DNA from: a virus
IMG/VR virus record: IMGVR_UViG_3300050821_017570
Span: 123,140 to 187,139 of that record
DNA: 64,000 nt
Strand: one strand, 5' to 3'
Both the position numbers and the translations under genes were made by a program. Shown in pieces: positions 1 to 64,000 of the stretch (positions within the stretch are counted from its first letter, which is position 1; each line of letters starts with the position of its first letter). The notes under the pieces are model-generated. The model was given only the letters and a program-made list of their open reading frames with translations, made no database searches and was not told the DNA's origin.

Positions 1-35
1 TAATACCGCTCGTTAGCTTTCTCTGTTCGAACCAT
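1..35 (-). CDS. Possible 5' end of a gene running off the left edge
   Basis: An ATG at position 35 opens a minus-strand frame that stays open to the window edge (11 codons, beginning MVRTEKANERY). It begins 22 bp after the stop of the preceding gene, which fits the spacing of this region. The Shine-Dalgarno match is weak and the stretch is too short to judge, so this rests on position only. Confidence 0.3.
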   Translation of the reverse strand, partial: MVRTEKANERY

Positions 36-57
36 ATTTGACCGATCTTGAGGCTAG

Positions 58-495
58 TCATGTGATCGCCTCGATATCGTGCCAGCTGGTGAGCCACTGA
101 CGGTTCACGTCAGCAAAACTGGCCCCGCAGATGCGAAGCATCTTGACTCCCTGATAGGTTTCGACACGCCATTTGCCAGGCGGATAGACCCCCTTGAGGA
201 GCCATCGGATGCATCCACGGCCACGTTCAAACCTGACGTAGCAGCAGAACTTGTTCATGTGGATGATCTTTTCGGCCGCCGGTAACAGCAGCAGATCACT
301 ACGATCGAAAAAGAACGTTACGCCTGCCACACGCTCCAGTTGGTTCCACGCCACCACCGGAATCGTCAGCCGGCTGCGGAGAATCTGACAGCAGTCGTGC
401 TTGGGGCTTCGGTGATGGACCCGTATCTCCGAATAGTGAACCCACGCCTGTGGGACCACCTGTCGGAGCTGAGCCGGTGTATAGAGTTGTGTCAT
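58..495 (-). CDS. Hypothetical protein, 145 aa
   Basis: The function is not recognised. The ATG at 495 is chosen because GGAG lies 5 nt upstream; the longer open frame would read through the large palindrome at 507-532. The protein is mixed charged and hydrophobic with no signal peptide or membrane segment. It is the last complete gene of the leftward accessory series in this window. Confidence 0.75.
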   Translation of the reverse strand: MTQLYTPAQLRQVVPQAWVHYSEIRVHHRSPKHDCCQILRSRLTIPVVAWNQLERVAGVTFFFDRSDLLLLPAAEKIIHMNKFCCYVRFERGRGCIRWLLKGVYPPGKWRVETYQGVKMLRICGASFADVNRQWLTSWHDIEAIT

Positions 496-506
496 CGTGG
501 CTCCTA

Positions 507-532
507 CCCACCGGCCCCGCGGGGCCGGTGGG
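507..532 (-). promoter_or_regulatory. 26-bp GC palindrome just upstream of a Shine-Dalgarno site
   Basis: The sequence is a perfect inverted repeat with 13-bp arms centred on 519/520. In the mRNA it would form a very stable GC hairpin ending 2 nt before the GGAG of the gene starting at 495. No U-run follows, so an intrinsic terminator is unlikely. Its place just before the ribosome binding site matches the smaller hairpins seen before other genes here. Confidence 0.6.
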
Positions 533-545
533 GCAGCTTGGCTGA

Positions 546-1082
546 CTAGCCGGCCGCCTGTGCGGCCTTGACCCGCTCGGCCGATGCCTGCAGATGTGCG
601 GCCTTCCACTGGTTGAACCAGCGGTGGGCTTGCGCACCGATCCAGGCCTCGAACCAGGGTTCGTGGAGCGCCAGCTCCAGCACGGGTGGCCGCTCACCGG
701 CCCTGTGGGCCTGCTCGACCAGAACGCACCATTGGCAGTACGAGAGCGCTCGGTTGATCCACCTGAGAGCCGCCTCGCCATTCTGGTCGGGCGTCTCCAG
801 TTCGATCACCGCGTGCGTGCCGTTCTCGCACACCACACCACAGAGGCCTCCATCGAATCGCTCCATATGGCGATACTGGTGAAGCCCCATCAGGGTGACG
901 GTGCAGAAGCCGGTGTTGCGGAGCAGCTGATACAGTTGTGAGGACTTGTCATGGAGAGCTTCCATGAGCTTCGCCCTCACTCCCATCAGACTCTCAGCCG
1001 CGAACGTCGGATTCGGCTCGGTTTGACCGACCGCACACGAATAGGCCCTGAGGGCCAGAATGGGAATCTGCTTGGGTTTCAT
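546..1082 (-). CDS. Hypothetical protein, 178 aa
   Basis: The function is not recognised. The start at 1082 has AAGGATG upstream and lies 3 bp after the stop of the previous gene, so the two are probably co-translated. The protein is rich in Trp, His and Gln. Its C-terminal segment WFNQWKAAHLQAS resembles WFAQWKIGQ and WLAQWKIGQ in the genes at 5255-5698 and 4890-5240, which may reflect a shared helical motif. Confidence 0.75.
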   Translation of the reverse strand: MKPKQIPILALRAYSCAVGQTEPNPTFAAESLMGVRAKLMEALHDKSSQLYQLLRNTGFCTVTLMGLHQYRHMERFDGGLCGVVCENGTHAVIELETPDQNGEAALRWINRALSYCQWCVLVEQAHRAGERPPVLELALHEPWFEAWIGAQAHRWFNQWKAAHLQASAERVKAAQAAG

Positions 1083-1085
1083 GAA

Positions 1086-1892
1086 TCATCCTTCGTCAGT
1101 GAGACCGTCCTGAGCCCGCTCATCGGTGAGCGAACCCAACACAGCCTCGGTGTGGATTTGCTCGGCATGTTGGGCCATCTGCTGGATCTCGCGCTCCAGC
1201 TGAGCGGGATCGACGGGTGCGGCCTCACTCGCGGGGACCGCGACCTCGTGGATCGTCTGCGGCGCCACCGCATGGGTGGGGCCGAGGACCGTGCGGATCT
1301 TCCGCAGCAACGCCTCTGCGTTGCGATCGCCACCGATGTAGGTGACGACCATCTCGACCTCGCTGGCATACCGGGTCAGAAGATTCTGCCGGGCATGCAC
1401 ACGACGACTGTCGAGAGCGCTCTTGATGGCCGCCACGTCCTTGCGGAAGTGCTTGAGCTGGTCAGAACGCTCGACCCGCTCGTGTGACTGTGAGATCTGC
1501 GCCAGCGCATTGACCTGGCGGCACGTATGGATGCCACGCTGGACCAGCGCGTCCACCAGATCCTCCAGCATGATCTTCAGGTCGATGCCTGGGATGGGAT
1601 TGTTGGGATCGTTGGCCGCCAGATGTACTTCGTAGCTGGCATAGCGGGCCAGCCCTATGAAGCAGTCGGTCAGATTGTTAGCGAATTGACGTCGGCGCGC
1701 CGGCAGGGCGCGGAAGGCAGCCACGTAGTCCTGGTGGGACCGCTTCTGCTTGGCACGCGCATGTTCCATTTCGCGTACCGAAGGTCGCGGAACCAGAAGA
1801 CTCGTTGAGTGACCAAGCGACAGAATGCTCATGAGGAGCACCTGAAGATCGGTGTGGGTGACGGGGGAATGGGAAGTGGGCGAAGCAGCCAT
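1086..1892 (-). CDS. Hypothetical protein, 268 aa
   Basis: The function is not recognised. The ATG at 1892 (MAASPTSH) is preferred because GGAG sits 6 nt upstream; the open frame extends further up, towards a strong hairpin. The body (roughly residues 50-210) is charged and helical, with many Arg, Gln and Ala and no Cys-rich motif. The C-terminal 50 residues are acidic and Gln/Ala-rich. It is mildly like a structural or coiled-coil protein, but nothing specific can be claimed. Confidence 0.75.
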   Translation of the reverse strand: MAASPTSHSPVTHTDLQVLLMSILSLGHSTSLLVPRPSVREMEHARAKQKRSHQDYVAAFRALPARRRQFANNLTDCFIGLARYASYEVHLAANDPNNPIPGIDLKIMLEDLVDALVQRGIHTCRQVNALAQISQSHERVERSDQLKHFRKDVAAIKSALDSRRVHARQNLLTRYASEVEMVVTYIGGDRNAEALLRKIRTVLGPTHAVAPQTIHEVAVPASEAAPVDPAQLEREIQQMAQHAEQIHTEAVLGSLTDERAQDGLTDEG

Positions 1893-1919
1893 TGGAAACT
1901 CCATCAGCTGGTGAGGAAA

Positions 1920-1950
1920 CACCCCCACCCTCGATCTGAGGGTGGGGGTC
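1920..1950 (-). promoter_or_regulatory. Strong hairpin upstream of the gene starting at 1892
   Basis: An inverted repeat of about 11 bp (arms CCCCCACCCTC and GAGGGTGGGGG, 5-nt loop) lies in the 81-bp gap between two genes. No T-run follows on either strand, so it is not a standard terminator. It may shape or protect the leader of the downstream gene. Confidence 0.5.
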
Positions 1951-1972
1951 GGTCAGTTGACCCAACGTGGGG

Positions 1973-2380
1973 TCAAACGATGTCGTGCTGGCGATTCCCG
2001 TCGAGCGAGATACCGTCCTTGTTCCACCGGAAGGTCTCACGACCGTCCGTGCCTTCCATGACCCAGTCACCGCGCTCGGCGGTGATCTTGGTGATCTGGG
2101 CACTGAAGGTGTTGCGCAGGGCGACGTAGCCCCCTTGCTTGAACCGGGTCACGGCCTCTTCTGTAGGTGCCACATCGACGACCGGGCGATCGAATCGCGG
2201 GGCCGTCTCGGGGGCGGTTTCCACCGGCGCATCGGTCGACGTGGTGGCGGCCCTGACGCCCAACGCGTCACGAAGGTCATCCATCACGTCGGCCAGTTCG
2301 CTGAACAGCTCGTTCACGCGAGCCATGTCGACGGTGGGAGGGGTACGACGGGTACGAGGAGCACGAGTTTCGGTCGGCAT
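1973..2380 (-). CDS. Hypothetical protein, 135 aa
   Basis: The function is not recognised. The ATG at 2380 (MPTETRAP) is chosen; an in-frame TTG further up lies in the loop of a TAGGGC/GCCCTA hairpin. This hairpin resembles the start-site hairpins elsewhere but lacks the usual GAGGAG, so initiation here is odd. The N-terminus is Arg/Pro/Thr-rich, the middle is acidic and helical (about residues 20-40), and the C-terminus looks like a small beta domain ending in a RWNKDGISLDGN segment. Confidence 0.7.
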   Translation of the reverse strand: MPTETRAPRTRRTPPTVDMARVNELFSELADVMDDLRDALGVRAATTSTDAPVETAPETAPRFDRPVVDVAPTEEAVTRFKQGGYVALRNTFSAQITKITAERGDWVMEGTDGRETFRWNKDGISLDGNRQHDIV

Positions 2381-2437
2381 ATGATTCGATTCTAGGGCCA
2401 AGCCCTATCAGGAGAAAAGGGACAAAACCTCGACTGG

Positions 2438-2746
2438 TTAGTCGAGGCTAGCCGAGACGGCCCGGTGGGCCTGCTCGGCTTCCCATTGTTTCAGTTCAGA
2501 GAAGGGGTGCTGCCGATCCATTTCTACCCACGCGTGTGGATCGAGCTGGAACAGCGCATCCTTCGCAACCAGCCAGGTCTGCCTGGCCCGCGCGGTGCGG
2601 GACTCCAGACAGACTGCCTTCACATCATCCACAAAATCCAATGCATCGGGCCGTTGGATCAGGAGAGCGATCGCTTCACGCTTCGCCGCCTGACTACGAC
2701 CCCTGAGGGCCGCACGGATATGACTTGGGTTATTTTGAATCGGCAT
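2438..2746 (-). CDS. Hypothetical protein, 102 aa
   Basis: The function is not recognised. It has a strong ribosome binding site (GAGGAGG, 5 nt before the ATG at 2746). The protein looks entirely helical and basic in the N-terminal half (ALRGRSQAAKREAIALLIQ). The C-terminal segment ELKQWEAEQAHRA echoes the Gln/Trp helices of neighbouring small proteins. Confidence 0.8.
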   Translation of the reverse strand: MPIQNNPSHIRAALRGRSQAAKREAIALLIQRPDALDFVDDVKAVCLESRTARARQTWLVAKDALFQLDPHAWVEMDRQHPFSELKQWEAEQAHRAVSASLD

Positions 2747-2800
2747 AACGCCTCCTCTGATGATGTGGTGGTGTCAGGATGAGTCAGAAACGAGACGGAA

Positions 2801-3061
2801 CTAGCGTGCGCGGAATCCGAGTCGCAACACATTGGCCTTGTCGGCGAATGCGCTGTGGAGGGCTGTGAACTCGTCTGCGGTCAGTCCGACAGTCGCTATC
2901 TTGTCGAAGGCACTCCTCAGATTGGTGCGTAGATAGTCGCCACGATCACGGATGCCGCGACGATCGACGCTCGTGCGGGCCCTGGCGGCATTCTGACGGA
3001 CACAGTCGGCGATCCAGGCATCCTGGCGCGCACGGTTGGGATTGATGGCCTGGGTAGGCAT
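2801..3061 (-). CDS. Hypothetical protein, 86 aa
   Basis: The function is not recognised. The start at 3061 has AAAGGA 6 nt upstream. It is a small, very basic protein (many Arg) predicted to be helical, with no Cys or membrane segment. High Arg content could suit nucleic-acid binding, but no known fold is visible. Confidence 0.75.
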   Translation of the reverse strand: MPTQAINPNRARQDAWIADCVRQNAARARTSVDRRGIRDRGDYLRTNLRSAFDKIATVGLTADEFTALHSAFADKANVLRLGFRAR

Positions 3062-3103
3062 GAGAATCCTTTCGAATGGTTGGAAACAGGTGGAGAGGGC
3101 GAA

Positions 3104-3412
3104 CTACCGCTGGGAGTTGATCCCAATGGCAGCTCGCTCCTCGGGGGTGAGGGTAGCGTGGATCTTGGACAGGGCGGAGGCACGAATGCTGGCTCGGCGG
3201 GCAGTCTCCTGCTCGCGCTGAATACGACGACGATCAGCCTCCTGGTGTTCTGCCCACCAGGTGGCGGTGTTACGGGGAATCCGAATTCCATTGTCCTGGA
3301 GGGACTGACAGGCCGCACACAGCATTTGGGCTAGGAGAGTATGGCGACGCTCCAGCTGCGCTAACTCTTCACCATCTCGGCTACAGCCCCAGCCTCCATC
3401 ACTACATGGCAT
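3104..3412 (-). CDS. Hypothetical protein, 102 aa
   Basis: The function is not recognised. The ATG at 3412 follows the previous stop (3414-3416) by one base, and GGAG inside the upstream gene is its ribosome binding site. It has CxxC-type pairs near the N-terminus (C3/C10 and C32/C35) and a long Arg/Glu helix (about residues 55-90), then ATLTPEERAAIG, a turn-helix segment common in small regulatory proteins. Confidence 0.75.
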   Translation of the reverse strand: MPCSDGGWGCSRDGEELAQLERRHTLLAQMLCAACQSLQDNGIRIPRNTATWWAEHQEADRRRIQREQETARRASIRASALSKIHATLTPEERAAIGINSQR

Positions 3413-3413
3413 G

Positions 3414-3731
3414 TTAGACTCCGAATTCTTTAGTCCAGTCGGGCGTTATCGTCAGGCCCGACGGTAGTATGTCTTTGGTCATCGACAGCTCGGTCGCATC
3501 ATCGGCCGCAAGCCTGAGATGTCCGAGGTTGAAACTGATGAGTTTGTCCCGCTCTTCCGCCGAGACAGATCCGTAGCAACCACTTGTTTTCATGTCGTCC
3601 TGAAGCGACACCGCTAGGAGAAGAAGTGGCTTCAACCGCTCGATCAGCCAGAGGCGTCGCGTCCGTGCACAAAACGCAATCTGCGTTCTCATCACGCGGA
3701 TGAATTGTTCGAGTTCTTCCATCTTGGTCAT
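3414..3731 (-). CDS. Hypothetical protein, 105 aa
   Basis: The function is not recognised. The ATG at 3731 (MTKMEELE) is preferred over an upstream TTG; neither has a clear Shine-Dalgarno. The N-terminal half is a basic amphipathic helix with a Leu-rich stretch (LKPLLLLAVSL) that is too short and interrupted to be a confident membrane span. Its stop is one base from the next start. Confidence 0.65.
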   Translation of the reverse strand: MTKMEELEQFIRVMRTQIAFCARTRRLWLIERLKPLLLLAVSLQDDMKTSGCYGSVSAEERDKLISFNLGHLRLAADDATELSMTKDILPSGLTITPDWTKEFGV

Positions 3732-3752
3732 CGGTAGGGCCAATCGATACGG

Positions 3753-4103
3753 TTAGAGCCGCTCTGGATCCGGCTCTGGTGGTGGGTTCGGCTGCACGGG
3801 CTCGATCGGCAAAGTCTTCGGTGGTTCTTCCTCACGATCAAAATCATGAGACAGAAACTCATCTGGGTCCACACCCTTGTGGGTGAGATTGCGGCGAAAC
3901 CGATCAATCTGTTGGTTCTGAATCTTGACGATCTTGGTCAATTGCTCTAACGCCGTTCCACCACGGGCGTTGTATTCCGAAATATGATCGAGCTGACGGT
4001 TCAGTTGGCCAAGCCGTACGGTGACCACACACAGTAGGACAAACATCACGGTGGTCATGACGGCACAACCCATAACGGCAATTTTTTGGTCCCGTGGGGT
4101 CAC
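3753..4103 (-). CDS. Single-pass membrane protein, 116 aa
   Basis: A GTG at 4103 follows GAGGAGG by 5 nt, with a short TCTG/CAGA hairpin directly upstream. Residues about 8-30 form one clear hydrophobic membrane segment (MGCAVMTTVMFVLLCVVTV). A coiled-coil-like stretch follows (about 32-75), and then a Pro/Glu-rich tail. This is an i-spanin-like shape, but no lysis partner is adjacent, so the role stays open. Confidence 0.75.
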   Translation of the reverse strand: MTPRDQKIAVMGCAVMTTVMFVLLCVVTVRLGQLNRQLDHISEYNARGGTALEQLTKIVKIQNQQIDRFRRNLTHKGVDPDEFLSHDFDREEEPPKTLPIEPVQPNPPPEPDPERL

Positions 4104-4144
4104 CGAATCCTCCTCTGGTTGACAGAATCATAGGGCCGGCGCTC

Positions 4145-4282
4145 TTACTCCTCGTGAGGTGGCGACGACTCACGCGAACGCCGGCGGCGATCTCTGAAGA
4201 CTTGTTTCGGTCGAGGCATCGGACGGCGGAATGCCGTCCTCAGCTCCTCCACCAGATTGGCCTTTGGATGCTTGCGCTTCAC
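4145..4282 (-). CDS. Small basic protein, 45 aa
   Basis: A GTG at 4282 overlaps the stop of the upstream gene (GTGA), a coupling style used throughout this genome. The frame fills an otherwise empty gap. The product starts VKRKHPKANLVEEL and is strongly basic in the middle (KQVFRDRRRRSRESS). The ribosome binding site is weak (GGAT). Start overlap and basic composition support a real gene, but short length keeps it uncertain. Confidence 0.5.
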   Translation of the reverse strand: MKRKHPKANLVEELRTAFRRPMPRPKQVFRDRRRRSRESSPPHEE

Positions 4283-4641
4283 GCCAGATCCGGCTGATAC
4301 CTGCAAAGCCAATCAACCTCCCAATGCGGATAGATCCGATCGTTGATGACCCCACACATACGGAGACCCGCGACCGAGTTACCCGTATGGACCTGAAACC
4401 GAACCGGTTTCGCGATCACCCCATCGTGGACCCATCGCTCGACCTGATCGATCACATCGATTCCTTCGATCCCAGGCCCGAGATCGTTATCGAAGCTACA
4501 GAACGCTACTGCGTCGTGCCGGAACAGCTCCAGCAGCGACTCGCCGGTCCGGCAGTGCAGCTGGTAGCCTTCCCTCATAGGGCGTCGGTCATCCAGCCAC
4601 ACCACCAGACCGCGACGGTAGCGGTTGGCGATGTCGTCCAT
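4279..4641 (-). CDS. cREC-like (cyclic-phosphate processing receiver) domain protein, 120 aa
   Basis: The single domain matches the layout I know for the cREC branch of receiver domains: a first strand ending in LDD (D17, D18) followed by R-x-P, a second acidic motif DNDLG (51-55), and a late strand with H85-T-G-N88 then M95. In that family these residues replace the usual phospho-acceptor site, and the proteins are predicted, not proven, to process cyclic-phosphate nucleotides or RNA ends. The start overlaps the previous stop (TGATG), with AAGG upstream. The fold assignment is moderately firm and the biochemical role is inferred. Confidence 0.65.
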   Translation of the reverse strand: MDDIANRYRRGLVVWLDDRRPMREGYQLHCRTGESLLELFRHDAVAFCSFDNDLGPGIEGIDVIDQVERWVHDGVIAKPVRFQVHTGNSVAGLRMCGVINDRIYPHWEVDWLCRYQPDLA

Positions 4642-4880
4642 CAGTCTGCCTTCTTGGCGACCTTCTCGGCGATCTCACCACGCCGGACCTTGCGATTCTT
4701 GGGCCGCCCCACCATGTGGAACTTGTTCTGGCCGTCGCGGTAGCCGTCGCTGACGCAGAACGAGGGTGGCCGACGGGACGGCTTGTTCTTGCCGGCGCCA
4801 TGGTCGCGGTGGCGCTCCGCGCCATTGAAGGGGCTGTAGGGCCAGCCACGGAGGCTCAGAGGGGACTTGTTGGCAGCCAT
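4641..4880 (-). CDS. Hypothetical basic protein, 79 aa
   Basis: The function is not recognised. AAGGAG lies 6 nt before the ATG at 4880. The protein is rich in Lys, Arg, Pro and Gly and probably has little fixed structure. Its stop overlaps the start of the cREC-like gene, so the two are translationally coupled. Confidence 0.7.
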   Translation of the reverse strand: MAANKSPLSLRGWPYSPFNGAERHRDHGAGKNKPSRRPPSFCVSDGYRDGQNKFHMVGRPKNRKVRRGEIAEKVAKKAD

Positions 4881-4889
4881 GTTGGCTCC

Positions 4890-5240
4890 TTAGCAGCTAG
4901 TGGTGAAAACACACTGGATCAGTTCGAGCGGTCTATTATATGCATCACTACAGACGAGATAACGGGTTGATGGCGCAGCCGGATCGTAATAGCAGGTAGT
5001 GTAGGCATGTCGATCGGGGCTGACCTGCTGAACACCCACACAAATGTAACCTTCATGTTCGCCATTATCTCCTCTCCATATTTTTACCACTTCCCACTCT
5101 CGCTGAACCACAGGGTTATCTAGGTATCCGAGATTGTGCGGATTGGATATCCAGATCTGACCAATCTTCCATTGGGCGAGCCAATCTCTGCACAGGTTGG
5201 CGGCGCGAGTTTGGTTTTCGAAACCGGTTCTTCCTGGCAT
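4890..5240 (-). CDS. Paralogue of the next upstream gene, 116 aa
   Basis: The ATG at 5240 has AAAGG 6 nt upstream. The core WLAQWKIGQIWIS and the end LELIQCVF match WFAQWKIGQVWQS and VQLIQCLY in the gene at 5255-5698, so these are tandem paralogues. Between the shared blocks is a compact Tyr/Trp/Cys-containing domain of about 80 residues that looks beta-rich. A more distant relative may be 57625-57942 (RPGQTWQL). No function is known to me. Confidence 0.8.
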   Translation of the reverse strand: MPGRTGFENQTRAANLCRDWLAQWKIGQIWISNPHNLGYLDNPVVQREWEVVKIWRGDNGEHEGYICVGVQQVSPDRHAYTTCYYDPAAPSTRYLVCSDAYNRPLELIQCVFTTSC

Positions 5241-5254
5241 GGTGTACCTTTGGA

Positions 5255-5698
5255 TTATGGTGGCGTGTAGAGACACTGGATGAGTTGAACCCGACCGAAG
5301 GCAGTATAGAAGATACGATTTCGACCCTCGGTGTTATCGTAGGCGCATTCGCATTCTGGACCAATCCCTGGTGAGTTCGGTTTCAGCCCTACTCTTGTAT
5401 AACCCATAGTCGACATGCAAGAGACTACCCATTCCCCATGATGGGGTCCGAGGCGTGGGTATACTCTGTAGATTTCGAACGACTGCCAGACCTGCCCGAT
5501 CTTCCATTGGGCAAACCACTGCTGTCTGGCCGCATCCTGCAGGGCCGCGGCCTGCCGTTGAGCCGCCTGCGCGGCAGCCACACGCTCTGCCGCCATTCTG
5601 GCAGCTTCCGCTAGCTCAGTGGCCGCTACACCGAGTCGATGGCGATACAAACCCTTCGGCGCACTCCTGGGCTCTGGCCCAATCTGTAGGGTTGGCAT
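5255..5698 (-). CDS. Paralogue with extra N-terminal helix, 147 aa
   Basis: The start at 5698 overlaps the stop of the upstream gene (TAATG). Residues about 22-60 form an Ala/Gln/Glu-rich coiled coil absent from its neighbour. Residues about 60-147 are the shared QWKIGQxW...LIQC domain. The pair probably arose by tandem duplication, with gain or loss of the helix. The function is unknown. Confidence 0.8.
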   Translation of the reverse strand: MPTLQIGPEPRSAPKGLYRHRLGVAATELAEAARMAAERVAAAQAAQRQAAALQDAARQQWFAQWKIGQVWQSFEIYRVYPRLGPHHGEWVVSCMSTMGYTRVGLKPNSPGIGPECECAYDNTEGRNRIFYTAFGRVQLIQCLYTPP

Positions 5699-5949
5699 TA
5701 GCTGCCCAGGTAGTGGGCGTATGCGGCTTCGATGTTCTGACGCTCTACCGCCGTCAGTGGGGCAATCGCCTCTGCCTTCTCGGCCAGCTGATCGGCCTTA
5801 CGTCGGTAGCCCCGCTTGGCCAGCTTCCTGGCGTCGCACAGGAATCGGTTTCTGACCCCGAATGGACTGGGCGTCCCCTCGGGTACCAATTCCTTCACAT
5901 TCACGTCACTGATCGCCCGGCGGGCTGCTTTTGCTTCGGCTGGATCCAT
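5698..5949 (-). CDS. Hypothetical helical protein, 83 aa
   Basis: The function is not recognised. GAGGAG lies 6 nt before the ATG at 5949, inside the end of the upstream gene, and the start overlaps that gene's stop (TAATG). The C-terminal half, KLAKRGYRRKADQLAEKAE then LTAVERQ, resembles the C-terminus of the 94-aa protein at 10841-11125. Confidence 0.75.
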   Translation of the reverse strand: MDPAEAKAARRAISDVNVKELVPEGTPSPFGVRNRFLCDARKLAKRGYRRKADQLAEKAEAIAPLTAVERQNIEAAYAHYLGS

Positions 5950-6254
5950 TACGGCTCCTCTTGGTAGGACCAGTCGCCATGGATGGCGTAGTGGTGTGAT
6001 TGGTAGGTGAACGTCAGTACCTGACTCGTCTCATGTACATCTGTGGCTCCGTGGAGCACCGCTGTATCGACTCCATTGGTCATCAGATGCACCGCATAGT
6101 GCTTGGTTGAGGGATGAAGATCCTGCCAAACCATCAGACTGAGGACAACAAACATGAACAAGAGCAGAACGATCCCAAACGAGTGCTCCTCAACCAGCAT
6201 GGCGAACCGTCGATAGCGGTCACCCGGCAGGGTGTTGTCTTCCGGCTCAGGCAC
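5949..6254 (-). CDS. Single-pass membrane protein, 101 aa
   Basis: A GTG at 6254 overlaps the upstream gene by 8 bp, with AAGG as ribosome binding site. Residues about 26-43 (FGIVLLLFMFVVLSLMVW) are a clear membrane span. A polar beta-type domain of about 55 residues follows, rich in His, Thr and Tyr. The topology is probably N-in, C-out. The role is unknown. Confidence 0.75.
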   Translation of the reverse strand: MPEPEDNTLPGDRYRRFAMLVEEHSFGIVLLLFMFVVLSLMVWQDLHPSTKHYAVHLMTNGVDTAVLHGATDVHETSQVLTFTYQSHHYAIHGDWSYQEEP

Positions 6255-6897
6255 GGATCGGCACCTTCAGCAGCAGTTCACCGTACTTGGCATACTGGGT
6301 GCCGTGGACAAACTCCAGATGGTGGTAGAACTCTGGCATCTGGTCGAGCTGCCGATCCTTCAGCAGTGTCTCCAGCAGCCACGACAGGCCATCATAGAGA
6401 GGTGGCTTGTTCTGCCGCTTCATGTCCGTGCTTGCGAGCCAGCGGGCCCCGATCGGCAGCACGATCGTCAGGAGCGCGTCAACCTCCAGGGTGGCCAACC
6501 GGGTGAGCGTGCCGGTCAGCTGATCGGTCGTTGGGCCCGGCCCCTTCATCACGAACATCAGGACCCGGAAGGCGATCGGAGTGGCGGTCACGGCGATCGG
6601 ATGATCCTCATGAATCAGGTCACAGACCCGACCGACGATCGCCGCACCGATACCCGCTGCCGCATCCAACATGATGTTGGCCAGCTCCTCCTCGATGCGA
6701 CCGTTCTGCAGGTCGGCTGACAGCCAGGCCCGAAAGTCTGCCGTGCAGACATTCAGGCCAGAGATCACGTGGGTGAGATCGGTGTGCTCGGCTGTCGTCA
6801 GCTTGCGATCCAGGCGTCGTTCCAGGACGGGAACGACCCCACGGAGCGCCTCCTTGGTTGCGATGTGAAGCTCGGCGTCGCCGATATTGGTAGGCAT
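6247..6897 (-). CDS. Hypothetical protein, 216 aa
   Basis: The function is not recognised. The ATG at 6897 (MPTNIGDAE) is chosen because it lies 5 nt after GAGGAG of a start-site hairpin; the longer frame would translate the hairpin. The protein looks all-helical with alternating hydrophobic stretches (GIGAAIVGRVCDL, PIAFRVLMFVMKG). These are not hydrophobic enough to call membrane segments with confidence. Confidence 0.75.
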   Translation of the reverse strand: MPTNIGDAELHIATKEALRGVVPVLERRLDRKLTTAEHTDLTHVISGLNVCTADFRAWLSADLQNGRIEEELANIMLDAAAGIGAAIVGRVCDLIHEDHPIAVTATPIAFRVLMFVMKGPGPTTDQLTGTLTRLATLEVDALLTIVLPIGARWLASTDMKRQNKPPLYDGLSWLLETLLKDRQLDQMPEFYHHLEFVHGTQYAKYGELLLKVPIRA

Positions 6898-6906
6898 GGG
6901 TGCTCC

Positions 6907-6921
6907 TCGGACTGTGTCCGA
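6907..6921 (-). promoter_or_regulatory. Start-site hairpin (SD-hairpin)
   Basis: In the mRNA the stem is TCGGAC/GTCCGA with loop ACA, flanked 5' by GATTC and running directly into GAGGAG. The start codon of the 216-aa gene is 5 nt further on. Confidence 0.75.
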
Positions 6922-6932
6922 ATCAATGGTGG

Positions 6933-7088
6933 TCAACGGGTTGCAACGATGATGCCGCCGGCCGACACCAGGAGACGGTACTTACCGTCCCGTGGTGGCA
7001 GCACAGGGGGGACGGCGGGCGGTTGCCTCGGGTGCTGACGCGCTTCGAGTGCTGCCTTCTCACGCCGGACAATCTCATCCAGATTCAT
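6933..7088 (-). CDS. Small protein, 51 aa
   Basis: The ATG at 7088 has an excellent AAAAGGA 5 nt upstream and overlaps the stop of the 284-aa gene (ATGA). The product begins MNLDEIVRREKAALEARQ, a charged helix, then a Pro-rich linker, then DGKYRLLVSAGGIIVATR, which looks like a small beta hairpin. The strong start signals make this a convincing short gene despite unknown function. Confidence 0.7.
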   Translation of the reverse strand: MNLDEIVRREKAALEARQHPRQPPAVPPVLPPRDGKYRLLVSAGGIIVATR

Positions 7089-7939
7089 GATGGTTCCTTT
7101 TGGACGTTCTCCAACTTCAGACGTTTCAATTCACGATGGTTGAGGGCCTGCTTGCGATAGGCGCGCCAACCCTTCCCCGCGCACAGAACCTCGTGTGCCT
7201 CTATCGGTCGGCCGAAGCCACCGCCGTCGCTGCCATAGAGGACTTGTTCGGCATCCCAGCTCTGGCAGAGCTGACCGATGATGCTGTACCGGCGCACCAG
7301 CAGATCCTCATAGATGCTCGGCTCGCCGGGTTCGAGATACACGTGGTACCAGGTTCCGTTGATCCGATGGATCTCAATCGTGGGGTCATCGGTTGGTCTC
7401 CGCACGGCCAGGATTCGGGCTGCCCGTACGGCCTGCCAGTCCTGTTGGGCCTTCGGCTTGCGCCGGTACCGACAGATCCGTCGGCTGCTTGGGTGGACGT
7501 AGTACTCGGTTCGGGCCCATCCCTGGCCAGCCGGCTCCCACTTGCCACTGTACCCGCACACCTCCAGCTGGGATCCGTTCATGCGGGTCTTGATGTCGAT
7601 GAAGTCGCCTAGATGCTGGTGAACGTGCTTCTCGATCGTCGTGCCGGTCGGTGAGACCTGCTGGCAGAGTTCGCTGTAGAAGCGATCCCAGGAGCGACCG
7701 AGGTTCTTGTGGATCAGGCCGCGAAGCGCGCCCAGATTCTCGCTGAATCGGCGCTTCTCGTCCCACAGGAACCGTTTGGTGAACGACTCGTGGCGTGGTT
7801 CGAACTCCATCTCGCCATAGTCCTCCCGGTCTTCCGGGTTACGGCTACGGTGGGACTTCTTCCAACCCTTCGGATACCCGGAGTCACGGGGGCCGCGACG
7901 GGCATCCTCGCAAATCACCTTTTTCAGATCCGATCGCAT
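7085..7939 (-). CDS. Conserved-looking protein of unknown function, 284 aa
   Basis: The opening MRSDLKKVICEDARRG and the block ENLGALRGLIHKNLGRSWD, followed by ELCQQVSP and KHVHQHLGDFI, recall from memory an uncharacterised bacterial family (openings like MRSDM-KVIVERPR), which I associate with Planctomycetes and some other bacteria. The C-terminal part (about 160-284) contains a short beta-type segment with WYHVYLEPG. The start has AGGTAAAG at an uneven distance. If the resemblance holds, this gene was probably gained from a host lineage. Confidence 0.75.
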   Translation of the reverse strand: MRSDLKKVICEDARRGPRDSGYPKGWKKSHRSRNPEDREDYGEMEFEPRHESFTKRFLWDEKRRFSENLGALRGLIHKNLGRSWDRFYSELCQQVSPTGTTIEKHVHQHLGDFIDIKTRMNGSQLEVCGYSGKWEPAGQGWARTEYYVHPSSRRICRYRRKPKAQQDWQAVRAARILAVRRPTDDPTIEIHRINGTWYHVYLEPGEPSIYEDLLVRRYSIIGQLCQSWDAEQVLYGSDGGGFGRPIEAHEVLCAGKGWRAYRKQALNHRELKRLKLENVQKEPS

Positions 7940-7960
7940 TGGGTATACTTTACCTGAGGG

Positions 7961-8218
7961 TTAGAACTGAACTTCCCTGATACGTGAGATGGGTACGCGC
8001 TTGTCTTTCACAGGGTCGAATGGACGCCAGTAGTACATCCACATCTCTGCTACGGATGAGTTGGAACCCATCGACACCGTGATGTCTCGGGCTTGTACTT
8101 CCGTATCGTGCATGACTTTGTCGGCTGCGCGTTGGATGATTGCCATCGCTTCCTTATAGTCAATGTCACTGAGTTCTCCCTCCTCTATCACTAAAACCGA
8201 ATCCTTTACATACTTCAT
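7961..8218 (-). CDS. Hypothetical protein, 85 aa
   Basis: The function is not recognised. AGGAG lies 5-6 nt before the ATG at 8218. The pattern is a short strand, an acidic helix (about 20-40), then strands with MYYWRPFDP. It reads as a small alpha/beta domain. Confidence 0.75.
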   Translation of the reverse strand: MKYVKDSVLVIEEGELSDIDYKEAMAIIQRAADKVMHDTEVQARDITVSMGSNSSVAEMWMYYWRPFDPVKDKRVPISRIREVQF

Positions 8219-8240
8219 AGATTCTCCTGCAGATGGTGGG

Positions 8241-8492
8241 TTAAGGCTTCGTCAACTCTTGAACTTTTCGGGCAAGCGGACCGATCTCTGGATCAAGGCC
8301 GACTATGCTGCGAAGCGTACGATCCGCTAGCTTGCGAGCGGCTTCCTTGAGGTCCATTTGCTTATTTGCTTCGACCTCAAGCTGCTTGATTTGTGCCTTG
8401 GTATACGCGTGATTCCTTTCTAAAAGTGGAGGGGCCAGATGGAGTCGCACACACCAGAGGTCAGGCCTAGTGGGCCCAGACCTCACACCCAC
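8241..8492 (-). CDS. Hypothetical protein, up to 83 aa; start unclear
   Basis: The stop-anchored frame has good coding character from AYTKAQIKQLEVEANKQ onward (charged helix, basic end). A strong AAAGGA sits just before that segment, but no ATG, GTG or TTG follows at a usable distance in frame. The upstream GTG starts at 8492 and below lie inside a hairpin (GAGGTC/GACCTC). Either a non-standard start is used or the gene begins at an upstream GTG. Confidence 0.5.
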   Translation of the reverse strand: MGVRSGPTRPDLWCVRLHLAPPLLERNHAYTKAQIKQLEVEANKQMDLKEAARKLADRTLRSIVGLDPEIGPLARKVQELTKP

Positions 8493-8567
8493 GTACCGTT
8501 TGCCCGCTAGGGACCGTTACGTGTTCTGGGAAGCCCCATGATCCCCCTCACGTGAGTGGGATGAATG

Positions 8568-9230
8568 CTATTGCGGAAGCGCGATCAGCTTGAATTCGCT
8601 ATTCGGAATCAGCTGGTCCTTCGTCTTGTCGATCGGCTGGTAGCGGGCTACCGTCTTCCCGGGCCGGCTGACCGCGAAGTCCAGCAGCTGGTCCATCGTC
8701 TCCGCCACCGTCGCGAGATTCGAGAACTCCAGGATGCTGTTGTAGCAGAACCAGTCACTGATGATCTCGCCATGCAGGCCGGCCTCGGATCCCTGCTTGG
8801 TCACGATGCGGACGCAGGTCGCCTTGATCAGCGGAGCATCATCGATCGTATCGGTGATGAACCGGTAGCCCAACCGGCCATGCTTGGCCCACACGGGCAG
8901 CTTGCGCACCAGGAGGGACCGCAGGAAGCAGTAGGGGGTGAGGCCACAATCCAGGTCGAGCGACACGTCGAAATACGTGCACCCGGCGGCCGGATTGGTT
9001 GGCACGACCGGCAAGATGGTACGCTGAAACAGGTTGCGGAAGTTGGCGCCACGGTAGCCGGACCCCTGCTTGATGAACGCCCCATTGATGATGGGTCGCT
9101 GGTCGAACAGCCGGACCCCATGGGGGCCGAGATTCATCGTCAGATCGAATGCCTTGGTCAGACGGGTCTGAAGGGTCAGTTGGTTGGCACTCGGCTTGAT
9201 CGCCACGTTGGTTGATTGGGTAGGGGTCAT
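8568..9230 (-). CDS. Hypothetical protein, 220 aa
   Basis: The function is not recognised. The start overlaps the upstream stop (ATGA), with AGG upstream. The protein is balanced alpha/beta with patterns such as FDVSLDLDCG, GYRFITDTIDDAP and SDWFCYNSILEFSNLATV. It has the look of a compact globular enzyme or binding protein, but I see no catalytic motif. Confidence 0.8.
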   Translation of the reverse strand: MTPTQSTNVAIKPSANQLTLQTRLTKAFDLTMNLGPHGVRLFDQRPIINGAFIKQGSGYRGANFRNLFQRTILPVVPTNPAAGCTYFDVSLDLDCGLTPYCFLRSLLVRKLPVWAKHGRLGYRFITDTIDDAPLIKATCVRIVTKQGSEAGLHGEIISDWFCYNSILEFSNLATVAETMDQLLDFAVSRPGKTVARYQPIDKTKDQLIPNSEFKLIALPQ

Positions 9231-9472
9231 GAGAGAACCTGATAGTAGGTAGAGGTGCGGCCACGAAAGCTGTGGCGGATACGCAGGAGTTGATCCGTTT
9301 GGACCAACTGGTTCAGAATGTGAGCGAGATCGACATAGTCGATCAGATCGTCGGCACCATCATAGGGCTGGTAGGCCCGTACGGTGATCGTGCCGACTAA
9401 TTCATGCTCCTCGACCCCATCGGAGTCACAGAGCACATCGAGAACCAGCCTGGCTAGTTCGTTATGCGTCAT
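9227..9472 (-). CDS. Possible winged-helix protein, 81 aa
   Basis: GGAG lies 5 nt before the ATG at 9472. The layout fits a small winged helix: helix (LARLVLDVLCDSDG), helix, recognition-type helix (LAHILNQLVQTDQLL), then a beta wing (RIRHSFRGRTSTYYQVLS). The final wing strand ends in a typical YxV pattern. The fold call is by pattern only. The gene is coupled to the 220-aa gene downstream. Confidence 0.6.
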   Translation of the reverse strand: MTHNELARLVLDVLCDSDGVEEHELVGTITVRAYQPYDGADDLIDYVDLAHILNQLVQTDQLLRIRHSFRGRTSTYYQVLS

Positions 9473-9493
9473 ACTGACTCCAATGGGTAAGGA

Positions 9494-9718
9494 TCAGGCT
9501 ACCTTTTTGATTGGCAAACGTCTGCGCCGTTTTGGTGGCGGGTCACCCATCATCTCGGGTGGTCGAACACCCTTGTAGCGGGGCAGATGTGGGCACCAGA
9601 GTGGCAGGATGATGCGGTCCTGTACCGCTCCGTTGACGATGAACGGATGGATCTCTGGCATGACCTTTTTAGGCCACGGAGGGATCCGGCCGTTTTCATC
9701 ACGCTGAATGATAGCCAT
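9494..9718 (-). CDS. Hypothetical basic protein, 74 aa
   Basis: The function is not recognised. The protein is Pro-rich with a basic C-terminus (PKRRRRLPIKKVA). Its start lies shortly after the stop of the upstream gene without a clear ribosome binding site, so expression may depend on coupling. Confidence 0.6.
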   Translation of the reverse strand: MAIIQRDENGRIPPWPKKVMPEIHPFIVNGAVQDRIILPLWCPHLPRYKGVRPPEMMGDPPPKRRRRLPIKKVA

Positions 9719-9723
9719 CTGGA

Positions 9724-10050
9724 TTATTTCTTGTCAATCGTTTGGATGAAGAACTTGATCTTGAGCAGCAGCTCTTCGAGCGTGTCAGCCCTGAATTCCT
9801 GCTCGCCAGATGTTTCACCATTCTTGAATTTGACCGACCCGCTGACCGATGGTTTCCCATCATGCATGTAGATGAACATGTAGATGCGTTCCACATGTCG
9901 GGATCCGAACGGATCATTGAAAGGCGTGATCGCCTTGGCCTCTGGCGCCGCTCGGGCTGGCTCCGGCTTGGTTCGTGCCGGTTCCGCCTGAGGGGTGATC
10001 ACCCGGAGGGTCTGCATGCCAGCATCAAACAATCGCGCAAGTGCGCTCAT
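9724..10050 (-). CDS. Hypothetical protein, 108 aa
   Basis: The function is not recognised. The ATG at 10050 (MSALARLFDAG) has AAAGG 7 nt upstream and overlaps the previous stop (ATGA). A Pro/Ala/Glu linker (about 20-45) precedes a small beta-type domain (MFIYMHDGKPSVSGSVKF), which ends in a helix rich in Leu and Lys. Confidence 0.75.
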   Translation of the reverse strand: MSALARLFDAGMQTLRVITPQAEPARTKPEPARAAPEAKAITPFNDPFGSRHVERIYMFIYMHDGKPSVSGSVKFKNGETSGEQEFRADTLEELLLKIKFFIQTIDKK

Positions 10051-10361
10051 AGTGGACCTTTGGCTTCGACCGGCAGGTCTTCCGTAGCGATGAAGATCAG
10101 ATGATCCCCAGGCTCCAGAAGGTCTTGTCGCAGGTCTTGTAGACCCCATCGCTTCATCACCGTCAGTACCAGCTCCTTATTACGCCAGACCTCTATGATA
10201 CCGGATACCGCGTAGGGGACCCGGTAGCGATAGAAGTCATCCAGCGTGGTTGGGTTGGCAACACGAAACTCTTTCCGATACGCGTGGCCGTTTGGGCCTG
10301 CCCAGGTCAGCCAAACCGACATCCTGGGCAGGCCAAACAACCTCAACAGCCATCTAACCAT
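10047..10361 (-). CDS. Hypothetical protein, 104 aa
   Basis: The function is not recognised. The N-terminus MVRWLLRLFGL is an amphipathic helix, followed by a small beta-rich domain with aromatic residues (DDFYRYRVPYAVSGIIEVW). The start lies 10 bp after the upstream stop with only a poor ribosome binding site. Confidence 0.7.
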   Translation of the reverse strand: MVRWLLRLFGLPRMSVWLTWAGPNGHAYRKEFRVANPTTLDDFYRYRVPYAVSGIIEVWRNKELVLTVMKRWGLQDLRQDLLEPGDHLIFIATEDLPVEAKGPL

Positions 10362-10370
10362 GTGGCTGAA

Positions 10371-10844
10371 TTACGGCTTCACCGGCGTGGACTTCATCTC
10401 CTCGTCGATCGCCGCCACCATCGCCTCACCGGCCGTCTCGGGCACCGCTTGGGCCCGAGCCAACAGGCTGGCGAACCTCTCCACGTCACTGCGATCCACC
10501 TTCTCGACCGGAACCTCCGTCATCGGCTCGGTGACGGCCGCCTGATCGGTCGGATACTCCTCCTGGACCGCATCGATGGCCGCAATCGGAGAACCCGACG
10601 GTAGAGCCGATGGGTTGGTCGGAGTGGTGTCGTGCTGACCGATCAGTCGGCGGATCCGGCCCATCAGCCAGAACCCGACCGCCAGCCCGGCCACCAGCGT
10701 GATAAGGGCCAGTCGGGGGTGCCAGGGGTGGTGCAGGTTGTGAGCGAGCCAGCAGGTCACTAAGACGCTGCCAAACCCCTCAATGATCAGACAGTGCATA
10801 AGCACGATCAGACGCATCATGTCGGCAACGGGATTGCGGCTCAT
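10371..10844 (-). CDS. Two-span membrane protein, 157 aa
   Basis: The hydrophobic segments at about residues 10-33 and 44-62 are both membrane spans with a short His-containing loop between. The remaining 90 residues are acidic, Pro/Thr-rich and then helical, and would face the cytoplasm. The start overlaps the upstream stop (ATGA). The role is unknown. Confidence 0.75.
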   Translation of the reverse strand: MSRNPVADMMRLIVLMHCLIIEGFGSVLVTCWLAHNLHHPWHPRLALITLVAGLAVGFWLMGRIRRLIGQHDTTPTNPSALPSGSPIAAIDAVQEEYPTDQAAVTEPMTEVPVEKVDRSDVERFASLLARAQAVPETAGEAMVAAIDEEMKSTPVKP

Positions 10845-11125
10845 CGGGTCACCCGCGCCTTCTCGCGCGTCGTCAGTCGGGCCAGCTGGTTGGCCTGACC
10901 CAGCAGCTCGGTGACCTTCTCGTGGCGACCCAGCAGGTGGGCCTTACGGGCCTCGGTCAGGCAGTGGGCACGAGTGCCCCACGACTGACCGGGCTTCTGG
11001 GGCCCCTCGGCGAGCGCACGACGCGCGTGGCGTCCCGCCTCGTCGGTCTTCTGGGCCGCTTGGGCGGCGGCCCGACGGCGCATGTGGCCGTCACCGATCG
11101 GAATCTTCGTCGCATGTGCAGGCAT
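10841..11125 (-). CDS. Hypothetical basic helical protein, 94 aa
   Basis: The function is not recognised. GGAGGAG lies 6 nt before the ATG at 11125, directly after a TCCAG/CTGGA hairpin with a 5-nt loop. The C-terminal repeat-like helices (RKAHLLGRHEKVTELLGQANQL) resemble a single TPR-like unit and recall the 83-aa protein at 5698-5949. Confidence 0.75.
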   Translation of the reverse strand: MPAHATKIPIGDGHMRRRAAAQAAQKTDEAGRHARRALAEGPQKPGQSWGTRAHCLTEARKAHLLGRHEKVTELLGQANQLARLTTREKARVTR

Positions 11126-11185
11126 AGTGGTCTCCTCCAGGGTTTCTGGAATCTGTATGGTGGGTAGGAACGAAACCGAAACCGA

Positions 11186-11791
11186 CTACGACAACCCCAG
11201 CCGACGCAGCTGGTCGTCGAGATCCTCATGACCCACGATGAGCTTCCACGCCGCCATCTCGGCGCGGATCTCCGCTGGCGTCGCGACCCGCAGGTCGGAA
11301 TCCTGGCTCAGATAGCAGTCTTCGTTCAGCACATGGTCGTCCTGACGGTAGATCACATGGGCATCGTCGTCTTCGGTCCTAGAGACGATGACGAGACGAT
11401 CGTCCGAGAAGTCGACCAGACCGACCGAGCCGGCATCCTCGACGATGTAGGCCTGACCGACGGCGAAACTGAACGGGTGGTCGGTCTCGTCCTCGGTGTC
11501 GTCGTCATCGAGCTTCAGCTTCAGGGCGTCGACCTCGACGTCCATGAGGTTGGCGATCAGATGGACGATCGCCTTCTTGTGACCGCTGTCACCGAAATGG
11601 GCCTCGATGAGCCCACCCATTCGCTCGGCCCGTCGGGCCGGGCTACCGGCGGCAGCCGGCTTCGCGGCCTTGGCCGGCTTGGGAGCCGCGGCTGCCGCCA
11701 TCTTTCGTATCAGGGCGGCGTTGAGACGAAGTGCGGTCTTCTGGATGGCGGTGATCTGGGTCAGCTTGGTGGGAATGTCAAGATTTGGCAT
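11186..11791 (-). CDS. Hypothetical protein with Ala/Pro/Lys linker, 201 aa
   Basis: The function is not recognised. The ATG at 11791 (MPNLDIPTKLTQ) is chosen with GGAAT upstream. Residues about 30-55 form an Ala/Pro/Lys linker. Residues 60-95 are helical and acidic (LKLKLDDDDTEDETDH). The C-terminal 100 residues form an acidic beta-type domain (FAVGQAYIVEDAGSVGLVDFS) that resembles small SH3-like folds. Confidence 0.75.
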   Translation of the reverse strand: MPNLDIPTKLTQITAIQKTALRLNAALIRKMAAAAAPKPAKAAKPAAAGSPARRAERMGGLIEAHFGDSGHKKAIVHLIANLMDVEVDALKLKLDDDDTEDETDHPFSFAVGQAYIVEDAGSVGLVDFSDDRLVIVSRTEDDDAHVIYRQDDHVLNEDCYLSQDSDLRVATPAEIRAEMAAWKLIVGHEDLDDQLRRLGLS

Positions 11792-11853
11792 AGTAGGATT
11801 CCGTTTCCGACAACGTCGGGGTTGGGTTGGTAGGTGATGAAAACAACAGCAGG

Positions 11854-12099
11854 CTATCTGGGTAGACGCCACCCATGTTTGCCAAAGCCAGTCAGGCAAA
11901 ACACAAAGGCGAGCCCGATTGGGCCAAATACACTGAATATGCACGAGAACACCAACCAGTAACCAATTCGGCTACGGTTGGTACCCTCGGCCTGTTTGGC
12001 TTCGAAAAATGCCCAGAGTAGACCGAGAATGCCCCAAGAGCATCCGACCCACACAAGGTATTCGCTCAGCACAACCAGGAAGTGGTGATCGATCAACAT
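11854..12099 (-). CDS. Two-span membrane protein, 81 aa
   Basis: Hydrophobic segments at about residues 7-32 and 47-70 flank a short charged loop (EAKQAEGTNRSR). The C-terminus is basic. The size and topology resemble small phage membrane proteins of unknown role. The start at 12099 lies after GGCGG. Confidence 0.7.
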   Translation of the reverse strand: MLIDHHFLVVLSEYLVWVGCSWGILGLLWAFFEAKQAEGTNRSRIGYWLVFSCIFSVFGPIGLAFVFCLTGFGKHGWRLPR

Positions 12100-12120
12100 G
12101 TTGGATTACCGCCTAGCCCG

Positions 12121-12708
12121 TCAGGGTAACTGGCACCCCAGCAGGACTCCGAACAGCTCCTTGGCCTTCTGCTGCTGGCAGCCAAACGCACCAGGGTTCT
12201 TCTCGAACCACTCGTACACTTCTCGGGCCTTCGGATGGCTACGGTTGAGACGCGCCAGCATCTCCTCACGGTCCCGCTTGGCCTTCTCTGCCGCTGCGGC
12301 TGCCTCACGGGCGGCCTTCTCGATGGCCTCGACACCCGCTCGATTGAACGCACGACGGAATCGCGGGTTGGTCATCAGACGGTCACGGCGAGCCTGATTG
12401 GGGACCTGATGGAGCCGAAAGATCAGCTTCACCAGTCGGGTCGCGGCAGCGAAGTCATCACGGCGGAACCATGGCCAGCTGTACTCGCCTGACCAGGCAG
12501 GCGCGTAGCCGTAGGCGAGAGTCGCCGCGTCCACCCGGTCGGCGTAGACGTTGATGATTGGCGAGGCACAGTATTCGGATTCCGTCCGCTTGAGAATCTC
12601 CAGGTAGCTCGCGCAAACCTTGCTACGAAGGCCATCGGGGAATTCGACGACATCGAATTCGGCCAGACAGGTCAGTTCATGGATGTTGGAAACATTCCAG
12701 GTACGCAC
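12121..12708 (-). CDS. Paralogue of the 155-aa protein at 14876-15343; 195 aa
   Basis: A GTG at 12708 (VRTWNVSN) has AAAGG 6 nt upstream. Three blocks match the protein at 14876-15343: an AYGYA segment (about 65-70), a helix with LVKLIF versus MVKALF, and a C-terminal motif EWFEKNPGAFGCQ...LLGCQ versus EYLEAHPGAYGCH...LLGVK. This copy carries an extra Ala/Lys coiled coil (about 125-160). The shared Cys-ending helix-turn may bind a small ligand, but the function is unknown. Confidence 0.8.
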   Translation of the reverse strand: MRTWNVSNIHELTCLAEFDVVEFPDGLRSKVCASYLEILKRTESEYCASPIINVYADRVDAATLAYGYAPAWSGEYSWPWFRRDDFAAATRLVKLIFRLHQVPNQARRDRLMTNPRFRRAFNRAGVEAIEKAAREAAAAAEKAKRDREEMLARLNRSHPKAREVYEWFEKNPGAFGCQQQKAKELFGVLLGCQLP

Positions 12709-12771
12709 GGTGGGTCCTTTATCTGAAGAGAAGAGGTGGAAAAAACGACGCAGTGGCGACCACATGACTGG

Positions 12772-13098
12772 TCAAACCAGACAGTGGATGACCCACAGGA
12801 TCATCATCGTCATGAGCGGTGTGAATATCGCGTACGCCACCACGAAGGCATACTCGTTGTCCTGCTTCGGCGTCACTGGGGCTGGCCAGATCATGCCGAT
12901 GAGGATACGCAGCAGGATCGCCTGCTTGAAGCTCAGCATGGGAAGCGCGAACGGCAGGAGCGGCATGAACCACTCCCACGCCTTGAACGTCAGCAGCCCC
13001 CACAGGAGGACTGAAAACGGCATCATCAGAAAGATCAAGCACATCAGGCCGATTGCTGACATGAGCTTGTCGAACGAATCGGTAGAATGGTCAGACAT
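12772..13098 (-). CDS. Three-span membrane protein, 108 aa
   Basis: Hydrophobic spans lie at about residues 14-38, 43-70 (one long or two short) and 84-107. There are few charges apart from the N-terminal Asp/His segment. Translation starts 4 nt after the GAGGAG of a start-site hairpin. It could be a small membrane effector or holin-like protein, but nothing in the sequence decides this. Confidence 0.75.
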   Translation of the reverse strand: MSDHSTDSFDKLMSAIGLMCLIFLMMPFSVLLWGLLTFKAWEWFMPLLPFALPMLSFKQAILLRILIGMIWPAPVTPKQDNEYAFVVAYAIFTPLMTMMILWVIHCLV

Positions 13099-13108
13099 TT
13101 GAATCTCC

Positions 13109-13123
13109 TCTGGCGGTGCCAGA
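13109..13123 (-). promoter_or_regulatory. Start-site hairpin (SD-hairpin)
   Basis: The stem is TCTGGC/GCCAGA with loop ACC, 5' flank AATTC, running into GAGGAG. It precedes the gene starting at 13098. Confidence 0.75.
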
Positions 13124-13151
13124 ATTGGTTGGTTGGGTGGATTGAAGCCTA

Positions 13152-13520
13152 CTACCGCACGGTCTCGAAACGGGTCGCCAGAAACCGATCGGACGGCTTC
13201 TCGACGAACCGTATGACGTCACGATCCACGAACCTGGCGAAGCGCCAACTGTCCTTGGTCAGCGCGACCCGGTATTCCTCAGCCTGCGCGGTATCGGCAT
13301 GCAGGGGAACCAGGATGACGCGCACCCGACGGGTCGGATGCTCCGGAGTCGACTCGATCAGATGGAATCGGGCGGCGAAACGGATCCGACGGTTTCCGAT
13401 GAGGGAGCGATCGAGATCCAGCATCAGAAGACCAGCGGAGTAGGGGCCGAAAAACTGCCGGAACAGTCGTTCGGCCTCTTCGCGCGAAATCAGGTTGAGG
13501 GGTTGGGTATCGGTTGGCAC
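13152..13520 (-). CDS. Hypothetical protein, 122 aa
   Basis: The function is not recognised. The GTG at 13520 (VPTDTQPLN) is the start, because GAGGAGG of a hairpin is 5 nt upstream. An in-frame ATG at about 13550 would translate the hairpin itself as MILAQPEE and is rejected. The protein has a mixed alpha/beta pattern with many Arg (REEAERLFRQFFG, FAARFHLIEST, RRVRVILVPLHAD). Confidence 0.75.
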   Translation of the reverse strand: MPTDTQPLNLISREEAERLFRQFFGPYSAGLLMLDLDRSLIGNRRIRFAARFHLIESTPEHPTRRVRVILVPLHADTAQAEEYRVALTKDSWRFARFVDRDVIRFVEKPSDRFLATRFETVR

Positions 13521-13530
13521 GGAAGCCTCC

Positions 13531-13545
13531 TCTGGCTGAGCCAGA
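13531..13545 (-). promoter_or_regulatory. Start-site hairpin (SD-hairpin)
   Basis: The stem is TCTGGC/GCCAGA with loop TCA, 5' flank GATTC, running into GAGGAGG. It precedes the GTG at 13520. Confidence 0.75.
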
Positions 13546-13561
13546 ATCATAGGTTGGTTGG

Positions 13562-13768
13562 TTATCCTTCTTCGTAGTCGGGACACTTCTGGGCCTGCTC
13601 CATCTTCACGGACAGCTCGACCCGTACGTCATTTTCAGACGTTGACAGCTCCCAATGCCGTTTTAGGCAGGTGATTGAGCTGTCCATGCCAGGCGTGACA
13701 TCTGAGTATCCCGCATACCCGAGGTCTACCTGACAATGCCGACACTTGAGGCAATGGTGTTCGCTCAT
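13562..13768 (-). CDS. Small Cys-rich protein, 68 aa
   Basis: The ATG at 13768 overlaps the upstream stop (ATGA). The N-terminus MSEHHCLKCRHCQVDLGYAG has a CxxCxxC cluster, with later Cys at about 36 and 63. This suggests a small metal-binding knuckle, although no complete four-Cys ribbon is obvious. The remainder is acidic. It is probably co-translated with the 250-aa gene. Confidence 0.7.
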   Translation of the reverse strand: MSEHHCLKCRHCQVDLGYAGYSDVTPGMDSSITCLKRHWELSTSENDVRVELSVKMEQAQKCPDYEEG

Positions 13769-14517
13769 GCGAAATATAGATCTTTTGCTATGCATTTCAT
13801 CAGATCCAATCGGCTGTGGGTACCATCTGAGCAATGACGTCCATTACGGTGCCACACGCTCTGTACAACACGATTACCGAGACGATGGCCATGCCAATAC
13901 CATTCGGATCGGCTTATGTTGTCTCGTTCCAAGTCGAGTTCCCATACGGTACCTTCACGATCCACCCAGCGGCTAGCCAACTCGATGGGCTCACCAGTCA
14001 GCCAATGGCGTGGACCAGTGGACTCGTCCTTTGTCTCCATTTCTGGTACGTTGACAAGATCGTCATCGTCCCCTGGATAGCGCTTGGTCGTACCGTCGGC
14101 ATAACGCTCTTCTATGATCTCATAGTTTGATTCACGTATCGCTACGGCGATCGGGTGCACTCCCAACAGATCCGTGGCAAGGATACGCGCCTTGCGCCCA
14201 TCCCGTGTCTGTACTGGTTTCTTTGGATCGAACGGCATCTTCTGGTCAGGTGTCTTCTGACCCGGCATCTCGACCAGAGAGATGAGGTTGTGGTGGTCCG
14301 ACTTGTTGAGAAAGGCGTGCCCATCAAGGGTCCAACTCACAGAGCTGGCACCAGAGGCGCTGAACAGAAGTCCGCACCACCGCATTCTGCTGAGTTCATG
14401 CCCCAAGGACGCGCCGGTGATAAGGGCGATGCATCCCGCCTCACCGGTGGTCCAGTACTGACCGACCTCGATTTTCAAACCGGTACCGAAATGATGTCCC
14501 ACATTGCTATCCGGCAT
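13765..14517 (-). CDS. Protein with TRDGR-type domain, 250 aa
   Basis: The ATG at 14517 (MPDSNVGHH) lies 6 nt after a start-site hairpin. An N-terminal beta domain (IEVGQYWTTGEAG) is followed, at about residues 88-160, by a domain that opens PVQTRDGRKARILATDLLG and closes with DLVNVPE. The same frame appears in 20029-20550 (PMQTRDGRLVRL...DLFNIPA). Such domains are common in phage hypothetical proteins, to my knowledge without a known function. The C-terminal part is a further Trp-rich domain. Confidence 0.8.
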   Translation of the reverse strand: MPDSNVGHHFGTGLKIEVGQYWTTGEAGCIALITGASLGHELSRMRWCGLLFSASGASSVSWTLDGHAFLNKSDHHNLISLVEMPGQKTPDQKMPFDPKKPVQTRDGRKARILATDLLGVHPIAVAIRESNYEIIEERYADGTTKRYPGDDDDLVNVPEMETKDESTGPRHWLTGEPIELASRWVDREGTVWELDLERDNISRSEWYWHGHRLGNRVVQSVWHRNGRHCSDGTHSRLDLMKCIAKDLYFA

Positions 14518-14527
14518 ACTCTGCTCC

Positions 14528-14542
14528 TCTGGCTGAGCCAGA
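14528..14542 (-). promoter_or_regulatory. Start-site hairpin (SD-hairpin)
   Basis: The stem is TCTGGC/GCCAGA with loop TCA, 5' flank GATTC, running into GAGGAG. It precedes the ATG at 14517. An in-frame ATG upstream of the hairpin is a trap for gene callers. Confidence 0.75.
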
Positions 14543-14550
14543 ATCATGGG

Positions 14551-14850
14551 TTAGTCGTTGGTGAGTTCGTACGTGCGAGGGTTGATACGGTAGAAGCGCA
14601 TCCAGCCGTGTTGGAGCCCACCGTACTGGTAACAGGACACCATCAGGCGATGAAAGGAGCGGCCGGCTGGGTCGGTGACCCTGAAGACCCCGATCTCGAC
14701 CAGGAAGTGCCCGAACCGCATGCTGGTGCTCTGGCAGCCTGTCTGGTCGAGATCAACCTTCGGGTCACTGATCCATTCGCGATACCGGGTGAGACAAGCG
14801 TCCAAAACCGCCACCTGGGCAGGCAGCTGGTGTTTTACAGGTTTTTCCAT
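14551..14850 (-). CDS. Paralogue of 15377-15673; 99 aa
   Basis: GGGAGG lies 4 nt before the ATG at 14850. The C-terminal 45 residues align with the 98-aa protein at 15377-15673: SFHRLMVSCYQYG with QFNRLMVALYLRD, and MRFYRINPRTYELT with LHFFRIEKNFDLT. The N-terminal half is a helix with a TRYREW motif. The function is unknown. Confidence 0.8.
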   Translation of the reverse strand: MEKPVKHQLPAQVAVLDACLTRYREWISDPKVDLDQTGCQSTSMRFGHFLVEIGVFRVTDPAGRSFHRLMVSCYQYGGLQHGWMRFYRINPRTYELTND

Positions 14851-14875
14851 ACTGCCTCCCTGGGTGGCTGGGTTG

Positions 14876-15343
14876 TTAGAACTTGACGCCGAGCAACTCC
14901 TCCACCACCGCGATCACGCCGGTACGGTGGCAGCCGTAGGCGCCCGGATGGGCTTCGAGGTATTCGTGAATCCGACGCGCGTTCGCCGGCATACGGGCCA
15001 GCCGTGCGGCCTCTGCCTTGGCGGTCTCAGGCCGGTAGGCAAACAACGCCTTGACCATTCGGGTCAGAGCCGCCATATCACCCTTACGTGACTCTGGCCA
15101 AACACCATCTGGTGCGGCGTATCCGTAAGCCTCGGCGGCAAACTGACAGATCTTTCTGTCGTCGTCAGTACCGAGTATGGCCTTAATCGGTGCGCGGTTG
15201 TCATAGCCGTTGCAGTCGAGAAAACACTCGGTGACAGTCGACGTGTAGGTATCTGTCTTGTGTCGGAACTGAACCGTATCGCCCCGCTTCAGCTGCCGAC
15301 AGCGGCTGATGTTGGCGGACGTCCATGTGGTTTTTCTGGCCAT
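14876..15343 (-). CDS. Paralogue of 12121-12708; 155 aa
   Basis: The start at 15343 has a poor ribosome binding site. An N-terminal beta segment (RGDTVQFRHKTDTYTSTV) is followed by the AYGYA block, the MVKALF helix and the C-terminal EYLEAHPGAYGCH...LLGVKF motif shared with the 195-aa protein. It lacks that protein's coiled-coil insert. The function is unknown. Confidence 0.8.
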   Translation of the reverse strand: MARKTTWTSANISRCRQLKRGDTVQFRHKTDTYTSTVTECFLDCNGYDNRAPIKAILGTDDDRKICQFAAEAYGYAAPDGVWPESRKGDMAALTRMVKALFAYRPETAKAEAARLARMPANARRIHEYLEAHPGAYGCHRTGVIAVVEELLGVKF

Positions 15344-15376
15344 ATAGTGGTTTCTATGGTTGGTGGTGTGGGAAGA

Positions 15377-15673
15377 TCAGATGGGGGTGAGATCGAAATT
15401 CTTCTCGATCCGAAAGAAGTGGAGACGCAACCGATCGGTTTTGTGCTCGTCACGCAGGTAGAGCGCTACCATCAGACGGTTGAACTGGTGTCCGTTACGG
15501 ACTCCATAGTCGACGAATAACTCGATGATATACTTGCGGCCGTATCCGTACGAGATCCTAACCCCGCGGAGTGCGTCGAGGTTACGTTGGGGCGTCTCGA
15601 TCGCGTGCCTGAAGAGTGTTTCTGCCTGATCGAGGTAGGCAGTCACACAGGGTATACCGGTTTGGTTTGGCAT
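15377..15673 (-). CDS. Paralogue of 14551-14850; 98 aa
   Basis: GAGGAG lies 6 nt before the ATG at 15673, below an imperfect hairpin whose loop contains the stop codon of the upstream gene. It shares the C-terminal NRLMVALY...HFFRIEKNFDL block with 14551-14850. The paralogue pair brackets an unrelated gene, so the duplication was either segmental or followed by insertion. Confidence 0.8.
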   Translation of the reverse strand: MPNQTGIPCVTAYLDQAETLFRHAIETPQRNLDALRGVRISYGYGRKYIIELFVDYGVRNGHQFNRLMVALYLRDEHKTDRLRLHFFRIEKNFDLTPI

Positions 15674-15690
15674 GTGGGCTCCTCTGGCGG

Positions 15691-15894
15691 TTATATCAGA
15701 ACCACAACGTCGAGCTGATTGGGTTGGATGGAGGCAACTCTGGCTTCCCTGACATCCGCAACCGCTCGTGCTACTTCTAGTGAGCTGAAGCGAGTCGCAT
15801 CGCGGGCCGCATCATGCCAACCACCGTCCGTCACATCATAGAAGCGAAAATGCTGAGAGTCAGGTCCGGGAAAGGGTCGGGCGACAACAAACAT
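15691..15894 (-). CDS. Hypothetical protein, 67 aa
   Basis: The function is not recognised. It starts 6 nt after a perfect start-site hairpin. The sequence (MFVVARPFPGPDSQHFRFYD, then a helix SLEVARAVADVREA) reads as a small alpha/beta domain. Its stop lies within the leader of the next gene. Confidence 0.75.
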   Translation of the reverse strand: MFVVARPFPGPDSQHFRFYDVTDGGWHDAARDATRFSSLEVARAVADVREARVASIQPNQLDVVVLI

Positions 15895-15903
15895 AGCGTC
15901 TCC

Positions 15904-15918
15904 TCTGACAGTGTCAGA
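15904..15918 (-). promoter_or_regulatory. Start-site hairpin (SD-hairpin)
   Basis: The stem is TCTGAC/GTCAGA with loop ACT, 5' flank AATTC, running into GAGGAG. One stem pair differs from the TCTGGC version and is compensated on the other arm. Confidence 0.75.
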
Positions 15919-15929
15919 ATTGTTGATGG

Positions 15930-16466
15930 TTAGAAACAGATTCCGTACCAGATCGAATCCCTAGATCGGGTTGGGACCAACCCAACCAGCTCGCTAGGAA
16001 TGAATCCATAGGAGGGGTAGCAGGTTGGGTCAAATGGCGATGGCGCGCGGAACCTCGGGGTCAGTCGTACCTGAGCCACCATGTCTAAAAACTGATCGAT
16101 CGACATGTTGTCTTTGAGTCGGTTACACCGAAGACAAAGAGGTCGAAGGTTATTGATGTCATTACGACTACCGTAGGGGCATTTCGACCGTGGTACAATA
16201 TGGTCCAGGGTCATCCGCTCCCCACTGTCCGTGTAGAGACCGAAGTGCCAGAAGCCATCCTGCATGGTGGGTCGGAAATGCGTTCCCACCACGCCGCAAC
16301 CATAGCAGGTCTGACCAAGCTTGTGAAACATCCTGAGTTTCTCACGGTTCCTTTGACCGAACCCAAACATCATCCCATCGATCTGCATGGGCGTGGAGAT
16401 CTGTCCCTTTATGAGATCGAAAACAAAGCTGAGCGGATAGCGCACCTCTCCTGATGCGATCAGCAT
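15930..16466 (-). CDS. HNH endonuclease, 178 aa
   Basis: The start at 16466 (MLIASGEV) follows a start-site hairpin with GAGGAGG. The HNH core is visible: a zinc pair C54/C57, the catalytic DHIVPRSK (88-95), NNLRPLC and a second pair C111/C114 followed by N115 and K118. Enzymes of this type nick or cut DNA at a metal-bound ribonuclease-like site. As a freestanding gene between small genes it may be a homing enzyme or a replication/packaging nuclease. Its start-site hairpin is like its neighbours', so it seems integrated into this region's regulation. Confidence 0.85.
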   Translation of the reverse strand: MLIASGEVRYPLSFVFDLIKGQISTPMQIDGMMFGFGQRNREKLRMFHKLGQTCYGCGVVGTHFRPTMQDGFWHFGLYTDSGERMTLDHIVPRSKCPYGSRNDINNLRPLCLRCNRLKDNMSIDQFLDMVAQVRLTPRFRAPSPFDPTCYPSYGFIPSELVGLVPTRSRDSIWYGICF

Positions 16467-16476
16467 GGTTACCTCC

Positions 16477-16491
16477 TCGGGCAGCGCCCGA
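16477..16491 (-). promoter_or_regulatory. Start-site hairpin (SD-hairpin)
   Basis: The stem is TCGGGC/GCCCGA with loop GCT, 5' flank GATTC, running into GAGGAGG. It precedes the HNH gene. Confidence 0.75.
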
Positions 16492-16510
16492 ATCGTGGGT
16501 TGAAAGAAAC

Positions 16511-16654
16511 GTAACCTCAATCGCCGACGGGATTCGAACCCGTAGGGAGCACCTACGTCGTGCTATAGTGCTCCGTCGGATTTCGCCATGGGCACGTCCC
16601 ATCTTGGCTAAGCCGCGACTGCATCTGCCGTTTTGCTACAGCGATTGAGGTTAC
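16511..16654 (-). ncRNA. Noncanonical tRNA-like RNA with extended stem
   Basis: Read on the minus strand from 16645, this has a tRNA acceptor pair (16639-16645 with 16520-16526, 7 bp including one G-U), U8-A9, a normal D-arm (GCA/UGC with GG in the loop), a long variable arm (GGAGCAC/GUGCUCC) and a perfect T-arm (ACGGG-UUCGAAU-CCCGU). The anticodon region is replaced by 28 nt between UCGC and GCGA, holding two small hairpins instead of a 7-nt loop. The acceptor stem continues for 9 more perfect pairs outside the tRNA body, and no CCA follows. It is either a decayed tRNA with a long variable arm or a tRNA mimic. Confidence 0.6.
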
Positions 16655-16667
16655 AGGAAACGCTGAC

Positions 16668-16892
16668 TCAGCGGGTCGCCAGCACGACCGCTTCGGATCC
16701 GATGTAGGCGACTTCGGTCGCACCGGGGAAACAGGTACCCTGATGGGCTGCCTGGTTGATCTCCTGCTGGGAGATCTGGCGCTCGGCCTCACGCTCCGAA
16801 CACCCACGAGCCTTCATCGTGCTGGCGATGAGGGTCCGACGGATCTGCAGGGTGCGGGCGAGACGGACGGCGGCATTGGTCTGGATACGCAT
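16668..16892 (-). CDS. Hypothetical protein, 74 aa
   Basis: The function is not recognised. The ATG at 16892 (MRIQTNAAVRL) has GAGGAG of a start-site hairpin 7 nt upstream. The N-terminal half is a basic helix (ARTLQIRRTLIASTMKARG), followed by a Gln/Glu helix and a short beta end. The same frame is open for 54 more codons upstream to an ATG at 17054, so an extended form is possible. Confidence 0.7.
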   Translation of the reverse strand: MRIQTNAAVRLARTLQIRRTLIASTMKARGCSEREAERQISQQEINQAAHQGTCFPGATEVAYIGSEAVVLATR

Positions 16893-16903
16893 GGGATGAC
16901 TCC

Positions 16904-16918
16904 TCGGGCTATGCCCGA
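16904..16918 (-). promoter_or_regulatory. Start-site hairpin (SD-hairpin)
   Basis: The stem is TCGGGC/GCCCGA with loop ATA, 5' flank GATTC, running into GAGGAG. It precedes the ATG at 16892. Confidence 0.75.
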
Positions 16919-16959
16919 ATCGGTGGTGGTTGAATGAAACGAAACGAAGAACGCGTGTT

Positions 16960-17073
16960 TCAAGTCCCGCCGGACCAGCGATCTCCACAGCAACGGTTGC
17001 AAACTGTCGGGGCCGGCAGTGATAGTACGCCGTCACCATTTTGACTGCCACCATACGAGGGAATGGGTCGTAT
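16960..17073 (-). other. Possible 37-codon frame with ATA start
   Basis: A CCTGG/CCAGG hairpin running into AGGAGAG (17079-17098) looks like a gene start signal, yet the codon at the expected distance is ATA (17071-17073). The frame from it runs 37 codons and ends with a Cys cluster (CNRCCGDRW). An alternative ATG at 17054 opens a frame that continues into the 74-aa gene. A further 8-bp hairpin (17051-17075) covers both candidates. Whether anything is made here is uncertain. Confidence 0.3.
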
Positions 17074-17108
17074 GGTGTCTCTCCTGGGGTTAGCCAGGGA
17101 AAACCGAA

Positions 17109-17396
17109 TCAGAACAGACGAAGGCCACGCAGGATCGAGCGCATCTCGTGCTGGCGGCGCTCCTGCTCCTGACGGATCTGCTTGGCCCGGGCCTTCTCGG
17201 CCCGCTGCATGTTCCGCAGGTTCACCATGGCGGCCACGTGGGCGGCCCTGGCCTCGTAGGCCCGAGCACCCTGCTGGTCGCCCAGCCGACGGCACTCGGC
17301 CGCCTGGCTGATCAGGTCGCGGCGTCCGTTTTCGAGACTCCCCCACATGGTAATGACGTTCTCGGGGGTCAGGGTGGAATGGTCACTGTGACTCAC
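17109..17396 (-). CDS. Hypothetical coiled-coil protein, 95 aa
   Basis: The GTG at 17396 (VSHSDHSTL) is the start; the ribosome binding site is GAGGAGG at the foot of a start-site hairpin. Residues about 25-88 are one long Arg/Gln/Glu/Ala helix, likely coiled coil. It is the first gene after the two structured RNA-terminator units, so its expression may depend on read-through of them. Confidence 0.75.
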   Translation of the reverse strand: MSHSDHSTLTPENVITMWGSLENGRRDLISQAAECRRLGDQQGARAYEARAAHVAAMVNLRNMQRAEKARAKQIRQEQERRQHEMRSILRGLRLF

Positions 17397-17406
17397 AAAA
17401 GCCTCC

Positions 17407-17421
17407 TCTGGCTGGGCCAGA
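17407..17421 (-). promoter_or_regulatory. Start-site hairpin (SD-hairpin)
   Basis: The stem is TCTGGC/GCCAGA with loop CCA, 5' flank TATTC, running into GAGGAGG. It precedes the GTG at 17396. Confidence 0.75.
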
Positions 17422-17440
17422 ATAGTGGGGTGATGGACAG

Positions 17441-17494
17441 CAAAAAGAAAAGGATCCCCCACGCGCCTGGCTCGTTAGGCCAGACACGTGGGGG
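17441..17494 (-). terminator. Intrinsic terminator 1 of the tandem RNA region
   Basis: The hairpin has arms 17456-17463 and 17487-17494 (CCCCCACG/CGTGGGGG on the plus strand) plus an inner 5-bp stem (CTGGC/GCCAG). In the minus-strand transcript it is followed by a U-rich tract read from 17454 down to 17442 (UCCUUUUCUUUUU). It lies directly downstream of structured motif copy A. Confidence 0.75.
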
Positions 17495-17511
17495 AAGAAG
17501 AGTACGTTTGG

Positions 17512-17576
17512 GTTAACGGCCCCTTTCGGGGGAGTTAGTGAAACAGGCTCAGGGGGAGTCCTTGTGGACATTCCTG
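17512..17576 (-). ncRNA. Structured RNA motif, copy A
   Basis: In the RNA: outer stem CAGG/CCUG enclosing a GUCC-ACAA-GGAC hairpin, a short linker, then UAAC/GUUA enclosing CCCC-GAAA-GGGG. The same architecture recurs in copy B about 190 nt upstream, with matched stem changes. A terminator follows, so this could be the sensing half of a riboswitch-like leader or the body of a small RNA. I do not recognise the family. Confidence 0.6.
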
Positions 17577-17630
17577 AACGGATTGATCCTCCTCCTTGGT
17601 AGGAATCGATGGATCGTTCTTTTGGTGGAT

Positions 17631-17702
17631 ACCAAAAGAAAAAGGTTGCCCACAGCCACATACCCAGCTCCCGCAACAGAGCCAGATATGGGCTGTGGGC
17701 AA
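17631..17702 (-). terminator. Intrinsic terminator 2 of the tandem RNA region
   Basis: A 12-bp perfect outer stem (17646-17657 with 17691-17702) with further pairing inside, followed in the minus-strand transcript by CCUUUUUCUUUU (17645 downwards). It lies immediately downstream of structured motif copy B. Confidence 0.75.
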
Positions 17703-17708
17703 TCTTTC

Positions 17709-17767
17709 GTAACGGCCTTTCGGGAGTTACGTTGCGGACAGGGGGTAGTCCTTGCGAACATTCCCTG
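17709..17767 (-). ncRNA. Structured RNA motif, copy B
   Basis: In the RNA: CAGGG/CCCUG enclosing GUUC-GCAA-GGAC, then GUAAC/GUUAC enclosing CC-GAAA-GG. Relative to copy A, the inner GAAA stem is shorter by the same amount on both arms and one pair changes from C-G to U-G, which favours conserved structure over conserved coding. It starts 18 nt after the stop of the gene at 17785-18045. Confidence 0.6.
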
Positions 17768-17784
17768 CTTATGAGATTGTGGCG

Positions 17785-18045
17785 CTACTTCGCGCGCTTG
17801 ACCGACCAGAGGCCCTGACGGACCTGATACCAGATGAAACCCGTGGGGAGTTTCGTATCAGGGTTGGTTGGTGCCCAGCAGGGTCCGACGAACCGCTCGA
17901 ACCTACCGGGTGACACTTCGGGTAACTTGACACGGTTCCAGAAACGGTGATTGACCTCGATCCATTGGATCGCCGGATCAGACTCCGCAGGAGACTGACT
18001 GCCGGAATGCGTCTGTTTTGATGATGTAGCCACGTTTGGCGACAT
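17785..18045 (-). CDS. Hypothetical protein, 86 aa
   Basis: The function is not recognised. After a Ser/Gln-rich N-terminus the rest is a compact Trp/Pro/Phe-rich beta-type domain (FWNRVKLPEVSPGRFERFVG, GFIWYQVRQGLWSVKRAK). It is the last gene before the tandem structured-RNA units. The start at 18045 has only a moderate AGAGAAAG upstream. Confidence 0.65.
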   Translation of the reverse strand: MSPNVATSSKQTHSGSQSPAESDPAIQWIEVNHRFWNRVKLPEVSPGRFERFVGPCWAPTNPDTKLPTGFIWYQVRQGLWSVKRAK

Positions 18046-18232
18046 ACGATGATACTTTCTCTTTTACAATGAAGGTATTTGGAGTTCGCGGAGTTTGGGA
18101 TGTCAGCCCAACCCTCCTACCATAACCTTCAGAGCGTGTCAGATGTCGACGGAACGACATATCCCGCCGGAGGCTCGCTCTAACGTTGCGAGCTTTGTTA
18201 CCGTGGATCATGCTCCACCGCAACCATTTCAC
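17978..18232 (-). CDS. Doubtful frame, 84 aa
   Basis: A GTG-initiated minus-strand frame overlaps the next gene by 68 bp, unlike the 1-17 bp overlaps seen elsewhere here, and has no ribosome binding site. The product is very basic. The stretch 18046-18298 otherwise contains no convincing gene; it may be an untranslated leader. Confidence 0.2.
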   Translation of the reverse strand: MKWLRWSMIHGNKARNVRASLRRDMSFRRHLTRSEGYGRRVGLTSQTPRTPNTFIVKEKVSSYVAKRGYIIKTDAFRQSVSCGV

Positions 18233-18298
18233 GTGCCACGAGTATCATGGCAGAGGCGCCGGCTAGCGTAACCGGACGAACCGGAGGATTACGATCCC

Positions 18299-18631
18299 TC
18301 AAACGACCGATACAGCGTACCAATGCCCTGCTTCAAAATACTCCTTCCCAATCAGTACCCACTCTGGCGGTGGGGGTTCACCGGGTGTCAGCCACCCGGC
18401 GGGAACGAATGTATCTCGTTCAAACGGCGCGATTATTGAATCGGCCTCCTGGTGCATCAGCACAACTGTGACGAGCGGGATATCGTCATCCCGCAACTCG
18501 CAATGTGCTTCGCCATATTCGGTCGAGTCTCTGCTACCGAGTTTCTGGAGAAGCAGCTGATGCAGCTCCTCCGTCCACTCCTTGCCGCCGCGCTGACGGA
18601 GCGCGGCTCTGATGTCAGCGAAGCTTTTCAA
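18299..18631 (-). CDS. Hypothetical protein, 110 aa
   Basis: A TTG at 18631 (LKSFADIRAAL) is taken as start because AAAGGA lies 6 nt upstream, inside the end of the previous gene (17-bp overlap). An acidic helix-rich half is followed by a Pro/Trp-rich C-terminus (PPPPEWVLIGKEYFEAGHWY). The function is unknown. Confidence 0.65.
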   Translation of the reverse strand: MKSFADIRAALRQRGGKEWTEELHQLLLQKLGSRDSTEYGEAHCELRDDDIPLVTVVLMHQEADSIIAPFERDTFVPAGWLTPGEPPPPEWVLIGKEYFEAGHWYAVSVV

Positions 18632-18974
18632 GGGGTGTCCTTTCGCAGATATAGCAGATGTAGCCCTCACGTTCCCATGTGTAGAGACCGTGAAGACACC
18701 ATATGCCGTGTGGGTGGGGATAGAACTCCTCTATCCATGGATGCTGGGGCGATACCAGCGGCTCAACGAGACAGACCCTCACCTCATCGCCGGCGAGAAT
18801 CAAATGGTGGGTCCACTTACGGAAATGGTATTCGCGAACCAAACGATTGGTTAGATTGTGGAACAAGTCCCACGCCACCGTCTGGCCAAACTGTCGAACC
18901 ATAAGGGCTCGCGCTGCATGATACCCAAGTATTGGACGGGTTGGTTGCCCCGGAATGAGGAAACCGGCCGTCAT
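18615..18974 (-). CDS. Hypothetical protein, 119 aa
   Basis: The function is not recognised. The start at 18974 overlaps the upstream stop (ATGA); GGAGG lies only 1 nt from the ATG, so coupling is probably needed. It is rich in Trp, His, Tyr and Cys (HPHGIWCLHGLYTWEREGYI, then CYIC) and looks like a beta-rich single domain. Confidence 0.7.
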   Translation of the reverse strand: MTAGFLIPGQPTRPILGYHAARALMVRQFGQTVAWDLFHNLTNRLVREYHFRKWTHHLILAGDEVRVCLVEPLVSPQHPWIEEFYPHPHGIWCLHGLYTWEREGYICYICERTPLEKLR

Positions 18975-19192
18975 ACCTCCAACACACGCGACGCACGTGG
19001 AAATCCAGCCAGATTATCCAAATGCTTCGCTAGGGCCTCCGCATCACCGAGTTTGAGAAACTCAGTCGCCTGATGCCTGGCGCCTACGAACCGACCTACG
19101 GTAACGTTGTAGAAGACATTGTTGCCTTGAACAACGCGGCTGATGACGTACGTGGGGCTGATTCCGCTGGTGTGGTCGTATGGCTGGATCAT
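18971..19192 (-). CDS. Hypothetical protein, 73 aa
   Basis: The function is not recognised. It overlaps both neighbours by ATGA-type junctions. The pattern is beta hairpin (PTYVISRVVQGNNVFYNVTVG), then a helix (DAEALAKHLDNLAGF), a size and shape common among small phage proteins. Confidence 0.7.
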   Translation of the reverse strand: MIQPYDHTSGISPTYVISRVVQGNNVFYNVTVGRFVGARHQATEFLKLGDAEALAKHLDNLAGFPRASRVLEV

Positions 19193-19419
19193 AAGGCCTC
19201 AATCAACGCGGTCGCATCCTCACCACGCTGGAACGCCTCGGCAATTTCGACATGCCTACATGCTTCCAACGTCCACCGTATGGCTGACTGGGCTTCGAAG
19301 TCAGCCATACGGTGATGGTTGAGAGCGACTGAGATCTGGAGGCTATCGAGTCTCTTCAACGCCATATGGGCACAATCGAGTGCTCGTTTGGCGAAGAATT
19401 CGGCATCGGGGTCTAACAT
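19189..19419 (-). CDS. Hypothetical helical protein, 76 aa
   Basis: The function is not recognised. A start-site hairpin and GAGGAG precede the ATG at 19419. It is all-helical, with two similar segments (RMADFEAQSAIRWTLEACRH and AKRALDCAHMALKRLDSL). It heads a four-gene overlapping set running to 18299. Confidence 0.75.
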   Translation of the reverse strand: MLDPDAEFFAKRALDCAHMALKRLDSLQISVALNHHRMADFEAQSAIRWTLEACRHVEIAEAFQRGEDATALIEAL

Positions 19420-19428
19420 CTGTTCTCC

Positions 19429-19443
19429 TCCGGCGGAGCCGGA
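19429..19443 (-). promoter_or_regulatory. Start-site hairpin (SD-hairpin)
   Basis: The stem is TCCGGC/GCCGGA with loop TCC, 5' flank GATTC, running into GAGGAG. It precedes the ATG at 19419. Confidence 0.75.
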
Positions 19444-19479
19444 ATCGTCGGTGTGAGAGGGGTGAAAGGTACGAAGGAA

Positions 19480-19812
19480 TCAGATGAGTTGTTTGCCAGA
19501 CTCCTCGTCGCGGAAGTCGGTTGGCCACCATTGGAGCACGATCGGTGTGACCCACTGGGTACCGAGGAAGTCGACGGTCCAGCGGTATCGCCAGCCCTTG
19601 TAATCGCCTTGGGGGCGATATCCCTTGAGACGAACTGGTGTTTGGATCAAATCCACAACGAAAAGAAATGGCCCGCCACTGGGGGTGGTGCGCCATTCGG
19701 TGTAGGCGGCCTTGCCAAACCTCGTATACCTCTCAGTCACGAGTTTGGTCGCCAGATCACCCCGTGGGTAGGTTCTGAAGAGAAGCGCCTCCATCTCACT
19801 GTCCGTTATCAT
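19480..19812 (-). CDS. Hypothetical protein, 110 aa
   Basis: The ATG at 19812 (MITDSEMEALLF) has GAGG 6 nt upstream, within the 49-aa gene it overlaps by 17 bp. The longer frame would span that gene and its hairpin. The product is a beta-rich domain with GPFLFVVDLIQTPVRLKG and Trp-rich strands. The function is unknown. Confidence 0.7.
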   Translation of the reverse strand: MITDSEMEALLFRTYPRGDLATKLVTERYTRFGKAAYTEWRTTPSGGPFLFVVDLIQTPVRLKGYRPQGDYKGWRYRWTVDFLGTQWVTPIVLQWWPTDFRDEESGKQLI

Positions 19813-19945
19813 CAGGATCCTCTTCTGTCCCGTCGTCGGACTCCTCTTCAGCTTCTTCTTCCTCCGCTTGTTTGGCAGCTTCGTATTCCGCTTCTTCTCT
19901 GGTTCGACCAAGCTGTATGAGTTGTTCGAGTAGTGTCTTCTCCAT
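19796..19945 (-). CDS. Small acidic protein, 49 aa
   Basis: A start-site hairpin with GAGGAGG lies 5 nt before the ATG at 19945, which is strong start evidence. The product begins MEKTLLEQLIQLGRTREEAE and ends in a run of Glu and Asp. An acidic tail of this kind suits DNA mimicry or protein binding, but that is speculation. It is co-translated with the 110-aa gene. Confidence 0.65.
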   Translation of the reverse strand: MEKTLLEQLIQLGRTREEAEYEAAKQAEEEEAEEESDDGTEEDPDDNGQ

Positions 19946-19955
19946 TGGTGCCTCC

Positions 19956-19970
19956 TCGGGCTTGGCCCGA
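19956..19970 (-). promoter_or_regulatory. Start-site hairpin (SD-hairpin)
   Basis: The stem is TCGGGC/GCCCGA with loop CAA, 5' flank GATTC, running into GAGGAGG. It precedes the ATG at 19945. Confidence 0.75.
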
Positions 19971-20028
19971 ATCGGGGTGATTGGGAATCATCCACCTGCC
20001 GAATTGTGAGTTCGGCAGGTAGGGATTC

Positions 20029-20550
20029 TCAAGCGGGGATATTGAAGAGATCCAGTTCGGACTCTCCGTAGGTAGGGGAATACCTACCGTCTCGGTCGTG
20101 CTGGGTCACCTGCTCCTCTCCTGGCTTCACCATTACCAAGACAACAATCGGATAGGGTCCCACGGCGTCAAAACTCACCAAACGAACCAATCGCCCGTCC
20201 CTGGTCTGCATCGGCATCCTCAGGTCGAGAACCGGGATCTCGTTTGTATCGATCGGAGCCACCAGCTGGAGCACCGGAACGCTGGCTACGTCTGAGACAG
20301 CCACTTCCGGTGATCTACGTGGCGTCGTGGTCCGGGGCGCCAGCCCACCGAGATATCGGAGCTGGTCCGTAAACACACCCACCAGGGTGACGCTGCCGAT
20401 GATCAAAGCAGTCGCCACTTTTGGGTGGTGGTAATGGTGAAACTGCGCGAAGACGACACAGCAGAAAGCGATGACAGCAATCCAGAAGGCCGCTACCCGA
20501 GGGCTAACCCGGTAGAGGCGTGGAAGGATATTGGTCGCAGAAACTTGCAT
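20029..20550 (-). CDS. Membrane protein with TRDGR-type domain, 173 aa
   Basis: GAGGAG lies 6 nt before the ATG at 20550. Hydrophobic spans at about residues 18-37 and 45-62 form a hairpin with a His-rich turn (HHYHH). After a Pro/Thr linker the C-terminal domain (about 105-173) opens PMQTRDGRLVRLVSFDAVG and closes DLFNIPA, paralogous to part of 13765-14517. It is the first gene of the leftward accessory series. Confidence 0.8.
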   Translation of the reverse strand: MQVSATNILPRLYRVSPRVAAFWIAVIAFCCVVFAQFHHYHHPKVATALIIGSVTLVGVFTDQLRYLGGLAPRTTTPRRSPEVAVSDVASVPVLQLVAPIDTNEIPVLDLRMPMQTRDGRLVRLVSFDAVGPYPIVVLVMVKPGEEQVTQHDRDGRYSPTYGESELDLFNIPA

Positions 20551-20802
20551 ACGGTTCTCCTCCGGCTGGGTTGGTGGGTACCCAAAAGGGCCCCAGGGGG
20601 GTCAAAACGGTATGGTGACCCATACCCACCCGGATCCATGTTCGTGAGAGCATGGAAGGGGTATCACCTATATATGCGTGTTTTAGGTGTTTTATTAAGT
20701 ACCCCCTAGGGGGGGGGGATACCCACCACTTCTGCTATGACCCCCTAACTACCACCTAGCCTAACCAGACCCATTGCCGATACTCTGGCTAGGGGGTAGC
20801 GG
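20551..20802. promoter_or_regulatory. Divergent intergenic region
   Basis: This 252-bp gap separates the leftward accessory genes from the rightward phosphoribosyltransferase gene and is the natural place for divergent promoters. It contains an AT-rich stretch with an inverted repeat CACCTA/TAGGTG (20665-20670 and 20684-20689) enclosing TATATA, a run of nine or more G after CCCCCTA, and several CCCCCTA/TAGGGGG words. I see no complete gene and no confident -35/-10 pair. Confidence 0.45.
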
Positions 20803-21516
20803 ATGGCCCAAGAACCCGATCCCGACCTGACGAGCGAGGAGCTTCATAAAGAGGTTCTTGCCGATATCACGAAAGCACTCATTGACCGTCAGGGGCTTAT
20901 ACTGGGCCGGTTTAAGCTGAGGGGCCAGCGAACCACCCCCTACCTGTTACGTCTCGATCGGCTGACCTGTGGGCAGGACTGCTTCGCCATCGCTCGCGCG
21001 ATGGCGGTAACGATACGAGCCCACCATGGCGATGAGCTTGATCTCGTCTGGGGCACCCCCTATGGGGGTATCCCATTGGCCGTCATGACGGCCAACTACT
21101 ATTCGCTCCTAGTGGGTCGGGAAACCCATTGGGGCTATGGGCGCAAACCGACCGATCCGGTATCCGAGGATCCGCCGGACCCGGTGCTGGCGCCACCCGA
21201 TTGGACCGGTGCCAAGGCTGTGATTGTGGACGATCTGTTTGTCGAGGGTGAGGGTATCCGTCAGCAGATCAGTGACCTGAAGCGCGGAGGGGCGGACGTC
21301 GTAGGGGCGGTCACGCTCATCGACCGGTGTGAACGATCGAGGGGTAAGTTCTTTTCAGACCTCATCCATCGTGATACCGGCGTGCCGGTCGTAGGCTGTG
21401 TAACCCTCCCGGAGATCCTCACGACGATGGATCCAAAGCTGCTACCCGAGGATCAACGGGAGGTTCTGTTGCAGCATCTATCGCCAGAGGCGAAGGCCTA
21501 CCAGAGCGGCGGCTAA
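20803..21516 (+). CDS. pyrE: Orotate phosphoribosyltransferase-like protein, 237 aa
   Basis: This is a type I phosphoribosyltransferase. The PRPP-binding loop is AVIVDDLFVEGEGI (about 139-152), preceded by the substrate-side block LVWGTPYGGIPLA (81-93) and an N-terminal FKLRGQRTTPYLLRLD (37-52). This order matches orotate phosphoribosyltransferases, which make OMP from orotate and PRPP in pyrimidine synthesis, and the length is usual for them. GGGGG lies 7 nt before the ATG. No other pyrimidine gene is nearby. A different purine or pyrimidine substrate cannot be excluded. Confidence 0.8.
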   Translation: MAQEPDPDLTSEELHKEVLADITKALIDRQGLILGRFKLRGQRTTPYLLRLDRLTCGQDCFAIARAMAVTIRAHHGDELDLVWGTPYGGIPLAVMTANYYSLLVGRETHWGYGRKPTDPVSEDPPDPVLAPPDWTGAKAVIVDDLFVEGEGIRQQISDLKRGGADVVGAVTLIDRCERSRGKFFSDLIHRDTGVPVVGCVTLPEILTTMDPKLLPEDQREVLLQHLSPEAKAYQSGG

Positions 21517-23975
21517 CTGAATAGGTTGGACGTAACGAGCTGCCAGATGTCACCGTTGATGACCCAACTGGTCGGGGTCTGACGGATCAGCATCCGTGCC
21601 TCGGCGAGTATCCTGGTCATGCGGGCTATGTTTGGGCTCGTCAGCGCAGGGGTCGTCAGTGCGGTCATCACGTTACTGATCTGGATCTCCACCCCATCGG
21701 TCACCATCGTGACGGGAAGCTGCCCCTGCTGGTGCAACCGATGCAGCAGCCGCACCATGTTGGTGGCACCGCCGGATTCGCCACTCAGGTACTGATGATC
21801 GAGTTGTTGGGCCGCCACCAACAGGGCATGACTCGGGCACACGTGGGCGGCAAGATTTTTAATCTTTGCAGCTAACGCGCCATAGAAGTGTCCGTCATCT
21901 GGGTGTGGAACCGAATCCTGCAACAGCACCGCCAGGGCATAGAAGGTCCAGCGTACCGCTGAGTAGTCACAGAGCGTCTGAACCGGCAGCACGACCCATC
22001 CGGGCTCACAGGACAGCAGGTTAGCAGTTTGGCCGTCACAGCTCACCATCGCATGGATGGGTTGCTTGGATTCAATCGCACGTCCAAGCTGGCTGGGGGT
22101 CCAATCACAGAACGTCGGCAGCGGGGTTAGCCCGGTCAGGCTCTGCGGGTCCGGTTGCGTGACCCGCATGCCCATCTGGCTTGCCAGGCGAGCCACCAGG
22201 TGAGGGGCCTCTTCGACCGCTATCCGGAAACCGGGTTTACCAAATCGGGTCCGGTAGAGGTTTCCCAACAGGGTCAGTATGACGAGACAGGTATCACGAT
22301 CCTTCAGCGCGTCACCATCCATGGTGGTCAGTTGGGTGGGAAACTCAGGGTCGGGGCCATCCACACGATTCGCCACCCTCTGGATACCATTCTGATCCAC
22401 CAGAAATCGTGGTAACCGAAGCACTCCATCCCGACTCCAACCGAGTGGTTTATCCGTCGTAGTAATGGTCATACGGGATTGAGAGAACTTACGCCCAATG
22501 TGGAGAAGGCGTTTCGACCATTTACTATCACAACGGATCCAGCCACCGTGGGCGAGACAGAACCTGCCCAGCCAGTCGGCAGTGTTGCGCTCAAGCGTCT
22601 TCATCTCTTCCCGGAACGGTATGACGACGATCTGATGGGTTTCATCGGATTGAAACGACACAGTACCCGACACGTAGGCCGTACCGGTGGCACGATCGCT
22701 CACCACCTCATCGATCCGCATGGTGGCGCTGCTGATAAGCTTGCCCTCGCAGTACCAGCCCTGCGGGGTTTCGTTAATCGTATGGTCGTCGAATTGGATC
22801 GACTGACTCTTCATGTCGGCATCGAGCGCGCGTTTCAAAAAGATGAAGTCTTCACCTTCTCGCCCCACTAGGACCTTGGCCTGTTCCTGAAGATCGAGAT
22901 GCCAGGATAGCGCTACCCTGGTGGCGTCTTGTTTGGTCTTACAGAGTAGGTATTGGGCGAGTGCCTGGTAGGGCGGCTGGGCTGTCTGTCGCATCAACCG
23001 AATCGTATCGACTACCGTTCGGCCCTCAGGCCACTGGGTCAGGGGGTTGATACGAAGCTGGCTGTCGAGGAGGATCTGCGCGTCAGCTCCGCCGAACCGA
23101 GCCCCCTCCAGCATAAACCGATCACCGGTTGGGCCACTCTGACAGTGATAGAAGATCACCTGTCGAGCCGATAGTTGGGTACCCCGGAACCGTACCGATG
23201 GGGCCGGCACCCCGAAGACCGCGATGACTCGGCGTTCCGAGACCTGGCGGCTCATCATGCGGACCGCTACCCTGGGGTCACTCGTACAGAAGACCAGCTC
23301 GTCGAGTGGTGATACGTGATCCCCATATCCGAGTCCAGGCAACCCCTGTTCGTTCGTGAAGTCGAGATACTCGTACTGCTGGTCAAACGCCTTGTCGTGG
23401 AGTAACCAAAGCCCAATCAGCCGGGCATCCGTCCAGACCGGGATAGCGAGACAGCTCCACTTACCCATGTGCCGGATGACTCGTTCGGCTTCTTTCGACA
23501 GTTCGATATCGAGGGCCAGGATATCCTGGCCACGCACCAGCCCATGGTAGCGGGCAAACGCTGGTGCGTGCTGGTCATGAAAGAAACAATCAAACGCCTG
23601 GAGTAGCCCGCGTAGCGAACCTGGGTTTTGACTCGCGTACTCCTGACCCTCCCGCAGCAACCCTATAAGGAGTGCATTCCTGGCACGATCTGCTAGATAG
23701 GTAGCAAGATCTTCAGGATCGACACTAATCAGCTGATCCAGCACCAGAGCTGCGGCGGCTTCATTCAGAGACTGCTTCTGTGTCGCTGCATACAGTTCCA
23801 CCACATCACCCACCCAGCGACAGTCCCGACACACCAATGACTCCGGAGAACGGAAATCAAGCCCTTCGGCGCTTTGACATAGAGGGCACCGTGTCGAAAA
23901 TGGGTAGGTACCAGGATCTCTGACCCCACACCGCGGCAGAATACCACTAAGGTTGTAGTTACTTATGAGCGACAT
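21513..23975 (-). CDS. Zinc-ribbon primase-like protein, 820 aa
   Basis: The N-terminus carries a four-Cys ribbon, C30-PL-C33 and C49-RD-C52, spaced as in CHC2-type zinc fingers of DnaG primases and followed by a helix with VVELYAATQ. The next 250 residues could be a diverged toprim-type core (YLDFTNEQGLPGLGYGDH, VFCTSDPRVAVRMM). The C-terminal 450 residues match nothing I know; I see no clear Walker A, so it is not an ordinary primase-helicase. The ATG at 23975 overlaps the start of the plus-strand neighbour by 11 bp. Its end overlaps the pyrE-like gene by 4 bp. A role in replication priming is inferred from the zinc ribbon. Confidence 0.65.
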   Translation of the reverse strand: MSLISNYNLSGILPRCGVRDPGTYPFSTRCPLCQSAEGLDFRSPESLVCRDCRWVGDVVELYAATQKQSLNEAAAALVLDQLISVDPEDLATYLADRARNALLIGLLREGQEYASQNPGSLRGLLQAFDCFFHDQHAPAFARYHGLVRGQDILALDIELSKEAERVIRHMGKWSCLAIPVWTDARLIGLWLLHDKAFDQQYEYLDFTNEQGLPGLGYGDHVSPLDELVFCTSDPRVAVRMMSRQVSERRVIAVFGVPAPSVRFRGTQLSARQVIFYHCQSGPTGDRFMLEGARFGGADAQILLDSQLRINPLTQWPEGRTVVDTIRLMRQTAQPPYQALAQYLLCKTKQDATRVALSWHLDLQEQAKVLVGREGEDFIFLKRALDADMKSQSIQFDDHTINETPQGWYCEGKLISSATMRIDEVVSDRATGTAYVSGTVSFQSDETHQIVVIPFREEMKTLERNTADWLGRFCLAHGGWIRCDSKWSKRLLHIGRKFSQSRMTITTTDKPLGWSRDGVLRLPRFLVDQNGIQRVANRVDGPDPEFPTQLTTMDGDALKDRDTCLVILTLLGNLYRTRFGKPGFRIAVEEAPHLVARLASQMGMRVTQPDPQSLTGLTPLPTFCDWTPSQLGRAIESKQPIHAMVSCDGQTANLLSCEPGWVVLPVQTLCDYSAVRWTFYALAVLLQDSVPHPDDGHFYGALAAKIKNLAAHVCPSHALLVAAQQLDHQYLSGESGGATNMVRLLHRLHQQGQLPVTMVTDGVEIQISNVMTALTTPALTSPNIARMTRILAEARMLIRQTPTSWVINGDIWQLVTSNLFS

Positions 23976-25587
23976 CAATCCACACCGGTTACATCGTATT
24001 TTCGCGGTAGTTGGGCGTCCAGGCTATTGCAAAATTGCCTCCGAGGTTGTTGGAGATGCTTGCCCTGACCGTGGATACGCTGACCTGGCCCGGCACCGGT
24101 ACCCATGTCACACCAAGGAAGCCGCCTTCGCTAGCGCCATGTTGGCCTGCGAGGATCGCCTCAATGGTGAAGATCTGCATCCGCATGTCCGTACCGAACT
24201 AGCGAAGTTCGCTCACTTCTGGGGCATCGAGTCTGACGTTCAGGCAGGTGAGGTCAAGCTGGCGCAGGCACACCGTCAGGTTCCGGTGACCGAGCTTCCC
24301 GACAGTGACTTCGCGCTCGTGCAGATGCACAAGGATCAGAAGGTACGTAAGTACGCAAGTTTTGATGCTACATCGACTTACGACTCAGCCATAGCGTTCT
24401 ACGAGAACCGCCATCGTTATCCACTAGCGTGGCGCAAGACTGCGGCCCAACAGCTGCTCTGGCGGGCCGAGCATTTCGGCCAAGGGCTGCCCGAGTACTG
24501 CAGCCAGTACCTTCACAAGGCGGCTGGCTATGCGATCCCGTCCGAAGACGCGATCGAGACGGCTATCGTCCAGCGCCTCAACCTTTCGGATCGTGAAGAC
24601 ACAGTCAAGCTGGCTGAGGCGCTCAATGGGTTGGCTGAAGACCCAGAGGCCCGATACGAGCACAATCTGGTCGAGGAGATCGTCCGCCTGATGGACCAGC
24701 ACGATCGCGACCACAAGATCGCTACCCACTATGGTAGTCGGCTTGGGCTGCCGGAAGAGATCCTTGGTTGGACAATCAGCCAGATGGAGAAGGTCGCGGC
24801 CCAGCAGGCTCATTGGGTCACCCTAACGAATGGCCACGAAGTTGACGTCACCGAGATCCCGGCCGCCATATTGGCAGCTGTGGACCTTGAGGGCGCTAGC
24901 TGTCAGAAGCTGGCTGAAGTTCTTCCCACGCTTCCGGTTCCGGATGCAAACCTCCTGACCCGGCTGCTACCCAAGGTAGCAGCTATGCCGAATCCGACGG
25001 GTTTGGATTTCAGCAACGCCGGTGGGGCTGGTGCGCCCGCTATGGGGCCCGCATCGATGACTCCCACGACCTCACCGTCTCCCAAGGTCGATAGCTTCAA
25101 TACGGCGAGCAATGACGTGATGGCTCAGCTGGACAAGCCAGGTGGCCCCAACGGGACTGCGGGTAATACGCTGACGGATGCGAATTTCAGCCAGCAGACC
25201 CAGGGCATGGGCGCCAACCCGACCGCTACCTCAGCGGGTGCGTCTGGATCACAACCTCCGCTGGCCACGAATATTGGGCCCAATGGTGTGATGCCTGAGG
25301 GACAGTACTCGATGGGTGGCCAAAACGTCAACCTAGGTACCCCGACGGCCCCCACCGCGCCGACTCAGCCCGCGGGTGCGACCGCATCCGCGTCACCGAC
25401 CGCTTCTCAGACCGCAGCGCCCGCTATGCCGGCCAGCACGGTTGGGCAACCCGCTGGTACCGGTATGACGCCTCCCAGCACGCCAGCTCCGGGGTCCACC
25501 ATGGGTAGCTCGATGAGTGGGACCGGCATGGGTGGCACCACCACATCAACGACCGGTACGTCGTCCACGCCTAACAAGCCGATGTAA
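23965..25587 (+). CDS. Protein with low-complexity C-terminus, 540 aa
   Basis: Residues 1-330 are globular: early Cys/His residues, a segment YADLARHRYPCHTKEAAFAS like short motifs I associate with phage structural proteins, then mostly charged helices. Residues about 355-540 are a Thr/Pro/Ala/Gly/Met-rich disordered tail (GTGMGGTTTSTTGTSS). This layout suits a virion or assembly protein. The start has only a weak AAGG, and its 5' end overlaps that of the divergent primase-like gene. Confidence 0.75.
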   Translation: MSDINPHRLHRIFAVVGRPGYCKIASEVVGDACPDRGYADLARHRYPCHTKEAAFASAMLACEDRLNGEDLHPHVRTELAKFAHFWGIESDVQAGEVKLAQAHRQVPVTELPDSDFALVQMHKDQKVRKYASFDATSTYDSAIAFYENRHRYPLAWRKTAAQQLLWRAEHFGQGLPEYCSQYLHKAAGYAIPSEDAIETAIVQRLNLSDREDTVKLAEALNGLAEDPEARYEHNLVEEIVRLMDQHDRDHKIATHYGSRLGLPEEILGWTISQMEKVAAQQAHWVTLTNGHEVDVTEIPAAILAAVDLEGASCQKLAEVLPTLPVPDANLLTRLLPKVAAMPNPTGLDFSNAGGAGAPAMGPASMTPTTSPSPKVDSFNTASNDVMAQLDKPGGPNGTAGNTLTDANFSQQTQGMGANPTATSAGASGSQPPLATNIGPNGVMPEGQYSMGGQNVNLGTPTAPTAPTQPAGATASASPTASQTAAPAMPASTVGQPAGTGMTPPSTPAPGSTMGSSMSGTGMGGTTTSTTGTSSTPNKPM

Positions 25588-25590
25588 CCA

Positions 25591-26298
25591 GTGCACCACG
25601 CGTCGAACGAGTTTCGGCGGACGGCGGTTGAGTTCCTCTCCGGTAGATCACCTACCTATGCGACGGTGCTGGTGGGGATTTGTCTGAAGGCCTATGGGGC
25701 CGAAGCGTTGGAGTGGGACCCTCTCACGCTGGAGAGTCAGATCCAACAAGACTTTGGCGTTGAGATGCCAGACGAAGTGTATGAGCAGCTCTTCTGTCTG
25801 ATCAACGTCATATCAACCGATACGGTCTACCACAGTGTTGCGGTATTTGATGCGACGGTCTCGCACCTCTGTCGATCCCAGCACCATGATACAGACGCAC
25901 CATCGCCCTACGAGTTAGCATGGGCGTGTTTTGAGATCATGATCAATGATCCGGATCCGTATGATCAGAAGGCAGATCATCCGCCGTTCAGCCACGACAT
26001 TGCCCGCTACTGTGGAGTCGTGCTGGCTGACGCTGGATTCAAAACCAAGCCGATGACGTTAGGGTTCGCCAGCATGCCGCAGTGGGCGGCTAAGGATCAG
26101 TTGGATGATCCTGAGATGGAAAACGCAGCGATTGATTCCGAAACCGCCACGAGTGCGGATGTCGATAGGGAAGTAGAGAAGAATGCTGCCCAGCTGATCC
26201 AGGATCTCAAGACCCTGAAGATCGCTCCAGCACCCCTACTCCAGGAAGAAACAGACGATCTGCCTCAAGCAGATCCATTAGCTGGGATTGTTCCGTAG
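25591..26298 (+). CDS. Hypothetical protein, 235 aa
   Basis: It begins with a GTG 3 bp after the previous stop and is therefore probably coupled to it. The domain is acidic and helical (YATVLVGICLKAYGAEALEW, YELAWACFEIMINDPDPYD), with an acidic disordered tail. The 3' end overlaps the convergent minus-strand gene by 92 bp. The function is unknown; pairing with the 540-aa gene suggests a joint role. Confidence 0.7.
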   Translation: MHHASNEFRRTAVEFLSGRSPTYATVLVGICLKAYGAEALEWDPLTLESQIQQDFGVEMPDEVYEQLFCLINVISTDTVYHSVAVFDATVSHLCRSQHHDTDAPSPYELAWACFEIMINDPDPYDQKADHPPFSHDIARYCGVVLADAGFKTKPMTLGFASMPQWAAKDQLDDPEMENAAIDSETATSADVDREVEKNAAQLIQDLKTLKIAPAPLLQEETDDLPQADPLAGIVP

Positions 26299-26497
26299 CC
26301 AGTACGGCGGACGTCAGCAAGGTCCGATAGAGCGTGTCGGGAATGGTGGCGCGTTTCGGTTTTGGACAACTCGCACACGGCTTATCCATTTGGGCCAGAT
26401 AAGCACGAACCGCATCCAGGCTCTTAAGTCGATTAGCCTTCGTGGTACTGGCCAACCGAATAACGGTCTCTTTATTGAGGACAGCTTCTCTGGTCAT
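26207..26497 (-). CDS. Small CxxC protein, 96 aa
   Basis: The ATG at 26497 overlaps the upstream stop (ATGA). A helical protein with one CxxC knuckle (CASCPKPKR at about 50-58) in the middle. The protein at 26880-27146 has the same plan (CVGCQKRK), so they are probably related. It is the last gene of the structural operon and overlaps the convergent plus gene. Confidence 0.65.
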   Translation of the reverse strand: MTREAVLNKETVIRLASTTKANRLKSLDAVRAYLAQMDKPCASCPKPKRATIPDTLYRTLLTSAVLATEQSQLMDLLEADRLFLPGVGVLERSSGS

Positions 26498-26883
26498 GAC
26501 GGGATCGTGTAGGTGGTTGACGGCCCGAGATCGTTTGCCAGACGATCCATCTCCAGACACAACGTGTTGAGCTGAACCAACATGGTTTCCGTACACTGGA
26601 CCGCAATGTCCTTGCTCGGATAGATCAGGTCGGCGACCGAGCGGCGCACAATCTGGCTGGCCGGATCCACCACATTGTAGATCCAATCGGCCAGATCGGC
26701 TGGCGAGCAGATCGCCTGGAGCGATTCCTGCTGTGGGCCAATCACCAGGAATCGGAACAGACCCGGATCGGTGAAGCCGCTCACGACGCTGATGGTGAGG
26801 ATGACACGATAGCCTTGCGAGGAGCCATCGACATAGCTGCCACTATCCTGGCGCGCCACACTGATGGAATACGTGGTAGTCAT
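26494..26883 (-). CDS. Hypothetical structural-region protein, 129 aa
   Basis: It is coupled on both sides by ATGA overlaps. The N-terminal 50 residues are a beta domain (YSISVARQDSGSYVDG, YRVILTISVVSGF); the rest is helical with a LADWIYNV segment. Position suggests a tail-fibre accessory or assembly protein, but no family is recognised. Confidence 0.7.
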   Translation of the reverse strand: MTTTYSISVARQDSGSYVDGSSQGYRVILTISVVSGFTDPGLFRFLVIGPQQESLQAICSPADLADWIYNVVDPASQIVRRSVADLIYPSKDIAVQCTETMLVQLNTLCLEMDRLANDLGPSTTYTIPS

Positions 26884-27146
26884 TTGGTAGCTTTCGGCAA
26901 AGAACTTTTAAGCACCGGGAGCACGCCGGCCAGTCCTTCTGTCTTGAGGATCTTGTCCTGCATCTGGAGTTGTATCTGTGCCAGACCGGCCGCGATCTTG
27001 CGTTTCTGGCACCCAACACATCCAGATAGGCTTACCTGATCCTGTAGCCGCTTGATCGCATGGCGGAACGGCACCAGCTCTGGGGCCATCTGGTCCAGTA
27101 GGGGCGAGTCCAACAGCTTCAGTAACTCAAACGCCGTGTCGGTCAT
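26880..27146 (-). CDS. Small CxxC protein, 88 aa
   Basis: The start MTDTAFELLKLLD at 27146 overlaps the upstream stop (ATGA). It is helical with a central CVGCQKRK, resembling the protein at 26207-26497. The pair flanks the 129-aa gene at the end of the tail operon. A single CxxC per chain would suit metal binding by a dimer, which is conjecture. Confidence 0.65.
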   Translation of the reverse strand: MTDTAFELLKLLDSPLLDQMAPELVPFRHAIKRLQDQVSLSGCVGCQKRKIAAGLAQIQLQMQDKILKTEGLAGVLPVLKSSLPKATK

Positions 27147-28381
27147 GCGGGTAGGACGCTCCACAGCTTTGGCGTAGCGGGTGAATCAAACTCAGCTGAT
27201 AGTGACACCGTGTCGCCGACACTCAAGACGGAATTGCTCGCATTGGTGAGCGTGTTGGCGGTTGGGTCAACCTCGGTGCCGGCGGTACCCAAGAGACCAA
27301 GTCCATCGTAGATCGGCACAACCGAACCCGGTGGGTAGGCGGTCGCACAGGGGCTGGTGGGATCCGGCGTATGGTTCATCATGGTTCCGACCGTGAACCC
27401 GCTGGCGGACGATGCCGCACTACTGCTACCCGAACCCAGCACGGGAAGTGTGATGGTATCCGAAACAATGCTGATGCAGCTGTTGCCACTGAAGTTGTTG
27501 GTGACGGTTTGGACCCACGTGGGTGCACCCGTGGTAGCGGTGATGGTCCATTGGTTTCCCGACGCCAGGGTAGCGGATGTGGTGGGGCCGAAGGTAACTT
27601 TCGCACCATGGGAACCAACCGAGATGCTGGAACCGGACGTTACCGAGTATGGACCGCCTCCGTCACCAGAAGGGCTTGACGTGACGGTGACCTGGGCGGC
27701 CCCGTTGGCCATTCCGGCCGTCGATACCGTCACCGTATACGTGAATGGCGTCGCACCCGTGTAGGTACCACTCGATGTCGGAACCGCCGTACCGGTGATA
27801 CTGCCCACGGGCGTAGCAGCACCAACCGAGGATCCGGCCGGAATCAGGTTGATCGTCTTGTTACCCGGCAGGATCTGTGTGCAGGGGAAGACCACACTGG
27901 GGATGACTTCCAGCTGGCAGGTATCGCCGTTGTAGGGCTGAATCGTCAGACCCAAGGCACCTGTCGTGCCGGTCTGACTGGTACCAGGTTGCACCGACGG
28001 AACCGGACAGAGCGTACCCAGGCTGGGTGGTACCAACGGGACGACCGGTACAGATGCGGTCGCACGGGTCGCCCATGGGAGCGATAGCTGCGCTGGCGTG
28101 ACGGTCGTGAAACTCCACGGCCGTGTGATACGAATCAGGTAGGGCGGAGAGTCAGTATACTGGTCGAGACAATTTCGATAGGGGGTCCAGGTGTCGACAC
28201 ACGTATCGGTATGACCGGCGGTTGGGTAGTAGGCCGGATCCGTCAGATCGGGTAGCGAACTCCGTGGTGGCACATCCTGGGCAGCCGAGATTGGCTGGCT
28301 CACCGGTGGTACCGTGATGTCTTCACGCGGATCCGTGATGCCGTCGATATCCGGATCAGGCGGATTAGGGGCTTCAGACAT
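27143..28381 (-). CDS. Tail-associated protein with Ig-like domain, 412 aa
   Basis: The ATG at 28381 (MSEAPNPPDPD) overlaps the upstream gene by 8 bp. A Pro/Asp-rich N-terminus and a Cys-containing region (about 60-175) precede an Ig-like beta domain at about 186-285. About half of that domain's residues are identical by eye to a domain inserted in the tail sheath (residues about 165-258). The C-terminal part is Ser/Thr/Gly-rich. Such domains on phage particles often mediate weak surface binding; here that is inferred. Confidence 0.75.
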   Translation of the reverse strand: MSEAPNPPDPDIDGITDPREDITVPPVSQPISAAQDVPPRSSLPDLTDPAYYPTAGHTDTCVDTWTPYRNCLDQYTDSPPYLIRITRPWSFTTVTPAQLSLPWATRATASVPVVPLVPPSLGTLCPVPSVQPGTSQTGTTGALGLTIQPYNGDTCQLEVIPSVVFPCTQILPGNKTINLIPAGSSVGAATPVGSITGTAVPTSSGTYTGATPFTYTVTVSTAGMANGAAQVTVTSSPSGDGGGPYSVTSGSSISVGSHGAKVTFGPTTSATLASGNQWTITATTGAPTWVQTVTNNFSGNSCISIVSDTITLPVLGSGSSSAASSASGFTVGTMMNHTPDPTSPCATAYPPGSVVPIYDGLGLLGTAGTEVDPTANTLTNASNSVLSVGDTVSLSAEFDSPATPKLWSVLPA

Positions 28382-29438
28382 ACGGAGCCAACAGGTCAAG
28401 ATTCTGCGGGTTGACCACCAGGAGGAGTCGGTGACCACCCGGGTCACTGATGATCGAAACGTTCGAGCCAGCCGTCAGCGTAAGGGCTCCGTCGGTCGTA
28501 TAGACCCCGTTGACCGATTTGACACAATCGATCGATAGCGTGCCGAGTTCGCCCGACGGATAGGGCGCAGGTGACAACGCGGGTAATCCACAGAGCGTCT
28601 GAGGTACCGAAGGCGCATACTGGTATCCGAACACTAACGTGCCGGCAGTCTGATTACCTGACAGGACGAGGTTGTAGCCGCCAAGGAACCCAAACCCTAC
28701 CGACACACTGCCGTTGGTGGTTGCGTAGGCGGCTGGTGTTGGAACAAAGTCAGTCGGTGTGTTGGGCGTCACGGTCGTCACAATCGTACCGGTATCCATG
28801 GCCGTCACGACGTAGTCGACCGGCTGGGGGATAGCGATCATCGTGACCGCATAGGTGGTGGGATCGACGCTGGCCTGGGTCGTCACAGGGATGTTGGGGT
28901 ACTCGACACACGCAAGCGTCTGAACCGACTCGCGTGTGACCGTGCTGATATTGCGTGGCGTGCCGTGGGTTTCCTGTTCGGTCGCTTTGACCGAACGAGG
29001 CATGTTGGCCACCGTCACGTTGAATGCCCCAACCGCCCCGGCCAACCGCACAACCGTTGGGTCGAGCGCTGCCGACATCGTGATCGTGCCGGGTGACAAC
29101 GTGATGAGCGATGCGGTTGACCCGATGACTAGAAAGCCATAGCCATCCTGAGGCGAACTGAATGATGCCAAGATCCGAGTCTGCTCAACTGTACTATCCG
29201 GGACCGTACAGGTGATGGCCAGTCCGATTGGCGTGACGAGAAAATGGAATATCGTCTGTCCAGACGAGCGGACCAAACTAACCAGCGTAACCACATTGCC
29301 GGCCTGGTATTGGTTTGACCCGATCACGATCTGTGCGTCGATCACGACGGCGTCACTAAACGGAAGCGTAGCGGTCTGCACGAACGGAAACCGACGATAG
29401 AGGTTCTCAGTCAGGTACTGGTTGACCGTAACCGTCAT
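28374..29438 (-). CDS. Tail protein of the tandem family, 354 aa
   Basis: The N-terminus MTVTVNQYLTENLYRRFPFV matches the family opening (an x-Q-x-W/L...R-x-YPF pattern seen in four neighbours). Near the C-terminus KSVNGVYTTDGALTLTAG matches the shared INGV-type motif common in phage tail fibres. Both blocks flank a Thr/Val-rich beta domain. It probably forms part of the tail tip or fibre complex and is ATGA-coupled to its upstream neighbour. Confidence 0.75.
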   Translation of the reverse strand: MTVTVNQYLTENLYRRFPFVQTATLPFSDAVVIDAQIVIGSNQYQAGNVVTLVSLVRSSGQTIFHFLVTPIGLAITCTVPDSTVEQTRILASFSSPQDGYGFLVIGSTASLITLSPGTITMSAALDPTVVRLAGAVGAFNVTVANMPRSVKATEQETHGTPRNISTVTRESVQTLACVEYPNIPVTTQASVDPTTYAVTMIAIPQPVDYVVTAMDTGTIVTTVTPNTPTDFVPTPAAYATTNGSVSVGFGFLGGYNLVLSGNQTAGTLVFGYQYAPSVPQTLCGLPALSPAPYPSGELGTLSIDCVKSVNGVYTTDGALTLTAGSNVSIISDPGGHRLLLVVNPQNLDLLAPYV

Positions 29439-30178
29439 ACTGATCCCTCCACCAGCTGGATCGTGAGCTGATCCTGCCCAGACGGATAGACCGTCACTCG
29501 GAACTTCGTCAACGTCGGGTCACTGAGGTTGGTCTGGAAGGGCATCGTGAGATTGATGTTACCGTTCGGGTCAGGGGCCACCCCATTGATGGTCTGTAGA
29601 CCACGCGTAGGGACGGTTCGCCCATTAAATGGGTCCCCAATCGCATCGAGTCGAACCTGTGACCCACTGGCCGACAGCCAAAGCCCCGTGTCGGCCACCA
29701 TGGTGACACCCGTAGAGGCGTTGAAGATCGATCCGTCGGGTAGCTGGAACCCAATGTTCCAGAGAGGATCCGACACAACCAGCAGGTGTGGGATGACTTG
29801 TACGTTCTGGAACGTGTGCACGCCAGGGGTCCAGCCGTTCACGATGATGGCGTTACCAGGGTCAACCAGCGCGATACCGGCGATGGCGGTACCGTTCAGG
29901 ATGTTAACCTGACCGTTTGAGATGGTCGAAAAATCCGCCGTTCCCACCACCGTACCGTCTTGAAGCGTAAACGTCACCAGCGCTGCTCCGTTGGAGCCGC
30001 CGGTTGTGATGCTACTTAGGTAGACGTAATTAGTCGACTGGGCGACCAGAAGGTTGAGGTCCAGGAAGCAGTCATCGGGCAGAACAAACAGATCGGTCGA
30101 TACGGCAGGTTCCGACCCCATGAACGGATACTGCTGTGACAGAAGCGAATCACTCCACTGTTGGTTCAGGACCCGCAT
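29435..30178 (-). CDS. Tail protein of the tandem family, 247 aa
   Basis: It opens MRVLNQQWSDSLLSQQYPFM and carries QTINGVAPDPNGNINLTMP at about 195-213, the classic fibre motif. The start overlaps the upstream gene by 13 bp. The middle is a beta-rich domain without recognisable enzymatic residues. Confidence 0.75.
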   Translation of the reverse strand: MRVLNQQWSDSLLSQQYPFMGSEPAVSTDLFVLPDDCFLDLNLLVAQSTNYVYLSSITTGGSNGAALVTFTLQDGTVVGTADFSTISNGQVNILNGTAIAGIALVDPGNAIIVNGWTPGVHTFQNVQVIPHLLVVSDPLWNIGFQLPDGSIFNASTGVTMVADTGLWLSASGSQVRLDAIGDPFNGRTVPTRGLQTINGVAPDPNGNINLTMPFQTNLSDPTLTKFRVTVYPSGQDQLTIQLVEGSV

Positions 30179-30957
30179 GGTTCCCCCGCGTCCGAGATAG
30201 CGATCAGATTGTGGGCTCCAACCGCCGTCACACCCACCAGCGGATCAGTTCCGGTTTGATCGAGATTCAGCACTACCAGTGAGATGTCACCCGTCGTCAG
30301 CGCTGGTATAACCCCATTGATTGACGTGATGGGTTGGACGTTTGGATTACCTGCTGCAGGTTTCTCACATGCGGGCCATGCTTGCGTGTAGATGATTGGA
30401 TCGTTAACGCTGAAAAAGATGACCGTCTGGTAGGCGGACGGTGAACCGATCGCAATACTCGCCTTTGAGATCGAAATGCCGTTTTGGCCACTCAGGCTGA
30501 CGAGACCGTAGAAGGTACCGGTACCGCCAACCCCGCTCGCGTTGCTTGCCGTGCAGGTCACCGGGTTGACTGCATAGTCGTAACTGATGAGGGCTGCGGA
30601 AACAAAACTGTATAGGCCGTCTACCCGGAGATTGTGTTGGTTGATACCCGAGCCGAATGTGATGAATCCACTCACACCGGTTGGGGTGTTGTTGCTGATG
30701 ATTGGGACCAGCGTATTGGGTGCATAGATTTGCAGGTTTTGTTTCAAACCTGTGAAATAGGCGACCGCCACCCCACTGATCGCCACAACGACCGATACCA
30801 GCAGTGGGGTGCAGGAGATCGACATCAACTGTAGCTGCTGCCCAAGCGCCAGTGGGGCGTGCACGACACAGTCGACGATGATGTTCGATGGAATCTGACT
30901 ATCGTCGTTCCCCACCAGCGGATATGCAATTTGCTCGTTATCGCCGTACCAGGTCAT
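30166..30957 (-). CDS. Tail protein of the tandem family, 263 aa
   Basis: A shortened opening (MTWYGDNEQIAYPLVGNDDS) keeps the YP signature. TSINGVIPALTTGDISLVV sits at about 213-231 in the same C-terminal position as in its neighbours. The middle has hydrophobic beta strands (LLVSVVVAISGVAVAYFTG) that should not be mistaken for membrane spans in a virion protein. Confidence 0.75.
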   Translation of the reverse strand: MTWYGDNEQIAYPLVGNDDSQIPSNIIVDCVVHAPLALGQQLQLMSISCTPLLVSVVVAISGVAVAYFTGLKQNLQIYAPNTLVPIISNNTPTGVSGFITFGSGINQHNLRVDGLYSFVSAALISYDYAVNPVTCTASNASGVGGTGTFYGLVSLSGQNGISISKASIAIGSPSAYQTVIFFSVNDPIIYTQAWPACEKPAAGNPNVQPITSINGVIPALTTGDISLVVLNLDQTGTDPLVGVTAVGAHNLIAISDAGEPCGS

Positions 30958-32234
30958 GATCCACCCATTACCACGAGAGGCGCCGTGCGGGTCAGCACGA
31001 TCGTAGGGTTGCCACCTTCGGTAAACACGGTCGTCGCCGTAACGGTCCAGGTCCCGCTGGTCGGCAAGACGTTTGGCGGCACCACCGGATTCATCTGTAC
31101 CTCAGCCGTAATGGTCGCGGTCTCATTGGGCCCCATGTTAAGTACCACGGGTACGGATGGGCTAGGTACGGTCGTAACGATTGGGGTGAACTGCTGGCCC
31201 GTCGTGAGGAACTGCTGGATAATTGCACTGTTGGGGACCGGCGAAAATGCGCTATCGAGGGATCCGGCATCGATGATCAGGCTGACCGTGCAGGTAGCGG
31301 CCGTCGTGTTCGCCACCGCGATAACGATCTGGCTAAAGTAGGGGCGATTAAACGATCTGACCCCAAGGTCAAAAAACCCAGGCGCCGACACGACGGCCCG
31401 CGAGGCCGCACTGGCGATTTCGATATTGGCCTGCGCGACCGCATACTGGTATCGATTGAACTGGTCGGTCACGATGGCTGCAAGGTCGTAGAAGTACTTG
31501 GATGCTTCGGCCAGCCATTGATCGGTTCGCACCACGCGAGCTGAATCCACACACGGTAGACAGAAGTCGGCAGCCACGAGCTGATAGTTGATCGCCGTCG
31601 GGCCCAACCGTAGACACGTATCGGGTGTGAGGCTGAATGAACCAAATTGGTCTGGTCCAATTCCATTAATCGTGAAGACCTGCTGGTCACACGGAACGAT
31701 CGCCCCAACCCCACTGGTGGGCCAACCAGCTGGTGGCGCGTCGCAATTAAAGCGTCCGTTACCATCCTGGAACGCGACCGTAACCGTATCACCGGTTTCG
31801 GTGACGATACTGTAGTTGGGCAGACTCAACGTCACCGCGCCGGTGAGTCCGTTGATCGATTGTACGTATGGTGGGATGAGCGTGATGGCGGTTGGGACAA
31901 ATGTGAGGGTTGTCGTTAGGTTTGTATAGGTCTGAAGCCCTACGGTACTGCAGATGAGCGTGCACCACGAGTCGTTCACCGTGTCGTGTGCGGTCAACGT
32001 GGTGAATGCCCCCGTTGTGGTTACGACGGCTGCGGTGGTTGACAGAACCGTGGTGACCCCGCTCATGATGACCACCAGGGCGTTGGTGAGGCTCTGCGGG
32101 GTGAATGTCGTCAGTGTGAGTGGGCCCTCGATGCCCGTCACGATACGTGCGTCCGCCACAATGCCGGTCAATGGATCCGGTGTGCCATCGACGAACGGGT
32201 AGACCCGTTCGAGATTTTGCTCCAACCACTCCAT
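30954..32234 (-). CDS. Tail protein of the tandem family, 426 aa
   Basis: It opens MEWLEQNLERVYPFVDGTPD and has two INGV-type motifs (VQSINGLTGAVTLSL and FTINGIGPDQFGSFSLT), then a C-terminal region absent from its relatives: a helical stretch (YFYDLAAIVTDQFNRYQYAV) and a beta domain of about 150 residues. It is the longest family member. The start overlaps the upstream stop (TAATG). Confidence 0.75.
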   Translation of the reverse strand: MEWLEQNLERVYPFVDGTPDPLTGIVADARIVTGIEGPLTLTTFTPQSLTNALVVIMSGVTTVLSTTAAVVTTTGAFTTLTAHDTVNDSWCTLICSTVGLQTYTNLTTTLTFVPTAITLIPPYVQSINGLTGAVTLSLPNYSIVTETGDTVTVAFQDGNGRFNCDAPPAGWPTSGVGAIVPCDQQVFTINGIGPDQFGSFSLTPDTCLRLGPTAINYQLVAADFCLPCVDSARVVRTDQWLAEASKYFYDLAAIVTDQFNRYQYAVAQANIEIASAASRAVVSAPGFFDLGVRSFNRPYFSQIVIAVANTTAATCTVSLIIDAGSLDSAFSPVPNSAIIQQFLTTGQQFTPIVTTVPSPSVPVVLNMGPNETATITAEVQMNPVVPPNVLPTSGTWTVTATTVFTEGGNPTIVLTRTAPLVVMGGS

Positions 32235-33127
32235 TAGGGGGTACCGGTATAGTAGTTGTCTACCTGGCGAAGCCCAGCTTCCAAGACCGCAACCTGGTTG
32301 GCCAGAATGGTCTGTGCGTCCAGAATGGTCGATGCGTTGGTGGCCAGCTGATCCAACTCAGGGCTCCCACAACAAGGGGTGGCACAATCGTCGGTAAGCG
32401 TGACCGCATTAGTGGCCGTACCGGTGGCCAGGCAACCAAGCCCCACCAGGGTGAGGTTTCCGGCTACCGGATCTGGCACCACCCCATTGATCGATTGGAT
32501 CGGAACCCTCGTGGCCCCACCGCTGTCCGTGCACGGGCATGGATTGCCTACCACGATGGCTTCTTGGGTACCCACGATGATGCTCTGACCGGAAACCGTT
32601 ACATTCGCGTACGGACCAGCCGCGATCGTGAGATTCCCGGTCAGAGTCTCGGCTTGGCCAAACACACCCACGATGCTCAGCGAGCTAACCCCGATGGGCG
32701 CTACCACCACAACGGTCGGAAGAATCTGTGTGGCGGCTTGGAGGAAGTTCCACTGGCTGGTCGATGCCGACATGATGGCACCTGACGAACCAATCGTCAT
32801 GGTACCACCGACTCCTGGGTTGCCAGGTAGGGGTGAAACCACGTATGTGGAATACTGGGTAAACCCATACCCAGGTACCGTAACGGTCGCTACGGCCCCA
32901 AAACCTTCACATGACAAGGTAATGACCACACCGGTCCCATAGGCGGTGGTCTGACTGACAAACCATCCAACGAGTGAATACGTCGGAGGCGCCGAGATCT
33001 GAAGGTCGACAATCAGATCGTTCGGAAGCGTGAACGTGCTGGTCGTGTCGAGCCGTGTCGCCTCATCGAACAACGGGTATGACCGTTGAGAGTTCTCATC
33101 CAGCCATTGCTGATCGAGGATGTTCAC
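32234..33127 (-). CDS. Tail protein of the tandem family, 297 aa
   Basis: The GTG at 33127 has TAGGAG 6 nt upstream. It opens MNILDQQWLDENSQRSYPLF and contains QSINGVVPDPVAGNLTLVG at about 217-235, then a Cys-containing segment and a C-terminal coiled coil (LDQLATNASTILDAQTIL...LEAGLRQVD) that could trimerise the protein. Confidence 0.75.
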   Translation of the reverse strand: MNILDQQWLDENSQRSYPLFDEATRLDTTSTFTLPNDLIVDLQISAPPTYSLVGWFVSQTTAYGTGVVITLSCEGFGAVATVTVPGYGFTQYSTYVVSPLPGNPGVGGTMTIGSSGAIMSASTSQWNFLQAATQILPTVVVVAPIGVSSLSIVGVFGQAETLTGNLTIAAGPYANVTVSGQSIIVGTQEAIVVGNPCPCTDSGGATRVPIQSINGVVPDPVAGNLTLVGLGCLATGTATNAVTLTDDCATPCCGSPELDQLATNASTILDAQTILANQVAVLEAGLRQVDNYYTGTP

Positions 33128-33136
33128 GCCCTACTC

Positions 33137-34849
33137 CTAGGTGAGTTCGTACCCTGCACGAATCAGATAGAGGTTCCCATTGAAACCATCGGACGTCAAT
33201 GCGTTCCTCGTCACCTGGAGCATCACGAGTGAACCAGCTGGAACACCTGTAACGGTTGGTGCTAGCCCAAATTCGGCAGCCTGGCCAGCCACCACGGTGG
33301 TGCCGCTGATGCTGGTCAGAGTGGTCCATGAGGAAGGTAGGGTTGTGTTGGTAGGCGTGGCGGGAACGACCAGATACTGGATCGTTACGCTCGATGGTAC
33401 CGATCCGCTGGTATCGCTGTACAGCCATAGCTCAAACGTCAGCGTGCTGACCGCTGGAGCGAATCTCGATAGATTGAAACTGAAGATCGGAGACTGGTTG
33501 CGCCCCTGGAGGAGTGCAATCATGCTGATGTTTTGGATCTGACGATAGTCAGCATTATTCAGGAATACGCTATCGGCGTTACCCTGGAGGTCCGACGTAT
33601 TGGTGGCCGAAACCTGTACGGCTCCATAGAAGCCAGAAGTCGAATTACCATTCGGGCCCGTCAGGGTGACACCAGGACCGGGTGTGAGGGTCGTGGTGAC
33701 CGGCCCGGTTGTGAACCCGCCGCCCGTGATGGACTTCACACCCAGCACACCCGCGTCGGTGGTTGACGTGTTGGCCAGAATGGTGGGTACGTTCAGGAGG
33801 AGGGACCCAGAAGACGCTGGAAGCCCACCAACTCCGAGGAATTGGCCCTGAAGAGCTGAGGTGGAGGCAAAGCCTAGACTCTGAACCGTCGCATTGGTGG
33901 TAGCGGCTAGGACGTTAACCCAGTAGCCGTAAATAGGCGCAGCAACAGGAGCGGTATTCCAGTCCACAGGCCAAGGTGCTAAGCCGTACGTATTTGTGAG
34001 CCAGAAAATACCCTCATCAGTCGCAATAATAGTAGTTGCTGGACTAAGTTGGGCCCCGCCTTGGAAAAAAACAGCTGAGTCGGTCGGAACCGGAGGGAAG
34101 GCAGCCTGCAGCACGCCTTCTGCAGGATTCGCTATATTGTACCAGAAGACTGCTCCGGAAGGTGCCGTACCGACAAATGTACTGATAGGCAACCAACCTT
34201 GAAGCGAGGGGTTGGCGATCAGTATCAGTTGCGGGTTGCCCGTAGACGGTGTGTTAACTGTTCCTGCAGGGTTACCGCTCAGAACGACATAGTCGTGCAC
34301 ATGGGCCCCAAACACAGGTGGTTGGGCCTTCAAAAGAAATGAACCATTGGGAAACGCGGATCCGCAGAACACGGCGAGGGGGTCAACCGTAAGACTAATC
34401 TCACCAGCGTTAGCCGCGCTTAGGTAATAGTTTCCTTCGGCCCACGTACCTCCCATGACGACTTGCCACTGAGACTGCGTGATGTAGTCGGTACTGATGT
34501 AGCCGTTAAGACAGACTGAACCAGTGGTTGAGCTGGTGAGTGTAAGCACCACACCAGTGATGTAGGCGGTTGCAGAAGCGGTGCTTCCGGCAACAGTGTT
34601 GGCTAGAGCTGACTGGGCGAGATGAAAGGTGCCATCCTCGTTGAGGTAGACCACGTTACCGATCACTACCCCAGGTTGAAAAGTAGCATCAGGATAAATC
34701 AACATCGCACCAGTCGACTGGGCGTCTTGAACTTCTAGTAAGGCCTCCGTTCGTTGGGCTAGCTGACTAATAGGAACATTTGTAACGGCTGCATCAACCG
34801 ATTGACCATCAGATATTAAGGTAATAGCATTTACGAAGGGGGTAGCCAC
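33137..34849 (-). CDS. Tail fibre-like protein, 570 aa
   Basis: The N-terminus (ATPFVNAITLISDGQSVDAA...ISQLAQRTEALLEVQD) matches the base-attachment segment typical of phage tail fibres. The rest is Ser/Thr/Gly/Ala-rich beta structure, with a C-terminal domain that has the feel of a receptor-binding tip. The start is a GTG, with GAGGAGAG supplied by the last codons of the HNH gene just upstream. A host-adsorption role is inferred from type and position. Confidence 0.75.
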   Translation of the reverse strand: MATPFVNAITLISDGQSVDAAVTNVPISQLAQRTEALLEVQDAQSTGAMLIYPDATFQPGVVIGNVVYLNEDGTFHLAQSALANTVAGSTASATAYITGVVLTLTSSTTGSVCLNGYISTDYITQSQWQVVMGGTWAEGNYYLSAANAGEISLTVDPLAVFCGSAFPNGSFLLKAQPPVFGAHVHDYVVLSGNPAGTVNTPSTGNPQLILIANPSLQGWLPISTFVGTAPSGAVFWYNIANPAEGVLQAAFPPVPTDSAVFFQGGAQLSPATTIIATDEGIFWLTNTYGLAPWPVDWNTAPVAAPIYGYWVNVLAATTNATVQSLGFASTSALQGQFLGVGGLPASSGSLLLNVPTILANTSTTDAGVLGVKSITGGGFTTGPVTTTLTPGPGVTLTGPNGNSTSGFYGAVQVSATNTSDLQGNADSVFLNNADYRQIQNISMIALLQGRNQSPIFSFNLSRFAPAVSTLTFELWLYSDTSGSVPSSVTIQYLVVPATPTNTTLPSSWTTLTSISGTTVVAGQAAEFGLAPTVTGVPAGSLVMLQVTRNALTSDGFNGNLYLIRAGYELT

Positions 34850-35461
34850 TTAAACTCTCTCCTCTGTCATAAGCTTAGCGACAGCTACAGCTTTAGAATC
34901 AGCGCAAGCCACGACCAGCTTACATACTGCAATAAACTCGTCTTCTGTCCGATCAAGTTTATCAAAATTGATTGCTCTGTGCGCCCAGACAAGATTGCTC
35001 CGTTCATACTTCAGCTCTGGGTATCGTGCTTTTGGCATTTTATGTTCAACTGAAGCGATACCTGGTTTGATAGTAATATTAGTGTAATAACACTTATAGC
35101 CCTGCGATTCCATTAAGTCCTTTAAGAACTGCACATTATTGGCTGAACTAGAACCTAAGTGAGTTCGAGCCATAGTAATATACCAACAGTGTTCACAGCG
35201 CTGTTGCCCCGGCAAAGAATTCACATTACAGCCTGCAGTTGTACATAAACCAGCAGCAACACGAGCTTGCCGCTGCTCACGCATATTTTTATGGTATTCT
35301 GCACCTTTTTCTGGGTACTTATTGCGCCAGTGAACCATACGATCTGGGTCCAACTGATGTAATTCACGTGCATAGCGTGCGTAGTATTCTGCCAACGTCT
35401 CACCCGGTTGTTTTGGCGCTATGCCATACTTACTTGCTTTAGGTTTTCTAGTCTTAGCCAT
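34850..35461 (-). CDS. HNH-type homing endonuclease, 203 aa
   Basis: The C-terminal half has QGYKCYYTNITIKPGIASVEHK...NLVWAHRAINFDK, an HNH-like nuclease layout with H in SVEHK and N/H in the WAHRAIN block. A zinc knuckle (C73-x4-C78, C89-x2-C92) lies in the middle; the N-terminus is basic and probably binds DNA. The gene is visibly richer in A and T than the structural genes on both sides. It is a likely mobile intruder between two tail genes. Confidence 0.75.
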   Translation of the reverse strand: MAKTRKPKASKYGIAPKQPGETLAEYYARYARELHQLDPDRMVHWRNKYPEKGAEYHKNMREQRQARVAAGLCTTAGCNVNSLPGQQRCEHCWYITMARTHLGSSSANNVQFLKDLMESQGYKCYYTNITIKPGIASVEHKMPKARYPELKYERSNLVWAHRAINFDKLDRTEDEFIAVCKLVVACADSKAVAVAKLMTEERV

Positions 35462-35462
35462 A

Positions 35463-36014
35463 TCAGACCCAAGTCGTTGGCCATGAGCAGCTTACAGCAC
35501 CGGTACCCGTAAGAGGTAGAGCTGAGCCAAGTATAAACCTAGCATATAGTAGATCACCGGTATAGGTTGAGCCCTGTGGAAACGAGCACAGGCACACCGA
35601 CAAAATCTGGCTGGAACTTGAGACACCAAAGGGAGACCCATTGAGTCCCTCGGTAGCATTGGTCAGGGTAGTAAACGAAACAGCGTTGTCAGCATAGTTC
35701 ACACTGGTCGAACTCAGAACCGGTCGTGCTATTAAGGGTGCACGAACTAAGTCATAAGGAGATGAAACGCCCTGTCGACTAACGGAGGTGTCCGTAAGTG
35801 CGAATGGAGTAGCAGTACCTGCCCCGTTACTATACTCATAATACATACCAGCTATCTGGTAGTTAGGCAGCCCAGCCGCTAACCCAGCCAGGATATCGGC
35901 CGCTTGGTAGGGACAACTATTCATTCCCTCTACGGTGACTCCACTTGAGAGGTCCGTGATGTAAACGTAACCACGCGAGAGTGAGCGAGTACTGGAGATG
36001 GTACGGGGTGTCAT
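35463..36014 (-). CDS. Tail/baseplate-region protein, 183 aa
   Basis: The ATG at 36014 (MTPRTISSTRSLSRG) lies one base after the upstream stop. It is Ser/Thr/Ala-rich with beta-type patterning (RGYVYITDLSSGVTV, QILSVCLCSF) and a MYYEYSNGAG segment. No family is recognised. The position between baseplate and fibre genes suggests a connector or fibre component. Confidence 0.7.
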   Translation of the reverse strand: MTPRTISSTRSLSRGYVYITDLSSGVTVEGMNSCPYQAADILAGLAAGLPNYQIAGMYYEYSNGAGTATPFALTDTSVSRQGVSSPYDLVRAPLIARPVLSSTSVNYADNAVSFTTLTNATEGLNGSPFGVSSSSQILSVCLCSFPQGSTYTGDLLYARFILGSALPLTGTGAVSCSWPTTWV

Positions 36015-36015
36015 G

Positions 36016-37470
36016 TTAATACGCCAGTATGAGTGGAGTTCCGTCGTAGAAGTTGGTGCCATTTATACGTGTGTCGACACTCGTTACAAGCCCTGGGGCC
36101 AAAACCGGCGTCGACGTCGTACCCGAGATAGGGTACTGCTCTCCGGTCGCTTCAAGCTGGAACGAAAAATACAGCAACGTCCCGGCAGGCATCAGGAGTG
36201 GAATCTGATTCAAGAAACCAGTGATATAGTTCAGAAAGTCCTGAGGCTTCACGGTAATGATGATGAGATTGTTGCCGATGAAATTATCGATCACAAAGCT
36301 CAGGGGGTTCACCGGAATCGTCGGCCCCGGCAGACCCAACCATTGGGCTAGTGTTTTACCGGCAGCGAGTCCACGAGCGTGAACTGAGGCCCAAAAGTTC
36401 TCAATGTCGGTTGGGTTACCATACAGCTGAAACCGAGCATCGCTACCCGTGTAGGTCCATGTCTGGTTGGCATTCACGAAGACGACCAGGTCCATCACTC
36501 CACTGATCAGACCAGGCCCGCACGCCAAGCCCGGCACATCCGTCAGGTCGGGTGTCCGACCGGTTCCGCACTCAATGATCTGAATCGTATCGGTCAGAGG
36601 TTGGTCGGGATTAACCATTTCTCCAACCGTAACCAGTGGGGTCGCGGTCGCGGCAAACCGGTATACGTTTTGATCCGTCACGATGCAGAGACCATCTGCA
36701 TCAGTCTGAATGACTTCAATCGTTTCATTACCAACGGTCGCGCGCAACCCCGCACTAGCCATCAGGCCCTGTGAGAGGCTGTGAAGGCATGGACCACGCA
36801 CAAACATAGCCCAGGCGGCGTTTAGGATGGTGACGTAGTCGTCACTCGATTGGCCCGGAACCCGAATGATGCTTCCGTAGCGAAGCCATGGCTGCTGTGC
36901 ATCGGTATCAACGTCTCGGGCCCACAAGAGAACCTGGCGATCGATGATGTTACCGCTACCGTCGTAGACCGGGATCGGGGTCAGGAGGGTAAATGGGTTT
37001 TGGCTAAAACTAATGATTGAGGTGCTGGGGTTGAAATAACTGTTCGAAGCGTCAAACACAACCTCAGGGTTAATAACCTGGTCGATGAGGTAACCGACCT
37101 GTTTGATCGCAGGATCAAGTTGCCAAGCATATGAATTCGTCAATACCTGCCCATAAACCGATCCATCCCCGTAGACGGCCCCACCGCCGTACTGGATCAG
37201 ATTCGGCGACTGGGTTAGCTCGGACTCCAACAGCTGAACCAACTGCCATTGCTGAGCAATGAATGGCTGAATCTGCTGGATCGCCAACCCGGCCGCCATC
37301 TCAACGGTACGTAGATAGACATCTGCATGTAGTTGCAGGTTTGCCCACTCCTGCTGTTGTAGCACACTAGCATCGCTCAGGTAGTTTTGCCAAAACGAGC
37401 CGATCAGCCGAAACAGCTGATTCGGATCTTCGATCGTGCTGTTGACCTGCGGGTTAGATGGGAACGGCAT
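36016..37470 (-). CDS. Baseplate-region protein (gpI-position), 484 aa
   Basis: It overlaps the J-like gene by 17 bp and follows it, the usual place for a gpI/gp7-type baseplate protein. The N-terminal 110 residues are helical and Gln-rich (QLFRLIGSFWQNYLSDASVL). The rest is mixed beta with FLNQIPLLMPAGTLLYFSFQ near the C-terminus. The assignment rests mainly on gene order. Confidence 0.65.
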   Translation of the reverse strand: MPFPSNPQVNSTIEDPNQLFRLIGSFWQNYLSDASVLQQQEWANLQLHADVYLRTVEMAAGLAIQQIQPFIAQQWQLVQLLESELTQSPNLIQYGGGAVYGDGSVYGQVLTNSYAWQLDPAIKQVGYLIDQVINPEVVFDASNSYFNPSTSIISFSQNPFTLLTPIPVYDGSGNIIDRQVLLWARDVDTDAQQPWLRYGSIIRVPGQSSDDYVTILNAAWAMFVRGPCLHSLSQGLMASAGLRATVGNETIEVIQTDADGLCIVTDQNVYRFAATATPLVTVGEMVNPDQPLTDTIQIIECGTGRTPDLTDVPGLACGPGLISGVMDLVVFVNANQTWTYTGSDARFQLYGNPTDIENFWASVHARGLAAGKTLAQWLGLPGPTIPVNPLSFVIDNFIGNNLIIITVKPQDFLNYITGFLNQIPLLMPAGTLLYFSFQLEATGEQYPISGTTSTPVLAPGLVTSVDTRINGTNFYDGTPLILAY

Positions 37471-39085
37471 TCACCACCACCTGAGAAGGCGTGCAGGTAA
37501 AGAACGTGTTGTCAGCCGACACTCCAAGCGCGAGTGTTCCCGAGTCGGTCGGTATGATGAGTTCGTTTGACGTCGGCAATGCGATCGTCTGGTAGGCAGG
37601 CGAGTAGATCGTACCCCGCATGGTGGTTCCGATGGCGTCACCACCACCGGTCAGCAGAGGGGCCAGCGCCGTATAGACCACATACTGGGACAGTGATGGG
37701 GTGCCAAACGGTAGTGCGTTGATCGCTGCGCTAATGGCATTCTGAACCGCACTAACGGCAGGCGGCTGCGTGAGAGCAGGATAGCGGATCGTCGTGCTGA
37801 CCGTAACCGAACATGGGATCGCAGCCTTGATCAGCAAGTCACCCGTTCGGATGTTATCCGAAGTCGCATATCCAGCGATGCTCTGGATGGTCGGCATGTA
37901 GAGAAGCGTTACGGCGTATGAGATCACCTGCCCGGTCGTCAGTGGCCCCGTGCTGAGCGTATCGGTGAAGCTGAAGCTTAAGATCGCGTTGGCCGAGAAG
38001 GCTGCGTCCTGTGGCGTCAGGATGAAGGGTACGAACGGCGTACCCAGGTAGGTATTGACCGTGTACGTGTTGGGCGTGATACCACCGACCGCGGTTAACC
38101 CGCTGGGTAGGATGCCCGTCACCGCGTAGACCCCGATGCCGGTCTGATAGGGCAGCTGAATCACCACGGTCATGCTGGCGCCATCGGTGACCGTACCATT
38201 GACCGTAACGGTCTGACTGCCGATGGTCTGGCTGGTCCGGCAGTACAGGTCTTGTTTCGATCCGGTCGACATGCCGAATAGGTTGCCACGATCGCGGGTC
38301 ATCAGTGGGTTGCCAACCCCAATGACCGCTACGGTGGTGCCTGGAAACTCGGCCGTCAGGGTAGCCTGAATGTGTGCGGGTCCAGCCAGTACCTGCGCGG
38401 TGATGCCTTGGCTGGCACGCGCCAGCAGTGACGCATTGGTCTCTTCAGCCGCCCCACCGGTAAAGTCGGTTGCCACGCTTGCAGAGAGCATGCCGGCCAG
38501 TGGGTTGACGATCACCAGCGAGGTACCGGCCGTAAGAGCTGAGCTGGTTCCAGTCGTAAGCGCAGTTACGTTGACGGTAAACTGGTAGGTTCCGTTTGCC
38601 AGCGCACTCATGATACGGGTGCTGGAGTTAGTCGTCACACCAGTCGTATTGGGAGGGTAGACCTGGAAGGCTTGCGAAGTCGTGAACTGAAGACCGCTAA
38701 ACGTGAACCCGAACCCAGCCGGAATCGCATACGGAATGGGTGCACTGACGATGATGTTGACGGGTCCGCTAGCATATCCGGCGGCGCCGCGGACGAGAAA
38801 GTAATTGGAGACCAGCGAATCAACATATGAATTTGGAACAGTTGTTTCATTCGCAACAATAGCCTGAAGCGAGAACGTCTCCTCCAGCTGATCCATGCGA
38901 GCCTGCTCGACCGCCACCATGTAGGCCTGGTTCTCACACAGCAGACCCTCTAGCGCCGTACCGACCGACAGATCCAAGCTGGCGTTGTAGGCCTGAAGCG
39001 CCTGTACCACGAACTGCAGGGCAGACGTGTACTGGGTTTGCGAAATCGCTGGGACGGGTGTGGTGAGATCGACGATTTCAGACAT
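37454..39085 (-). CDS. Baseplate wedge protein, J-like, 543 aa
   Basis: The block FTGGAAEETNASLLARASQGI (about 207-227) is the hallmark of baseplate J-like proteins (P2 gpJ, T4 gp6 core), which form the wedge ring joining hub to fibres. An N-terminal helical region (LQFVVQALQAYNASLDLSVGTALEGLL) and beta domains before and after fit the family. The start follows the upstream stop by one base. Confidence 0.8.
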   Translation of the reverse strand: MSEIVDLTTPVPAISQTQYTSALQFVVQALQAYNASLDLSVGTALEGLLCENQAYMVAVEQARMDQLEETFSLQAIVANETTVPNSYVDSLVSNYFLVRGAAGYASGPVNIIVSAPIPYAIPAGFGFTFSGLQFTTSQAFQVYPPNTTGVTTNSSTRIMSALANGTYQFTVNVTALTTGTSSALTAGTSLVIVNPLAGMLSASVATDFTGGAAEETNASLLARASQGITAQVLAGPAHIQATLTAEFPGTTVAVIGVGNPLMTRDRGNLFGMSTGSKQDLYCRTSQTIGSQTVTVNGTVTDGASMTVVIQLPYQTGIGVYAVTGILPSGLTAVGGITPNTYTVNTYLGTPFVPFILTPQDAAFSANAILSFSFTDTLSTGPLTTGQVISYAVTLLYMPTIQSIAGYATSDNIRTGDLLIKAAIPCSVTVSTTIRYPALTQPPAVSAVQNAISAAINALPFGTPSLSQYVVYTALAPLLTGGGDAIGTTMRGTIYSPAYQTIALPTSNELIIPTDSGTLALGVSADNTFFTCTPSQVVVNAVPI

Positions 39086-39086
39086 G

Positions 39087-39497
39087 TTAGACCTGCGTCA
39101 GCGGGATGACAAAGTTAGTAGAGCCATCCGGTGTGGTGATCTGAACCGTCAGAGTCAGGGTATCGGAGAACAACGTATGGGCAAGCAGTGTCACCGTACC
39201 GATCTGTTCGGATGTCGGTAATGCGGACTGGTCGCCCAGTTGGGCCATAATCATGTTGACCGCAGCGGTGAAATTCGTGATCACAGCCGCGTCGGTTTGC
39301 ATGCGACCGTTGCCCATGATGGTGACAAAGTTCGTGCCGCGGTTGCGTAGTGCGTCGTACTGGCGTAGAAACAGATCCGCAAACTTCTGGCCTAGTTTAA
39401 GCGTACCTTCCAGACCACCAGAATTTGGCAGCGCGTAGTAGACGCCCGAGGGTAGCCCCGTGTTGGCCCCATGGAGGACCTGAAGATCGATCGTCAT
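39087..39497 (-). CDS. gp25-position baseplate protein, 136 aa
   Basis: It stands immediately before the J-like gene, where contractile tails encode the gpW/gp25 wedge protein, and has the right length. The helix KFADLFLRQYDALRNRGTNF and a C-terminal beta part (LTLTVQITTPDGSTNFVIPL) are compatible. I do not see the diagnostic EPR-type motif, so the identity is tentative. Confidence 0.55.
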   Translation of the reverse strand: MTIDLQVLHGANTGLPSGVYYALPNSGGLEGTLKLGQKFADLFLRQYDALRNRGTNFVTIMGNGRMQTDAAVITNFTAAVNMIMAQLGDQSALPTSEQIGTVTLLAHTLFSDTLTLTVQITTPDGSTNFVIPLTQV

Positions 39498-39931
39498 GAT
39501 GGTGCCCTCGTGGTGGCCAGCACCTTATCCGTGCCGGCAAACTGCTGGAGCATCTGATTGTCGTACACGTCTTCCTGCTGAAGCTGCTGGGTCAGATGGG
39601 CAAGAAAATCACGTCTGGTCTGACGTTGGCTAAGGTAGCAGCGCCGGAATGATTCCAACGTATTGACCTGCTGCATGATCGAGATCTGGTCGTCATTCGT
39701 CAGCAGGGTGGAGGCCGGGCTAGCGTAGCCGGCGATCAGGACCGCTTCCATAGCGACCGTGACGGGGGCCCCATACGCGCCCTGTGGCAGGTCCGTGTAT
39801 TGGACAGTTTGACAGAATTCAAAATCGTACGACGCCGTCGTTACCGCCGTGAGGATCTGATGCCGCAGGAGCTGTCGCTGCGTGTACCAGGGAACCGTTT
39901 CGGTCTGAACCTGTCTACCCATGATATTCAT
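39494..39931 (-). CDS. Hypothetical tail-region protein, 145 aa
   Basis: The start at 39931 overlaps the sigma-like gene by 17 bp. The protein is helical and Gln-rich (RQTRRDFLAHLTQQLQQEDV) with a small beta section (QGAYGAPVTVAMEAVLIAGY). Its place between hub and wedge genes suggests a baseplate part. Confidence 0.7.
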   Translation of the reverse strand: MNIMGRQVQTETVPWYTQRQLLRHQILTAVTTASYDFEFCQTVQYTDLPQGAYGAPVTVAMEAVLIAGYASPASTLLTNDDQISIMQQVNTLESFRRCYLSQRQTRRDFLAHLTQQLQQEDVYDNQMLQQFAGTDKVLATTRAPS

Positions 39932-40706
39932 CCAATCGGCCCTGAATCCGTACCGCTCGCTGTGAAACCGCCGCCGGCGAAATACGGAGTCGTTTGGCTA
40001 TCTCTTGAGTCGATAGGACTGGGTAGCCGCGGAAACCAGTCCGATACTGCATGATGACGCGATCAACATCGCCAAGGTCGTGGTAGACTGCGTCGTGCCA
40101 GTCCTGCTCACCCGTCTGGTTGTGCGCAATGATGTCAGGCGACTCTGAATCCTCGTCGCCCATTTCCTCCACTACCGAGAGCGGAACCCCTGCGTGCAAC
40201 ATCTGTCGAACCTTGGTGACCCGTTTGACTGGTAGCTTGGCAATCTCGGCGACTTCCTCGTCCGAGGCCTCCCTACCGAGGTCATCCTGTACCTGCTGGA
40301 TCGCTTTACCAATCACGGCCCGATGTCGCCGTAACCCTTCGGCGATTCGCATGTGTTGGTCTGTTGATGGACCAACCCGTTGGAGCGATTGAAGCTGGCG
40401 ATACACGTGGGTCGCAAGATTAGCCCCACGGTTGGGGTCATACGCCTTTACCGCGTCGGCAGCCATCAGACGGGCTTTGTGGCGCACGATGTTGGACGGC
40501 TGGCTGGTGTACGCGTTGAGCGCATGCTCGATCGTAGGCCCCAGCGCGTTGACCGTGTGGTTCAGATTTTCAGGCGTCTGATTACCCTGCCAGGCCTGGT
40601 ACGCCTCATCAGCCTGTGAAGTCGAGGCGTTGTCCGGCGTACTGGCTGGCCCATATTGGGTGCGTATACCCGGAGAGGCCAGGCTCGGCTGCTTGGATTG
40701 TGTCAC
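39915..40706 (-). CDS. Sigma-70-family RNA polymerase sigma factor, 263 aa
   Basis: Three sigma regions are readable: a region 2-like block AADAVKAYDPNRGANLATHVY (about 82-102), a region 3-like block AIQQVQDDLGREASDEEVAEIAKL (135-158), and a C-terminal region 4 helix-turn-helix (LSTQEIAKRLRISPAAVSQRAVRI, 231-254). The promoter-melting part of region 2 is short and diverged. It may direct host polymerase to phage late promoters. The GTG start lies 98 bp inside the hub gene in another frame, and the gene lies within the tail operon. Confidence 0.75.
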   Translation of the reverse strand: MTQSKQPSLASPGIRTQYGPASTPDNASTSQADEAYQAWQGNQTPENLNHTVNALGPTIEHALNAYTSQPSNIVRHKARLMAADAVKAYDPNRGANLATHVYRQLQSLQRVGPSTDQHMRIAEGLRRHRAVIGKAIQQVQDDLGREASDEEVAEIAKLPVKRVTKVRQMLHAGVPLSVVEEMGDEDSESPDIIAHNQTGEQDWHDAVYHDLGDVDRVIMQYRTGFRGYPVLSTQEIAKRLRISPAAVSQRAVRIQGRLDEYHG

Positions 40707-42114
40707 TGCGCACGTATCCGACTTCTATCAGGGTGTAGGCTTGTCGCTTGACCGCGTCCATACAGAGCTTAACCGCCTGCACAGCACCGTAAACCGAGGG
40801 GGGTGTCTCTATTCCGGCTAACGAAGGGTATAAGACCCTAACCGGCATGCCGACCCCAATGTCGGTACGTAGCGGGCACATCAGGTGCATTGAGTAGCCA
40901 CGGAACGAGTACTCAAGCGCCCACTCTCTGGCGTAGAGGTTGCCGAACCCGCTGGCGATGCCGACCGGGATGTCGGGTGTGTAGACGTTTCCGAACGTAT
41001 CGGTGAACGTTGACAGCCATGGCGGACATGGGACGGCTAGTACCGTACCGAGTGGCGAAGCACCAGAACCGGTGGCACGCTGGTAGGTTCCGATCAGAAA
41101 CGGCACACTGTTGCCGGCTGGTCGGCTATTGCCAGCGATGTTTGATCTCGTCAGCGCTACCCCACGAATCGAATTGGGTTCCTGGTTCGACCAGTTCATG
41201 TCCGTCACGGTACTTGGGTAGATGGTCGTGGCGAGTGCGGCTGGAAAGAAATGGCTATACGGGACAACTTCAGCGTAGCCGTTAAAGGACTCGACTAGTT
41301 TGAACTTGAACTCCTGGCTCATATCGCAGATACGGTTGTAGAACGACTGCATGCGCAGGTCCGTGGTGAAGCTCAGATTGAGATACACGCTGATAGAGTC
41401 GGTGAGATTTTCATAGTTAAGCGGACCAGGTGTCAGGGTACCAACGATTGAGTTCAGCTCAGCTGCGGCGGCCGTGTTGACCTGGGTACCAAAAGCAGCC
41501 AGATAGTCACCCACCACACCACCTCTCTGGGTGTCGGGATTGTTGCTACCCTGGGTGGCGATTGTGACCATACCACGTTGCAGTTCAGTCCAGAAATTCT
41601 GTAAGAGACCACGGCCATTAAACGCATAGGCTGGCGCGATATTTTGGCCAGTTAGAAAGGTGGCACCCAGCACGCCTGTGGTGTCGATGTACGAGCTGGC
41701 GACCAAGCCAGCCATCTGCAGGGTGCCGGTCATCAGGATGTAGAGCTTGCTCACCAGGCGAGCCCTAAGGTTGAAATTTCCCTTATTGAGGTTTGAGGGA
41801 CCCGAGTCATCCAGCACTCCACTAAACGCCACCTGTTCGCCCTGGTTGAGGAGTATGGTTCCGGAGACCGGATCCACCACTGCGGCACTCGCATTCAGGA
41901 TGATCTGGGCAGGTGTACCGCGTCCAACCGACAAGAAACCAGACGCAACGATTCCCGAGCCATCGTTGATGTAGCCAGTCGATAGGCTGCATTCAACGTA
42001 GGCAGGCCCGTTCAGCATGTAGCTGACTTCACAACCCGCCAGCGGGTATGTGACGCCAGCGATACTGAGGGACATCGTCACCGAGACCGGTTCAACCTGA
42101 ATCGGAGTACTCAT
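40609..42114 (-). CDS. Putative baseplate hub protein, 501 aa
   Basis: The start MSTPIQVEPVSV at 42114 overlaps the previous stop (ATGA). It opens with strands (VTMSLSIAGVTYPLAGCEVSY) as in hub proteins that mimic the tail tube, continues with a VGRGTPAQIIL block, and has a long mixed central region. The location after the tape-measure candidate and before the wedge genes matches gpD/gp27-type hubs. The identification is by layout and pattern. Confidence 0.6.
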   Translation of the reverse strand: MSTPIQVEPVSVTMSLSIAGVTYPLAGCEVSYMLNGPAYVECSLSTGYINDGSGIVASGFLSVGRGTPAQIILNASAAVVDPVSGTILLNQGEQVAFSGVLDDSGPSNLNKGNFNLRARLVSKLYILMTGTLQMAGLVASSYIDTTGVLGATFLTGQNIAPAYAFNGRGLLQNFWTELQRGMVTIATQGSNNPDTQRGGVVGDYLAAFGTQVNTAAAAELNSIVGTLTPGPLNYENLTDSISVYLNLSFTTDLRMQSFYNRICDMSQEFKFKLVESFNGYAEVVPYSHFFPAALATTIYPSTVTDMNWSNQEPNSIRGVALTRSNIAGNSRPAGNSVPFLIGTYQRATGSGASPLGTVLAVPCPPWLSTFTDTFGNVYTPDIPVGIASGFGNLYAREWALEYSFRGYSMHLMCPLRTDIGVGMPVRVLYPSLAGIETPPSVYGAVQAVKLCMDAVKRQAYTLIEVGYVRSDTIQAAEPGLSGYTHPIWASQYAGQRLDFTG

Positions 42115-42821
42115 GGGGACGGCTGCGATCCAATGGCGGTCACGATAGCGGCCAACTTGTCCAACGCGGTAGGAGCACCCTGATACCAAGCCAGAATGTC
42201 AGGCGTCATGATACCAGCCGGATTGATGGTCTGGGATCGTGGTAGTGCCTGTTCGATCCAACTGAAGCCAGCCCGCTGGTATGACACTTCCCACGAATTA
42301 CCGCTCACGGGAGCCGCTACCGTGAAGACAAAGTTCATCGTACCACCAGGAGCGGTGACGGTGTTGGAGATACCACCGCTGAAACTGATGGTGACTTCCA
42401 CGCTATTGCCCAGATCGTCGACAATCGTCAAGTGAGTCGAATCAACCATCGTGAGGGTCCACGAGGCCGATTCAGGGGCTGTGGGTGGAATGATACACGA
42501 GAGGGTAGCGGGTGAGCCACCCACGGTGGTGTCCTGCACCACCACACCTGAGTTCTTGAATCGATTACGGATCGTCTGCTTGGTGTAGGTGAGACGCGTG
42601 TCGGTCGCAGTGATGTAATCGATAAGCGGTGACTCGGCAACCAAGTCGGTCAGCAGGAGACAACGCAAAAACAACGTTTCCCGTGAGATCGCCGATCCGA
42701 TGATCGCATCCCTCACGTAGAGTTCTGCCGGGCTGATGACCCTTGGGGTAAAGGTCGGCCAGCAGAACTGCGCAGGTGCGGTCGGATTGTTATCCAGGGT
42801 GGCGAGGAATTGGTTGAACAT
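42111..42821 (-). CDS. Tail-region protein, 236 aa
   Basis: The N-terminal and C-terminal thirds are helical; the middle (about 90-170) is a beta sandwich-like insert (ASWTLTMVDSTHLTIVDDLG, MNFVFTVAAPVSG). It overlaps both neighbours through TAATG and ATGA junctions. It is probably a hub- or tube-associated protein. No family is recognised. Confidence 0.7.
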   Translation of the reverse strand: MFNQFLATLDNNPTAPAQFCWPTFTPRVISPAELYVRDAIIGSAISRETLFLRCLLLTDLVAESPLIDYITATDTRLTYTKQTIRNRFKNSGVVVQDTTVGGSPATLSCIIPPTAPESASWTLTMVDSTHLTIVDDLGNSVEVTISFSGGISNTVTAPGGTMNFVFTVAAPVSGNSWEVSYQRAGFSWIEQALPRSQTINPAGIMTPDILAWYQGAPTALDKLAAIVTAIGSQPSP

Positions 42822-43279
42822 TAGTTGGACATCCAGGCAACGAATTCTAGCTGCCCACGTAGCATATTGCCGTTGTCGGAACTTCCAGTGAGTTGAAACC
42901 CGATGGCGTATCCGGTAAACGACTGCTGCCCTATAATAAGGGTCGAAGGGATCGGGTTATCGGGCGACAGACGGGTATTCTGGTAGACCTGTAGGAACCC
43001 CGAAACGTTGTCGGGCCCCAACGTGTCACTCGACCCACTACAGGCCGAGTTGAGCAACAGGTCGATCGACATCTTGCCCACGTTGTCACCAAACGGTGTC
43101 ACATAGACTGAGCCGTTCAGGGATGGCTGGAACTGTGCCGCAACCGATCCGCTGGCGTTGAAGCCAATCACCACCCCGGTCGTCTGTACGGGACCGAAGT
43201 CGAAAATCACACCCTGAGGGTTGTTGGCCTCAATAGCCACTAACGTTCCGGGCGCGGTCGAAGCAAAGATGTCACTCAT
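42821..43279 (-). CDS. Tail-region protein, 152 aa
   Basis: A beta-rich protein (GVVIGFNASGSVAAQFQPSL, TGYAIGFQLTGSSDNGNML) of tube-protein size. It follows the tape-measure candidate, where contractile phages often encode a tube-initiator or hub-proximal tube-like protein. The call is positional. Confidence 0.7.
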   Translation of the reverse strand: MSDIFASTAPGTLVAIEANNPQGVIFDFGPVQTTGVVIGFNASGSVAAQFQPSLNGSVYVTPFGDNVGKMSIDLLLNSACSGSSDTLGPDNVSGFLQVYQNTRLSPDNPIPSTLIIGQQSFTGYAIGFQLTGSSDNGNMLRGQLEFVAWMSN

Positions 43280-45699
43280 TTGTGGCTTCCTGACATCGGT
43301 TTCGTCCCATTCACCGTGTAGTGGATGTTGTCGGATGCACTACGCGCCTGTGCGGAGAAGTCAGTCGCTGGGATTTGCTGGCCGCCCATGTTGAGGTTGA
43401 TATCGAGCGTACCACCTACGTTGACGTTTTGGGTACCACCACCGCCAGCTCCACCAGCGGTGAGGTTAGCGTTTTTGGTGGCCGCCTTTGCCTTCATGAT
43501 GGCATCATCGCTATCCTGGCCCGCCCCCATATCGTTAACCACCTGGACACCTTCGTCGGTACGCAAGATACCTTGCTTGTCTCGCACTACCGAAGTACCC
43601 AACCGCTCCAATACGCTTAGACGGTTTTCTTTGATCCCGAATCCGCGCAACGTGGTCTGAGCCTCTGTTAGCTGATTCAACGCAGCCGTTTTATCCTCTT
43701 CGGATGCCTTGGGGTCGTTCAGCACCTGCATGGAACTTTGGACCTGCTGACCAGCGCCAACGAACGCATCTTTCTGGTCCTGGTCCGAATTGATGTAATT
43801 AACAAAATCAGTTTCGCGCTTACTGCGCAGGTAGCCCATTGATGCCAGCACATCTTCAGGTTTGCTGATCTTCCCAGTGAAAAGCGCCGGTAGAAGCCCT
43901 TGGTTTTCCTGCAGACGCTGAATCGCTTCGCTCTCGAAGAAAGCACGATTCGATTCAATCTTGTGTCTGGTTGCAGCGGTCTGATCGAGTGTGCGCAGAA
44001 CCATATCGGAACCAAAAAGGTTCCGCTGGTACGTGCCACGGTTTACATTCGTTTCCAGCGCCCTGGTTAGGTCACGTAGTTCGGGAATGGTCGAATGGCT
44101 ACGCCGGGCAACCTCTTCGATATCCGTGACCTGATGGGTCATGAACTGATCGATAGCAAACCGATCTTGTGGGCTTTTGTTCAGATACATAGCGATGCGT
44201 GGATCCGAACGGGCGATCCTCGCCGACTCATCGAAGCTCAGCTTGGCAACCATCCGCTGGTACTTCTCTGGGCCAATCTCACGAATCAGTGACTGTTCAC
44301 TCTCGTTGAGTTCTTCTGCCGTCAGATGTGCACCCAAAAGGTCACGACCAACCCCACCCCGGCGTGCCGTTTCGAGTCGGGCCGCAACGTCGCCACGATC
44401 GATTGACTGCAAGATCTCAGCGCGTTGTTTATGATCAGCCAACTTGAGCATCGAAAATAGTTGCGACCGATCAGCACCACCGGCCCAGCCGGCCATCACA
44501 TCCATCGCACCCTGACGGGCTGAGTCCCCGACATCCATCCGCATGCCAGATTCGACCGCCTGTTGCTGGCTATACCGGCCAACCAGATTCGACATCGCGG
44601 CAACCTGAGTCTGAAACAGTAGGGTACCACCGTTCTGGGACTGCAGCACCTTCGCCATATTGAGCAGCTCGGTACCAGAGGTGCCGGCTGCTTTACCGAA
44701 TGCTTCAATCTCCCTGGCGGCTGCCCGGATCTTCTCGACGTCATCTGCCGAGCCGGCCGTTACGCCAAACGACTGCCCCAACGCCATCGCGGTTTGGCGA
44801 TCGACGCCAAACGTGTTCATAAGTGATCGGACCGCCTTCCCGGCACCGATCGCACCCTGATAGATCGCCGCACCTTTGACGTCGGCTTCAACCTGATAGT
44901 CAACCGTGGCACGCTGTTCCGGTGTAAGAGAAGCGTAACTCCGGCCAGCGAACTTCTCCTCAGTACGCTGCTTACGGGCCGCCTGACGGACCTGTTCACG
45001 ATCAAACTGGGCGGTAAAACCCTGGTCCATCGCGAATAAGCCCAGATCGGCAAACTCATCTTGGTTGAACCCTGACATGGCCGCAACGTCGCGTAACCCG
45101 TTACGCTCTGTCATCAGGCTACGGGCACGTTCCAACGCGTTCAGATTCGACGTGCGGATCTGGCCACCCGGATCCATCATTCGGGCCTGCATGGCCATCG
45201 CCTGAGCACCACTCGCGGTAATCTGATTGGGATTCAGGGCAGAGATAAGATCACCGACACCAGGGATGCCTTGTAGCCAAGGTACGATCTTGTTGAGCGT
45301 GCCACCCATATCGGGGCGACCTAGTGCGTTGGCGATCTGCTGGCCCTCGTTGAACAGGTAGTGCATCTGTGTGTGGTGCAGCAGCTGTTGCTGTTGGAGT
45401 GCCATCATGTCGGCGTTCTGGTTGCCCATAAGCCGACTCATCATGTCGGGGGCTAAGGTAAAACCAGCCGCCGTGGCCATCATGCCTAGGGATCGCCCCA
45501 TAGGTCCAAACTGACTCCCAATGGTTCCAAACCCCATGTAGGCGTTGGGGCCCATATCGGGATTCAGGAACCGTGGGTGGTACGAATAGAGCCCAGGCGC
45601 ATCCTGCTGCTGACCACCGTTAAGGACGGTCATCATCATGCTCATGAGCATGCTTGGGGATAAACCGTCAGGCATATCTACTGAGCCGGAGTCACCCAT
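43276..45699 (-). CDS. Tape-measure protein candidate, 807 aa
   Basis: The longest helix-rich protein of the tail block. Long Ala/Gln/Met/Arg helices (AGAQAMAMQARMMD, QREQVRQAARKQ-type segments) alternate with Gly-rich turns, and the C-terminus ends in a Gly-rich TAGGAGGGGTQNVNVG segment and a short beta part. It follows two chaperone-position genes and precedes hub genes, as tape-measure genes do. No lytic or peptidase motif is seen. Confidence 0.6.
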   Translation of the reverse strand: MGDSGSVDMPDGLSPSMLMSMMMTVLNGGQQQDAPGLYSYHPRFLNPDMGPNAYMGFGTIGSQFGPMGRSLGMMATAAGFTLAPDMMSRLMGNQNADMMALQQQQLLHHTQMHYLFNEGQQIANALGRPDMGGTLNKIVPWLQGIPGVGDLISALNPNQITASGAQAMAMQARMMDPGGQIRTSNLNALERARSLMTERNGLRDVAAMSGFNQDEFADLGLFAMDQGFTAQFDREQVRQAARKQRTEEKFAGRSYASLTPEQRATVDYQVEADVKGAAIYQGAIGAGKAVRSLMNTFGVDRQTAMALGQSFGVTAGSADDVEKIRAAAREIEAFGKAAGTSGTELLNMAKVLQSQNGGTLLFQTQVAAMSNLVGRYSQQQAVESGMRMDVGDSARQGAMDVMAGWAGGADRSQLFSMLKLADHKQRAEILQSIDRGDVAARLETARRGGVGRDLLGAHLTAEELNESEQSLIREIGPEKYQRMVAKLSFDESARIARSDPRIAMYLNKSPQDRFAIDQFMTHQVTDIEEVARRSHSTIPELRDLTRALETNVNRGTYQRNLFGSDMVLRTLDQTAATRHKIESNRAFFESEAIQRLQENQGLLPALFTGKISKPEDVLASMGYLRSKRETDFVNYINSDQDQKDAFVGAGQQVQSSMQVLNDPKASEEDKTAALNQLTEAQTTLRGFGIKENRLSVLERLGTSVVRDKQGILRTDEGVQVVNDMGAGQDSDDAIMKAKAATKNANLTAGGAGGGGTQNVNVGGTLDINLNMGGQQIPATDFSAQARSASDNIHYTVNGTKPMSGSHK

Positions 45700-46061
45700 T
45701 ACTTCGTTACCTTCGCAGCTGTCCGTAGGACATCGAGGTCGTTACCAAATATGGTGACCCACTGGGCCATGCGATCCTCGTACGACATCGTACCGGTATT
45801 CTCACCCTCATAGGGGCCAAACCAAGGCAACACTGCGGCTTCATAACGGTCGATCGCAGCCCGTGCGTAGTTCTGGCACTCTTCGGCACCGACGCCGGCG
45901 ATCGCCTGAGCCCCAACTGCCTTAATCGCATCCAACTCCAGGACCTTAACCCGGGTCTGGTGGTCCAACGCATTTGTCACGAGAGTGAGCTGTTGCCACC
46001 CTCGTTTGGTACGTTGCCAGGCCGTAAAATCGATCGCGCCGACTGACGAGGCCACCACCAT
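45699..46061 (-). CDS. Tail-assembly chaperone-position protein 2, 120 aa
   Basis: The ATG at 46061 (MVVASSVGAID) overlaps the previous stop (TGATG). It is a helical, slightly acidic protein. A pair of small overlapping genes just before the tape measure is the normal site of tail chaperones (G/GT-type). The frame stays open 8 codons upstream of the ATG, so a frameshift product from the previous gene is possible. Confidence 0.55.
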   Translation of the reverse strand: MVVASSVGAIDFTAWQRTKRGWQQLTLVTNALDHQTRVKVLELDAIKAVGAQAIAGVGAEECQNYARAAIDRYEAAVLPWFGPYEGENTGTMSYEDRMAQWVTIFGNDLDVLRTAAKVTK

Positions 46062-46924
46062 CAGGTGTCGGAGTCGGCTTTCCAAAAATCCGGGTTTTCG
46101 GCCTCACGCTGGAGCCGACCAACCAGAACGGTGAACTTCTGGTTTGCCTGCATGATGGCGTTCATGACGGCCGCACTGGTGGTACGTTGGAGATCCTGCC
46201 AGGCCGCCTTGATCGGCCATACACCCTGGCCGCTAGCCGATGGGGTCTCGAACGGTGCAAACGACTTGGCGAGATCATTGGTCGTTTTGAGTTCGGCCAG
46301 CTCACCAGTCATCTTGTACTTACTGAATCGCTCTAACCGTGTCATCAGGTGCTCTTGCGAACCCGGTGCCCCGTTGGTACCTTCGCTGACATCGTCCGCC
46401 CACGCCTGCCGTTTACACTGATTGAGCTGTTCCTCTGTCATCGTCCGCAGCGTTAGGATCAGGGCACCACCGAAAAAGCTGTACTGCTTCTCAAAATGTG
46501 GAGCACCCAGGATGTGGGCCAGATAAGCTGCCTTGTCCGCGTATTCGACTGGGTCTTCTTTCGGCTTTGGTTTCCAGTCGTGGTTCACGTCAGCCGGGTT
46601 TGCCGCTGGAGCACTCGACGTCTGACCACCCGCCAGATCAGGCTTGCCGGTAAACGAGCTGCTGACTTCTTTTAGCTTCTTAGCACGCTCTAGCACATGA
46701 TCAGGAACAATCTGATCTAGCAGGGCAGCCGCTTCGGGTGAGTCCGGCCTACCGCCTATGGCAGGCTTAGCCAGCGCCGGAGCCTTCTCAATGCGGGGTG
46801 CGGCCAGTACCTTGCCGTCCGACGTGATACGGTTCTGCTTACGGAGATCCTCGACTTCTGTATCGAGAAGTTGTTCCAGCTTGAGAAGCGGGTCGATCTG
46901 CTGGTCAGCAGGTAGGTTAGCCAT
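46061..46924 (-). CDS. Tail-assembly chaperone-position protein 1, 287 aa
   Basis: GGAG lies 6 nt before the ATG at 46924 (8-bp overlap with the spike gene). The N-terminal 120 residues are charged and Pro-rich; the C-terminal part is helical with YSFFGGALILTLRTMTEEQL. Position and overlap with the next small gene point to tail assembly. A T-run near the 3' end (46084-46088) could be a slippage site. Confidence 0.55.
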   Translation of the reverse strand: MANLPADQQIDPLLKLEQLLDTEVEDLRKQNRITSDGKVLAAPRIEKAPALAKPAIGGRPDSPEAAALLDQIVPDHVLERAKKLKEVSSSFTGKPDLAGGQTSSAPAANPADVNHDWKPKPKEDPVEYADKAAYLAHILGAPHFEKQYSFFGGALILTLRTMTEEQLNQCKRQAWADDVSEGTNGAPGSQEHLMTRLERFSKYKMTGELAELKTTNDLAKSFAPFETPSASGQGVWPIKAAWQDLQRTTSAAVMNAIMQANQKFTVLVGRLQREAENPDFWKADSDT

Positions 46925-49271
46925 TAGGGTCTCCGGTCAGGAAATTCAGGTTAGCGGCGACAAACTGACCGGCCACCAGTGTAGCTTGGGTAGGATCACT
47001 TGGCAACGCCACGGCGCCAGTCGTAAGGTCTACGTAGAGACCATTCGTCTGTAGCTGATACGACTGAGTCCCCGACACCCATACCTCATAGCCAGGGAAC
47101 GCACTTGTGGACATGTTGTCACCTGCGACGCTCAGAACGGGTTTCTCGACCCACGGATAGGCAGTGCCGAACCCACCGATACGTGACATCGCCTGCCAGG
47201 ATGCTTCGGGCAACCACCACGCGCGGGTTGAGTTGGTTCCCAACTGGGTGGATGTCCAGAAGCTGAAGCCAAGCCGATCGAGTGTCTTCTGATTGAGCGG
47301 GGTCGCTTGATTGAAGTAAACGGCGTAACCGGTTTCGGCAAATCGGATCTGATCCGACAGGTTAGTAAATACGGCCGTGATGCTGGCAATGGTTTGGTTC
47401 ACGTTGGTTAGCTTGGCTGTCCCCACATAGCCTGGCGCAACGATCTGGTTGCCAGCTTCGATCGACTGGGCGATAAATGCCGTGCCGAGCGCATCAAGAT
47501 CACCCTGACAGACAATACCAGTCGTTGTCATACCATTGGTGGTAAAGGTATGACCGGGGGACGTGCCTTGGGTATCGTGAGCAATCACGAGCCCCTTCGG
47601 TACCTGCATTTCGATCTGTTGGCTCTTGAGATAAATCGCATTAGCCGATTCCAGCAGAATTGGCTCAGCGGTCGAGACGATACCAACTTCCGCTCCAGTA
47701 ACGAAGGTGCCGGATGCCGACTTAAGCAGGATGCCATTGATCTGTTGAACCGCCCCCGTCCCTGGCACCGACACCGTGGCGACCGATTTGGACTCAATCA
47801 AAACACCACCGGCTTGGCCATCGTTGCCACCCATCATGCTGAGTTGCTGGTCGGCCTTGATCAGCACGGCGCCGGTATTTGCGCAAACATCTACGTTATC
47901 ATTCGCACGAATGGCAGTGCAGGATCCGCTGATCATGGTGATGTTACGGCCAGCCGAAATCACAATATCGTGTGGTGCCGCCATCATGATGTTGCCACCA
48001 CTCATGGTGACTTGGCTATGATAGGCATCTTCAATCACGACCGAACCGTCGGGCATGAGGGCGACGAACGATCGCCCCACATAGAACGTTTTGGGTCCAA
48101 CGATCGGATCAATCGTCAGGCTGAACGATCTCGGCAGATTACGCCACATGCTGGTGTTATAGCTGGTGTGCAGGAGATCATTCGGTACGCCGGCAGGCTG
48201 ACCGGCCGACGGCCACTGTACGGGTAGACGGTTGAACCCACCGAATCCTCGAATCTGCTCAATCCCAGACGTCACGTCGTATAGATGTTGCGCATAGGTG
48301 ACCCCATAGGGATCGGTTGACGCGGTGGTGACAAATGGGCGCGGATTGGTCAGTACGGTCTGACGGAGTGGGTCGGCATCGAGTGGCTGTTCTGGCACCA
48401 GCTGTGGGGCAGCCGTGGTCTCTACGGCTTGCGACTCCTCGGGCACCACAATGCCGGCATATCGCTGGAGGTAGACGCCAGATGCGCTCGTTAGGCTGTA
48501 TGAACCATCATCCGCGATATGTTGGTGAAATAGAGCCGGCCGAGCCGTACCACGCGCAGCCTGGATGGTCCGGAACTCATGTGACCCACCGTGGATGGGG
48601 CCGGCGATCGTATGGTGGCGTGGCAGCAGATCTTGGAACGCTTCACTGGGATAGAAGACGCGAGTCTTCGACTCCACCATCGAATTACCATGACGACGCT
48701 CGTAGTCCTGATGGATCAGGCTGATGTACTCGAAATCCAGCGCCTGAATTCGCGTCAAATTTGTATCATGGAAACAAGTGATCCCACTCATGGGGCCACC
48801 ACGGAGCCAGCTGCGGAACTGCTCGACCGCTATGCCGCCGCTGCCGTGTTGGGCCAATAGCCCGACCTCACCATTGCAGAGATCGACCCCTACGTCACTC
48901 GGATAGCTGGATAGGGCGATCGTTCCCTGCTGAAGCAGTGATCCAACCAGCCTGGTGTCGAGCTGAAACCCCGAGACCTGCGGCGATGTGACCAGCCCAT
49001 TGGGGGACGCGGTCGTGATGGCCCATGCCGGATCCACGATACCGACGATGGCGCCAAAACCGAGACCCGGCTGGGCAAGGATGAATACATAGGTTCCGGC
49101 CTGAATTCCACCAGCGTGTTGGACCCCAGCCACACCGGTTCCGGCCCCACCGTAACTGCAGATGTAGCGACCAAAGTCAGTTACGACCTGATAGGTATGC
49201 AGACCCTGATAGGCCGCCACCACCGTGCCCATCATGGCACTTAGGGTTGACGGAAATCCAGCAACACCCAT
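46917..49271 (-). CDS. Tail spike (gp5/VgrG-like) protein, 784 aa
   Basis: An N-terminal part with an OB-like beta pattern (residues about 1-110: TYVFILAQPGLGFGAIVGIVD) is followed by a long region and, at about 420-560, a Gly/Ile/Ser-rich beta-helix (GGNIMMAAPHDIVISAGRNI, TGAVLIKADQQLSMMGG). This is the pattern of the central spike under contractile baseplates. AGGATG precedes the ATG. The last 200 residues are an extra domain that may bind or cut at the cell surface; no enzyme motif is visible. Confidence 0.7.
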   Translation of the reverse strand: MGVAGFPSTLSAMMGTVVAAYQGLHTYQVVTDFGRYICSYGGAGTGVAGVQHAGGIQAGTYVFILAQPGLGFGAIVGIVDPAWAITTASPNGLVTSPQVSGFQLDTRLVGSLLQQGTIALSSYPSDVGVDLCNGEVGLLAQHGSGGIAVEQFRSWLRGGPMSGITCFHDTNLTRIQALDFEYISLIHQDYERRHGNSMVESKTRVFYPSEAFQDLLPRHHTIAGPIHGGSHEFRTIQAARGTARPALFHQHIADDGSYSLTSASGVYLQRYAGIVVPEESQAVETTAAPQLVPEQPLDADPLRQTVLTNPRPFVTTASTDPYGVTYAQHLYDVTSGIEQIRGFGGFNRLPVQWPSAGQPAGVPNDLLHTSYNTSMWRNLPRSFSLTIDPIVGPKTFYVGRSFVALMPDGSVVIEDAYHSQVTMSGGNIMMAAPHDIVISAGRNITMISGSCTAIRANDNVDVCANTGAVLIKADQQLSMMGGNDGQAGGVLIESKSVATVSVPGTGAVQQINGILLKSASGTFVTGAEVGIVSTAEPILLESANAIYLKSQQIEMQVPKGLVIAHDTQGTSPGHTFTTNGMTTTGIVCQGDLDALGTAFIAQSIEAGNQIVAPGYVGTAKLTNVNQTIASITAVFTNLSDQIRFAETGYAVYFNQATPLNQKTLDRLGFSFWTSTQLGTNSTRAWWLPEASWQAMSRIGGFGTAYPWVEKPVLSVAGDNMSTSAFPGYEVWVSGTQSYQLQTNGLYVDLTTGAVALPSDPTQATLVAGQFVAANLNFLTGDPNG

Positions 49272-49290
49272 GCAGGCATCCTAAAGATAT

Positions 49291-49349
49291 AAGAACAAAA
49301 AGAAACCCGCCAGGTTGCGCATGCCCTTACGGGTAGAGGCGTGGCGGGT
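49291..49349 (-). terminator. Intrinsic terminator after the tube gene
   Basis: A GC-rich hairpin (arms 49305-49312 and 49342-49349, ACCCGCCA/TGGCGGGT, with a second inner stem) is followed in the minus-strand transcript by UUCUUUUUGUUCUU. It sits between the tube gene and the spike gene and would lower spike and downstream expression relative to the abundant tube and sheath. Confidence 0.8.
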
Positions 49350-49373
49350 GCGTTGGACGATAACTGAAACGAC

Positions 49374-49826
49374 TTACTGCCGCATGCTCACGTAGGTGAA
49401 CGAGAGTCCAGTGTCGACCAAGAAGCCCTGAACCGTAGATCCGAGCGTGAAGTTGGTCGCAACCGGCGCATCCAGCATGACTGCCGTTCCAGCGGCACCA
49501 GCGCATGCGTTGTTGGCAGCCGAGAGGCTCATGGTCTGCCCGGAAGCCGTGCAGATATCCGACATACCAGTCAGTAGGGCACTCACGATACCGGCAGGTC
49601 CGACGATCTGCTGGAGTGAACCCTGACCCTCTGTGCGGCCCTGGATGTAGAACTGGTTAAGCGAGCCAAGCTCCCACACCCGAGTGATGCTACGGCTGTA
49701 GGCGACCTGGATCGATTGAACCAGTGCCCCTGCGAGGGTTGAGTTAACCGAACCAAGCGTTACGGCAAACGAGGTACCCTTGAATACGCCCCCGAGTTGG
49801 GAATCGATACCAAAGACGTCAGTCAT
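49374..49826 (-). CDS. Tail tube protein, 150 aa
   Basis: GAGG lies 7 nt before the ATG at 49826. The size, beta-rich composition, position right after the sheath gene and the dedicated terminator all fit the major tail tube protein (T4 gp19 type). Segments such as ITRVWELGSLNQFYIQGRTE and a hydrophobic C-terminal strand are as expected for a tube subunit. Confidence 0.75.
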   Translation of the reverse strand: MTDVFGIDSQLGGVFKGTSFAVTLGSVNSTLAGALVQSIQVAYSRSITRVWELGSLNQFYIQGRTEGQGSLQQIVGPAGIVSALLTGMSDICTASGQTMSLSAANNACAGAAGTAVMLDAPVATNFTLGSTVQGFLVDTGLSFTYVSMRQ

Positions 49827-49853
49827 GTTAAAGCCTCAAGAGTAGAGTCAGAG

Positions 49854-52184
49854 TTAGCCAGCGGTCGCGCCGATGACGAGGGTCAGAAGCCCGTTGTTGA
49901 GCGGGATACCGAAGTCGACATCAACCTGGCAGACTACCGTATCGAGTAGTGTGGCGTGCGGGCGCACGAACACGACGGACGAGTCGGGGCCGATCTGACC
50001 ACCAACACTTGGCGTGTAGTTGTAGGTGGTCAGGAAGGTGATACCAGCGTTCAGGGTAGCCTGGATCTGATTGAGGTTCGAAGGCACTACACTGGTGACA
50101 CCAATGTAGGGAGCGACGAGCGCCAACAGATAGTAGCTGCACGAGTCGGCATTGCAGATGATGTTGTCTTCCGCATGCAGGGTATCGGCGATATCGGTCG
50201 TCAGCTGCTTGACCGTGTAGACCACACCGGCAGGCGTCTGGCTAACACACCAACCACCGTAGTTGAGGATCGTGCTGATGTAGGGGTTGTAGATGCCGGT
50301 CGACTCCGACATGTTATCCCAGTCGAGAACCTGAACGTTCGTCAGGCCCTGCTGGGGCGGAACCCATGAGCGAATCGCGGCGAGCGAGCAGGCCAGATAG
50401 TAGTTCGGAACCTGAACGCCAAGGCGGCCAGGATTGAACGGGAACACACTGGTCAGACGGACATCCGACATGGCCTGCACCTGGGTACCCCAAGCGGCAA
50501 TGGTCTGTGCGGGAGTCAGGTTACGCCAGATCTGATAGATCGAGGCAACCGCCACGGGGCTGGAAGGACCGGCAACTAGTCGGAGCTGGGTGTTGGACAG
50601 TACGACCAGCACCTGATAGGTCACGTGGGTGACGTTACCCCAGCCATCGGTCGTGAAACCAGCATAGAACAGGTCACCAGGCAGGATACCCGTGGTGACG
50701 AACGTGGCCGAGCTGTCGGTCACGAGCGTGTACTGGGTTCCGGGAGCCGCTGGGTCGAGCGTGATGGTCGCACTACCCGAGGAGATCTCGTTGATGTAGG
50801 TAGGCGCGAGCCCGCACATCGTGGTGGCCCATAGGTTGCGAGTCTGAGTGGACCGCTCGTCAGCCGCCGCCTGAACCGCAGAGATGATCGACAGATCCTG
50901 AGTCAGAGGTACGAACCGCCAGAAGCCGGTCTTGTTGGTGAGCGCCAGTAGGGCCGCCTGGTAGCCAGCCAGATCATCGGACTGGACCGGAATGCACATG
51001 ACGGTCTGACCGTTCGCATTCGATAGCGCACGGTTCACACCATACGTCATCCCAGCGGACGGAACGTCGACGTTACCGAGGAAGGTAGCCACGTCAGTCG
51101 CATCGGTGATCGACAGCAGAACGTTGGCATTCTGGGTCCGAAGCGCACGATAACCGACATAAGCGGTGCCGGACTCGATCGCACAAACCGTACTGGGGAA
51201 CCGATCGGTACCCGGAACCATCATGGCGGCAGCCAGCGTAATCGTGCTGGTGGCGACCGTGTAGTTGTAGTTGGGTGGCGAACCAGCCTTCTCGATCGGA
51301 ACGACGATGTTCTGGACTTCCGCTAGCTCAACTTTCAGCGCGATACCCTGGAGGGTTGAGGTCACCACATCCGCCAGCGCGAGCGTCTGAATCGCTCCAA
51401 CCGTCGCCGCAGTCGCGGCGATCGTCCACTGATCACCCAGGACGAGCGTGTGGGTATTGCTGGAGCCGAACGTCACCGTCACGCCCAACGTACCGATCGA
51501 GATCGGGGTGCCCGAGGTGACTGCGTATGGGCCACCAACGTCGACTGCGTTGTTGGTCGTGACGCTCACCTTGGCAGATCCGTTGATCAGACCAGCGGTC
51601 GTGACCGTGATGATGTAGGTGGTGTTCTGGGTACCGATGTAGGTACCGCCCGACGATGCCGTGGCGGTCGAGGTCGGAGACCCAACCGGAGTAGCGGAGC
51701 CGATTGTGGCGGCCACGACGTTGGGGATAAGCCCAACAACCGACGACACCTGGATGGCCGGAACCGTATGGGTGGGATCGCTGAGCCGAACCCAGTCACC
51801 CACCGCAACGTTGCCCGGAGGACCAGAGAAATCATAACCATTGCCGGTGGCCCAGATGGTGGTCGGGCTGGCGATTTGGTGCTCATTCAGACTAACGGAT
51901 TCGGTACTCGACAGGTCAGTGTAGTAGAGCTGAGCCGCTTGGTCCATATTGACCACAACGCTCGCCGGATCGACAATCTCACCAACCGCAAGGCCAGGCC
52001 AGCTGGCTTCAAACGTAGTGCCGGCAACATAAGCGCCGATACCGATAGCCGACTTATTGATGGTGTAGGAGTTAACGACGTAGTCGGGTCCAATGATGAT
52101 GGCCAACAGGTTCGGAACGGCAGCGCTCGCAACCTGGGCATACGTCTGCTGGATTTCGAACTGCGGAATGACCTGAGTGACCAT
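49854..52184 (-). CDS. Tail sheath protein with inserted Ig-like domain, 776 aa
   Basis: The C-terminus (VFVRPHATLLDTVVCQVDVDFG...LTLVIGATAG) is the beta-strand arm arrangement typical of contractile sheath subunits, and the N-terminus (QQTYAQVASAAVPNLLAIIIG) fits the family. An Ig-like beta domain of about 96 residues (about 162-258) is inserted near the N-terminal third and would decorate the sheath surface. AGAGAG precedes the ATG. Confidence 0.85.
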   Translation of the reverse strand: MVTQVIPQFEIQQTYAQVASAAVPNLLAIIIGPDYVVNSYTINKSAIGIGAYVAGTTFEASWPGLAVGEIVDPASVVVNMDQAAQLYYTDLSSTESVSLNEHQIASPTTIWATGNGYDFSGPPGNVAVGDWVRLSDPTHTVPAIQVSSVVGLIPNVVAATIGSATPVGSPTSTATASSGGTYIGTQNTTYIITVTTAGLINGSAKVSVTTNNAVDVGGPYAVTSGTPISIGTLGVTVTFGSSNTHTLVLGDQWTIAATAATVGAIQTLALADVVTSTLQGIALKVELAEVQNIVVPIEKAGSPPNYNYTVATSTITLAAAMMVPGTDRFPSTVCAIESGTAYVGYRALRTQNANVLLSITDATDVATFLGNVDVPSAGMTYGVNRALSNANGQTVMCIPVQSDDLAGYQAALLALTNKTGFWRFVPLTQDLSIISAVQAAADERSTQTRNLWATTMCGLAPTYINEISSGSATITLDPAAPGTQYTLVTDSSATFVTTGILPGDLFYAGFTTDGWGNVTHVTYQVLVVLSNTQLRLVAGPSSPVAVASIYQIWRNLTPAQTIAAWGTQVQAMSDVRLTSVFPFNPGRLGVQVPNYYLACSLAAIRSWVPPQQGLTNVQVLDWDNMSESTGIYNPYISTILNYGGWCVSQTPAGVVYTVKQLTTDIADTLHAEDNIICNADSCSYYLLALVAPYIGVTSVVPSNLNQIQATLNAGITFLTTYNYTPSVGGQIGPDSSVVFVRPHATLLDTVVCQVDVDFGIPLNNGLLTLVIGATAG

Positions 52185-52205
52185 CGGGTTTATCTCTCTG
52201 AAAAA

Positions 52206-52940
52206 TCAGCTTACACTGAGGTTAAAGGTCTTTAGGGCAGGTGCTAGAGGTTGAAGCGCCCATGCGTACTCGTAGACGTACGTCACCGTGATCGGCACCG
52301 CAATGATATTACCCTGGTCCTCCAGAACCCCTAGGACACCTAATTTGGTGACTTGGAAGTCATGGAACGGATTACGAAGCCGCAACGCTGGGGATAAGAA
52401 ATTCAAGCAATCGAACACTTCAAGCGCAAGATCCTCAGCTTCCCCATCGGCCTCCGTGGTACACATGATGGTGTGCGAACCCGTGATCATCCGAACGTAC
52501 GACGATATCCCTAGCTGCTGAGCCCGCTTATCGATGGCCCCAAGGTCATCTCCGATCGTGATGCGAGACGGAACCTGCTCCCCACGAGTAAAAACAATCG
52601 CCGGGTAAAGGCCAGCTTGGGTGGGGTCGAAATGCGTATTCTGGACGATACGAATCTTTGTGGTGCTATCAGTCCGGTACACGTATTGCTGAAGATTCTC
52701 AGTCATGATGAGATTCGGATTGGCGAAGTGATTCGACACAATCGTCATCAGGACCGCACTGGTGAGTGATGGGCTCATCCCATACTGACACAGCGTATGG
52801 AGATCGTTGAGATTATGGTACTGAGTGTAGCCTGGGCTACCCGGACCAACCGGACCGGTTGGCGCCGTCACCGGAGCATTCAGATCGGTCTGGGTACCGT
52901 TGACCCCAACCGGGCCGGGAGGACAGGTTTCGTTTCCCAT
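52206..52940 (-). CDS. Tail-completion/terminator-region protein, 244 aa
   Basis: The ATG at 52940 (MGNETCPPGPVG) is favoured over a further upstream GTG because it overlaps the stop of a small gene (TAATG), as is usual here. The N-terminal 45 residues are Gly/Pro/Thr-rich. The rest is a globular alpha/beta domain (YPAIVFTRGEQVPSRITIGD, YEYAWALQPLAP) of a kind found just before sheath genes, where tail-terminator proteins sit. Confidence 0.65.
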   Translation of the reverse strand: MGNETCPPGPVGVNGTQTDLNAPVTAPTGPVGPGSPGYTQYHNLNDLHTLCQYGMSPSLTSAVLMTIVSNHFANPNLIMTENLQQYVYRTDSTTKIRIVQNTHFDPTQAGLYPAIVFTRGEQVPSRITIGDDLGAIDKRAQQLGISSYVRMITGSHTIMCTTEADGEAEDLALEVFDCLNFLSPALRLRNPFHDFQVTKLGVLGVLEDQGNIIAVPITVTYVYEYAWALQPLAPALKTFNLSVS

Positions 52941-53083
52941 TATGATACCACTTTGGGCCTGACCCGATGCTTGGGAAGCATCTTCAGACACAGCGGTGCC
53001 GAATGAACCGGTTTCACCTCTATGGAGGGCTTGGTCTCAATCCGAGGCGTATCGGTCTGCCGGAAGACTGGTCGTCGTTTCAT
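52940..53083 (-). CDS. Small basic protein, 47 aa
   Basis: The ATG at 53083 overlaps the previous stop (ATGA), and the stop overlaps the next ATG (TAATG), so the frame exactly bridges two genes. The product is basic and Pro-rich (MKRRPVFRQTDTPRIE, KMLPKHRVRPKVVS). Double coupling is the main evidence; the function is unknown. Confidence 0.55.
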   Translation of the reverse strand: MKRRPVFRQTDTPRIETKPSIEVKPVHSAPLCLKMLPKHRVRPKVVS

Positions 53084-53922
53084 CGGATCCTATACGGATT
53101 GGTCTGGTTGACCGGCAGCGGTGTGGGGATCTGGTAGACGATGTTCTCCAGTGCTAGTTCGGTAAGCCGCACGTTAAGCACGAGGTCGATTCCGCGATGA
53201 CGGGCCGTAGCCTCGATATCGGAGTTGATGCGGAACCGGCGATTCGGGTCAGCCTGAACCCAGATGTCATCACCCTCTGGGGCCGGCCATGCGAGGCACC
53301 GGCCCGTCTCCACCACAGCTGCGATAACACCCTGGTCGGGTGTGAGGCGCTTCATCCGCTGGGCTGGATTCATCGTCATGTAGAAGAGAAGCGGATCGTA
53401 GTAGCCACCCACGATGCCGGTCCCGTAGCAACTCAAACAGTGTGAATCCTGGATCGCATCAGTATTGGGGTTCACGCATTCCGTACACGGGGTACCCCAC
53501 CAGCGACGTTTCAGCAGGTATCCTGTCGTACCTGCCTTGCGGGTCTGGATCAGCAGCTCTTTGCGCACGATCTCGCGCATGAGCCGCCAATCGTAGTGGT
53601 TCCAGTCCTGGAACAGATTCACTGGTTGGCTGGTATGCTGGACCCCGCGTCCGTCCGTCAGTATGACACGATAGAAGGTAGACCGCTCGTGTTGCCCCAT
53701 AATGGGGTTGTTGTCATACAACCACGGTTGATCGACCGTCTGGCTAATGTCGACCCATTGGTCATCCGTAACAGATCGACCGCGCTGAAGCAGGAACGTG
53801 TATGGACCAGGCGCGACGAAGTCCTCATTCAGGTCCCAATAGACGAGAATCGACTGGGTCGTCAGCATATTGAAATGCGACTCTACCCGAAGGCGCTTAA
53901 ATGGCCTACTGTCGGCTGGCAT
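53080..53922 (-). CDS. Neck/head-completion protein, 280 aa
   Basis: The N-terminal 100 residues form a fibronectin-like beta domain (SILVYWDLNEDFVAPGPYTF...ERSTFYRVILTDGRGV). The middle has a four-Cys motif (C145-TE-C148, C162-LS-C165) likely to bind zinc. The C-terminal domain is beta-rich. Location between head and sheath genes suggests a neck or connector component. Confidence 0.7.
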   Translation of the reverse strand: MPADSRPFKRLRVESHFNMLTTQSILVYWDLNEDFVAPGPYTFLLQRGRSVTDDQWVDISQTVDQPWLYDNNPIMGQHERSTFYRVILTDGRGVQHTSQPVNLFQDWNHYDWRLMREIVRKELLIQTRKAGTTGYLLKRRWWGTPCTECVNPNTDAIQDSHCLSCYGTGIVGGYYDPLLFYMTMNPAQRMKRLTPDQGVIAAVVETGRCLAWPAPEGDDIWVQADPNRRFRINSDIEATARHRGIDLVLNVRLTELALENIVYQIPTPLPVNQTNPYRIR

Positions 53923-53923
53923 G

Positions 53924-54790
53924 TTAGATCTGATCCGACCACGCGAGATCCATGTTGAGCTGAACCTTCTTGTGGATCATCCACTGGCGGAACTCTTGAT
54001 CGAGTTCCTGAGCAATCGCCGTGTATTGCTGTTGCTTGTTCTGATCGTCGATCGTGATACCACCCGCCTGATAGTTCAGCTGGTTACGGGCATACTTCTT
54101 TGCCGCGATCTTATAGAGCAGCGCACCAGTTCCTCGGATCCAATGGTACCGGTAGGGAAAGTTATGTACCGTGAATCGATAAATCGGAGGCGGTGTTTCG
54201 TTCCAGATGTCGATGACCTGGCGGATACAGAACATAATTTCTGCGTCGGTAAACTCCAGGGCATCCAACAGACTGACCTCTTCGATGTTGAGGTCGCCAA
54301 GACTCAACCTGATTTCCGGAATCGTGAGAGGCCCATTCTCATTGAGACGAATGAACGCGGTCGGTTCGACGGCGATGAAAACCTGCCAGGTGTCGATGAG
54401 GATGCGATTCACCCCGCTACCGATGAATCGACCGACCTCAGCCTTGTAGATGCCGGGGTGACGGGTATCCGATTGGTCGAGTTGGAAGCTCACCAACCCC
54501 TTGCAGTCATCGGCCAGGATGGTTCCCTCGACGTCGAATTGCGGACAACCGTCATAAAACTCATCCACAGCCCGCAAACGTACCGATACGATATTCGGGT
54601 TAATCAGTGGCTGTGGTTGGAAATCCGGCTTTGGGGCTGGTGGATTCACCGGCTCCTGCTGAAGGTTGACCGGACGATCTTTGTCGTCCACCAGACGGAA
54701 CACGAGCTGTTTCCGCCCACCCATTGAGATGCGGGTCGACTTGACCTTATCGGTTCGAGACGGCGGCTGGAGTTCGATCGGGTCGATCAT
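53924..54790 (-). CDS. Neck protein, 288 aa
   Basis: An N-terminal beta domain (GRKQLVFRLVDDKDRPVNLQ, then a strand-rich region with PGIYKAEVGRF) precedes a helical C-terminal half with LTIPEIRLSLGD and WNETPPPIYRFT. The two-part build resembles connector proteins whose helical domain docks on the portal. No closer family is recognised. ATGA-coupled to the small gene before it. Confidence 0.65.
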   Translation of the reverse strand: MIDPIELQPPSRTDKVKSTRISMGGRKQLVFRLVDDKDRPVNLQQEPVNPPAPKPDFQPQPLINPNIVSVRLRAVDEFYDGCPQFDVEGTILADDCKGLVSFQLDQSDTRHPGIYKAEVGRFIGSGVNRILIDTWQVFIAVEPTAFIRLNENGPLTIPEIRLSLGDLNIEEVSLLDALEFTDAEIMFCIRQVIDIWNETPPPIYRFTVHNFPYRYHWIRGTGALLYKIAAKKYARNQLNYQAGGITIDDQNKQQQYTAIAQELDQEFRQWMIHKKVQLNMDLAWSDQI

Positions 54791-54948
54791 GTGAGCTTCC
54801 GCAGGGTCGTCAGATGGGTTTGCTGGCGAGGCACCACCGGAGCGGTCTTGGTCCGGGTGACGCCATTTTTATCAGGCAGCGTATCCAGCTGTAACTGGGT
54901 GGCCGCACTCTTACTGAGGAGCCGATAGAGAAGCTGGGTTGCCTGCAC
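54787..54948 (-). CDS. Small protein, 53 aa
   Basis: A GTG at 54948 lies one base after the previous stop, and the stop overlaps the next ATG (ATGA). The product, VQATQLLYRLLSKSAATQL then a basic Thr-rich tail, resembles in its first 12 residues the 39-aa protein at 58035-58154 (LYQLLKTAAA). The junctions support a real gene. Confidence 0.55.
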   Translation of the reverse strand: MQATQLLYRLLSKSAATQLQLDTLPDKNGVTRTKTAPVVPRQQTHLTTLRKLT

Positions 54949-54949
54949 G

Positions 54950-55660
54950 TTACACCGGGTTGATGGTGGTGGTGCCGTAATCGATGGTCTGGTCGAGCGT
55001 TCTCAGATAGGCGAGTGCGGCGGCTATCTTCGCGAGATTTTTGACTTCCCAGTCCGCAGCCGCGGCGACTGCCCAAGCGGTCTGATTGGCTACATAGAAA
55101 GCCTGAGAAACCTGGAGACCATCAACCAGTTGCTGCAGGTTTTGGAGAACCATCACACCACTCGGGTTGGCCATCGTGATACCGTAGGTACCACCGAAGT
55201 CGATCATCTGTGGCTGATACTCTGATACGAGGTTCTGGTCCACTGGGTTCAGGAACACCTGGAGCTGGGCCGTAATAACGCCACCCGCACCAGTCAGCAT
55301 GAGCGACCGGACGCAGCTGAGTGGGTAGGCTGAGCTGGGGGTGCCGACCTGCGAAGCGTTGGTTACCACAACGTTGGTAAAGGTAGCCACCGGGTTGCTG
55401 GCGTTGTTCCAGTCACCAACCGAGGCATCGTAGGATACGGTAATGGCAGTGTTGTAGGCAGGTCCACCAGCGACCGTGAGGACGACAAAGTTGCCAGACG
55501 CGGCAGCCGATACGATCGCCAGGGGTGCGGAGTTCGCGGTTAACGACACACCGGTCGTGTAGCTGGCCGAACTAACCGGTACCTGAAAGATCAGCGTGAT
55601 GTTCTGGGGAATGGTCTGGGTGAGCGCACACACCGCAGCCTGAAGCACGGGGACTGTCAT
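54950..55660 (-). CDS. Structural protein with Ig-type domain, 236 aa
   Basis: Residues 1-105 resemble a bacterial Ig-like (SwmB-type) domain: strand-rich, with VSLTANSAPLAIVSAAASGN and TAITVSYD followed by GDWNNASNPVATFTNVVV. The second half (VLQNLQQLVDGLQVSQAFYV...NLAKIAAALAYLRTLD) is helical. Position suggests a neck or head-decorating protein. Confidence 0.7.
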   Translation of the reverse strand: MTVPVLQAAVCALTQTIPQNITLIFQVPVSSASYTTGVSLTANSAPLAIVSAAASGNFVVLTVAGGPAYNTAITVSYDASVGDWNNASNPVATFTNVVVTNASQVGTPSSAYPLSCVRSLMLTGAGGVITAQLQVFLNPVDQNLVSEYQPQMIDFGGTYGITMANPSGVMVLQNLQQLVDGLQVSQAFYVANQTAWAVAAAADWEVKNLAKIAAALAYLRTLDQTIDYGTTTINPV

Positions 55661-55700
55661 ACCTAGTATCCTAGGCGGCGCGGTCGATGGGACAATCAGC

Positions 55701-56639
55701 CTAGCTGGCTGACGTCACCACAAGGGCCGGATTGGTGGCCAACGCACTGCTGCCAGCCTTGTCGAGGCGTTCGGCCTCTGCAGCCACGCGAAGGCACATC
55801 AGGACGATTTGGTCGCGCATCTGGTCGATCTTCTGGTTGTCCGTCAGTACCCCGTCGCCCGAAATACGACCCACCTCGCTGTAGAGCCGGCTCAGCACTT
55901 GTCGGCACCAGCTGTCCAGAAAGATGCGCTGGGAGGGTGCATCGATATCGTGACGTGAAAGGTCGGACCGGATGTCGTTAAGCACACGATCAAGCTGGCT
56001 CAGTGAGCGAACCCGCACCAATGCGAGGTCACCAATCATGTCGCCAGTCGCCAGGCCGCGCATGTGTTGGTACCAGCGTTTGGTAAACTCATCCAGACAG
56101 GTACGGAGTACAGGATCGGTCAGTTCGGGAACCGTAGCTTCTAGGATCGTTACCATGTCACGGATCGCAGCCGCGGCCCCAGGATCCTCCGCCACATTGA
56201 TGCCCCAGGCCTTGGCACTAGATCCAACGATCTTCAGGATTTGGGCCGCATAGGGGATCGGAAGCCCTAGTAGGACAAGGTTCTCCATGATGGAGAGGAC
56301 TTCAGTCGCTGAGAGCAGCCCTATGGCGGCGAAGGTTACGAAATCCGTATGAAGGACATTGTGCTCACATACCGCGACCGTACAGATGAACACCACATAC
56401 AGAATCAGTTTGGCGAAACCACGTCGCATCCCATAGCTGGATAGCGTTTTGGTCTTACAGGCGACCCAGACGCCACACCCGAGATCGATACAGAATAACG
56501 TGATCAACCCACTCAGCGCTGCCGCCTGAGGCGCTAGTGCGGCCAACAGGATACCAATGATGACTTTGACCCAAAAGACCTGCAGGATCTTTTGACTATA
56601 GTAGACGAGCTGTGACAGCAATCCGACCCCTATGCCCAT
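55701..56639 (-). CDS. Holin-like membrane protein with long C-terminal domain, 312 aa
   Basis: The first 130 residues match the phage_holin_4/toxin-secretion holin layout: membrane spans at about 24-37, 44-61, 76-91 and 101-117, the signature after span 2 (DLGCGVWVACKTKTLSSYGMRRGF) and the end SATEVLSIMENLVLLGLPIP. Such holins open the inner membrane to end infection. Ordinary members have about 130-150 residues; here a soluble helical domain of about 170 residues is added. No endolysin is next to it. Confidence 0.75.
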   Translation of the reverse strand: MGIGVGLLSQLVYYSQKILQVFWVKVIIGILLAALAPQAAALSGLITLFCIDLGCGVWVACKTKTLSSYGMRRGFAKLILYVVFICTVAVCEHNVLHTDFVTFAAIGLLSATEVLSIMENLVLLGLPIPYAAQILKIVGSSAKAWGINVAEDPGAAAAIRDMVTILEATVPELTDPVLRTCLDEFTKRWYQHMRGLATGDMIGDLALVRVRSLSQLDRVLNDIRSDLSRHDIDAPSQRIFLDSWCRQVLSRLYSEVGRISGDGVLTDNQKIDQMRDQIVLMCLRVAAEAERLDKAGSSALATNPALVVTSAS

Positions 56640-56684
56640 ACTGGATCTTACGGCTCTTGGGAGACCTGGTAACCCTGTGAGGCC

Positions 56685-57113
56685 TTAGTGGCTCTCAGGT
56701 TCGTCGGATGGTGGGTATGGGTCGGTTTGAACACGTTTTGGCTCAAGTGGGCGAAACGACACCCGTTCGTACCTGCCAAGTGTTTCGGCCTCATGGTGAT
56801 GGGCCCGCAAGTGCTCACGAGCCGCCAGGATGAGTGATGCGGTTTCAGATGTCACGGCGGTGAGTGCGCCTTTCTCGCGCATCTCACCAATCAGACAGAC
56901 CAACGCGGCGAGTGATTCACCCAGTAGGCGAAGCGTGGTGTCGTGATCGGTTGGGGTGGGATCCTGGACCTGTACGGTGGTGGTGTGATCGAGTTGGCTC
57001 AGTAGCCGCCTGGCTTCTTTCACCTCAATCGCTGCGGCATCGATTTGCTGGTACGATGCCTGAAGACCATGGAAGAGGTCGTTCAGCAACTGCTTGGTCT
57101 GGTCGAGTGCCAC
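56685..57113 (-). CDS. Hypothetical helical protein, 142 aa
   Basis: The GTG at 57113 is 2 bp after the previous stop. The protein is mostly helical, with probable coiled coils at about 10-45 and 60-110 and a Pro-rich tail. It lies just upstream of the holin-like gene, where spanins or holin regulators may be found, but it has no membrane segment. Confidence 0.65.
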   Translation of the reverse strand: MALDQTKQLLNDLFHGLQASYQQIDAAAIEVKEARRLLSQLDHTTTVQVQDPTPTDHDTTLRLLGESLAALVCLIGEMREKGALTAVTSETASLILAAREHLRAHHHEAETLGRYERVSFRPLEPKRVQTDPYPPSDEPESH

Positions 57114-57115
57114 GA

Positions 57116-57325
57116 CTAGAGCCGGCTGATAAAGAATTCGATGGCCTGGCGATCTTCTGGAGAGAGGCGCTCTTGATATGTGTGGTAGAGATCCAATACG
57201 ATGATTTTATTCATATTGGTTTGACCACCCTGTTGGGACGCAGCCTCAGCCGCCACCAGTTTGATCAGTCGATGGAGTTGCTCTGGCAAACGAGCGTTAA
57301 AGGCCTTACCAGCGGGGGTACCCAT
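57116..57325 (-). CDS. Ribbon-helix-helix-like protein, 69 aa
   Basis: The segment KAFNARLPEQLHRLIKLVAA followed by TNMNKIIVLDLYHTYQERL has the strand-helix-helix pattern of Arc/MetJ-type DNA-binding proteins (N-A-R-L-P strand, SMN-like turn). These dimers repress transcription by inserting the strand in the major groove. It could regulate late phage genes. AGAGAG precedes the ATG. Confidence 0.7.
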   Translation of the reverse strand: MGTPAGKAFNARLPEQLHRLIKLVAAEAASQQGGQTNMNKIIVLDLYHTYQERLSPEDRQAIEFFISRL

Positions 57326-57328
57326 ACG

Positions 57329-57628
57329 TTACTCTCTAGGGTCAGTTTCGTCACTCGGGTCTGGATTGGTATAGGGGGAGAGGGGACCGGTCTGGTTGGG
57401 AGCGTTTGGTTCGCTCACCTGTGGGTCACACGGATCAATGTAAACGATCGAGACGTACCGGTGAGCCAGTAGGGCACGCGCCGAGTTGGTGCGGAAATAC
57501 GCTCTCGCGTCGCCCTGTACCTCAAGCACCTGTGGGCCGACCCGACCGGGCATCCACGGAAGCTTGCAGGCGTGGTGGACCGTTACGATGCTGAATGGGT
57601 GTTTGTGAGATACGATCCGGGCCGTCAT
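57329..57628 (-). CDS. Hypothetical protein, 99 aa
   Basis: The ATG at 57628 (MTARIVSHKHPFS) overlaps the upstream stop (ATGA). It has a small beta-type domain (FSIVTVHHACKLPW...RYVSIVYIDPC) and a Pro/Asp/Thr-rich disordered tail. The function is unknown. Confidence 0.7.
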   Translation of the reverse strand: MTARIVSHKHPFSIVTVHHACKLPWMPGRVGPQVLEVQGDARAYFRTNSARALLAHRYVSIVYIDPCDPQVSEPNAPNQTGPLSPYTNPDPSDETDPRE

Positions 57629-57942
57629 GTCGGGCCATCCAGAAACTTCATCAGGTCGTATGGACACAGTTCATTGTAGGAACGTGAGGCACACCAACGG
57701 TAGTAGGAATCGGTCAGATCGGGGGTGTACCAATAGCCGATAAGTGCGTGTTGGCACGTACGGATCGTACCAGCCGGTGTCTCCCTGAACCAATCCGCCG
57801 ATGCCATCGAGACGATACCTTTGGCCTGTATGAGACCCCTATGCCAGGGATGCGTACTGGTAGCACTCGTGATACGCAATCGCTGGCCTTGAATACGAAG
57901 CTGCCAGGTCTGGCCGGGACGAAGCGGTGGTAGTGTGGCCAT
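57625..57942 (-). CDS. Hypothetical protein, 105 aa
   Basis: GGAA lies 3 nt before the ATG at 57942 (MATLPPLRPGQTWQL). The opening and the final Tyr/Cys-containing segment loosely resemble the QWKIGQxW proteins at 4890-5698, suggesting a distant relative. It starts 11 bp downstream of the tRNA 3' end. Confidence 0.7.
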   Translation of the reverse strand: MATLPPLRPGQTWQLRIQGQRLRITSATSTHPWHRGLIQAKGIVSMASADWFRETPAGTIRTCQHALIGYWYTPDLTDSYYRWCASRSYNELCPYDLMKFLDGPT

Positions 57943-57952
57943 GGCTTCCAAA

Positions 57953-58028
57953 TGGTCGCGGGATCCGGATTTGAACCGGAACAGTGGCCTTATGAGGGCC
58001 GTGATCTACCAGATTAATCTATCCCGCA
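57953..58028 (-). tRNA. tRNA-Met (CAU)
   Basis: The 76-nt cloverleaf folds cleanly: acceptor UGCGGGA/UCCCGCG (first pair U-G), U8-A9, D-arm GAUU/GAUC with GG in the loop, anticodon stem with four G-C pairs around loop CUCAUAA (anticodon CAU), T-arm UCCGG-UUCAAAU-CCGGA, discriminator A and an encoded CCA. It lacks the three consecutive G-C pairs of initiators, so it is an elongator Met tRNA or, if the C is converted to lysidine, an Ile(AUA) tRNA. Confidence 0.9.
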
Positions 58029-58034
58029 ATGCTG

Positions 58035-58154
58035 TTAGACCTTTTTAGGTTTATGAAGGCGAGCCAGCTTGTCTAGGACCGAATCACAGGCCAACACTGG
58101 GCGTTTGGCGGCTGCCGTCTTGAGGAGCTGGTAGAGAACCCGAGTGTGCTTCAT
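58035..58154 (-). CDS. Small basic protein, 39 aa
   Basis: An ATG at 58154 opens MKHTRVLYQLLKTAAAKRPV and ends KLARLHKPKKV. GGAGG is present but 15 nt upstream, which is far. The resemblance of its N-terminus to the 53-aa protein at 54787-54948 (LLYRLLSKSAA) raises the chance that it is real. Confidence 0.45.
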   Translation of the reverse strand: MKHTRVLYQLLKTAAAKRPVLACDSVLDKLARLHKPKKV

Positions 58155-58163
58155 ACGTGTAGG

Positions 58164-58916
58164 TTAAGCCTCCGTAGCGGCTTGGACAGGCTGGTGAGCT
58201 TCTAGATAGGCTGCGGCCTTACGAAGCAGGGCCGGGGAGTCTGCATAGTGCCCCAGTCCTTGGTTACACGAAAAGCATGCCAGCTTGCGGATAGCACCAG
58301 TCTTATGGTCATGGTCGACACATAGATGTACGTTGCCATAATTACGATCAGACTCGGGCGTTGCTCCGCAGATAGCACATTTATTATCCTGTAATTGACA
58401 GATTTTGTCATACTGAGCAGCGTCGATTTTATATGTAATTTGGCGATGCTTATGACTGATACAGACCTTACAAATCGAATCACGCCCAGACTTTAACTGA
58501 TTATTTACATAAAAATCAGCTATTGGTTTCCACTCAGCGCAATGGGTACACTGAGCTTCACCTTTATCGTTTGTAGGCGGTGGTAGTTGGCCACGTGAAC
58601 GCATTACCACACCGTTCTTCATTAAGAACTCACGTGCCGTCCATACAGAAACTCCGTAGTCGTCTGAAATAGTTTCGAGCGTTTCACCGGTCTTATAACG
58701 CTCGATGACGTGGGCAGGATTCGACTGTATGACTTCTTTCCATAGCGGTGATAGCCGAGCGTCATGTGGTTTACGGGCCTGCACACCGTTTTTTCTCAGA
58801 ATGGTATCAACGGTATTTCTTGATACCCCAGTCTGTTCAGCTGTGGCAACGGTGGACTGCCCACTTTGGTAGATAGTAACGATCTTGGCTGCAATTTCTG
58901 GAGTGACTCGCGGCAT
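58164..58916 (-). CDS. Endonuclease VII-type homing nuclease with HTH domains, 250 aa
   Basis: Two helix-turn-helix segments lie at about 5-48 (STVATAEQTGVSRNTVDTIL) and 68-108 (ETISDDYGVSVWTAREFLMK), then a zinc ribbon (C123/C126, C149/C152). The endonuclease VII core follows: C180-AI-C183, VDHDHKTGAIRKLACFSCN (200-218) with the second Cys pair C214/C217. T4 endonuclease VII resolves DNA branches; versions with added DNA-binding domains are usually site-specific homing enzymes. The gene is AT-rich compared with its neighbours and lies just behind the capsid gene. Confidence 0.85.
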   Translation of the reverse strand: MPRVTPEIAAKIVTIYQSGQSTVATAEQTGVSRNTVDTILRKNGVQARKPHDARLSPLWKEVIQSNPAHVIERYKTGETLETISDDYGVSVWTAREFLMKNGVVMRSRGQLPPPTNDKGEAQCTHCAEWKPIADFYVNNQLKSGRDSICKVCISHKHRQITYKIDAAQYDKICQLQDNKCAICGATPESDRNYGNVHLCVDHDHKTGAIRKLACFSCNQGLGHYADSPALLRKAAAYLEAHQPVQAATEA

Positions 58917-58964
58917 AGATATATCCTTTTGTTATTGCCCACTATATGATCCAATAATAGAAGG
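58917..58964 (-). promoter_or_regulatory. Possible promoter and leader of the endonuclease gene
   Basis: AT-rich DNA upstream of the ATG at 58916 holds TTGTTG and, 18 nt later, TATAGT on the minus strand, a weak sigma-70-like pair partly overlapping the terminator's T-run, and then AAAGGA before the start codon. It follows the capsid terminator, so the endonuclease would otherwise depend on read-through. Confidence 0.35.
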
Positions 58965-58999
58965 CAACAAAAATCCCTCAGAGAAATGCTCTGAGGGAT
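58965..58999 (-). terminator. Intrinsic terminator after the capsid gene
   Basis: A perfect 11-bp stem (58973-58983 with 58989-58999) with a 5-nt loop, followed in the minus-strand transcript by UUUUUGUU. It lies 37 bp after the stop of the probable major capsid gene and isolates this highly expressed head gene from downstream genes. Confidence 0.85.
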
Positions 59000-59036
59000 C
59001 TTCGATCTAACTCGTTTTATAAGTTAGAGTTACAAA

Positions 59037-59978
59037 TCAAACCGTCGAGGTAATACGTGCCCGGAAGACCGAGGCGACGTTACCGATCGTTGCACCGCGC
59101 TCACAGTAGGCGAAGAAGCAAAGATTATAAGCCTGTTTGTCAACATACATAGTGGTCTCTTCGAGAACAAACGACTTGCCGATAAACTCGGGGCTTGCGA
59201 AGCCGTAGAACTCTAAGTATGATACCAACTCTACTTTATTTGTGACCACCCAGTTGACGCCCAGCAGCTTCTTCTGCTGGAACCCATCCACGAACATCGT
59301 CTCGGACAGGTCACCACCAACCTCATCACGGCCGAACTTCGCGATGTCGCGGATCGTCAGGCTGTTGATCAGGATGGTAGCAGTCTCCAGGTGGGCGAAC
59401 GTCGCCGGCAGGATCTTCTGCATCTCCAGGAGGCTCGAACGGCTAACGCCAGCCGGGTCGGCGATCACGAGGTTCTGGATCACACCAGTCTCGGGGACGG
59501 TCGAGTTCTCGGAACCGATGAGGACCTGCACGCAGGTCAGCATCTTGGAGTCGAACTCGTAGTCCATGTCGAGGATGGCGTTGTCACTGAGGACCTGGCG
59601 GATGTCCATACCGTAGGTACGAAGCTCCGAGATGTCCTTGGTGAACTTGGGGGTCACAATACGGTCGAAGAAGACCGGGTAACGGTCGCCCTTGATGTAG
59701 TACTGGACCGGCTGCGCGCCGAGCGGAATCGTGATCGCGGCGGGCGAGCCAGGCTCACGTTCCACCAGCTTCACATTCTTATCGTTGTAGAGCTGAGGGG
59801 TCAGCTCGTCGTTCCCGATCTTGACCGCGGGAAGAAGCTTCTCGAAGAAGCTCGACTCGCGAATCTTGACGCGGGTAAAGTCGGTCACCATGTCGGCGGC
59901 CTGCTTGATGTGGCCGGCGTCCAGAAGACCATAGAAGGTCGCATTGGACTGCTTGGCCGAAATCTTCTCTTGAGTCAT
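59037..59978 (-). CDS. Probable major capsid protein, 313 aa
   Basis: The gene order (protease, scaffold-like protein, then this gene with its own strong terminator) points to the major capsid protein. The sequence fits: an N-terminal helical arm (ATFYGLLDAGHIKQAADMVT), mixed alpha/beta core with LGAQPVQYYIKGDRYPVFFDRI, and a C-terminal beta end with VFRARITSTV. No close family is recognised by eye, so an alternative head protein role remains possible. Confidence 0.65.
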   Translation of the reverse strand: MTQEKISAKQSNATFYGLLDAGHIKQAADMVTDFTRVKIRESSFFEKLLPAVKIGNDELTPQLYNDKNVKLVEREPGSPAAITIPLGAQPVQYYIKGDRYPVFFDRIVTPKFTKDISELRTYGMDIRQVLSDNAILDMDYEFDSKMLTCVQVLIGSENSTVPETGVIQNLVIADPAGVSRSSLLEMQKILPATFAHLETATILINSLTIRDIAKFGRDEVGGDLSETMFVDGFQQKKLLGVNWVVTNKVELVSYLEFYGFASPEFIGKSFVLEETTMYVDKQAYNLCFFAYCERGATIGNVASVFRARITSTV

Positions 59979-60020
59979 GTCAGTAATCTTTCGTAGTTGG
60001 GTTGGCAGCTGGTTCGAGGA

Positions 60021-60578
60021 TTACTCGTTCGCCAGGACGGTGCCAGGAACCCACGCGGGGTAGAAGAAGATGGTGAGCCAACCGTCGGCCGAGGTCTGCA
60101 CGCCACGAGGGCTGACATAACCGATGACCGGATTGTTGGTCGAGGCCGGGATGATCAGACCCTGCTTGGCAGGAGTCGTCGCAGCGTTCCGATTCGCCGT
60201 CAGAGCCTCACCGGGGGTGTAGGTCTGAGTGGTGTCGAAGAACGTCGAGGACATCTCGCCCGCGATCTTCCAGGTCCACAGCGTGACGCGGGCCTGACCC
60301 GAGTACGGCATGCCGGGATCGCGCTCAACGTCCGGGCTGGAGTTCGGGTCGAAGCCGGCCCAAATCCAGAACGGCATCGAGGACGCAGCCACGAGGCCAG
60401 GAAGGATGGTGTTGCTGCCAGAGAGGCTGGCAACCGCGCCGGTGACGAAGCCCTGGGCCACGCCGTTGGCGATAGTAATGGAAGAGTCGATGATGCCGAC
60501 ATAGTCGACCACATCGTTTCGGTTTCCCTTAACGAGGTCGAGCTTGTACTGGCCCATCGAGCTTTGGAGGTAAGTCAT
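60021..60578 (-). CDS. Head protein, possibly decoration, 185 aa
   Basis: AAGG lies 7 nt before the ATG at 60578. The protein is beta-rich with Gly/Ala/Thr (ANGVAQGFVTGAVASLSGSN; GWLTIFFYPAWVPGTVLANE). It is placed just before the capsid gene, where decoration or minor capsid proteins are often encoded. The hairpin in its leader (60605-60645) may affect mRNA stability. Confidence 0.65.
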   Translation of the reverse strand: MTYLQSSMGQYKLDLVKGNRNDVVDYVGIIDSSITIANGVAQGFVTGAVASLSGSNTILPGLVAASSMPFWIWAGFDPNSSPDVERDPGMPYSGQARVTLWTWKIAGEMSSTFFDTTQTYTPGEALTANRNAATTPAKQGLIIPASTNNPVIGYVSPRGVQTSADGWLTIFFYPAWVPGTVLANE

Positions 60579-60604
60579 GTCAATGCCTTAATGGAAAGGT
60601 TAGG

Positions 60605-60645
60605 GGGGTTCCGCTGGTATGCGATACCCGAAAGGTATTAGCGGT
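60605..60645 (-). promoter_or_regulatory. Hairpin in the leader of the 185-aa head gene
   Basis: In the minus-strand transcript CCGCU pairs with AGCGG around an inner AUACC...GGUAU stem. No U-run follows; a C-run does instead. It may be a processing or stability element between the coiled-coil gene and the head gene. Confidence 0.45.
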
Positions 60646-60646
60646 G

Positions 60647-61096
60647 TTACTTATGAACACCAAGGGTCTGATTGGCCTCAGCTAGCTTGCGCTGCCAGAG
60701 GTCATCAGCGGTCTCCACAGTAGCGCTCTCACGCTTAACAACCGTTGAATGCTTGGGAGCGGTCGGAACCTTGGCAGCAACCTTGGAGAGAGCCTTCAGG
60801 GCAGTCTCATGGTCCAGAAGCTTGGCAGCGAACTGGTCGCGCCGCTCTTCAGAATCCAGGAGGCCGGCCTTGAACGTCTCGTCGGCAGCTGTCTTGGCAA
60901 AACCAGCCAGCTTGGCCTTGACGGCTTCCGCATCGGCCGAAGCAGTGTCAGACGCCGTCTTGGTCTGTTGGATCGACTGGCTGAGAGTCACGCACTCGGC
61001 GGTCTTAGCCTGTAGGTCCTTCTTCAGCTGCGCGATCTCAGCCTCGTGGGCCTCAATCGTCTCAGCGGACTTGATCAGTAGTTCTTGGGGTTCCAT
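60647..61096 (-). CDS. Coiled-coil head-assembly protein, 149 aa
   Basis: Residues 5-105 are a nearly continuous coiled coil (IEAHEAEIAQLKKDLQAKTAECV) rich in Ala, Lys and Glu, followed by a basic C-terminus. Its place between the protease/scaffold genes and the capsid genes suggests a scaffold or internal core component. AAGG precedes the start. Confidence 0.7.
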   Translation of the reverse strand: MEPQELLIKSAETIEAHEAEIAQLKKDLQAKTAECVTLSQSIQQTKTASDTASADAEAVKAKLAGFAKTAADETFKAGLLDSEERRDQFAAKLLDHETALKALSKVAAKVPTAPKHSTVVKRESATVETADDLWQRKLAEANQTLGVHK

Positions 61097-61097
61097 A

Positions 61098-62534
61098 TTA
61101 CTTGCCTTGATTTTGCATCGTCAGGGTGAGCTGAGCGGTCTTGCGGCAGATAGCCGTCATGGCTTGCTCACGGTACGCAGCAGTCTTGGGGTCCATACCA
61201 GCGGGAGCCTGATGCTTGGCAGCCATCAGCTTCTGCAGATCCTCAGGGGTGATCCCCATGTCGGCCAGAAGCTTCAGGAGCGCCTTCTGGCACTCAGGAT
61301 CGCTCGGGTTGAGCACAGAGGCGTCGTCACCACCGGCCATTGGGTCAGCAGCCGGTGCGGCCGGTGCAGGCGCGGGCGCGGGCGCAGCTGCGTCCGGGGC
61401 CTTACCGTCACCCTTATCGTCGCCACCCATCTCGTCGGCACGCTTAGCGAGTGCTTCGGCCAGCTTGATACCGGCGTTATAGCCAGCCACCATGTCGGCT
61501 TCGTGGAACGTAGCGAGCTTCTCTAGGTACTGAGGATGAGCGCGGTCGACGTGCGCGGCAGCCATCTTGGCCTGCGCGAGCGGATCCGCACCAGCGTCAG
61601 GGCCAGCACCCGCATCGGGGCCCGGACCAGCAGCTGGGCCAGGAACCGCGGTGCCAGCCGCACCTGCGTCAGCGCCAGGGCCGGCAGCACCAGGGCCGGC
61701 AGCACCCGCATCAGGAGCCCCACCCATCGCACCGGGACCAGTGGGTCCAGCGCCTTGGCCGGCGTGTATCTCCTGCATCGCCTGAGCCACATCTTCCTTC
61801 GAGATCGCACCCTGCTGCATCATCTCCATCAGAATCTTCTCGGCATCCTCTTCGCCGAGCTGACCCGATTCGATTGCCTGCATGAGTTGGGCACCAACGT
61901 CACCAGCAGCCTGCTGGTCGTCCATGCCGGCAGCGGCTACTTTGAAGTGCTGGTTGGAGCGTGCCGCTTTGACAAGAAAGCAATCCAACGCGGAAAGATT
62001 GCTCTTATCCACATTGACCTCACTTCCCTTAGTAGCAGCGACGGCCGAAGCAGTCTTGGTGTCAGCGACGGGCTTGGCAACCGGCTCGGCTGGCTTCTCA
62101 GCCGCCTTGAGCGCAGCCGCAGCCTTGCGTAGCTCTTCCGCCAGCTTGGTACCGACCGAAGCGGCCTTCATGCCGTCGCGGCCCTTCTCGGCCTCAGTCT
62201 TGCTGTCATCGGGACCATTCGGAGCGTTGCCCTTCACGGACAGGTCAGCACCCTGGCTACCACTCTGACCGTTCGAGGCGGCCGAAGTCGCACCCTCAGT
62301 CGAGTTGGTGACACTGGCACCCTCAGGATTGGTCTTCGCACTCGCATCAACCGCAGCGGTCGTATAGACGGCAGCGTTTGACTTGTTGGCGGCCATCTGC
62401 TCGCCCGTCTCGGGCTTCTTGGTGCCGTCGTCAACTCCATCGCCAGGACTGGCGAGCTTCTTGACTTGGGCAACCTTGATCTCCTTCTGTCGCTTCAGGA
62501 CAGCATCAAGGTCAGAAAGCATACGATTAGCCAT
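61098..62534 (-). CDS. Low-complexity scaffold/core candidate, 478 aa
   Basis: The N-terminal 160 residues are Ala/Lys/Ser/Thr-rich. A folded segment at about 180-260 contains acidic helices (AEKILMEMMQQGAISKEDVA). Residues about 262-325 are a Gly/Ala/Pro/Asp repeat (built on PGADAG-like units), and an Ala/Pro linker plus helical C-terminus follow. Such composition between protease and capsid genes fits a scaffold or internal head protein that the protease degrades. AGGA precedes the ATG. Confidence 0.65.
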   Translation of the reverse strand: MANRMLSDLDAVLKRQKEIKVAQVKKLASPGDGVDDGTKKPETGEQMAANKSNAAVYTTAAVDASAKTNPEGASVTNSTEGATSAASNGQSGSQGADLSVKGNAPNGPDDSKTEAEKGRDGMKAASVGTKLAEELRKAAAALKAAEKPAEPVAKPVADTKTASAVAATKGSEVNVDKSNLSALDCFLVKAARSNQHFKVAAAGMDDQQAAGDVGAQLMQAIESGQLGEEDAEKILMEMMQQGAISKEDVAQAMQEIHAGQGAGPTGPGAMGGAPDAGAAGPGAAGPGADAGAAGTAVPGPAAGPGPDAGAGPDAGADPLAQAKMAAAHVDRAHPQYLEKLATFHEADMVAGYNAGIKLAEALAKRADEMGGDDKGDGKAPDAAAPAPAPAPAAPAADPMAGGDDASVLNPSDPECQKALLKLLADMGITPEDLQKLMAAKHQAPAGMDPKTAAYREQAMTAICRKTAQLTLTMQNQGK

Positions 62535-62579
62535 TGGGATAATTCCTAGAGGATCTAGAGGTGAAATTAGATTGAGTGA

Positions 62580-63905
62580 TCAGGCACGCAAGATGTTGGT
62601 CAAGACTAGGTTCTGGAGAACCTGCTCTGACTGGGCGTTCTGGTCGTGACACGCGAATGCGAGCTTGTAATGGAGATAGAACTCTTCAAGCCCTCGTTGC
62701 TCAACCGAGTCGATCGCCTGAGCCGTTTTGGGCTCAGGCCGCATGATTGAGGCAGCCAGTACACGATCCTGTACCGGGCGTGGTGCCAGGCTGGCCGACT
62801 TCGTCAGATCGTTGAGCGAGGATTCGGTCATTGAGAAACCGATACCGGTATGACGCGTGCTACCGTCAAGACTCGTAACCTCAGTCTGGTCAGCTAGTAA
62901 GCGGTTAAACCCATCGGTAAGGTCTGGCTCATCTGAGGACCTGGCTAGCTTCGACTGCCCCACCACGATGTCGCAGAAGTCAGGGAAGCTGAGCAGGATG
63001 GCGTTCTGATGCAGATAGCTCAGCAGGTGGTCCATCCCATGGAGGGCAGCCATCTTCTTAAGCTCGCAAGATGTTTCGCGGTGCAGCTGCTTGGGGCCAC
63101 CAACCGGTTTACCCATCGCCTGGATCCGCTTCTCCATCTCGGCCAGACGAACCAGCATGGCGTGCTTGGTCGAACCCGGCGCGATAACCCCATAGGCTTC
63201 AGCCAACTCGTGTCCGCCCACTATATCGCTAGCCCCCGCAACCTTACGAAGCGAGTAGGCGATACGATCGGCAGGTTTGTGAACGCGTGAGATATCGAAG
63301 TAATGCGGGTCCGGGTTCTCCATATTGCAGGGAACGCCATCCTCACGGACTTCGCCAAGGTGCTCTTTAATGTGCTCACAATGTTCTTTGGCCGTCGGAG
63401 CTTTATGCCCGCACCACTTACAAACGTCATACGCTTGCTGTGAACCCATACTGAAGGGGATGTCTTTCCCCTTACTGGCGTCTTCGATCGCTTCGGCGTG
63501 CTTGGCATTTTCCAGCGCGATCAATAGCTCGATACGACTCATCTGGTCGTTATGCGCGGTTGCCAACACCTGACCTGTCTTCAGATGCGGCGATTGATTC
63601 CGATGATGAGTGAAAACATGACCAGCGGTTTTGAAGTAGTGGTGGTTGCTGACGTTATCGCTACCACTGAACTCATCACAGTTTCGGTTGCCACCATAGG
63701 CCTCAGAGTCACCAACCGCCAGGATGTGGAAGACCGTATGGCCATCGATTGGCTTCATCTCGGAGAGTTCTTTGTGGAAGACTCCGTTGGTGCCCGCCAC
63801 CTTACGAATAAACCCATCGTCGACACCACGTCGGTGCAACGGAACCAGGCTGACCGGGAGGTCATCGAAACGATACGAGTCAGTCAGAATCAGCTTGGTA
63901 ATCAT
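62580..63905 (-). CDS. Probable prohead protease, 441 aa
   Basis: The N-terminal half resembles capsid maturation serine proteases: GDSEAYGGNRNCDEF (65-79), the histidine block FTHHRNQ (98-104) and DIPFSMGSQ with S152 as likely nucleophile. A zinc-type insert (C162-KW-C165, C176, H178) and HYFDISRVHKPADRIAYSL follow, as in large-phage prohead proteases I recall. It would cleave scaffold and capsid arms. The start overlaps the previous stop (ATGA), probably the portal gene's. Confidence 0.7.
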   Translation of the reverse strand: MITKLILTDSYRFDDLPVSLVPLHRRGVDDGFIRKVAGTNGVFHKELSEMKPIDGHTVFHILAVGDSEAYGGNRNCDEFSGSDNVSNHHYFKTAGHVFTHHRNQSPHLKTGQVLATAHNDQMSRIELLIALENAKHAEAIEDASKGKDIPFSMGSQQAYDVCKWCGHKAPTAKEHCEHIKEHLGEVREDGVPCNMENPDPHYFDISRVHKPADRIAYSLRKVAGASDIVGGHELAEAYGVIAPGSTKHAMLVRLAEMEKRIQAMGKPVGGPKQLHRETSCELKKMAALHGMDHLLSYLHQNAILLSFPDFCDIVVGQSKLARSSDEPDLTDGFNRLLADQTEVTSLDGSTRHTGIGFSMTESSLNDLTKSASLAPRPVQDRVLAASIMRPEPKTAQAIDSVEQRGLEEFYLHYKLAFACHDQNAQSEQVLQNLVLTNILRA

Positions 63906-64000
63906 GGCATCCAGTCGTTGTTCTGACGCAACTTATCAAGCCACTCAGGATTGTAGTTCGATAGCGCGCCACCCAGACCGCCAAGAATGCCGTTGCGGAT
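63902..64000 (-). CDS. 3' end of the upstream gene (possibly portal)
   Basis: An open minus-strand frame enters from the right edge and ends with a TGA that overlaps the protease ATG. The visible end is RNGILGGLGGALSNYNPEWL, then DKLRQNNDWMP. In related gene orders the portal lies here, but 32 residues cannot confirm it. Confidence 0.5.
   Translation of the reverse strand: MRNGILGGLGGALSNYNPEWLDKLRQNNDWMP

Follow-up and report, generated by a model that had tools for sequence, protein, structure and literature searches.

Tandem copies of a two-hairpin RNA motif adjoining two predicted terminators in a large tailed phage, a candidate cis-acting attenuator

A two-hairpin RNA motif is predicted twice, in tandem, on the minus strand amid a run of small phage genes (about 17768-17709 and 17579-17513), and each copy lies directly before a strong terminator-like hairpin (Table 1). 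We tentatively read this arrangement as a duplicated, cis-acting RNA-terminator cassette whose structured RNA may tune termination by a put- or nut-like logic. Computation shows the folds, their retention from one copy to the other, the terminator-like hairpins and the place in the gene run. The window, the whole stretch of 64,000 nucleotides that was analyzed, corresponds to positions 123140-187139 in a virus record of 187,139 bases (G000). The capsid protein of this record shares 70-76% identity with those of eight further phages in IMG/VR and 26-28% with that of Salmonella phage Arash, and we therefore assign the record to a large tailed phage. Known examples of phage RNAs that regulate polymerase directly while still part of the nascent transcript are few, and a duplicated two-hairpin element before two terminators, with no related element in the searched collections, is a compact candidate.

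Table 1. Positions of the predicted RNA elements and adjoining genes in the window
Feature	Position	Strand	Details
Copy 1, P1	17738..17768	-	GCAGGG-AAU-GUUC-GCAA-GGAC-UACC-CCCUGU; pairing probabilities 0.89-1.0
Copy 1, P2	17709..17730	-	GUAAC-UC-CC-GAAA-GG-CC-GUUAC; pairing probabilities 0.97-1.0
Terminator 1	17634..17702	-	25-bp hairpin 17702-17646, CC, then UUUUUCUUUU 17643-17634; -44.7 kcal/mol
Perfect 10-bp inverted repeat	17617..17640	-	UUCUUUUGGU-AUCC-ACCAAAAGAA; overlaps terminator 1 U tract; seen by folding
Copy 2, P1	17547..17579	-	GUUCAGG-AAU-GUCC-ACAA-GGAC-UCCC-CCUGAGC; pairing probabilities 0.98-1.0
Copy 2, P2	17514..17537	-	UAAC-UC-CCCC-GAAA-GGGG-CC-GUUA; pairing probabilities 0.88-0.97
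Terminator 2	17442..17495	-	17-bp hairpin 17495-17455, then UCCUUUUCUUUUU; U-rich tract 17451-17442; -36.5 kcal/mol
Upstream ORF	17785..18045	-	86 aa; weak coding potential, +0.08 bits/codon; ORFan
Downstream gene	17109..17396	-	95 aa, GTG start; coding potential +0.31 bits/codon; ORFan
Ribosome-site hairpin of downstream gene	17402..17423	-	ATTCTGGCCCAGCCAGAGGAG; one of ten in record
Ten ribosome-site hairpins	5' ends 6923, 13125, 13547, 14544, 15920, 16493, 16920, 17423, 19445, 19972	-	G000:130042-143111

The two copies fold as the initial annotation of this DNA had claimed, at the places given there and on the minus strand, with z-scores for P1 and P2 alone of -2.83 (copy 1) and -3.72 (copy 2); inclusion of the following hairpin lowered these to -7.07 and -7.50, respectively. 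The same hairpin pair is predicted for both. In P1, an NCAA loop caps a GUYC/GGAC stem that adjoins an AAU/UMCC internal loop, and P2 has the consensus UAAC-UC-C(2-4)-GAAA-G(2-4)-CC-GUUA. The gene-free gap of about 390 bp that had been described measures 388 nt, provided that the weakly coding upstream ORF is real; otherwise the gap is longer.

The two-hairpin skeleton alone is expected to occur about once by chance per 187 kb, and the significance of the motif rests on its duplication because a genome of this size would contain one such skeleton anyway. Local alignment of the copies scored 41, whereas the highest score among 3000 dinucleotide shuffles was 26, and the best match of each copy elsewhere in the 187-kb record is the other copy. 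All cells (100%) pair in the structural alignment, compared with 28-60% when the alignment is slid (55-60% for a slide of one column). In this alignment four of the six pairs of the outer P1 helix are altered on both sides; a plain sequence alignment reads the same difference as one symmetric insertion of a G-C pair. P2 is longer in copy 2 by two symmetric C-G pairs, and a C-G pair of the inner P1 stem has become U-G. Two sequences cannot prove a structure; either reading of the alignment requires matched changes on both sides of the stem. Symmetric stem shortening and the C-G to U-G change with retention of pairing, as first proposed, are thus borne out, every stem pair being intact in both copies. 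It is very improbable that the repeat is due to chance or to a recent local duplication without function. No homologue was found in other phages, so long-term conservation cannot be demonstrated, as such an origin would predict, yet substitutions and indels separate the copies, all stem pairs are kept nonetheless, and their similarity is well above that of shuffles.

We also considered conservation of a peptide, since an AATG, with its ATG in P1, and an ORF are present in each copy. Codon scores fall below zero (-0.21 and -0.18 bits per codon, versus +0.31 for the downstream gene) and the frames differ through the length changes, and we rejected a hidden peptide. Together with the paired changes between the copies, these scores agree with the earlier view that structure rather than a peptide is conserved. 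A decoy of the CsrA type was likewise rejected, as the predicted fold places the GGA motifs in base pairs.

A G+C-rich stem with a close U-rich tract lies behind each copy, as expected of an intrinsic terminator and as originally described; the gaps between stem and tract are about 2 nt (terminator 1) and 3-4 nt (terminator 2). Terminator 1 was identified by folding and was not listed by a simple terminator scanner; an AAAG upstream of it can pair with its U tract. Terminator 2 is the strongest terminator-like site within 16500-18800 and had the top score of the whole record in our own scan. Outside the window, on the minus strand at G000:108791-108745, another terminator (TCCCCCGGTGGCC-GAAA-GGCGCCGGGGGA) follows two hairpins, one of them with a GCAA loop, and the 16-nt tail TTTTTCTTTTGGTATC is common to terminator 1 and this terminator (G000:108745-108763). 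This region may be a divergent relative of the cassette.

The stems of both terminators pair with a probability of about 1, independently of P1 and P2, and the duplex energy between the motif and the 5' arm of the terminator was no better than in shuffled sequences (75% and 88% of shuffles were equally good). Thus, these results lend no support to a classical riboswitch or attenuator that works by alternative pairings. Tandem riboswitches, in which two like domains in series each have their own terminator, are well documented (PMC9481103), and a pseudo-cooperative pair sensing a small molecule would share this layout. We consider such a pair highly unlikely. The predicted folds contain no mutually exclusive pairing of motif and terminator, and the cassette lacks a switching overlap, a ligand-linked gene and a known aptamer class; there is no metabolic gene downstream, few positions are unpaired that could form a pocket, and in the collections searched the motif was found in one phage only, with no homologue that has a conserved aptamer. 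Of the initial annotation as a whole, the structured motif, the terminators and the lack of a known RNA class stand, and the riboswitch-terminator reading is unsupported.

The lack of a known class follows from a search of Rfam 15, which gave no family at the gathering threshold; below thresholds there were only chance matches, the best with 22.8 bits against a cut-off of 90. Matches to exact and relaxed DNA patterns in IMG/VR, when read, lacked the flanking pairing or P2. Those read from a pattern search of GTDB had no such structure either; an Opitutales match (L056) was outside those read. When the module was compared by blastn with 50,697 phage records, among them that of HK022 (AF069308), the only match at E values up to 10 was an unrelated one of 20 bp; plasmid records gave no match. 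A covariance model of P1 (R2), run over 20 related or reference phage records, detected the two copies alone. Its five weak matches in 399 Pseudomonadota genomes are near chance level and were plain hairpins or coding sequence with neither the internal loop nor P2. Because only chance matches were seen in IMG/VR, GTDB, phage, plasmid and 19 related phage records, the element appears to be confined to one phage lineage, an orphan as far as the searched collections go, from which records very close to the window may be missing. Tandem-looking matches in two related phages (G008 and G005) turned out to be coding repeats of the collagen-like G-X-Y type. The P1 model matched long, near-perfect hairpins with a CCTTGCGG tip near locus position 1500 in two bacterial genomes (L270 and L273), which are unrelated to the phage motif.

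The closest known systems are phage RNAs that act on transcription. Phages are well known to steer termination in cis with two-stem-loop RNAs, one example being the put RNA of HK022 with its length of about 70 nt (PMC9378689). Like putL and putR, which are phage RNAs of ∼60-70 nt with two stem-loops and internal loops and occur twice per genome (PMC9378689), each copy has two adjacent stem-loops within about 70 nt. The module has no sequence similarity to putL or putR (blastn), the HK022 intergenic regions fold differently, and their loops and bulges are unlike those of the cassette. The put RNA suppresses termination in cis through the zinc-binding domain of the RNAP beta' subunit. It is sited behind the early promoters and affects terminators far away, whereas each copy of the cassette adjoins its terminator. 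In phage lambda, the nut RNA (boxA/boxB) places a small GNRA-type hairpin upstream of the intrinsic terminators tR1 and tL1, a layout in a phage operon that resembles ours; on inspection, however, the cassette has no recognisable boxA-boxB arrangement, it has two composite hairpins rather than one, and no N-like protein was found. ANTAR target RNAs consist of two hairpins with six-base loops, the second of which competes with a terminator. The cassette is similar in having a small hairpin pair adjoining a terminator, but its loops are tetraloops (NCAA and GAAA) and there is no overlap between P2 and the terminator, and we rejected an assignment to the dual-hexaloop ANTAR targets.

We propose that each unit would be transcribed as a two-hairpin RNA directly followed by a strong intrinsic terminator, and that RNA polymerase would meet the two terminators serially and mostly stop. 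As there is no alternative pairing of motif and terminator, control would have to act through a bound factor: P1 and P2 may be bound by RNA polymerase or by a factor from the phage or its host, in the manner of put or nut RNAs. The bound element would then set how much transcription reaches the genes beyond, and doubling would make a tighter gate. Several observations favour this proposal: P1 and P2 persist in the two copies although stem lengths have changed symmetrically and bases have been exchanged in pairs, a stable terminator stem follows each copy, and the cassette lies between minus-strand genes of one run. Against it stand the need for such a bound factor, the lack, in the collections searched, of a homologue with conserved position or structure, the U tract of terminator 2, which at ∼3-4 nt behind the stem is not ideally placed, and a phage-specific promoter that could be present in 17580-17634 or overlap terminator 2.

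Alternatively, the locus could be a double transcript end, with fail-safe terminators of the upstream transcript, structured caps that shield its 3' end or keep ribosomes off, a promoter of its own for the genes downstream and no conditional read-through. The stop codon of the upstream ORF lies 16 nt ahead of P1 of copy 1, close enough to suit this arrangement, and the terminator at G000:108763 also follows two hairpins and has the tail of terminator 1. Inert caps, however, would need neither identical internal loops nor identical loop sequences in both copies, the coding signal of the upstream ORF is weak, and there is little space for a separate bacterial-type promoter before the downstream gene. 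On balance we regard a capped double terminator as rather unlikely; if the locus is only that, its interest is local.

The copies could also be two tandem paralogous small RNAs of about 140 nt, each with its own terminator and a phage promoter, that act in trans on host or phage RNAs. Compact, stable folds closing in strong terminators would suit such RNAs, duplication of whole units is common among small RNAs, and the 54 nt from terminator 1 to copy 2 offer room for a short promoter of the phage. Within 16500-18800 no sigma-70-like promoter was detected, though the phage's own promoters may differ, and a search for a promoter consensus of the phage found none. The regions upstream of the two copies have only a few bases in common, and the proximity of copy 1 to the possible stop codon is a further point against this reading. 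A pair of small RNAs seems rather unlikely; together with the capped double terminator it is a close rival of the attenuator.

The attenuator that we favour would act on a set of genes with a second RNA feature in common. Exactly ten genes of the record begin with a hairpin of the pattern ATTCNRRC-NNN-GYYNGAGGAG, located a few nt before the start codon. All 60 of the 60 cells of its stem are paired, with seven changed on both sides, and none of 500 shuffles scored as high. The ten hairpins are all on the minus strand within 13 kb, and they look like an operon-wide translational regulon; each may perhaps be a binding site for a phage protein. Because the family occurs both upstream (two genes) and downstream (eight genes) of the tandem terminators, its distribution suggests that the terminators divide one regulatory unit. 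The ribosome-site hairpin was absent from 18 related phages, and its pattern had 20 seemingly unrelated matches in IMG/VR. The U tract of terminator 2 is followed after 19 nt by such a hairpin and after 46 nt by the 95-aa gene, the first that any read-through would reach. Given the 19-nt spacing and the lack of a detected promoter, transcription of this gene plausibly needs read-through or a short phage promoter. It seems doubtful, and quite unlikely on present evidence, that the locus represents a new class of phage RNA that has no alternative antiterminator hairpin, controls polymerase at the adjoining terminator and serves, like put or nut, as an attenuator in two copies, linked to a regulon of translational hairpins by which the genes beyond are marked.

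The neighbouring genes gave little information. No family or relative was found for the 95-aa product or for the 86-aa ORF, and the protein of the 95-aa gene had no match in PADLOC, so that we rejected a type III toxin-antitoxin system. Nearly all genes flanking the cassette are absent from the eight nearest phages, the exceptions being a phosphoribosyltransferase homologue (G001) and one weak match (G002), and synteny is therefore uninformative. Between the ORFs at 18299-18670 and 17785-18045, a 250-nt stretch (18046-18298, minus strand) has several predicted hairpins and no clear gene. Outside the window, ∼18 paralogous small genes lie in a row on the minus strand at G000:65000-69800 (L043:5000-9800); they form an expanded family with the motif LRxGQIWxCRxQxYR...DLMxLLWEPP and strong DNA-level repeats. 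A hammerhead-like appearance of these repeats (65-70 kb) was rejected, as they had no Rfam match and correspond to the paralogous gene family. Divergent from the small-gene run that holds the cassette, the plus strand at 20803-21516 encodes an orotate-phosphoribosyltransferase-like protein, whose homologue in G001 is 32% identical and adjoins the same 821-aa protein.
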